IMG/VR virus record: IMGVR_UViG_3300030117_001944
Coordinates: 1 to 24,681 of that record
Direction: 5' to 3' (one strand)
Length of the DNA stretch: 24,681 nt
Source of the DNA: a virus
Shown: positions 1 through 24,681 of the stretch, piece after piece
Numbering within the stretch: position 1 is the first letter of the stretch
Layout: each line of letters opens with the position of its first letter
Notes under the pieces: generated by a model
What the model saw: only the letters and a program-made list of their open reading frames with translations
The model's database searches: none
What the model was told of the DNA's origin: nothing
Made by a program: the position numbers and the translations under genes

Positions 1-320
1 TTTGACTCTCTTGACGAAAAGCCACCCGATCGTAAGCAAAGCATATGCGTGTCGGTTTAAATGCACTGACTATGACCAGACGAGAGACAAAGTCGGCTCC
101 CTGGCAACGAGATGGAGATAGAGAGTCATTCCAATTTGGAATCAGAAAGAAATATATACTGCCGTGTGGGGCGGTTAATATTTTGGGTTTGAAAAGGCTT
201 ACACATGACTTGTAGTGTGGACTGTAAAAGCAATCACCACAATGGTTGCACAGGACCTATCAAATCAGGCTGTGTATTAAAGTCGAAAGACGACCGGACT
301 TAATTGATTCCAAACCTTAC

Positions 321-337
321 ATGCCAAGGAGTGGCAT
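321..337 (+). promoter_or_regulatory. AGGAG-pentaloop hairpin in the putative RNA
   Basis: ATGCCA (321-326) and TGGCAT (332-337) form a perfect 6-bp stem around the loop AGGAG. No gene starts here, so the AGGAG is not serving as a ribosome binding site. The same loop is found over ribosome binding sites at 853-871, 878-890 and, on the minus strand, 21441-21423. A GGA exposed in a hairpin loop is the known CsrA recognition element, and this phage has a CsrA homologue at 3585. Confidence 0.5.
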
Positions 338-341
338 CAGT

Positions 342-383
342 ATAGCCCAAGATTCGGAGTCCCGGCTTGGGCTATGCGCTTTT
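342..383 (+). terminator. Hairpin with short T tract ending the RNA region
   Basis: Ten-base arms 342-351 (ATAGCCCAAG) and 366-375 (CTTGGGCTAT) pair perfectly around a 14-nt loop, which contains a possible inner CGG/CCG pairing. TGCG and a four-T run follow at 380-383. The T tract is short and offset by four bases, so this is a weak intrinsic terminator or simply the 3' terminal stem of the RNA. On the minus strand no T run follows the stem. Confidence 0.4.
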
Positions 384-386
384 AAC

Positions 387-797
387 TTAGGATATGTATA
401 CCCAAAGTTCTAATGTACCAGTTGCAACATCTGAGCCTGGAGCCACTTGACAGGTGATATCAATAGTATCATCTGCTGTGTATTCCTTTGGAGCTACGTT
501 TGCATCTTGGTCATCGCTAACACCAGTTTGACCTGCTGTTGATCCATCGATGTAATAGTCTGGATCTGTGCCGTCACCAACATCCCACACAAGGGCTGTT
601 CCGCCGTCTAAATCGCTAGACTTAAGTACTACATCATGAACTGTCTCACCAGCAAAAACATCTACCATTTGGTACACGTCGGCTGCGTTTGGTGCTGCAC
701 TTATTGTGATTTTCCCCTTTCTAACACCTACATTTCCACTTGGAAAAGGTTTGAAAGATTGATTACCACTTACCATGTCACTTGTAAAAGTTGCCAT
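387..797 (-). CDS. Small probable virion protein (136 aa), possibly capsid decoration
   Basis: The product is acidic, rich in Gly, Thr, Asp and Val, has one cysteine and no signal peptide or membrane segment. It reads as a short all-beta protein. Residues 1-30 resemble, from memory, small hypothetical proteins lying near capsid genes in marine phages, but I cannot name a family. The ATG at 797 follows a good Shine-Dalgarno (AGGAGAG) held in the loop of a small A/T stem. It is transcribed away from the replication operon, alone in this window on this side, and its downstream neighbour on the same strand lies outside the window. A head-decoration or head-fibre role is inference from composition and likely position next to the head genes. 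Confidence 0.5.
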   Translation of the reverse strand: MATFTSDMVSGNQSFKPFPSGNVGVRKGKITISAAPNAADVYQMVDVFAGETVHDVVLKSSDLDGGTALVWDVGDGTDPDYYIDGSTAGQTGVSDDQDANVAPKEYTADDTIDITCQVAPGSDVATGTLELWVYIS

Positions 798-811
798 AAT
801 ACTCTCCTATT
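798..811 (-). promoter_or_regulatory. SD-in-loop hairpin before the 136-aa gene
   Basis: On the minus strand AATA-GGAGAG-TATT forms a 4-bp A/T stem with the Shine-Dalgarno as its loop, directly before the ATG at 797. The stem alone is weak. It gains weight only because the same arrangement recurs at other genes of this phage. Confidence 0.35.
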
Positions 812-839
812 TGTATATCACACCACCATGGTGTAATAT
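811..839 (+). promoter_or_regulatory. Candidate promoter-operator of the replication operon
   Basis: TTGTAT (811-816) and TAATAT (834-839) are separated by 17 nt and could be a weak sigma-70-like promoter. A dyad overlies it: 815-824 (ATATCACACC) and 830-839 (GGTGTAATAT) are complementary except for one C/A mismatch, around a 5-nt centre. A dyad covering the spacer and -10 between divergently transcribed genes is the usual form of a repressor operator. No repressor gene is visible in the window. Confidence 0.4.
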
Positions 840-844
840 CTATA

Positions 845-873
845 GTCATAAAGACAAAAAGGAGTTTTGTCAA
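845..873 (-). promoter_or_regulatory. Candidate promoter for the minus-strand 136-aa gene
   Basis: Minus-strand TTGACA (873-868) is a perfect -35 hexamer, followed after 17 nt by TATGAC (850-845), a 4/6 match to the -10. The TTGACA is also part of the right arm of the 853-871 hairpin, so the match could be incidental. Confidence 0.3.
853..871 (+). promoter_or_regulatory. Perfect 7-bp hairpin with AGGAG loop, upstream leader site
   Basis: GACAAAA (853-859) pairs perfectly with TTTTGTC (865-871) around the pentaloop AGGAG. It does not act as a ribosome binding site: the nearest ATG is the real start at 894, which has its own AAGGAG. Together with the hairpin at 878-890 it gives two loop-displayed GGA motifs 22 nt apart in one leader, the layout a CsrA dimer bridges in known targets. 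Confidence 0.6.
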
Positions 874-877
874 ATAT

Positions 878-890
878 ATTAAGGAGTAAT
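878..890 (+). promoter_or_regulatory. SD-in-loop hairpin before the 70-aa gene at 894
   Basis: ATTA (878-881) pairs with TAAT (887-890) around AGGAG, the Shine-Dalgarno for the ATG at 894. The stem is short and A/T only, but it follows the 7-bp AGGAG hairpin at 853-871 and repeats its loop exactly. Confidence 0.45.
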
Positions 891-893
891 TAT

Positions 894-1106
894 ATGCCCC
901 CATCTCATGTGTATGTGAAACGTAACCCGATTCATCCATACACATACAACAACCCAAATGATTTACCTTACATACAATGGAAGTATGTCAAATTATCTGT
1001 TGCTTATACTATGTACACCAGTAAGCAAATAGGTTGGGAGCGAGCAAAACGTTCTGAATATGAAGAGTGGTGTACAAAAATGCAGAAGTTCAAGGAGGAA
1101 CTATGA
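894..1106 (+). CDS. Hypothetical protein, 70 aa, first gene of the replication operon
   Basis: A short basic protein rich in Tyr, Asn, Pro and Lys, with an aromatic N-terminal half and a C-terminal helix ending in KEEL. No family is recognised. I chose the ATG at 894 because AAGGAG lies at 881-886; a TTG further upstream at 867 has no suitable site. The stop overlaps the next start as ATGA (1103-1106), so translation of the two is likely coupled. Its leader carries two AGGAG-loop hairpins, making this the most heavily marked start in the window. As the leading gene of an early operon it may act against the host, but nothing in the sequence shows this. Confidence 0.6.
   Translation: MPPSHVYVKRNPIHPYTYNNPNDLPYIQWKYVKLSVAYTMYTSKQIGWERAKRSEYEEWCTKMQKFKEEL
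1087..1102 (+). promoter_or_regulatory. SD-in-hexaloop hairpin before the 108-aa gene
   Basis: AGTTC (1087-1091) pairs perfectly with GAACT (1098-1102), leaving AAGGAG as the loop, and the ATG follows immediately at 1103. The 19-nt junction 1091-1109 recurs exactly at 1414-1432, and the core GTTC-AAGGAG-GAAC recurs on the minus strand at 15358-15345. This is a textbook shape for a CsrA site. Confidence 0.6.
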
Positions 1107-1429
1107 GTATAGCCGATAAAGTCAAACTAATTGACGATGTAATAACAAAAGAAGTTGAATTGTCTGAAATAGGGACTACTGATGATATCCAAGACGCTTG
1201 GATAGACCTTAAAGATTTAATTAATAAAAGTTATCAAATAACTCAAATTAAAGAACCAAAACATTGGATAAAAATAAATTCTGCTAATGTTGGACATGAA
1301 GAAATGTTAGATAACTTTGAAGAAGTTTTAACTAACTTTAATATTGATTGTTATAACGATGAAGAATTAGCACAACAACATCAATGCGATTTATTTATTG
1401 TATTAGAAAAGTCCAAGGAGGAACTATGA
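1103..1429 (+). CDS. Hypothetical acidic protein, 108 aa
   Basis: An acidic, helix-rich soluble protein with many Asp, Glu, Ile and Leu and two cysteines near the C-terminus. No recognised domain, signal peptide or membrane segment. The start at 1103 is set by the AAGGAGG at 1092-1098 and the ATGA overlap with the gene before; the longer in-frame upstream start lies inside that gene and lacks a site. It ends in KEEL like its upstream neighbour, because both genes end within a copy of the same 19-nt junction sequence. It sits in a run of four small early genes ahead of the DNA polymerase. Function unknown. Confidence 0.6.
   Translation: MSIADKVKLIDDVITKEVELSEIGTTDDIQDAWIDLKDLINKSYQITQIKEPKHWIKINSANVGHEEMLDNFEEVLTNFNIDCYNDEELAQQHQCDLFIVLEKSKEEL
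1410..1425 (+). promoter_or_regulatory. SD-in-loop hairpin before the gene at 1426
   Basis: AGTCC (1410-1414) pairs with GGAACT (1420-1425) with A1422 bulged, giving five pairs and the loop AAGGA. The ATG follows at 1426. The downstream part is an exact 19-nt copy of the junction at 1091-1109. A base change in the left arm (GTTC to GTCC) has been accommodated by shifting the pairing. Confidence 0.45.
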
Positions 1430-1638
1430 GTACTTATACTGACGAAGATAAAATAAGAGATGAGTTGTTTGATGACTTGTTAGACGCAACTGAAAAAGCC
1501 CAAGACTTAGGTGTTCCACAACTCGTGTGGATGGGAATTACTTTCTTTACTCAAATGGCACTTGACTGTGCACCTACAGTAACAGACGGAAGGCATTTAG
1601 TAAGTCAAGCAACTAGAAGCGTAAAGAAAGAAAAATGA
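1426..1638 (+). CDS. Hypothetical protein, 70 aa
   Basis: An acidic N-terminal half (Asp/Glu-rich helix) is followed by a more hydrophobic stretch (about residues 28-45, with Trp, Met and Phe) and a basic C-terminal tail. It might pass for a single amphipathic helix but is not a clear membrane segment. The ATG at 1426 overlaps the previous stop as ATGA and has an ideal AAGGAGG. No family is recognised. Its context, a string of tiny overlapping early genes, suggests a host-takeover accessory protein, which is inference only. Confidence 0.55.
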   Translation: MSTYTDEDKIRDELFDDLLDATEKAQDLGVPQLVWMGITFFTQMALDCAPTVTDGRHLVSQATRSVKKEK

Positions 1639-1796
1639 GTTGCCAACATAATGAACGACTATTAGAGCTTTATTTTGACGAAGCTAAGGGTAATGGACTT
1701 TCTAATCTAGACGCAGAGGCTTATGCAAAAATGATGTTAGAACACGAAGGCCATCCACCGCCACAAGTTATGCAACAATTCATGGAGGGCTTGTAA
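1635..1796 (+). CDS. Hypothetical small protein, 53 aa
   Basis: A 53-residue frame starts with ATG at 1635, overlapping the previous stop as ATGA, and ends at TAA 1794-1796, overlapping the polymerase ATG by one base. It therefore fills the gap before the polymerase exactly. The product is acidic with a Cys/His N-terminus (MSCQHNE) and a Pro-rich segment near residues 41-43. No strong Shine-Dalgarno precedes it (only AAAGAAAG), so translation probably depends on coupling. Function unknown; the double overlap is the main reason to believe it is real. Confidence 0.55.
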   Translation: MSCQHNERLLELYFDEAKGNGLSNLDAEAYAKMMLEHEGHPPPQVMQQFMEGL

Positions 1797-1800
1797 TGCA
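1771..1800 (+). promoter_or_regulatory. Stem enclosing the polymerase SD and start codon
   Basis: TGCAACAA (1771-1778) pairs with TTGT (1791-1794) and TGCA (1797-1800), with two bulged A residues. The 12-nt loop contains GGAGGG (1784-1789), the polymerase Shine-Dalgarno, while part of the ATG (1796-1798) lies in the stem. This could limit polymerase translation until the structure is opened by upstream ribosomes or a protein. Confidence 0.35.
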
Positions 1801-3595
1801 AAAAATTTATTTAGACTTTGAAACCTATTTTGACTCTGTTCTAAGTCTCACCAAAATGTCTACTGTCCAATACATAAATCATTCTGATTTTAAAGTCTGG
1901 GGCGTGGGAATAAAGGTTGAAGATAATGAAACCGAATGGTATGGAGAGGATGAAACCCCCGCCATATTAGAGCAAATTGATTGGGCGAACACCGCCCTCG
2001 TTTGCCATAATACATTATTTGACGCTTATATTCTTACACAGCATTTCGGGTACAGACCGGCGTATTATTACGACACAGCGGCCATGAGCCGTGGTTTGTA
2101 TCCGAACATGTCTGCAAGACTCAAAGATTGTGTCGTGCGAGAGTTTCCGTCGGACAACAATATGCGTAAAGGTGAAGAGCTAGTTTCAGCAAAAGGCGTG
2201 CGTGACCTGGATCCTGAGATGGATAACACGATCGGGCAATATTGTATACAAGACGTAGATCTAACGTACGCACTTTTTCAAAGTTATACAAACAAAAACT
2301 TCCCGTCCGATGAGCTAGATCTAATCGACCTCACGACGCGAATGTTTGTAGAACCTAAGTTATTAATGAATCGTGGACTTCTGGAAGATTACAAAGAAGA
2401 AATGCAACAACGAGCAACTGAAGCAATAGCGGCATCAGGTGTTACACGAGAAGTTCTTGCGTCACAACAAAAGTTCGCTAAGCATCTAGAATCACTAGAT
2501 ATTGTAGTGCCAACCAAAAAGTCCCCACGCACAGGTGAACAGATACCAGCTTTTGGTAAAAACGATCCTGCCTACATACAAATGTGCAACATGTATCCAG
2601 AACACCGTGCACTTTGGGAGGCCAGAGAGGTTGTTAAGTCACGTATTGATGAGACCAGAGCACAAAGGTTCATTGATTCAACCAACCCTGATGGTACATT
2701 TAGCATACCACTGCGTTATTATGCAGCCCACACTGGGCGTTTTGGTGGCTCAGACAAAATCAACTTACAGAATCTGCCACGCGGATCTAAATTACGACAC
2801 GCAATCATGGCCCCAGAAGGTCAAGCCTTGTACATTGCTGACTTATCTAATATAGAAGCACGCATGCTTGCATGGCTTGCTAATCAAGAAGATTTACTTC
2901 GTGCATTTGCTGAAGGGCGTGACGTATACTCGGAGTTTGCGTCCCAAATATATGGGCGCACAATTACTAAAGAAGACAAACTAGAAAGATATGTCGGCAA
3001 AACCGCAGTCCTCGGGTTAGGTTATGGCATGGGACACCAAAGATACAAAGATACTTTAAAATCAGGTTCGCCATCAGTTGATATTGGTGATCAAACAGCA
3101 CAAGCCATTGTTACACAGTACAGAAGCATGTATCCAAACATACCTCAACTTTGGTCTGGTATGAAAAACCTACTTTGGGAAATGCTTACACCTAGTTCAA
3201 ATGGCCTGTCTTATGGACCACTAATCGTTCGTGCACGCGGGCTTGAGCTGCCTAATAGCATGCAACTTAAATATCCAAACTTAAGACATGATAAAGCAGA
3301 GTTTACTTATACTTCTAGAAACGAATACATACGCACGCACGGACCAAGACTCACTGAAAATGTAGTCCAAGCACTTTCACGTATTGTTATTACTGACCAA
3401 ATGTTAGACATACAAACACTACCTGAAGTTGACATAGTCATGCAAGTTCATGACGAGATTATAGCTATAGGTTCTAATATTGATTCAGATGTTATACTAA
3501 ATAAAATATTAACAATAATGAAAACACCACCTAAATGGTGTAAAGATCTACCGTTAGACGCAGAGGCAAGTATAAGTTCTATTTATGACAAATAA
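1796..3595 (+). CDS. Family A DNA polymerase with 3'-5' exonuclease domain
   Basis: The phage replicative polymerase, 599 aa, with proofreading and polymerase domains but no 5'-3' exonuclease. Exonuclease motifs: LDFET (D7, E9), HN...D (H71, N72, D76) and YxxxD (Y149, D153). Polymerase motifs: TGRxxxxxxNLQNLPR at about 313-329, motif A with D349 (DLSNIEAR), the O helix R398-x3-K402 with Y410-G411, and motif C VHDE (H552, D553, E554). All catalytic residues are present. The position equivalent to E. coli Phe762 is Leu406, a variable residue in phage polymerases. The gene overlaps its upstream neighbour by 1 nt and the csrA-like gene by 11 nt, so all are probably one transcript with the primase-helicase. 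It acts in the host cytoplasm on the phage genome. Confidence 0.95.
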   Translation: MQKIYLDFETYFDSVLSLTKMSTVQYINHSDFKVWGVGIKVEDNETEWYGEDETPAILEQIDWANTALVCHNTLFDAYILTQHFGYRPAYYYDTAAMSRGLYPNMSARLKDCVVREFPSDNNMRKGEELVSAKGVRDLDPEMDNTIGQYCIQDVDLTYALFQSYTNKNFPSDELDLIDLTTRMFVEPKLLMNRGLLEDYKEEMQQRATEAIAASGVTREVLASQQKFAKHLESLDIVVPTKKSPRTGEQIPAFGKNDPAYIQMCNMYPEHRALWEAREVVKSRIDETRAQRFIDSTNPDGTFSIPLRYYAAHTGRFGGSDKINLQNLPRGSKLRHAIMAPEGQALYIADLSNIEARMLAWLANQEDLLRAFAEGRDVYSEFASQIYGRTITKEDKLERYVGKTAVLGLGYGMGHQRYKDTLKSGSPSVDIGDQTAQAIVTQYRSMYPNIPQLWSGMKNLLWEMLTPSSNGLSYGPLIVRARGLELPNSMQLKYPNLRHDKAEFTYTSRNEYIRTHGPRLTENVVQALSRIVITDQMLDIQTLPEVDIVMQVHDEIIAIGSNIDSDVILNKILTIMKTPPKWCKDLPLDAEASISSIYDK

Positions 3596-3830
3596 AAATT
3601 TAATACTTACAAGAAAAGTAGGAGAAAAAATTGTCGTGCATGATTCAGCATCTGAGCTGGAATTATGTACGATTACTGTAACTCAAGTTTCTAACAAACA
3701 ATGCAAGTTAGGGTTTGAAGCTGACCCAACTATACGCATTGATAGAGAAGAAGTATACTTAAATAAGGAGAATAAAAATGCAAACCATCTTTCTCAAAGC
3801 AAAAAAATCATTAGTAAAAGAAATAACTAA
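3585..3830 (+). CDS. csrA: CsrA/RsmA-family RNA-binding regulator
   Basis: An 81-aa homologue of the global post-transcriptional regulator CsrA, a dimer that binds GGA in RNA hairpin loops. The N-terminal strand reads NLILTRKVGE (E. coli LILTRRVGE), and the C-terminal strand IRIDREEVY matches VAVHREEIY, keeping the key RNA-contact arginine (R54, E. coli R44). R10 and K11 match E. coli R6 and R7. Compared with E. coli there is about a 6-residue insertion after HD (residues 19-20) and a longer basic tail after residue 60. The gene starts 11 nt inside the polymerase gene without a good Shine-Dalgarno and ends 53 nt inside the primase-helicase gene, covering that gene's own AAGGAG. It may control phage genes whose ribosome sites lie in hairpin loops, the host, or both; that is inference. 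Confidence 0.85.
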   Translation: MTNKNLILTRKVGEKIVVHDSASELELCTITVTQVSNKQCKLGFEADPTIRIDREEVYLNKENKNANHLSQSKKIISKRNN

Positions 3831-6264
3831 AGACGGTTCAAAACCATATCCTTTAGTTAAAAACTTTACATCGGAAACTCACGATATATCTATTGATAAA
3901 AAAGGTTTTAATAAATTATTTCGTGTAATTACGGCAGCAGCAGATCAGGGTGCTTGTATGCACAAAGGGCCCTTAAAACGTGCACTCACAGATGAGCCCC
4001 GGGCTTTTATGTCCGACCGTTCTGCAAAAACAGAACTATTAATACTAGATATAGATGGACTACGTGCAACTCCAGGTGATGACTTACAAGCAATGGCGGA
4101 TAAAATCGTGTTGCAGTTACCTGATATCTTTCACAACGTATCTTACATAGTGCAAGCTAGTGCATCTTTAGGTATTAAAAAAGATCAAATATCATTACAT
4201 TTATTCTTTCTCATGGACATGCCTGTTCACCCAAAAACTCTAAAAGATTATCTTCGTATGTTAAATTATGAATGTGATTTTTTAGCTGAACAAATTACTT
4301 TGTCTGCTAATGGTCAAAGTCTTTCGTACATACTTGACCCTTCAGTCGCAGACAACAGTAAGTTAATTTATATTGCACCGCCAAAGTTTACTGGCGTGCA
4401 AGATCCTTATCCTAACGGCAGATTTATTAAAATTGACCGTGGGTCACCAACCCTGGAGATCTCCTCGTCTTTAATAGGTGTGAATCCTGAAAAGGTTCAT
4501 ACTCTTGGTTTGCAGATTAAAGATAATCTTAGAAAGAAAAACAGTCTACCTAAGAAAACAGGGAAGGTGACCACCGTCAATGTTGCTGGTGAATCACACG
4601 AAGTTTTACAAAACCCAGACAAGATGACCATACAAATCTCTCGTGTGTCCGAACCTTATGTTAACTGCAATGTAAATGGAGGCGACAGTGGAGCATACTT
4701 TTTTGTGTTAACTAACCCACATTACATGTATAACTTCAAAGGCGAACCTATTTGGGAGATAGAAAAAGCAGATCCTGACTTTTATAAAAGTATTTTTGAT
4801 ATTTTTGCAGATAAATTAAATGCAGAAACAAAAAATAAACCAATAGTGTTACGTGATTTTTACACTGACACTTATTATAACGGAGTATATGATGAAACCA
4901 AACAACAGTTTAGCGATGAGTACCCACTCACGCCCACGAATAAAGCGTCCACTACTGACTTTCTTAAGTCTCATGGTCGCCCTACCATGGATTATATTCC
5001 AGATGCTCGTGTCATATTTGATCCTAGCAGTGATGAAGGTATTAACCTTGATGACATACCTCACTCGGTAAATCTGTATCGTCGCACTGAATACATGTTA
5101 AAAGCAGAAGAAAATGTAAAAGAACTTTCTTATGGTGAAGCTATACAAATACAAAAAATAGCACCAAACTTTTACAAATTACTAATGCATGCACTTGGTA
5201 ACGGTAAACCAGAGTTTGAACACTTTGTAAATTGGTTAGCTTATATATACCAAAACAAACGCAAAACTATGACAGCGTGGATATTTACGGGTGTTCCAGG
5301 CACTGGTAAAGGTTTGTTCGTGCACAAAGTCCTTAAGCGCCTCTTTGGCGAAGCACAAACTCCAATGCGAGCTTTAGAAAATATAGAAGAACAGTTTAAT
5401 CTTTATATGAGAACTGCACTATTTCTTGTAGTAGATGAGTTTCGTATGGCAGATTCAGGTTCTGTAGGTAAAATGGCTGACAAGTTAAAACACCAAATAA
5501 CAGAACCCAACCTTACTATTCGTGCGATGCGAACTAATCAGGTGGAACTGCCGTCTTTTACAAACTTTATATTTCTAACTAACAGAGCAGATGCTGTCAA
5601 GATAGAAGACTCAGATAGACGTTACAATGTAGCTCCACGCCAAGAAAACAAACTAGAAGTCGTGTACCCAGAGCTTCTGGAAAATTTGTCCGTATTAGAA
5701 AAAGAACTATATGTCGTGGCCGGTGTACTGCAACGCTTTCAAGTTGATGCACGAATGGCTCATACTGCGCTAGAAAACGATGCTAAGAAAGAAATGAAAG
5801 AAGTATCTATGTCAGTCATCGAAGAAGCTGCCCATGCAATACGCACACGAAATTTAGAATATTTTACAGATGTATTAGATATTCCGCTTACAAACACCTT
5901 TGACGCCGGCGGGATTAGCACGGCACAAAGATACGTTAAAGATTGGATTGCAACCATGGGAGAAGAAACAGTTATACCACTTGCACATTTTAAAGTTGTG
6001 TACGATGCACTCACCGACAGTCGTAACACTTTATCTCAAAGAGAGTTTTCTAAACGTATGTCAAGATTAAATATCAAAACAGCACGTAAACGTATAAGCA
6101 AAGATCGTGCAGCCGGAATCCCCCGAGGGGTTGTTTTGACATGGAAATTAGACAATAATGTTCGTGAACAACTAATTAAGGAACATTTTGACGAAAGGGA
6201 TTTGCAACTCTTAAATGGAGAATCTAACTCAACCCAATCGTCCAGACCTAATCTCAACGGTTGA
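3778..6264 (+). CDS. AEP primase fused to SF3-type helicase
   Basis: An 828-aa primase-helicase for phage DNA replication. The N-terminal part has the three archaeo-eukaryotic primase motifs: hDhD (LDID, D91 and D93), SxH (S139, H141) and hD (LDP, D187). The C-terminal part is a superfamily 3 helicase of the DUF5906 kind: Walker A GVPGTGKG (505-512, K511), Walker B VVDEF (D553, E554) and motif C FLTN (599-602) followed by a basic DSDRR. All key residues are present, so one polypeptide should lay primers and unwind the fork. The start at 3778 has AAGGAG 7 nt upstream, inside the csrA-like gene. The last 50 nt overlap the nuclease gene. The mid-region (about 220-480) is not assigned. It works with the family A polymerase encoded just upstream. 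Confidence 0.88.
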   Translation: MQTIFLKAKKSLVKEITKDGSKPYPLVKNFTSETHDISIDKKGFNKLFRVITAAADQGACMHKGPLKRALTDEPRAFMSDRSAKTELLILDIDGLRATPGDDLQAMADKIVLQLPDIFHNVSYIVQASASLGIKKDQISLHLFFLMDMPVHPKTLKDYLRMLNYECDFLAEQITLSANGQSLSYILDPSVADNSKLIYIAPPKFTGVQDPYPNGRFIKIDRGSPTLEISSSLIGVNPEKVHTLGLQIKDNLRKKNSLPKKTGKVTTVNVAGESHEVLQNPDKMTIQISRVSEPYVNCNVNGGDSGAYFFVLTNPHYMYNFKGEPIWEIEKADPDFYKSIFDIFADKLNAETKNKPIVLRDFYTDTYYNGVYDETKQQFSDEYPLTPTNKASTTDFLKSHGRPTMDYIPDARVIFDPSSDEGINLDDIPHSVNLYRRTEYMLKAEENVKELSYGEAIQIQKIAPNFYKLLMHALGNGKPEFEHFVNWLAYIYQNKRKTMTAWIFTGVPGTGKGLFVHKVLKRLFGEAQTPMRALENIEEQFNLYMRTALFLVVDEFRMADSGSVGKMADKLKHQITEPNLTIRAMRTNQVELPSFTNFIFLTNRADAVKIEDSDRRYNVAPRQENKLEVVYPELLENLSVLEKELYVVAGVLQRFQVDARMAHTALENDAKKEMKEVSMSVIEEAAHAIRTRNLEYFTDVLDIPLTNTFDAGGISTAQRYVKDWIATMGEETVIPLAHFKVVYDALTDSRNTLSQREFSKRMSRLNIKTARKRISKDRAAGIPRGVVLTWKLDNNVREQLIKEHFDERDLQLLNGESNSTQSSRPNLNG

Positions 6265-6970
6265 GGTCACGGAGGATCTAGAACTGGGAGATATTCCAGC
6301 TTGGAGTTACTCGGCTTTAAAAACCTTTGAAGCTTGCGCTTATAGATCTTACATTGCCAAAGTAAAACGAATACAAGAAGACTTCGGTCCTGCTGCGGCC
6401 CGGGGCACTGCAATACACGAACAAGCAGAAAATTACGTACAAGGTAAGCTCCCTGAGCTACCTGACACACTTAAAAAGTTTACATCACAATTTGAACGCT
6501 TACGCGAGTTATTTATTGATGCAAAAGTAGAACTTGAAGGTGATTGGGGGTTTACACGAGCATGGGAAACATGCGATTGGATGGCCCCTGATGTCTGGGC
6601 GCGTATAAAATTAGACGCTTTTGTGCATCAGGATGACACTTCTGCACGAGTTATTGATTACAAAACAGGTAAACAAATAGGTAATGAAATTGCACATAGC
6701 CAGCAAGCTCTTATATATGCGATAGGTAGTTTTTTTAGATACCCATTACTAGAATTTGTTAAAACAGAAATCTGGTATTTAGATCACGGTACAACTTTAG
6801 AACAAACCTATACGCGAGACGAAGCTATGATATTTATGCCAAAGTTACATGAGCGAGCTATTAATATGACTACAGCTGTAGAGTTTCCTCCAAACCCCTC
6901 TACATACAACTGTAAATGGTGTACTTATGGCAAAGGTTTAGATCCCCATTGTCAATGGGCTATAACCTGA
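6215..6970 (+). CDS. PD-(D/E)XK nuclease, Cas4/RecB-like, with four cysteines
   Basis: A 251-aa nuclease of the RecB/Cas4 family, likely a 5' or 3' exonuclease in phage replication or recombination. Motifs in order: WSYSALKTFEAC with C41, RGTAIHE with H68, D134, DYKTG with D148 and K150, and a QQALIYA motif (Q163/Q164, Y168). Three C-terminal cysteines (C233, C236, C246) with C41 match the one-plus-three pattern that holds a 4Fe-4S cluster in Cas4 and AddB. The start is the ATG at 6215, giving a 50-nt overlap with the helicase gene; its spacing to a purine-rich AAAGGGA is long, so coupling is likely. There is no CRISPR array or cas gene nearby, so a replication role is preferred to spacer acquisition. 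Confidence 0.82.
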   Translation: MENLTQPNRPDLISTVEVTEDLELGDIPAWSYSALKTFEACAYRSYIAKVKRIQEDFGPAAARGTAIHEQAENYVQGKLPELPDTLKKFTSQFERLRELFIDAKVELEGDWGFTRAWETCDWMAPDVWARIKLDAFVHQDDTSARVIDYKTGKQIGNEIAHSQQALIYAIGSFFRYPLLEFVKTEIWYLDHGTTLEQTYTRDEAMIFMPKLHERAINMTTAVEFPPNPSTYNCKWCTYGKGLDPHCQWAIT

Positions 6971-6976
6971 TATAAT
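6949..6976 (+). promoter_or_regulatory. Strong sigma-70-type promoter for the SNF2 gene
   Basis: TTGTCA (6949-6954) and a perfect TATAAT (6971-6976) are 16 nt apart, straddling the stop codon of the nuclease gene. This is the best promoter match in the window. Transcription would start near 6983, immediately before the 6985-7018 hairpin, and drive the genes from 7036 onward. Confidence 0.6.
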
Positions 6977-6984
6977 GAACTAAA

Positions 6985-7018
6985 TAAAGTATTTAACCAA
7001 CTAACACCAAATACTTTA
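6985..7018 (+). promoter_or_regulatory. 5' UTR stem-loop before the SNF2 gene
   Basis: TAAAGTATTT (6985-6994) and AAATACTTTA (7009-7018) are perfect 10-bp inverted arms around a 14-nt loop. No T run follows, so it is not an intrinsic terminator. It lies just after the predicted start of transcription and before the GAGGA site for the ATG at 7036, which suits a 5' mRNA-stabilising stem or, as DNA, a protein-binding dyad. Confidence 0.45.
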
Positions 7019-7035
7019 ACAACGAGGAATGAAAC

Positions 7036-8376
7036 ATGAACGATATACCTGAGCCTTATGCTCATCAAACTGAAACTACAAATTTCATTGTAGAAAACCC
7101 AAAGTGTATGATTACGTCTGATCCAGGCACTGGTAAGACACGGGCCGTACTTGACGCGCATGCAGCGCTCGGCGGACGTACACTAGTCATAGCGCCTCTT
7201 TCTATATTAGAAGCAGCTTGGGCTGAAGACATTAATAAGTTCCAACCTACTATTAAATATGGCGTTGCTTATGCTAAAAACCGAGAAAAAATATTTAAAC
7301 AAACTGATTTAGATATAGTTATCACTAACTTTGAGGCTGTAAACTTTTTACGTAAAAACACTCAATACTGTAAACAGTTCAATACTATTGTTATTGATGA
7401 GTTTACTGCTTTCAAAAATCGCACAGCTAAACGTAGTAAAAACATCAAAGATATTATTCATCATTTTCCAAATAGAGTTGCTATGTCTGGCACTCCTAAC
7501 AGCAATACAATCTTAGACATTTGGCACCCTGCTTATCTAATAGATGACGGCGAACGATTGGGTGGCCGATTTTATGCATTTCGTAATCAGGTATGTACAC
7601 CACGATTCAATGGTTTTGCCAATGAATGGATAGATAAACCTGGTATAGAAGAAACAGTAGCAGATAGACTTTCTGATATATCTATTCGTTTTGCATTGTC
7701 CGATTGTATAGATCTACCTGACAACATAACACGAACTGTCAATACAAAACTTACACCTACTGTACAGCGTATGTACGACACACTAGCTAAAGAATCTGTG
7801 TTGTATACAAAATCAGGCACAGTCAATGCAATACACGCAGGTTCTCGTGTCAAGAAGCTACTCCAGCTAGTTACAGGCGCAGTATACGATGATGAGAGTC
7901 TTGTGCAGTTTGTCCATCAAGAACGTTACGACATTGTAATAACGCTAATATCTCAACGTGCGCACTCACTTGTAGCATTCAACTGGCGACACGAAAGAGA
8001 CGCTTTGATTACCTTAGCAGAAAAAGAAGGTATATCGTACGAAGTTATTGATGGGACTGTACCAGCTGAACGCAGAAAAGATATCGTGCAAAGATTCCAG
8101 GCCGGTCAGATACGTACGTTATTTTGCCACCCTCAGTCAGCGTCTCATGGGTTGACTCTTACTAAAGCTAATACAGTTATATGGTGTTCACCTACTTACA
8201 ATGCAGAACATTTCCAACAGTTTAATCAACGCATACACAGGGCTGGCCAGACACAAAAGACTGAAACTATTCTTATACAAGCCAAAAAAACTTGGGAGCC
8301 TGAAGTGTATAAGAAGCTAAACACTAAACTCGGGCGAATGGAAAATTTATTACACATACTCAAGGAGGTATCATGA
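7036..8376 (+). CDS. SNF2/SF2-family DNA-dependent ATPase (helicase-like)
   Basis: A 446-aa superfamily 2 ATPase of the compact phage SNF2 type. Motif I is SDPGTGKT (K34, T35), motif II IDEF (D121, E122) in place of DEAH, motif III SGTP (151-154), and motif VI QRIHRAGQ (398-405) with both arginines (R399 and R402). No extra DNA-binding domain is visible. Such proteins translocate on duplex DNA and are usual in replication clusters of tailed phages, where they may remodel forks or remove bound proteins; the exact role is not known. The start has GAGGA upstream and a dedicated promoter and stem-loop in the 65-nt gap before it. The stop overlaps the next start as ATGA. Confidence 0.88.
   Translation: MNDIPEPYAHQTETTNFIVENPKCMITSDPGTGKTRAVLDAHAALGGRTLVIAPLSILEAAWAEDINKFQPTIKYGVAYAKNREKIFKQTDLDIVITNFEAVNFLRKNTQYCKQFNTIVIDEFTAFKNRTAKRSKNIKDIIHHFPNRVAMSGTPNSNTILDIWHPAYLIDDGERLGGRFYAFRNQVCTPRFNGFANEWIDKPGIEETVADRLSDISIRFALSDCIDLPDNITRTVNTKLTPTVQRMYDTLAKESVLYTKSGTVNAIHAGSRVKKLLQLVTGAVYDDESLVQFVHQERYDIVITLISQRAHSLVAFNWRHERDALITLAEKEGISYEVIDGTVPAERRKDIVQRFQAGQIRTLFCHPQSASHGLTLTKANTVIWCSPTYNAEHFQQFNQRIHRAGQTQKTETILIQAKKTWEPEVYKKLNTKLGRMENLLHILKEVS
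8356..8371 (+). promoter_or_regulatory. SD-in-loop hairpin before the 122-aa gene
   Basis: ATAC (8356-8359) pairs with GTAT (8368-8371) around TCAAGGAG. The ATG follows at 8373. The sequence CAAGGAGG matches the junctions at 1091 and 1414, but the arms differ and still complement each other, which points to the structure rather than the sequence being kept. Confidence 0.45.
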
Positions 8377-8741
8377 AAAAATTAAATGATTTATTAGCCG
8401 AATACGGCACATTGCGTGACGGTATTAGAGAACTACAAGCGCAAGAAAAAGAGTTAAACGCTTCTAAACGAGAACTAGAAGCACAAATTTCTATTAGAAT
8501 GCAAGAGCAAGGACTCGACAAAATTTCTAATGGAGGCCAAACAATATCGTTGAAAAACGAAATTGTTCCTACTGTAGAAGATTGGGATCTACTGCAAACG
8601 CACGTAGCTGAAACTAGACAGTTTGAGTTAATGCATAAGCGTGTCTCAGCTACTGCTTATAGGGAAGCTATTGCAGCAGGTATAGACATACCTGGTGTCA
8701 AAAGCACAGAGTTGACTCGTATTAACTACAGGTCAACATAA
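8373..8741 (+). CDS. Conserved phage coiled-coil protein, 122 aa
   Basis: The N-terminal half (about residues 5-50) is a charged heptad-like helix rich in Glu, Leu and Lys, so probably a coiled coil that makes a dimer. The C-terminal half contains a conserved-looking segment with EIVPTVEDW followed by an ISV-type globular stretch ending IPGVKSTELTRINYRS. I recall this architecture from phage replication clusters next to a DNA-binding protein gene, but it has no established function that I can name. It starts with an ATGA overlap to the SNF2 gene and is followed 33 nt later by the 225-aa gene, so the three are likely co-expressed. A structural adaptor or DNA-binding accessory role is only a guess. 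Confidence 0.65.
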   Translation: MKKLNDLLAEYGTLRDGIRELQAQEKELNASKRELEAQISIRMQEQGLDKISNGGQTISLKNEIVPTVEDWDLLQTHVAETRQFELMHKRVSATAYREAIAAGIDIPGVKSTELTRINYRST

Positions 8742-8774
8742 TATTAATATCGATGAAATAAGGAGAAAATAACC

Positions 8775-9452
8775 ATGACCGATATAAGTATAGTAACGAG
8801 CAAAGTACCAGCTCACGTTCAAAATGGTACACGACTAGGTAATGAGAATGTTACATCTGACCATCTCTCAGTACCACGAGTGAAGCAACTTCAAAAAATG
8901 TCTAATGAAGTTGATAAAAACCATAGTGATTATATGGATGAAGCCGAAGTCGGCGATTTCATTAACACTGTGACTGGCGAAAACTATGGCCAAGAAGTAT
9001 ACGTTGTAAACGTACACTTTAAGGAAGAGTTCGTGCTATGGGTGAAAAGAGATAAAGGTGGTGGACTAGTTGGTAGCTTTGCATCCAACTCAGACGCTGT
9101 TGAATATCTTGAAGCTGAAGGTAAGAAAGTAGAAGATCATGAGATAATCCAAACTCAAACTCATACTCTATTAAGAGTTGATGAAAAGACTGGTGACATC
9201 TCAGATATACCTTTCTTGTTTGATTGCGCGTCATCTAAGCTAAGAGTATCCAGAGAATGGAACACACAAATAGCTAAATTTGGTGGCGACCGTTTTTCAT
9301 CTTTATGGAAAATGGCATCTGTATCTACATCTAACAGAAAAGGTCAGGCTTTTATGAACATAGAAGTCAACCGTGTAGACTGGCTAAAAGACGAAGCGTA
9401 TCAAAACGTAAAAGCTTTTTACGAATCATCTTTTGGTAACAAAGCTAGTTAA
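8775..9452 (+). CDS. Conserved phage replication-cluster protein, possibly ssDNA-binding
   Basis: A 225-aa acidic soluble protein. Its middle and C-terminal parts have alternating beta-strand patterns (e.g. GQEVYVVNVHFKEEFVLWVK, then a hydrophobic IPFLFDCASSKLRVSREW region), compatible with an OB-like fold, but I see no defining motif. The same kind of protein occurs, from memory, in other phage replication clusters beside nuclease and helicase genes. It starts at ATG 8775 with AAGGAG at 8760-8765. Unlike several neighbours its ribosome site is not in a hairpin loop. Single-strand binding or annealing would fill a gap in this otherwise complete replication set, which is the only argument for it; a structural comparison could easily change this. 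Confidence 0.55.
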   Translation: MTDISIVTSKVPAHVQNGTRLGNENVTSDHLSVPRVKQLQKMSNEVDKNHSDYMDEAEVGDFINTVTGENYGQEVYVVNVHFKEEFVLWVKRDKGGGLVGSFASNSDAVEYLEAEGKKVEDHEIIQTQTHTLLRVDEKTGDISDIPFLFDCASSKLRVSREWNTQIAKFGGDRFSSLWKMASVSTSNRKGQAFMNIEVNRVDWLKDEAYQNVKAFYESSFGNKAS

Positions 9453-9468
9453 AGCTTTTCGTGCAGTT

Positions 9469-9496
9469 GGGCTGCGACAGTTAGTGTCGCATGCCC
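9469..9496 (+). promoter_or_regulatory. Strong dyad / stem-loop upstream of the VRR-NUC gene
   Basis: GGGC-TGCGACA (9469-9479) pairs with TGTCGCA-T-GCCC (9485-9496) with one bulged T, giving 11 pairs around GTTAG. This is the most stable short hairpin in the coding half of the window. No T run follows. The inner TGCGACA-N5-TGTCGCA also has the form of a protein-binding operator and lies at the -35 side of the extended -10 at 9502-9510. Confidence 0.55.
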
Positions 9497-9510
9497 GACC
9501 GTGCTATACT
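9481..9510 (+). promoter_or_regulatory. Candidate extended -10 promoter
   Basis: TGCTATACT (9502-9510) is an extended -10 (TGn plus TATACT, 5/6). Possible -35 sequences 16-18 nt upstream, such as TTAGTG (9481-9486), are weak, as often with extended -10 promoters. The predicted start of transcription, about 9516-9517, coincides with the GTG proposed as the start of the VRR-NUC gene. Confidence 0.4.
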
Positions 9511-9516
9511 CCTTGG

Positions 9517-9918
9517 GTGCAAGAAAAGGATTTCATCACTAAAGTTCATAAACATCTACCCAAGTATATTAATGCCTGGAAAATAAACGACCCTTACCAC
9601 GGCGGCGTGCCAGACGCTTTCTATTCTGGTAAATATCAACATTGTTTTATTGAGTACAAATACATTAAAAAATTGCCTAAAAAAGAAAACTCCAAAATAC
9701 TTATTAATTTATCTGAACAACAACGTGTATGCCTGCAAAAACATCTAGACCACAACATAAATGCATTTGTAGTTGTAGGCTCTAAAGATTTAATTTACAC
9801 CACACAAGATTTTTTTCAAAAAGAAATTACACTAAAAGAATTTATTAATAAAAGTATATCTTTTAAGTTATATATAAATCACTTAACAAGCTTTTGTTTA
9901 GGAGGAGCAAAATTATGA
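9517..9918 (+). CDS. VRR-NUC-like nuclease (PD-(D/E)XK)
   Basis: A small nuclease of the PD-(D/E)XK superfamily. With a GTG start at 9517 it has 133 aa: an acidic residue near the N-terminus (E3), GGVPD with D33, IEYK with E46 and K48, and a downstream helix with SEQQRVCL carrying the conserved Gln. This order is the VRR-NUC core found in phage nucleases and in FAN1, which act on branched or flapped DNA. The open frame extends upstream to a TTG at 9433, but that part would translate through the 9469-9496 hairpin and a candidate promoter and has no Shine-Dalgarno, so I prefer 9517. No ribosome site precedes 9517 either, so the mRNA may be leaderless or the start may be wrong. It overlaps the next gene as ATGA. 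Confidence 0.72.
   Translation: MQEKDFITKVHKHLPKYINAWKINDPYHGGVPDAFYSGKYQHCFIEYKYIKKLPKKENSKILINLSEQQRVCLQKHLDHNINAFVVVGSKDLIYTTQDFFQKEITLKEFINKSISFKLYINHLTSFCLGGAKL
9892..9912 (+). promoter_or_regulatory. SD-in-loop hairpin before the DUF3310 gene
   Basis: TTTTG (9892-9896) pairs perfectly with CAAAA (9908-9912), displaying TTTAGGAGGAG as an 11-nt loop with two GGA copies. The ATG follows at 9915. Confidence 0.4.
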
Positions 9919-10178
9919 CTGATTACGTAAACTCACCACCACATTACAACAGTGGAAATATAGAATGCATAGATGCAATAGAAGAAAGCATGACACCGGA
10001 GGCCTTCAAAGGATACCTAAAAGGCAACATTCAAAAGTATATGTGGCGTTATGAGAACAAAAAAGGTCTTCAAGACGTGCTAAAAGCACAATGGTACCTA
10101 AATAGACTAGTTAAAACGCTTGAAAAACACGAAACCCTCGAGGACGCACAGACAAGCTCACCAAGCACTTTTGCATAG
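9915..10178 (+). CDS. DUF3310 protein (phage T7 gp1.7-like domain)
   Basis: An 87-aa protein matching the DUF3310 pattern: SPPHYNSG at the N-terminus, IECIDAIE, then FKGYLKGNIQKYMWRYENKKGLQD and KAQWYLNRL. This domain is widespread in tailed phages and is found in T7 gp1.7, which has been described as a nucleotide kinase; whether the short form is an enzyme is not settled. The ATG at 9915 is chosen for its AGGAGGAG site and ATGA overlap; a longer frame upstream has no site. It is the last gene of the rightward operon and faces the minus-strand genes. Confidence 0.85.
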   Translation: MTDYVNSPPHYNSGNIECIDAIEESMTPEAFKGYLKGNIQKYMWRYENKKGLQDVLKAQWYLNRLVKTLEKHETLEDAQTSSPSTFA

Positions 10179-10236
10179 TTTTGGATTAATACCCTTAACC
10201 ATGCCAACAAAATGCAACAGCGTTAAGCGTGTGAGG

Positions 10237-10482
10237 TCATTTTTTCCCAGCTTGGCGATTTCGGGCGAAAGAACGGTTTTTTGATCTACTTTGCACTACT
10301 AAGTTGCTTTTATTAAAATTCATAGGGTTTCCGTCTCTATGATGAACGTCAGTTCGATCTCCTTTTCTAACTCTACCTTCTTTTATTAATTGCCTTCTTA
10401 CTTTATTTCTCATAGCACGACGTTTCTTTTGTTCTGTAGTACCTTGGTAGTTTTGATATTCTTTTTTATAGTTACGTGGCAT
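10237..10482 (-). CDS. Small HNH-type endonuclease-like protein
   Basis: An 81-aa very basic protein of a small phage HNH family. A helical N-terminus (PRNYKKEYQNYQG) and a Lys/Arg-rich stretch precede the HNH core: H47-H48, GNPMN and N60 in KSNLVV, ending SRSKNRS. The usual DH at the first position is read here as H47-H48. The start at 10482 matches the family start; an upstream TTG at 10509 is out of keeping with it. It follows the 22-aa frame after one base, so is translated by coupling. Family members nick or cut DNA, some as free-standing homing enzymes; the role here is unknown. It is the last gene of the leftward operon. Confidence 0.78.
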   Translation of the reverse strand: MPRNYKKEYQNYQGTTEQKKRRAMRNKVRRQLIKEGRVRKGDRTDVHHRDGNPMNFNKSNLVVQSRSKNRSFARNRQAGKK

Positions 10483-10483
10483 T

Positions 10484-10552
10484 TTATGGATCTGGAATAT
10501 TGAAACCAATCAATAGCAAACAACCTAATATGAACAGGGCAATGTCTATCAT
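10484..10552 (-). CDS. Possible 22-aa membrane peptide
   Basis: A tiny frame begins at the base right after the previous stop (TAA then ATG) and ends one base before the HNH start. It encodes MIDIALFILGCLLLIGFNIP and two more residues, essentially a single hydrophobic helix. No clear Shine-Dalgarno is seen, so it would rely on coupling. The exact fit between two genes and the membrane-like composition argue for it; its length argues against certainty. Confidence 0.4.
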   Translation of the reverse strand: MIDIALFILGCLLLIGFNIPDP

Positions 10553-10756
10553 TTAAGAATTATCCATACACCAATGCCAAGCGTCATTATCCTCATACAA
10601 GAATGCCTGGCATCTTTTGTATTGTTCTCTCCATGCATCAGAGTCAAACTTGTCATTCCACTCCAAACTGGAGTTTTCTGCTATAGGTATAAATTTAGAT
10701 GGCGTTGAACAACTTATTACAAATATACTAACCAGCAAGAGGATTCTTGTTGTCAT
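10553..10756 (-). CDS. Small lipoprotein, 67 aa
   Basis: A basic N-terminus (MTTR), a hydrophobic run (ILLLVSIFVIS) and a cysteine at position 16 form a lipobox, so the mature protein should be a short lipid-anchored peptide of about 52 residues, acidic and with two further cysteines and four tryptophans. The start at 10756 lies 29 nt inside the upstream gene and has GAGG nine bases before it. It sits between a membrane coiled-coil protein and the HNH gene. An outer-membrane role in lysis or superinfection control would fit, but a proper spanin pair is found further along at 15382-16066, so this is not the obvious Rz1. Confidence 0.6.
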   Translation of the reverse strand: MTTRILLLVSIFVISCSTPSKFIPIAENSSLEWNDKFDSDAWREQYKRCQAFLYEDNDAWHWCMDNS

Positions 10757-11075
10757 CTTTAATTTCCTCTATTTGTTTATCTAGGCTTTCTAAATCAGCT
10801 TTAATGGTAGCTATATCTGTTTTAATTTCTGTGACATCAGGTACATCTATGCTATCAACTGCTTTTTCTAAAAACTGCACAGATGTTTCTATAGATGCAA
10901 AACGTTCTTCGATAACTTGTACATTATCTTCGGCTTCGCTTATGCCGCCAATTTTAGCTTCTAAGTTTGTTATACGGTTAACATAGGTAGCCCCTGTGTA
11001 ACCAAACCCTGCAAGAGTTGAAACAATACCCACTAAAGCTATTACTTGTGTTGTTTTACTTTGTAACCAATCCAT
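10728..11075 (-). CDS. Membrane-anchored coiled-coil protein, 115 aa
   Basis: The N-terminus has one membrane segment (about residues 11-30, VIALVGIVSTLAGFGYTGAT), followed by a charged, heptad-like helix to the end. The layout (short cytoplasmic end, one membrane pass, long coiled coil) resembles an inner-membrane spanin or a small holin-associated protein, but no family is certain. The ATG at 11075 has a strong GGAGGT; the longer frame from 11087 lies upstream of that site. It starts 2 nt after the end of the large lipoprotein gene and overlaps the small lipoprotein gene by 29 nt, so the three are translated together. Confidence 0.6.
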   Translation of the reverse strand: MDWLQSKTTQVIALVGIVSTLAGFGYTGATYVNRITNLEAKIGGISEAEDNVQVIEERFASIETSVQFLEKAVDSIDVPDVTEIKTDIATIKADLESLDKQIEEIKDDNKNPLAG

Positions 11076-11077
11076 GT

Positions 11078-13300
11078 TTACCTCCAAATTTTTGGTTGCC
11101 CTTTTGTCATGTTTTCTAAATTATTAATATTTGTACTCGCATAATTATAAAAAGCATTTATATTGTCATTTATTGTAGCAGACGTGTATATATCTTGAGA
11201 AGTGTACCAGCTAGGGCTGTCTGGTATTGTATATTGAGTGTATGAATTAAATTGTGGTACATACCCTATCAAAGCCACTAGACTTGATTCATCACTATAC
11301 TCACCTGTTGCTTGTTGTTCTTCTTGCATTTCTTCTTGTTGGGCCTCTATATTTTGGGCGATAATTTTGTCTGCTATTTGATCTGCTTCTGATTGCGTCA
11401 TTACACCACCAACGGCTGTATCTATTTCGCCTTGAACATTTTGGACTTGCACATCAGCCATCACCACCTCTGTACCACCATCAACAGTATTCATAGGCGT
11501 GATACTAACCATCACAGATCCACCAACATCTCCACTCATAGATAAAACTTGATTGTTTTGGGCCGTAGCACTCGCGTACTGATCTGACATGCTAGGTGAA
11601 CTAGAGGTACTGATACCGCCCCCAGACCCACTACTAGAAGCCTGAGTATTTATATTCACAGCTGTTGTGTTTGATGAGTTAGATTGAGATGTAACAGAGC
11701 CTACGTTAACACTAGCAGTTGCAGTTTTGACTGCACTCTTAATAACACGTAAAGCAACAGATTTAAGCTTACCATTGCTTGCTGGCTCATCATTTTCAAT
11801 AATATCTAATTCTTCTACCACTTCATCAACGATTTCTTCTTCTACTTCTGCTAACCTTTCTTCTTCTAACTCTTCAAAGACTTCTTCTAGGTCTTCAAAT
11901 ACTTCTTCTACGGCTTCTTCCTCAAAGATTTCTTCTCTAAACTCTTCTTCTGGTTCATCATTTTCTACTAACCTTTCTTCTCTTTCTTCATGATGGTCTC
12001 TTCTTTCTTCTTCAAACCAATCATTTAATTCTTCTATGGTTTCTATGGCTATGATCGTTTCAGGCTCAGTAAAATCTTCCACAAAGACTGTTTCTTGTAA
12101 AACAAATTGCTCTATCAGTATATCTTCTTGATGTATAGGATCTTCATGCCTGGAGCGAAAGTCATCTATAAAAGGCAAAGGGTCGGGCTCAAAGAATATA
12201 ATTAGCTCTTCAGGTTCTGGACCCCCAAAAAAATCTTCAAAATCATCATGGCCAAACTCTTCAAAAGGCGGAAACATTTCTTCTTCAAAAATATCTATTA
12301 CTATAAATGGCTCTTCTTCATGGTGACGCGGCCCATCGTCTATGAATATACCTGTGGCAAATTGTTCTTGTTCATCTTCAAAACCAAAGTCAACATTCCT
12401 GTCATCAAAAAAAGCCACTGATTCTTCTTGCCTAAAACCGGGGCAAAAAGAGGCGTATTGTGGATCTTCATCACATTGTTGGTCATCATAAGCTTGCCAG
12501 TAGTTAGGACATTGGTTGCTATAAAGCTGGGTGATATTACATTGCTGTGTTAATAAAGCATCTGCATAACCACTACAGCTGGCATCATTCAATGGATTAC
12601 TACAATCCACACCATTGCCACTACCTGAGCCATACAAAGAGCCACCGTTTTCTAGTGTGGTATTGATAGCTGTATTGTTCCAGTTAGTGTTTACGCAAGT
12701 AGAGGAGTTGGTTGTTCCGGTATTACATTCATCGTGGTAATAGTAAGTGTATGAATTGTCCTTACTAGAACCAACTTCACCAATCAACACATCATGGTTA
12801 ATAATTTCTAACTCTCTGTAGCGAATGTCAAAAGAATTATTGTTCCAAAGTATTATCTCAAAACTATTGTCTGTGTTTGCACGATTGTATTCTCTAAGAT
12901 AATACCAGCCAAAAATCATCTTTGAACTATCGCCCCAAGACTTCATACGAGAATTGCTATCTCTTATGAGGTCAGTCCAGAAAGGGTATATAGTATAGGT
13001 GTGCTGTCCGTTAAGTGGATCAGGAGTATAGTCGCTGCAATAGCTACCACTATTGCCAAAGTGTAAACAACCATTGGTCGCCATTCGTGCTTGTGAAAAT
13101 GTAGAGCCGTAAAAAGTAAAGTTAAAAGAAAGATCAATTGCAGGTGAAATGCCGTCATCAGATACCTCGTATGCTAGCTCACCTTGGAAGTCATTAGCAT
13201 TATCGTGTAGATCATATAAAGGTTGATTAGCTTCGTATGTGTATTGTCCTGGAAGATTGCAGGATAGAAGGATTAACCCCCATATAATTCTTTTTTGCAT
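11078..13300 (-). CDS. Large lipoprotein with NIDO-like domain, Cys repeats and acidic region
   Basis: A 740-aa modular exported protein. Residues 1-14 form a lipoprotein signal with lipobox LLSC (C14). About 40-180 resembles a nidogen-type NIDO domain (FYGSTFSQARMATNG, then YPFWTDL). Residues 232-295 hold three approximate 21-residue repeats with paired cysteines and a CP-x-Y/F step. About 293-505 is strongly acidic and rich in Glu, Asp and Phe, partly coiled coil. The rest is Ser/Thr/Gln-rich, with a final Tyr/Asn-rich part. No enzyme motif is seen. It overlaps the Asn/Thr-repeat gene by 28 nt and starts without a Shine-Dalgarno. It may be displayed on the host surface, e.g. for superinfection exclusion or aggregation, or be a virion protein; neither is shown. 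Confidence 0.7.
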   Translation of the reverse strand: MQKRIIWGLILLSCNLPGQYTYEANQPLYDLHDNANDFQGELAYEVSDDGISPAIDLSFNFTFYGSTFSQARMATNGCLHFGNSGSYCSDYTPDPLNGQHTYTIYPFWTDLIRDSNSRMKSWGDSSKMIFGWYYLREYNRANTDNSFEIILWNNNSFDIRYRELEIINHDVLIGEVGSSKDNSYTYYYHDECNTGTTNSSTCVNTNWNNTAINTTLENGGSLYGSGSGNGVDCSNPLNDASCSGYADALLTQQCNITQLYSNQCPNYWQAYDDQQCDEDPQYASFCPGFRQEESVAFFDDRNVDFGFEDEQEQFATGIFIDDGPRHHEEEPFIVIDIFEEEMFPPFEEFGHDDFEDFFGGPEPEELIIFFEPDPLPFIDDFRSRHEDPIHQEDILIEQFVLQETVFVEDFTEPETIIAIETIEELNDWFEEERRDHHEEREERLVENDEPEEEFREEIFEEEAVEEVFEDLEEVFEELEEERLAEVEEEIVDEVVEELDIIENDEPASNGKLKSVALRVIKSAVKTATASVNVGSVTSQSNSSNTTAVNINTQASSSGSGGGISTSSSPSMSDQYASATAQNNQVLSMSGDVGGSVMVSITPMNTVDGGTEVVMADVQVQNVQGEIDTAVGGVMTQSEADQIADKIIAQNIEAQQEEMQEEQQATGEYSDESSLVALIGYVPQFNSYTQYTIPDSPSWYTSQDIYTSATINDNINAFYNYASTNINNLENMTKGQPKIWR

Positions 13301-14397
13301 TGTTTTTTAGATTTTGTTTTACTTACAACGACTTTACTTATTAAACCAGCTACGTCATTTTGTATTCTGTCTCTGTTTGGATTGCGTTCTTGACTACACT
13401 CTGCAACAAACTCCTCCTCAAAATCTTCTTTATCTGGTCTTTTAGACGGGTTAGCTATCCATAGTTTCTTGGCTTCTTCGCCTATCTTACCCTCATATGG
13501 AGCAGGCGTGCCTGCTTGCCACATAGCTTTGAACACTCTTTCATCTTGGGCTAGTAGAGAAATAGCGGCCACTTTCATGCCCATATCGTACAAGTATTTA
13601 GACAGCTTTAATCTTTCACAGTTCATGTCTCTTACGGACTTACCACCACTTAAACCAAACACTTGACCTTGAAATGCCCCACTCACCCCTGTGGTGCAAA
13701 GGTCTTGACTATACGACATAATACTTGGTGCGATAGCCGATGCTGGTGGAGCCTCAGACTTTACATTTTGGTTAATAGTTTGTGTCGAATTTGATTCGTT
13801 GATATTTCTATTCGTGTTGTCAGATGTTGTGTTATTTTGATTAACATTTTTGTTATTAGTAGTAACATTTGAGTCTGACGTAGATGAATTGATATTCGTA
13901 TTAGTCGAAGTGTTGACGTTAGTGTTGTTCGAAGTGTTTGTATTGTTGACATTTTGATTTACCGTGCTGTTAACTGTTGAAGTAGAAGTTGATGTATTCA
14001 CATTTGTATTAGTATTGTTTGATGTACTGGTTGCGGTCGAAGTATTTACATTTGTGTTCACGTTTGTATTTTGATTTGTATTCACATTTGTATTTGACGA
14101 AGTATTGTTATTGGTCGATACATTCGTATTTGTAGAAACATTAGTATTACTTGTAGTCGTATTATTGGTATTGGTATTTGTGTTGGTGTTCGTATTGGTG
14201 TTATTCGTAGTCGTTTCATTTGTAGTATAAACATTAGAGTTTTCACAATACTGTGTGCCGTTCACGCAAGCTGTCCCAGACTGTTGTGACGATTGTGCCT
14301 GAGCAACTGTGTTATACCCGATTAAAAACACTATCCAAAACATAAAGAAACACCACGCAATAATATTATCGTGTCGTTTCTGTTCTTTTTTGTTCAT
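13273..14397 (-). CDS. Exported Asn/Thr-repeat protein with conserved C-terminal domain
   Basis: A 374-aa protein. A basic start is followed by a hydrophobic segment (about 13-34) ending in AQA, a signal peptide or anchor. Residues 53-213 are almost only Asn, Thr, Ser and Val in NT, NV and ST repeats. The C-terminal part (215-374) is globular, with LSGGKSVRDMNCERLKLSKY and a helical LAQDERVFKAMWQAGTPAPYEGK segment and a very basic tail; from memory it recurs in marine phages but has no assigned function. The gene overlaps the holin-like gene as ATGA and the large lipoprotein gene by 28 nt. The two exported proteins probably act together at the cell surface; that is inference from adjacency. 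Confidence 0.65.
   Translation of the reverse strand: MNKKEQKRHDNIIAWCFFMFWIVFLIGYNTVAQAQSSQQSGTACVNGTQYCENSNVYTTNETTTNNTNTNTNTNTNTNNTTTSNTNVSTNTNVSTNNNTSSNTNVNTNQNTNVNTNVNTSTATSTSNNTNTNVNTSTSTSTVNSTVNQNVNNTNTSNNTNVNTSTNTNINSSTSDSNVTTNNKNVNQNNTTSDNTNRNINESNSTQTINQNVKSEAPPASAIAPSIMSYSQDLCTTGVSGAFQGQVFGLSGGKSVRDMNCERLKLSKYLYDMGMKVAAISLLAQDERVFKAMWQAGTPAPYEGKIGEEAKKLWIANPSKRPDKEDFEEEFVAECSQERNPNRDRIQNDVAGLISKVVVSKTKSKKQCKKELYGG
13759..14241 (-). repeat. Low-complexity Asn/Thr codon repeat
   Basis: About 161 codons of AAY, ACN, AGY and GTN in short irregular periods encode the Asn/Thr/Ser stretch of the 374-aa protein. Such tracts change length readily by slippage and recombination. It is coding DNA, not a CRISPR: there are no constant repeats with unique spacers. 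Confidence 0.75.
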
Positions 14398-14780
14398 TTA
14401 TCTTCGCCTTTAAAACTTTTGCTTGCTCCACTTGTTCCAGCATATAAACCAAACCAAGCGGCACCAGCACCTACAACTACTGATATAAGTCCTGATTGTT
14501 CGAAATTAGGTGCTTCTAAATCCATAAACCACATTACTGTTGTATATAAAAGAATAATATATACGGTTAAAAAAGCCCTTGGAAATATTCTCCAAGAGTC
14601 AACAGCTTGAGCTAAGTGAATCCATTTTTGATGAGGGTTTCTAGTAGTTTCATCTTCAAGATCCCTAATCTTATCTTTCAGTTGAGATATTTCTTCAATC
14701 ATAGCCATAAATTTGTTGAGATCCATCTCAACTTCATTACGGTCCATATCCCCTGAAAATCTGCTTCTATGTTCGTCCAT
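14394..14780 (-). CDS. Holin-like membrane protein, 128 aa
   Basis: An N-terminal soluble part with a coiled-coil helix (about 20-45) is followed by two hydrophobic segments, about 68-87 (RAFLTVYIILLYTTVMWFMD) and 97-114, joined by a short acidic loop, and a basic tail. Size and layout fit phage holins, and the region resembles the GTA_holin_3TM type, but I cannot verify the family. Holins make inner-membrane pores that time lysis. Nearby are an SNase-type nuclease and, further along, spanins; the lysozyme lies at 20722. It starts one base before the stop of the SNase gene and overlaps the Asn/Thr-repeat gene as ATGA. Confidence 0.6.
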   Translation of the reverse strand: MDEHRSRFSGDMDRNEVEMDLNKFMAMIEEISQLKDKIRDLEDETTRNPHQKWIHLAQAVDSWRIFPRAFLTVYIILLYTTVMWFMDLEAPNFEQSGLISVVVGAGAAWFGLYAGTSGASKSFKGEDK

Positions 14781-15160
14781 TAGTAATCACCCCATATTTT
14801 AGTTTTAGTCCCGCCGTGGTACTCCACTGCATGGCCTTCATCTATTAACAATTTACAAATATCTTTACCATCTTCTGTATAAGGTATGCCAAGTATTCTG
14901 CCATATTTACCTTTACCAAGAGATTTAATTTTTATGCTACCTACGCATAATTCTTTTAATCTTTCTTTAGCTGCAAGGCCCAGTTTCTTTTCTGCTAAAT
15001 CTCGTGTTCGTGATTCTGGAGTGTCTATGCCGGCCAGTCGAACTCTTTGTTTGTGTAGTTTTACATCAAACCCAAGGTCGAGCGAACAATCAAAAGTATC
15101 TCCATCGACGATTCGCTCTAAAGTTGCCTTGTAAACAAAAGCATCTGGTGCTTGCGCCAT
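14780..15160 (-). CDS. Staphylococcal nuclease-like (SNase/TNase) nuclease
   Basis: A 126-aa thermonuclease-fold enzyme. The signature RIVDGDTF gives D19 and D21, RVRLAGIDTPE gives R41, D46, T47 and E49, and GKYGRILG gives R88. Spacing equals that of S. aureus nuclease (R35, D40, T41, E43, R87), so the calcium site and both catalytic arginines are present and the enzyme should be active on DNA or RNA. There is no signal peptide, so it acts in the cytoplasm unless lysis releases it. AAGGAG lies in the end of the 55-aa gene just upstream, whose stop touches this start. It could degrade host DNA late in infection. Confidence 0.88.
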   Translation of the reverse strand: MAQAPDAFVYKATLERIVDGDTFDCSLDLGFDVKLHKQRVRLAGIDTPESRTRDLAEKKLGLAAKERLKELCVGSIKIKSLGKGKYGRILGIPYTEDGKDICKLLIDEGHAVEYHGGTKTKIWGDY

Positions 15161-15328
15161 CTACTTCTCCTTTGCTCTACCTACGTTAATTGCGCACCAA
15201 TCTACAAGTTTGTAGATTTTGCCAATCAAGATATCATCTTTTGGTGTTGGCGTTAGGGCACAAATAAGAGATGCACCTGAAATAACCCAAGGGGCTAATT
15301 GAATCAATTTTAATGTTAAATCTAACAT
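15161..15328 (-). CDS. Small conserved phage membrane-type protein, 55 aa
   Basis: A frame from ATG 15328 to TAG at 15161 encodes a hydrophobic N-terminal half (LTLKLIQLAPWVISGASLIC), then LTPTPKDD and an amphipathic end (IGKIYKLVDWCAINVGRAKEK). Similar short proteins with the PTPxDD step occur, from memory, in many marine phages near lysis or tail genes. GGAG lies 7 nt before the ATG. A second ATG at 15341, better placed for the AAGGAGG in a hairpin, opens a different 35-codon frame that overlaps this one. The stop abuts the SNase start. Function unknown. Confidence 0.7.
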   Translation of the reverse strand: MLDLTLKLIQLAPWVISGASLICALTPTPKDDILIGKIYKLVDWCAINVGRAKEK

Positions 15329-15344
15329 ATATATTCTCCATTAT

Positions 15345-15358
15345 GTTCCTCCTTGAAC
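15345..15358 (-). promoter_or_regulatory. SD-in-hexaloop hairpin, copy of the early-operon junction
   Basis: On the minus strand GTTC-AAGGAG-GAAC is the same 14-base hairpin as at 1088-1101, 14 kb away on the other strand. It serves the ATG at 15341 and lies just upstream of the 55-aa gene. Confidence 0.5.
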
Positions 15359-15381
15359 TAGTTTTATTTAAGTTTAACAGA

Positions 15382-15765
15382 TTATTCTTCTTTTTGGATA
15401 ACTGTTACTTTTCTATAATACACAACCACGTCTTTTAATTCTGTAATATACCTTTTAATTTCCTGCATGTTATAGGCCATGGTCTCGTAGTCTGGCACGG
15501 TCATAGCTAAAAATACAAGTTCACCCTCTTGTTCTTTTATAATAGCAAACTGTTCTTCAAAGTTTTCTGGAGTGATCGTAAGCCATCTAACCTGCTTAAG
15601 ATCTATCTCTCTGGGCATGATAGGTTGGACTATCTTGCGTTCAATAGGTTTTGCGCTTACTTGTATTTCTCTAGTCGGAAGTAGACTGCAACTGCAGGCC
15701 ATCATCAAGATCATCAATAGTAGCGCTGATGTTCTCAATGTCCTCCATGATATGTTTTGTACCAT
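15382..15765 (-). CDS. Outer-membrane spanin-like lipoprotein (Rz1-like), 127 aa
   Basis: A basic N-terminus (WRTLRTS), hydrophobic run ALLLMILMMA and cysteines at about 24 and 26 give a lipoprotein signal. The mature part is longer than classical Rz1 and has a Pro-containing stretch (SAKPIERKIVQPIMPREI) then a mixed helical domain. The gene starts inside the Rz-like gene in another frame and overlaps it by 95 nt, the embedded arrangement typical of spanin pairs. AAGGAAG precedes the ATG at 15765. With its partner it should fuse inner and outer membranes at lysis of a Gram-negative host. The length leaves room for another function. Confidence 0.7.
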   Translation of the reverse strand: MVQNISWRTLRTSALLLMILMMACSCSLLPTREIQVSAKPIERKIVQPIMPREIDLKQVRWLTITPENFEEQFAIIKEQEGELVFLAMTVPDYETMAYNMQEIKRYITELKDVVVYYRKVTVIQKEE

Positions 15766-16066
15766 TATTTATCTTCCTTTGCATGTCAACTGGGTCACCC
15801 ATAATCTTGTCACTCAGTTGGTAGTTTCTAATAAACTCTGAATATCTATTTAACTCTCTTTGTGCTGCTTGGCTTTTTGCACTAAGGTCTTGTAGTTGTT
15901 GTGTTTGTAATTCAAAGTCTTGTTGTAACGACTTGATGGCTTCTTCTTGGGTTGCTACTGCACCTTCTAAAGCTGCATTGTTAGCTTGTAAAATTTGGTT
16001 TTGGCTATAAAAATAATAACTTGCTAAACCTAACATTAATATAATTCCTATTAATATTTGTTGCAT
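15671..16066 (-). CDS. Inner-membrane spanin-like protein (Rz-like), 131 aa
   Basis: One N-terminal membrane segment (about residues 4-20, ILIGIILMLGLASYYFY) is followed by a long periplasmic coiled coil rich in Gln, Glu and Leu (about 25-75), then an acidic end. This is the Rz i-spanin layout. The last 95 nt also encode the start of the lipoprotein at 15765 in a second frame, as in Rz/Rz1. It overlaps the stop of the upstream 76-aa gene by one base. Its presence implies a Gram-negative host. Confidence 0.72.
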   Translation of the reverse strand: MQQILIGIILMLGLASYYFYSQNQILQANNAALEGAVATQEEAIKSLQQDFELQTQQLQDLSAKSQAAQRELNRYSEFIRNYQLSDKIMGDPVDMQRKINNGTKHIMEDIENISATIDDLDDGLQLQSTSD

Positions 16067-16296
16067 TAGACTTCCTCAATAATGTAATTAAGACCGCCTG
16101 CGCTTCTATATTCAATAGTTTTGTTATCAAGGTCTCTAAACTTTAAATGATTTTCTTTTTGCACAATTATTTTTTTAGTAATATAGACTTTATCGTCCTC
16201 ATCTCCGTATTCTTTGTTGAACGATACTGTTATTTGATAACGAGTTACAAAAAGTTGTACAACCCATTGTATTATTTTTTTCCATGACTCCTTCAT
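16066..16296 (-). CDS. Small conserved phage protein, 76 aa
   Basis: A soluble protein with an amphipathic N-terminal helix (KESWKKIIQWVVQLFV) and a beta-rich remainder of alternating charged and hydrophobic residues (ITVSFNKEY, VYITKKIIVQ, LNYIIEEV). No family name is known to me, though similar proteins sit beside lysis genes in marine phages. The ATG at 16296 lies 15 nt after the stop of the 61-aa gene; the AGGAAGG in that gene's end is about 20 nt away, farther than usual, so the start is less certain. The stop overlaps the spanin start. Confidence 0.6.
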   Translation of the reverse strand: MKESWKKIIQWVVQLFVTRYQITVSFNKEYGDEDDKVYITKKIIVQKENHLKFRDLDNKTIEYRSAGGLNYIIEEV

Positions 16297-16311
16297 GTAT
16301 GGAGGGGGTAG

Positions 16312-16497
16312 TTACCTTCCTACTGCTTTCTGTGCTTTTTTGTGCGCTGCCGTAAAAGTGCTTCCTTTCATCATAAGGTTCTTCATATATTTCATATGTT
16401 TAGCAGTATGGTGTTTTGAATGTCGTTTCATACTGGCCTCCTGCCTTTTGCTTAAACCTTTTTTCTTTATAGGTTTTCTTTTCCGTTTAGTAACCAT
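16312..16497 (-). CDS. Small very basic protein, 61 aa
   Basis: More than a third of residues are Lys, Arg or His, with repeated KRHSKHH and MKYMKNLMMKG helical pieces and no acidic surface to speak of. This suggests nucleic-acid binding, perhaps a DNA-packaged or virion-internal basic protein. The ATG at 16497 has AAAGG upstream in a small AAGAC/GTCTT stem, and overlaps the end of the 35-aa Lys-rich gene by 11 nt. Similar short basic proteins are common in marine phages; function unknown. Confidence 0.6.
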   Translation of the reverse strand: MVTKRKRKPIKKKGLSKRQEASMKRHSKHHTAKHMKYMKNLMMKGSTFTAAHKKAQKAVGR

Positions 16498-16594
16498 AAG
16501 ACCTTTTCATAGTCTTCTTTTTTTTCATAGGTTTTTTTGCTTTTTTCATAGCAGGTTTTTTCTTACCCATTTTTTTCATTTTGTGTCCTGGCAT
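16487..16594 (-). CDS. Lysine-rich mini-protein, 35 aa
   Basis: ATG at 16594 with GGAG nine bases upstream opens a 35-codon frame: MPGHKMKKMGKKKP, then more Lys/Met repeats and an RSYGY end. Nearly half the residues are lysine. It overlaps the next gene by 11 nt. Such Lys/Met mini-proteins preceding a basic protein gene are found in marine phages, from memory. Poly-A tracts make this region prone to sequencing or slippage indels, so the frame should be checked. Confidence 0.6.
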   Translation of the reverse strand: MPGHKMKKMGKKKPAMKKAKKPMKKKKTMKRSYGY

Positions 16595-16624
16595 TTTTTA
16601 TCTCCAAAGTTAATTTATATATTA

Positions 16625-16987
16625 TTACCCGTAAGGGCTATCTAGGTCAATATCATCTGATGTTGACCATGTTATTCCATCTGCGTGAGATAGAAGGGTA
16701 TTTAGTTCTAGCTGTTTACTATTAAAATGGTTGGTTATCCACCCCTTTACAACATCGTCCGTTACGTTGCTTATATGCACAAAATCAACATCACCAGTGT
16801 CTTTAGCAAAGTAATTAAAAGTTATGTGTTGTTTTGGTACAGTAACTGTATTGCTAGAGTCAGCTGTTTCATAAGCATCTATGGTGTATTCAACTTCCGT
16901 GACCAAAACTTGACCATTTGAAGTTATTTCTTTAGTAGTTATAACATTTGGGGTAAAACTAGCTGTGTATCTTTTTAAAACTGCCAT
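16625..16987 (-). CDS. Hypothetical protein beside tail genes, 120 aa
   Basis: A soluble, beta-rich protein with many Thr, Val and Asp, reading like a compact virion or tail accessory protein: TASFTPNVITTKEI, VTVPKQHITFNYF, VDFVHISNVTDDVVKGWI. One Trp-containing helical segment (VVKGWITNHF) interrupts the strands. It follows the J-like tail protein gene by 2 nt, so is in the same transcript and probably the virion. The ribosome site before ATG 16987 is weak (CAAG). No recognised family. Confidence 0.6.
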   Translation of the reverse strand: MAVLKRYTASFTPNVITTKEITSNGQVLVTEVEYTIDAYETADSSNTVTVPKQHITFNYFAKDTGDVDFVHISNVTDDVVKGWITNHFNSKQLELNTLLSHADGITWSTSDDIDLDSPYG

Positions 16988-16989
16988 AA

Positions 16990-18696
16990 TTAACTTGCAC
17001 TAAATTTAACAAACCTAACATCAGCTGACCCTATTTGCCTAGAATTTGAATCACCTTGCCCGTATATATAACATTTTATTGTACTACTACCTGTATATCT
17101 AAACGCTATAGGTATATTAGCGGTATCAGCACTGCTTGTTAGCCTAGACTCAGTTATGCTTGTATTTAAATGTTCTATGTCAGGGGTTCTATAAACTACA
17201 CCAGAACTGCTATCTAATAATTCTGCCGTGTCACTACCACCTGATGTAACTGTAGTGTCGACCGTACCATCAGAAAACAATAGATGTATGGTTTTAACTT
17301 GGCCATTGCCCCCAACTAACCGCACATAACCTTGATAAAACCCAGCACCACTACCCACTGTAGTTATTTCAGCATACCTTTTAGAATTGTTATTGAAGTT
17401 TCCAATACTGCTACCTGTAACTGTGCCACCATTGGTAGGGAGAATTAAATCAGTAGTATTTATGACAGAGGCGGTTAAAGTACCAGATATTTTAGCTTCG
17501 GTTATTTGTGCATCCGCTATCTTAGCCGTTGTAATATTAGCATCTAAAATTTTAGCCGATGTGATATTTGCGTCCGCTATTTTAGCCGTTGTAATTTGAG
17601 CGTCCGCAATTTTACCGGTTTGTATAGTTGCGTCCGCAATTTTAGCGTTAGACACAGCTGCGTCATTTATACGTGCGGTTGTTATAGCTCCATCTTGTAT
17701 ACGTGCACTATCTATAAATACGGAACCACCACTCACAATAAATGGCGCTACCTCTGCATTAGTGCCATTCCATATAGCAAACTTGTCAGCTAAAAATTGC
17801 ACATGAGACTGAGCTCCTGCCCCATCACTTGCATTAGATCCAATAACCATGCCTGCTACTGATTTACTACCATTTGATTCTGTGGATGCTTGTAATACAA
17901 ACATTGCGTTAAGATCTCCAGTATGGCTTGCAGTTGTTGAAGTTAGGCTAGTTACATTAGACGTATTGCTGTTAATACTAGATGTATGGCTTGTTAGAGT
18001 TGATGCGTGGCTATTTACTGTTGTTTGTAGTGTACTTACATCGCTGGTCACTGTAGCAATGTTTGTAGCATTTGTGGTATCTGCGCTTGTTAATACTGAG
18101 TACCCAGGCAAATTAGCCAAAGTTTGACTTAACTGCGTCATGACTGCAGATATATCTTCTAAAGTGTCTGCCTTAGATCCGTTTGTACCGTTGAAAGGAC
18201 CTCTAACTCCAGCCGTGCTTACAAACCTAACCCAATAATAATAAGTCTGGTTGTATCCTACTACATCTGTAGTTATAAAAGAGTTAGTAGTTGTTACTAA
18301 CTGAGCCCCACCAATTTCGTCGTCCCTAGATCTAAAAACTTCTGTAAAAGCGTGGTTAGAGTAAGTAGCAGGATTCCAGTCTATTATAACTTCTGTGAAT
18401 GTGGAAGATGCAGTTAGCCCTGTAGGTGCAGGAGGTATAGATAAATCTTCTGTTGCGCTTTCATTTGCTATAAAATCTGTTGTAGTCGTAGCTGGATCAA
18501 ACTTTTTGTTTGTAAGTTTTTTAGCCATACCAGAGTCTATTAACTCTCGTAGTGTTATAGCTCTATCTAATGGGTCGCCTTCTTGCCCTAGTCTAACTGC
18601 TAAGGCCTCTTTCATGGCCTGTAATGAGCCTCGTAACTCCGGCTCTGTGCTAGCCGGTATATTTTTTAAACCAGGAAGTTTAGTCGCTTTACTCAT
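16990..18696 (-). CDS. Tail-tip/host-specificity protein with FN3, DUF1983-like region and decapeptide repeats
   Basis: A 568-aa modular tail protein. Residues 1-65 are a helical base with a short ELRGSLQAMKEALAVRLG segment. About 87-178 is a fibronectin type III domain (PPAPTGLTASST to VRFVSTAGVRGPF). About 205-262 is a Thr/Ser-rich coiled stretch. About 262-337 matches the region following FN3 domains in lambda gpJ-type proteins, DUF1983-like (FLADKFAIWN, SVFIDSARIQDGAI). Residues 337-406 are seven 10-residue repeats (ITTAKIADA type), likely a fibrous shaft, and the end (407-568) is a beta-rich tip that may contact the host. It overlaps the next upstream gene by one base. Confidence 0.75.
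   Translation of the reverse strand: MSKATKLPGLKNIPASTEPELRGSLQAMKEALAVRLGQEGDPLDRAITLRELIDSGMAKKLTNKKFDPATTTTDFIANESATEDLSIPPAPTGLTASSTFTEVIIDWNPATYSNHAFTEVFRSRDDEIGGAQLVTTTNSFITTDVVGYNQTYYYWVRFVSTAGVRGPFNGTNGSKADTLEDISAVMTQLSQTLANLPGYSVLTSADTTNATNIATVTSDVSTLQTTVNSHASTLTSHTSSINSNTSNVTSLTSTTASHTGDLNAMFVLQASTESNGSKSVAGMVIGSNASDGAGAQSHVQFLADKFAIWNGTNAEVAPFIVSGGSVFIDSARIQDGAITTARINDAAVSNAKIADATIQTGKIADAQITTAKIADANITSAKILDANITTAKIADAQITEAKISGTLTASVINTTDLILPTNGGTVTGSSIGNFNNNSKRYAEITTVGSGAGFYQGYVRLVGGNGQVKTIHLLFSDGTVDTTVTSGGSDTAELLDSSSGVVYRTPDIEHLNTSITESRLTSSADTANIPIAFRYTGSSTIKCYIYGQGDSNSRQIGSADVRFVKFSAS
17479..17688 (-). repeat. Seven tandem 30-bp units encoding decapeptide repeats
   Basis: The units encode variants of I-T-T-A-K-I-A-D-A-x within the tail protein. 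Third-position differences are scattered, so the protein repeat is older than recent duplication, but copies are similar enough for unequal recombination. Repeats of this AKIxD kind build trimeric fibre shafts in phage tail proteins. Confidence 0.75.
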
Positions 18697-20714
18697 TATA
18701 TTTGTTTTAGTTCATCTATAGATTGCCCTAAACATATTTCATCTACTATAGTTGCTCCCTCGACTTCTACTGCAAACGTTTTATGCACACTGGCAGGCAG
18801 TCTTACAATTGGTTCTGTTATATTAGTTGAGCTAAAACTGGGGGTTGTGCCTGTGACCGTAAAAGCACTGCCAGAGGTAGCTATAACCGCATTATATATA
18901 ACACTACCATCTCCATATACTTTGACTCTTACTGGATAGGTTTGTGCTTGCACTTTAGCAAAACCCATACTCATAGGAGCAGGAGGTACAAACTCTTTAG
19001 ATTTCCAATTATACGTTAAGTTAGTACTGCTATCGCCTTGAAACTTTTTAATCGTGTTACTTATAATTAAATATAACTGACTGTCGTCCGGGTCTGTATG
19101 CCCCCCACGTATTTCAGCACTAGCGTCTAAGTTTACTAAAGCTGCAGGTGATAAAGACCTACTAGTGCCTTGTCGAACTAAACGAGGGTCAAATATAAAC
19201 CCACCATAACCACTGCCTGTAGAGAAAAAGCCTACATATCTACCTTCCCATAAAAACCCTCTTATAGTACTTGGGTAATAGCTAGACTGCCATTGTGAAG
19301 GTGTGATTAGAGACTCAGTTATAACAGACACACGAGTGCCTTCTACCGCTACTAAACCATCTGGACCTGCGTAGATAACATAATCCCCCATATCAACCAT
19401 AGAGTTTTTATTTAAACAGGCCTCAGAAGAATCTATACGTATAGCAGCCATAGATCTAGGTTCTGTTCCTGTCACTAAATATGGTGTGGCTTTTGTACCT
19501 ACCACCACCCCATTGCTAGTTACAGCTATACCTACAATCTCTTCTTCGATAGTTATTCTATTAGATGCAGGCCAAGCATAAGGTAAAAAAGGTTCAGAAA
19601 AACAAACACGTTTGCCCGTAAAGCCAGCTAATATGCCATTAGGCAAACTAACCAAACCTTTCATGGGCCCGTCAGGATACAGACTCGTGTCATCATCTGG
19701 AGGCGCAATATGAAACGTGGACGGAATAATTTCTGCTAAATCTGCATTGCTAGAAGTATCTGTATAAGTAGTTACATTTAAATTAACTTCAGCAACAAAT
19801 TGAAAATCAGTTGTATTTGAACCCGTATTTGATCTGTAAATACGTTTTTTAGATAGGTTGGTGTTGCTTTTACCACTAGAAGTTTCTAAATTACTTAAAT
19901 TTACTTTTTGGTTATCGTCGGTGGTTACAACAGTAGAAGCGGCAGAAGGCGGCCCTTCTTCACCGTACGCACTCACGAAGGTATATACGTAAGAAGTAGA
20001 AAAATCTAATAGAGCGTCAGAAGGTCCATTAAAAGCCGCACCGTTTGTTACGCTACTAGAAGTAGCTGTGCTGGAACCTGAGCCACTTGTTTCTACGGTT
20101 AAAGTTGTAGAACTTGGGACTGTTTTTATTTTAAAAGTATTGTTTATTTCATCCGCAGTTATACCTCCAGTAGCAGAAAAACTAGCAAGAGTTACATAGT
20201 CATCCACTGCCGCACTATGAGCACTGGCTGTAGTTACAGTTATAGAACTTTCTCCATTATCTACAGTAACAGTTGCATTTATAGTTGTTGCGGCTGCTAC
20301 TGCCACAGTGGGTGCTGCAGTTGGCGCAGGTATCCCTAATCTATAAAAACCACTGGGATAGGGCGCAGAGCCAATAACATCAGAACTTCTACCCATTTTA
20401 GGGAATGCTTCACCCGACCAATAAATCGTGTCGTTGGTATCCCCTGGCACCGGTCCACGCACGACATTTACATCATCTTCAAATTGTAGCCAACGTTCAG
20501 GGTCGTCTGTGTATTTAAATATTGCATTTTTAGTTGTACTAGCTAAGGTAGAAACTCCACTAGAAGGATTAGTAGTAGAATTATCTTTGACAGGAACTAG
20601 CCTGCCGTTTTCAAGATTTACATCGGTTGCTGTTTGAGCAAGTGTATCTCCTAAAAGACGTGGCGATATTCTAGGTGCAAGACCTCCGAATGTAATAAGT
20701 TTATAGTAAGCCAT
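18696..20714 (-). CDS. Large tail structural protein, 672 aa, possibly nozzle/tube type
   Basis: A beta-rich protein without signal peptide. Residues 1-130 contain a conserved-looking opening (FGGLAPRISPRLLG...AQTATDVNLENGRLVPV). About 135-225 is an Ala/Thr/Ser-rich insert, and about 235-290 looks FN3-like (YTFVSAYGEEGPPS). About 330-570 has repeated short blades (LPNGILAGFTGKRVCFSE, GIAVTSNGVVVGTKATPYLV, DYVIYAGPDGLVAV, GRYVGFFSTGSGYGGFIFDP), suggesting a beta-propeller such as the P22 gp10/T7 gp12 tail nozzle. The propeller is my reading of the pattern, not a verified match. It directly precedes the tail-tip gene and follows the lysozyme gene by 7 nt. The start has no clear Shine-Dalgarno. 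Confidence 0.65.
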   Translation of the reverse strand: MAYYKLITFGGLAPRISPRLLGDTLAQTATDVNLENGRLVPVKDNSTTNPSSGVSTLASTTKNAIFKYTDDPERWLQFEDDVNVVRGPVPGDTNDTIYWSGEAFPKMGRSSDVIGSAPYPSGFYRLGIPAPTAAPTVAVAAATTINATVTVDNGESSITVTTASAHSAAVDDYVTLASFSATGGITADEINNTFKIKTVPSSTTLTVETSGSGSSTATSSSVTNGAAFNGPSDALLDFSTSYVYTFVSAYGEEGPPSAASTVVTTDDNQKVNLSNLETSSGKSNTNLSKKRIYRSNTGSNTTDFQFVAEVNLNVTTYTDTSSNADLAEIIPSTFHIAPPDDDTSLYPDGPMKGLVSLPNGILAGFTGKRVCFSEPFLPYAWPASNRITIEEEIVGIAVTSNGVVVGTKATPYLVTGTEPRSMAAIRIDSSEACLNKNSMVDMGDYVIYAGPDGLVAVEGTRVSVITESLITPSQWQSSYYPSTIRGFLWEGRYVGFFSTGSGYGGFIFDPRLVRQGTSRSLSPAALVNLDASAEIRGGHTDPDDSQLYLIISNTIKKFQGDSSTNLTYNWKSKEFVPPAPMSMGFAKVQAQTYPVRVKVYGDGSVIYNAVIATSGSAFTVTGTTPSFSSTNITEPIVRLPASVHKTFAVEVEGATIVDEICLGQSIDELKQI

Positions 20715-20721
20715 TTTTTCA

Positions 20722-21174
20722 TTATACAGTATTAAGAACTAATGCTTGTAGTTCTAGACTCCTTCTTCCTACTTGTTTAAACCACCTGCTGTCCTCCATT
20801 TCAGCAGCCATTTTTTCCCAGTTATGCTCTCTACAAGCTGACAACATATTTCGAAAGTTAGACATTCTCGTGCCACCTAAATTAAAACACATGTTTACTA
20901 ACACGTGTTGTATATCTTCGGGCAAACTGTAAAACTCTTCTTCTGAACCGTACACGTGAATTGCTTCATCAAGATGTTTTTTAAAATCATCTTCATAGTA
21001 TAGATCTACTACTTCTTGAGTTACGGGTGTGCCCACTTCCCAATCGTATTCTGGATCGCCTGGTTGACACAAATGGCCTACGCCTAATGTTTTATAGCCT
21101 AAGCTATCTTCATATATTTCTAAGACTTCGCCTTCGTGACGTTTAATCTCTGCTTTGCATTTTTCAATATCCAT
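20722..21174 (-). CDS. T4-type lysozyme (endolysin, GH24)
   Basis: A 150-aa muramidase that cuts the N-acetylmuramic acid to N-acetylglucosamine bond of peptidoglycan. The catalytic triad is present with T4 spacing: E14 (RHEG), D23 (YEDSLGYKTLGVGH) and T29, equal to T4 E11, D20 and T26. The helical C-terminal lobe (VLVNMCFNLGG, MSNFRNML, DSRWFKQVGRRS) also matches. No signal peptide or SAR anchor, so release needs a holin. It sits among tail genes, away from the spanins (15382-16066), so it could be a virion-associated or ordinary late endolysin. The ATG at 21174 has AAGGGG, and it follows the 81-aa gene by 2 nt. Confidence 0.92.
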   Translation of the reverse strand: MDIEKCKAEIKRHEGEVLEIYEDSLGYKTLGVGHLCQPGDPEYDWEVGTPVTQEVVDLYYEDDFKKHLDEAIHVYGSEEEFYSLPEDIQHVLVNMCFNLGGTRMSNFRNMLSACREHNWEKMAAEMEDSRWFKQVGRRSLELQALVLNTV

Positions 21175-21176
21175 AA

Positions 21177-21422
21177 TTACCCCTTTTTATCTTTTTCTAC
21201 TTTAACAGTAGGTTTTATTTTATCTTCTTTTAAAATAATTCTAAGATCTTCGGTCAACGTAGATATACCTGCTTGCGTTAATCTAACTTTCATAGCAAGA
21301 TCGTTTAGTTTTTGTTGGCCTTTAAATAATGTGTTAAGAGCTTCGATTCCTCTAGGTGTTAAATTTTCAATGCTATAAGTGTTACCATCAAAATTTATTT
21401 CTTTTATCTTATTATCTTCCAT
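21177..21422 (-). CDS. Small conserved phage protein, 81 aa
   Basis: A strand-forming N-terminus (IKEINFDGNTYSIENLTPRG) leads into a long helix (IEALNTLFKGQQKLNDLAMKVRLTQAGISTL) and a Lys-rich tail. The shape resembles the short phage family DUF6447, from memory, which is uncertain. It is translated from a start directly after the best SD-in-loop hairpin on this strand (21441-21423), so its expression is probably regulated. Lies between the coiled-coil membrane protein and the lysozyme. Function unknown. Confidence 0.65.
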   Translation of the reverse strand: MEDNKIKEINFDGNTYSIENLTPRGIEALNTLFKGQQKLNDLAMKVRLTQAGISTLTEDLRIILKEDKIKPTVKVEKDKKG

Positions 21423-21441
21423 TTAAATACTCCTTATTTAA
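21423..21441 (-). promoter_or_regulatory. Perfect 7-bp SD-in-loop hairpin before the 81-aa gene
   Basis: Minus-strand TTAAATA-AGGAG-TATTTAA is a perfect 7-bp stem with the ribosome binding site AGGAG as pentaloop, and the ATG follows at once at 21422. The loop equals that of 853-871 and 321-337 although the stems are unrelated, so structure and loop are kept while arm sequence differs. Confidence 0.6.
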
Positions 21442-21449
21442 TTGTGTGT

Positions 21450-21647
21450 TTAAGAAAAGACTCTATCAATACCACTGGCCGCTATAATTAGGATATAAAG
21501 ACCTACTATATATCTAGTAAACTTTGCGTCCATAGCTTCAAACTTATCTGCGCCCCTATCTAATCTTTTTTCTATGTTTTCATATCGTACAGAACACTCA
21601 CGTTCGTGCGCTGCTATTTTTGCCATTGATTCTTTTGCCGTAGCCAT
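21450..21647 (-). CDS. Small coiled-coil membrane protein, 65 aa
   Basis: An N-terminal charged helix with ECSVRYENIEKRLDRGADKFEAMD, a heptad-type coiled coil, is followed by one membrane segment near the C-terminus (about 45-60, YIVGLYILIIAASGI). Size and order resemble the XhlA-type phage proteins that assist lysis, or a tail-associated membrane protein; homology is from memory. It lies 1 nt after the tail-fibre-assembly-like gene and 27 nt before the 81-aa gene. The Shine-Dalgarno is weak. Confidence 0.6.
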   Translation of the reverse strand: MATAKESMAKIAAHERECSVRYENIEKRLDRGADKFEAMDAKFTRYIVGLYILIIAASGIDRVFS

Positions 21648-21648
21648 T

Positions 21649-22218
21649 TTAACTTACCGGCGGTGTTGGAAACTCGCCCAAAGGTCTGACTGGTGGATCA
21701 TCGTCATTGTAAACATAGAGTGCTGCCAATGCGTCCACATCTGATGCTGCGTCTATCTTTGCCTGCATATCCGTTACTGCAGTCCTTACACCACTTCTGT
21801 AAGTAGTCCAGTCGCTAGGTATTGCCGTGCCTGCTTCTTGGTTTCTCACGACCAACCAATCGTTAGGTTGCAGAAGGCTATATGCTTGATTTGATATTAT
21901 TAGCTTGTGGTTATATTTAAGCCCCCTTGTTACTACACCGTCTACTGTAACATCATCTAATGATCTAGCTGTTGCAGTACCATAGCTTGCAGTCACCTTG
22001 TTGCTTGCGTATGTGAATTCTTGATCTGTGTTGATGTAGTATTGAGGGTCTTTATAATTGCTGTTGTCAATTATAACTTCGTACAAGCCTATCGCTTTCA
22101 ATTGCGTTGCAGTCCAACTGCTCATAGTGTTAGCAGGATACTGCGTATCGCTTATCGTTATTGCTGTAGGTCTGTTAAAGACCTTTGTTACTGTATTGCT
22201 TTCTACTAATGCCCACAT
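21649..22218 (-). CDS. Tail-fibre-assembly-like protein, 189 aa
   Basis: The opening (MWALVESNTVTKVFNRP) and the later LLQPNDWLVVRNQEAGTAIPSDWTTYRSGVRTAV segment resemble proteins of the tail-fibre assembly/DUF4376 kind, in which a small N-terminal domain precedes a helical end that helps fold fibres. A Pro-rich tail (DDDPPVRPLGEFPTPPVS) ends it. In many phages this gene directly follows the fibre or tail-surface gene, as here, 15 nt after the 357-aa protein. A chaperone role is inference; it could equally be a virion protein. Confidence 0.62.
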   Translation of the reverse strand: MWALVESNTVTKVFNRPTAITISDTQYPANTMSSWTATQLKAIGLYEVIIDNSNYKDPQYYINTDQEFTYASNKVTASYGTATARSLDDVTVDGVVTRGLKYNHKLIISNQAYSLLQPNDWLVVRNQEAGTAIPSDWTTYRSGVRTAVTDMQAKIDAASDVDALAALYVYNDDDPPVRPLGEFPTPPVS

Positions 22219-22233
22219 ATTATTATCTTACCT

Positions 22234-23307
22234 CTATCTTGCTGTTGTTGGAATACCTGTTGATGTTACGAATGGATTTTCTGCAAATGCCATGTAGATG
22301 TATGAATTTCCATCAGTGTTTACTTCAGAAGTTCCTAGTCTTAACTTAAAGCCATTACTGAGCATATCTATAAAGTTATAGTTAGTATATTCTGCCGCAC
22401 TTGATTGTGCTTCTACCGCATGATTTGCAACATTATCTACATCTCTTTTGCTGTCTAGCATATACCATGAACCTGAAGCACTACTTCCTTTAAGTATGAC
22501 AAAAGCAGGTTTAAAGCCTGTATAAATAAATGGACCATTTGTATTTCCATTACCTGTATATTTACCAAACTTACTATAGCCTTGAATACTTTTAAAGCAG
22601 TAAGCTACAAAACTTCTATAAGAAGCTGTGCTACTACCTGCACCTGTAAAAACTGTTGATGTAGGTGCAGAAAGAGAACTATTTGATTTTGCATCTGTTG
22701 TGTTTAATTTTAGATAATCTAATGAGCCATCTATTTTAGTTGTATAAACAGCCCAAAAACCATTTGAATCTCCTCTTTGTCTTGCTTTTGTAATAACAAT
22801 ATCAGGTGCAACTCCTAATCCATGACCAACTGTTTCATTTGAATTACTGTTCATGGTGTAAGTTAGAATTGAAAATCCTGCTGTAGAATTAACTTGAACT
22901 GTTGATGTAACAGCACCATCATTATTTGTGCTTGTAGTACCACCTGCACATTTCCACTGCCAAGCTACAAACTCTGAACCATTTTCATTCCAAAAATCAT
23001 CATTACTTCCACCAGCATTAACTGTAAACCCATCTGTGTCAAAAGCTGTTAATTGACCATAAGTGGTTGAAGTTCCTTCTACTGCTGTACTACTAGTTTT
23101 TAAATTATAGCTAGTTCCAGTGCCTCTATTTGAATCATATACTTCGTGGTCTGTACCAGCAGTAGTTCTATTTTTTCCCCAAACCCAGTCAGGTTGTAAA
23201 TTACTATTACCATCATTGGTTATGCTTCTTGGTGCTGATGTATTACCAGTCCAAAGAACAGTTTGAAAAAATGCTGAAGGGTCGTCTATTGTTGTATAAG
23301 CTGCCAT
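22234..23307 (-). CDS. Tail-surface beta protein of DUF7483 type, 357 aa
   Basis: Rich in Gly, Asn, Ser, Thr and aromatics, without signal peptide. The opening FQTVLWTGNTSAPRSITN, the DWVWGKNRTTAG and HEVYDSNRGTG segments, and FVAWQWKCAGG match, from memory, the family catalogued as DUF7483 that often follows LamG-type tail proteins in marine phages. A second half repeats a similar theme (ILTYTMNSNSNETVGHGLG, DIVITKARQRGDSNGFWAVY, FRSFVAYCFKSIQGYSKF). Probably a receptor-binding or fibre part. The ATG at 23307 has GGAGGA and follows the neighbouring stop directly. Confidence 0.72.
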   Translation of the reverse strand: MAAYTTIDDPSAFFQTVLWTGNTSAPRSITNDGNSNLQPDWVWGKNRTTAGTDHEVYDSNRGTGTSYNLKTSSTAVEGTSTTYGQLTAFDTDGFTVNAGGSNDDFWNENGSEFVAWQWKCAGGTTSTNNDGAVTSTVQVNSTAGFSILTYTMNSNSNETVGHGLGVAPDIVITKARQRGDSNGFWAVYTTKIDGSLDYLKLNTTDAKSNSSLSAPTSTVFTGAGSSTASYRSFVAYCFKSIQGYSKFGKYTGNGNTNGPFIYTGFKPAFVILKGSSASGSWYMLDSKRDVDNVANHAVEAQSSAAEYTNYNFIDMLSNGFKLRLGTSEVNTDGNSYIYMAFAENPFVTSTGIPTTAR

Positions 23308-24681
23308 TTATCCTCCGTCTGAGCCTAAATTTTGTGTGGAAAGTGCCAAATATCCTGTTGGTGGTGCATATTCAAAAGAACCAAACCCATTTTCGTCTGC
23401 TGCTGCACTTGAAAGAGTATTAACATGATAACCACCAAAATTACATTCTACTGTTCCACTTGTATCATATGTAAAACCTATGTGATAACCATCACTTGTA
23501 TCTGTAAGGGTAATGGCATTAGTTCCGTTTGTTGGGTCTTGCGAATTTTGATAAGTTCCATTTTTAGAAAAATACACTTTTCTATTGTCCATGTCTAAAG
23601 CTACTCCAATAATATCATCACCTGTATAAGAGTTACCGAATGAGCCATTAGCAGAGTTACCTGCCGCTAACATAGACCCACCTGCACTGTAATATCCGAG
23701 ACTTCCAGCATAATCACCGTTTCCAAGGTGATTAGAGTCCAAATCAACAGTTGATGCTGTATCAATAGGCATAATTCCAACAACATAATTACTCCCCCCT
23801 GCTGTTGGTTTAAATTCTGCGTACCATTTTCCAGCAGTTACAGCAATAGTTGAAATAAAAGTTTTGTTTAATCCAGAACCGCTACTTCTTGCAACCTTTG
23901 TTGCCCCTTCATTTATTACTTGTGATGATGGATATTTAAACAAACGATTAATTATTGCAAAATTATTAGTAGGTGTGTCAGTTGCTTGGTCGGCTGCTGT
24001 TATGTTTTGAAGTGTAAAAGTTTGACCATTCCCACTTGTATCCGTACCTAAACTTGAAGAATCTTTAAATTCTAAAAAGACTGAGTTCTGTGGAAAGCTG
24101 CCTGTGTATTCTATGGGAATCCATATACCAGTATCACTATCAAATTCACCAAAAGTTGTTGGTGCTAATTGACTGCCTGATATAGAAATAACCTCTGAGA
24201 TGTAACCACAAAATCTATTTGCTTCACCAATAACAGTGCCTATCTCCATATAGCTACTATTTGCATTGTGCATAGTGCTGTCATTTTGACTAAAATTTGT
24301 TTCTGTAGAAAAAGAAGTTTCTTCAACACCATTTATATAAATTCTTAGTCTATCTCCAGCTGTTCCGTTTGTTGTATCTACAGCAGTAACTATGTGATAC
24401 CACGCTGAAGTGTCTCTGAAAAGTCTGTTAGTTATATACACAGCTTGGTCTGAGCTAGAAACATGCGACCTTACCCGCATTGTATTATCACTTTCAAAAC
24501 TAACTAAGAAAAAATTAGTGCCACCTGTGCCTGCACCCCAAATATATTGTTGGGTATCTAGTTCTGTTCTTTTTACCCAAAGGCTTACTGTAAAAGTTTG
24601 ACTATTACCGCCACCTGCACCCCAAGGACGATACATTCTTTCAGTATTATCTGCTTCGTTTTTATACGAGTTATTAATATT
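23308..24681 (-). CDS. Tail-surface protein with LamG-like and SPRY-like domains (5' end outside window)
   Basis: The reading frame stays open from 24636, the first ATG seen, to the window edge; the extra 15 residues (ending NEADNTERM) fit the typical NNSxRFNxxDSxY opening of such proteins, so the true start lies beyond 24681. The visible part begins with a concanavalin A/LamG-like sandwich (TFTVSLWVKRTELD, then AWYHIVTAVDTTN and RLRIYINGVEET), then a second beta sandwich resembling B30.2/SPRY (KWYAEFKPTAGGS, GDIIGVALDMDNRKVYFSKNG type). Both fold types bind ligands or sugars. Likely a host-recognition protein on the tail. Overlap in role with the DUF7483 protein downstream is probable. Confidence 0.78.
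   Translation of the reverse strand, partial: NINNSYKNEADNTERMYRPWGAGGGNSQTFTVSLWVKRTELDTQQYIWGAGTGGTNFFLVSFESDNTMRVRSHVSSSDQAVYITNRLFRDTSAWYHIVTAVDTTNGTAGDRLRIYINGVEETSFSTETNFSQNDSTMHNANSSYMEIGTVIGEANRFCGYISEVISISGSQLAPTTFGEFDSDTGIWIPIEYTGSFPQNSVFLEFKDSSSLGTDTSGNGQTFTLQNITAADQATDTPTNNFAIINRLFKYPSSQVINEGATKVARSSGSGLNKTFISTIAVTAGKWYAEFKPTAGGSNYVVGIMPIDTASTVDLDSNHLGNGDYAGSLGYYSAGGSMLAAGNSANGSFGNSYTGDDIIGVALDMDNRKVYFSKNGTYQNSQDPTNGTNAITLTDTSDGYHIGFTYDTSGTVECNFGGYHVNTLSSAAADENGFGSFEYAPPTGYLALSTQNLGSDGG

Follow-up and report, generated by a model that had tools for sequence, protein, structure and literature searches.

The stretch analyzed here, referred to as the window, spans 24,681 nt and comes from a 24.7-kb virus record that belongs to a marine-type phage family with genomes of roughly 60 kb. 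Its features are collected in Table 1. The replication operon has the order gene 1, small genes, polA, csrA and then a primase/helicase-like gene with DUF5906. The leader discussed below heads this operon, as the preliminary description had claimed, since the operon starts with gene 1 and continues through polA and csrA. A search of viral_contigs with polA yielded 55 relatives, and csrA lies directly 3′ of polA in every related contig that holds the stretch. Searches of Pfam and PHROG with the 70-aa product of gene 1 gave no match. A second, deeply diverged group of phages (group 2) was reached by searches with CsrA and two distant polymerases. The comparison overall covers about 100 relatives; the locus sets include near-copies, and counting by families lessens this redundancy but does not remove it. 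One relative, L273 (a 60.8-kb contig with a polymerase 74% identical), has been assigned by binning to a MAG of Candidatus Neomarinimicrobiota, which is either a weak hint of the host or a binning artefact.

Table 1. Features of the window, with positions counted from its first nucleotide
Feature	Position	Strand	Properties
3′-UTR hairpin	321-337	+	ATGCCA-AGGAG-TGGCAT; end of upstream operon; not an SD; -6.7 kcal/mol
Terminator-like hairpin	340-377	+	directly 3′ of the AGGAG hairpin; -31 kcal/mol and z -4.4 for 318-380
Divergent gene	387-797	-	weak PHROG match, virion structural protein (phrog_486, E 3.7e-4)
Hairpin A	815-839	-	divergent structural gene, leader hairpin; minus strand folds at -12.4 kcal/mol
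Putative -10 box	841-846	+	TATAGT, replication operon; scan match 9/12 with ATCACA, 18-nt spacer
Hairpin B	853-871	+	GACAAAA-AGGAG-TTTTGTC; first GGA site; likely 5′-terminal mRNA hairpin; -4.0 kcal/mol folded alone
Hairpin C	878-890	+	ATTA-AGGAG-TAAT; SD (882-886) in loop; second GGA site
Gene 1	894-1106	+	70 aa; first in operon; ATG at 894; orthologue in 44/55 related loci
Gene-1-end hairpin	1087-1102	+	AGTTC-AAGGAG-GAACT; last codons (KFKEEL), SD of next gene in loop
polA	1796-3595	+	DNA polymerase family A; PF00476
csrA	3585-3830	+	81-aa CsrA-family RNA-binding protein; start overlaps polA stop
SD-in-loop hairpin	21423-21441	-	TTAAATA-AGGAG-TATTTAA; before ATG of an 81-aa gene; arms of relatives differ yet pair

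Sequence comparison places the 81-aa protein in the CsrA/RsmA family. It matches PF02599 (E 1.2e-12, 48 bits against a cut-off of 27) and phrog_9500, a CsrA-like regulator (E 2.6e-13), and its sequence matches in the PDB are CsrA/RsmE. Among 12 diverse members, the RNA-contacting motif LxLTR is invariant and IDR[EQ]E is kept. The AlphaFold2 model (pLDDT 80.8) consists of five strands (residues 6-10, 15-20, 26-31, 40-44 and 50-54) followed by a helix (residues 55-76). A structure search with this monomer model, set against a strand-swapped dimer fold, gave a best E not below 0.4, with RsmF at rank 9.

The preliminary description had placed two AGGAG hairpins, B at 853-871 and C at 878-890, before the ATG at 894. 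Both are present, and their GGAs begin at 861 and 883, which gives the 22-nt spacing that it had reported. It was also right that the first AGGAG is not a ribosome site of gene 1, as this motif ends 29 nt upstream of the ATG; the sole nearby start codon is a TTG at 867, which shares the frame of gene 1 and would extend its product to 79 aa, but with just 2 nt separating it from the AGGAG (860) it is an unlikely start. The word AGGAG occurs at an ordinary frequency in the window (33 observed against 30 expected). AGGAG loops closed by a perfect stem of at least 4 bp number 5 against 0.16 expected, those with at least 6 bp number 3 against 0.0075, and a tandem pair of such hairpins was found in none of 400 first-order Markov sequences. 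The three strongest AGGAG hairpins of the window are the one in the 3′ UTR, hairpin B and the SD hairpin on the minus strand at 21423-21441. The AGGAG loop of the window is a pentaloop closed by an A-U pair, and becomes AAGGAG if this pair opens. It differs from the SELEX consensus RUACARGGAUGU and from a clean ANGGAN hexaloop; many relatives have ACGGAG in hairpin C, and the deep ones CAGGAUG in hairpin B. Hairpin C of the window, folded alone, has an MFE of 0, i.e., it does not fold, and a real stem is seen in relatives only. An Rfam search of the window gave no match.

From the putative -10 box we infer that transcription of the replication operon starts at about G853, with which hairpin B begins. 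The motif ATAAAG (848-853) does not vary among the aligned leaders, and promoter-like matches in the scan are no commoner than in shuffled sequences. A single-subunit phage RNA polymerase was considered as the origin of the ATAAAG/TATAG start motifs and set aside, as PF00940 was empty in 8 related contigs; this is a weak result because the control was also unmatched. Hairpin A shows C·A changes on the plus strand, equivalent to G·U on the minus strand, in most loci, and behaves there as a hairpin of the minus strand.

Alignment of 41 leaders, 37 of them distinct, established how hairpin B evolves. Its invariant blocks comprise most of the SD region as well as ATAAAG and GTCAA. In the B stem, three pairs show compensatory swaps between A-U and U-A, and G-U wobbles occur on the plus strand only (18 GT cells, 0 CA cells); thus, B is an RNA hairpin of the plus transcript. 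Non-compensatory changes in this stem, which the preliminary description had named as evidence against its proposal, did not emerge, and in deeper relatives different arms pair as well. A short upstream reading frame at B was rejected because the frames are not conserved across leaders. Leaders also seem to have been exchanged by recombination: L027 and L024/L028 have near-identical polymerases and different leaders, and L027 has the AGGAG loop of the window and L032.

With the stem of B kept, its loop can be AGGAG, ATGGA, ATGCA, TCAA or TCTT. Hairpin C is found in most relatives as a stem of 8-9 bp, with mostly plus-strand G-U wobbles and an ANGGAN-like loop over the SD that reads AGGAG, ACGGAG or AGGA. 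In group 2, B is CATTC-AGGAT-GAATG, CATTT-AGGAT-AAATG or CATTT-AGGAA-AAATG, none of which is an SD, and C is AGTT-AGGAG-AACT. In the leaders of the L090 type, ATTA-TGGA-TAAT lies on the start codon itself, with no SD upstream. Pattern matching gave 49 distinct leaders (50 matches minus 1 that was spurious). Each of the 49 has the second GGA and 22 have the B-loop GGA, the GGA starts then being 19-24 nt apart. On the rows of the polA tree, the B-loop GGA is present in 45 of 76 relatives and absent in 31, which requires 11 or more changes of state; the deep half of the tree mostly has it (34/41). By our own estimate, a random 5-nt loop would contain GGA in a few per cent of cases. Judged from these leaders, the GGA of B is often kept yet dispensable. 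Since 31 of the 76 relatives do without it, B has a further role, and since the stem outlasts its GGA, B is probably also the 5′-terminal hairpin of the mRNA. The view that the B-loop GGA is an accident, which could be held from group 1 alone, was dropped in view of the AGGAT and AGGAA loops of group 2.

This pattern bears on an explanation that needs no dedicated protein, in which the hairpins are structural aids, B protecting the 5′ terminus against mRNA decay and C keeping the SD displayed and unpaired. Such aids would account for a B stem that is kept while its loop changes and that begins at the predicted +1, for a divergent transcript that also begins near a strong hairpin, and for an SD conserved for its own sake. 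They leave unexplained why 45 of 76 relatives have a B-loop GGA, why the loops of the deep clades are the CsrB-like AGGAT/AGGAA and why a GGA is kept without an SD, and we consider this explanation unlikely.

The known system that the leader resembles is the E. coli glgC leader, where one CsrA dimer anchors on an upstream hairpin site and bridges to the SD site (PMC7652899). The resemblance lies in the GGA hairpin followed, about 22 nt on, by another GGA that overlaps the SD, within the bridging distance of one dimer, next to csrA. CsrA dimers bridge sites 10-63 nt apart with an optimum above 18 (PMC7652899), and the preliminary description was correct in that both the 22 nt of the window and the 19-24 nt of its relatives fall within this range. 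The phage differs from glgC in that the operon encodes CsrA itself, the leader is very short, the sites are in short hairpins and the SD is in a loop. A second likeness is to the repeat hairpins of CsrB/RsmZ, whose element is CAGGA(U/A/C)G in the case of CsrB (PMC7652899): the CATTC-AGGAT-GAATG hairpin of the deep relatives (UUCAGGAUGAA) holds this very element in its loop. However, CsrB/RsmZ are sponge RNAs with many sites, whereas the phage has one or two, in an mRNA leader.

On this comparative basis, the leader is probably a glgC-like two-site CsrA operator that limits translation of the phage's own replication operon. The earlier proposal of a CsrA-regulated leader therefore stands in part: the stem covariation, the presence of csrA in the operon and the spacing speak for it, and the restriction of the B-loop GGA to 45 of 76 relatives and the very weak hairpin C of the window speak against it. 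Further points against an operator are the departure of the window's pentaloop from the SELEX consensus and the clean ANGGAN form, the lack of SD-hairpin enrichment in unrelated phages with a host-like csrA, and three loci whose 3′-UTR site has no GGA. We infer the binding, the direction of the effect and its timing as follows. Transcription would begin near G853, with B as the 5′-terminal hairpin of the mRNA. As CsrA builds up, a dimer would anchor on B, in those phages whose B loop contains GGA, and then bridge to the GGA/SD of C, so that C is closed and the ribosome excluded. Translation of gene 1 would decrease and, by coupling, that of the later genes, including polA and csrA itself. Where B has no GGA, control would depend on the C site only, and other hairpins with the SD in the loop would be further single-site targets. 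In this role, the phage CsrA would be comparable to T4 RegA and would reduce the expression of early genes after replication has begun. Like RegA, its gene is located in the replication cluster and its proposed action is on the starts of many early mRNAs (PMC3014915); in contrast, the two proteins are unrelated, and RegA sites are unstructured A+U-rich RNA while the phage sites are structured GGA loops.

The idea of the preliminary description needs widening, as the loop motif also occurs at other gene starts and in a 3′ UTR. Gene starts were defined by rule, without a gene finder, as an AGGAG located 4-12 nt upstream of an ATG that opens a frame of 40 codons or more; expected stems were obtained by shuffling the right arms among sites, with permutation P values that are rough and apply per set. 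SD-centered hairpins numbered 15.2 against 1.95 expected per set of 86 families in group 1, and 4.15 against 0.35 in group 2 (32 families). A hand recount traced the enrichment of group 1 to six unrelated families plus the gene-1 junction, to which polA and the 55-aa gene of L001 were assigned. The hairpin of the DUF3310/nucleotide-kinase-like family pairs TTTGTTT with AAACAAA in one group and ACTATTA with TAATAGAT in the other, so that place and structure are the same and the letters differ. Sites with GGAG or AGGA only gave mixed results, GGAG being somewhat enriched in the csrA-less control too.

The junction itself, AGTTC-AAGGAG-GAACT-ATG, precedes 15 different gene families in the relatives, and counting it as many targets was rejected since it is mostly one conserved gene end. 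Its silent sites are almost frozen in 29 distinct sequences, with one compensated variant, AATTC/GAATT. Codons for KFKEEL/KSKEEL together with the next SD recur at several ends of small genes between gene 1 and polA (1087-1102 and 1408-1430 in the window), and the small genes near these ends are a highly variable set.

Two control sets showed no enrichment. In csrA-less marine phages of the HMO-2011 type, SD-centered hairpins numbered 0.01 against 0.32 expected (101 families, 593 sites; G+C 0.44 against 0.38), an absence that structural aids also leave unexplained. Unrelated phages with a host-like csrA had 1.0 against 0.78 expected (232 families); the hairpins are therefore a trait of this lineage with csrA in its operon and not of csrA carriage. 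The single-phage controls (KPP25, RHph_TM3_14A, phiA008, HMO-2011 and PSTCR8lys) had too few AGGAG sites, some with higher G+C, and are individually uninformative.

The host-like csrA result also weighs on the idea that the hairpins are sites for the CsrA of the host, the phage protein serving another purpose, e.g., on host mRNAs or CRISPR-Cas. Phage-encoded RsmA/CsrA proteins, which share the family with the one described here, have indeed been proposed to act on host targets or CRISPR-Cas (PMC8450108). However, phages with a host-like csrA lack such hairpins, and here csrA is conserved inside the very operon concerned; the evidence points instead to the phage's own mRNAs, and sites for the host protein appear improbable. 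Even less credit can be given to a shut-off of early mRNAs in which the GGAG loops are recognized by an endoribonuclease similar to T4 RegB or by some other RNA-binding factor of the phage. RegB cleaves GGAG at early translation starts, as well as small RNAs with the GGA unpaired, but RNA structure generally impedes it and its preferred sequence is GGAGRAYARAA (PMC3014915). The elements found here (GGAGTTTTGTC and GGAGTAATTAT) are in hairpins, many relatives have GGAT or GGAA, and the AGGAT/AGGAA and ATGGA loops contain no GGAG.

Among the candidate CsrA sites is also the AGGAG hairpin at the end of the upstream operon, which is followed by the terminator-like hairpin. Its AGGAG loop is kept in 30 of the 33 loci with the element; in L006, L007 and L042 it is AAGAG and the GGA is lost. 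It is a single conserved GGA hairpin, and not the series of several that marks CsrB/RsmZ. In about 20 loci, the 3′ UTR of the same operon contains an RNA module, some 100 nt long, that is conserved and structured: TTGACTCTCTTGAnGAAnAGC...GGAGATAGAGAGTCA (2-128 in the window; also L002:892-991, L011:3104-3205 and others). Its closing stems covary, with both sides changed at 6 of 13 pairs, and an Rfam search with it gave no match. After the stop codon of the upstream operon and ahead of the ATGCC-AGGAG hairpin and terminator, which are fixed, the modules differ from phage to phage or are absent (129-320 in the window; also L005, L026, L029, L031, L032 and L015); they look structured, and some end in CCGCCT. 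This region resembles a hot spot of small RNA cassettes.

Altogether, the comparison suggests that the phage uses a borrowed bacterial regulator on its own genes and not on those of the host alone. More tentatively, a lytic-type phage lineage may have turned an acquired CsrA into a translational switch of early genes, with genome-wide operators that hold the SD in a loop, feedback on the operon, and a GGA hairpin in a 3′ UTR that perhaps titrates or positions the protein. Phage-encoded CsrA has so far been read as a tool that bends host physiology or defence (PMC8450108), and the open-access literature, which leaves most subscription journals outside, contained no report of phage mRNAs being targeted by a phage CsrA. 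The comparative evidence presented here points to the phage's own mRNAs as CsrA targets, with a defined candidate operator. If this is true, a bacterial global regulator would have a RegA-like role inside a virus, and a short, perfectly paired hairpin at the start codon with AGGAG or AGGAW in its center would be a signature by which such self-regulons could be found in uncultured phages.
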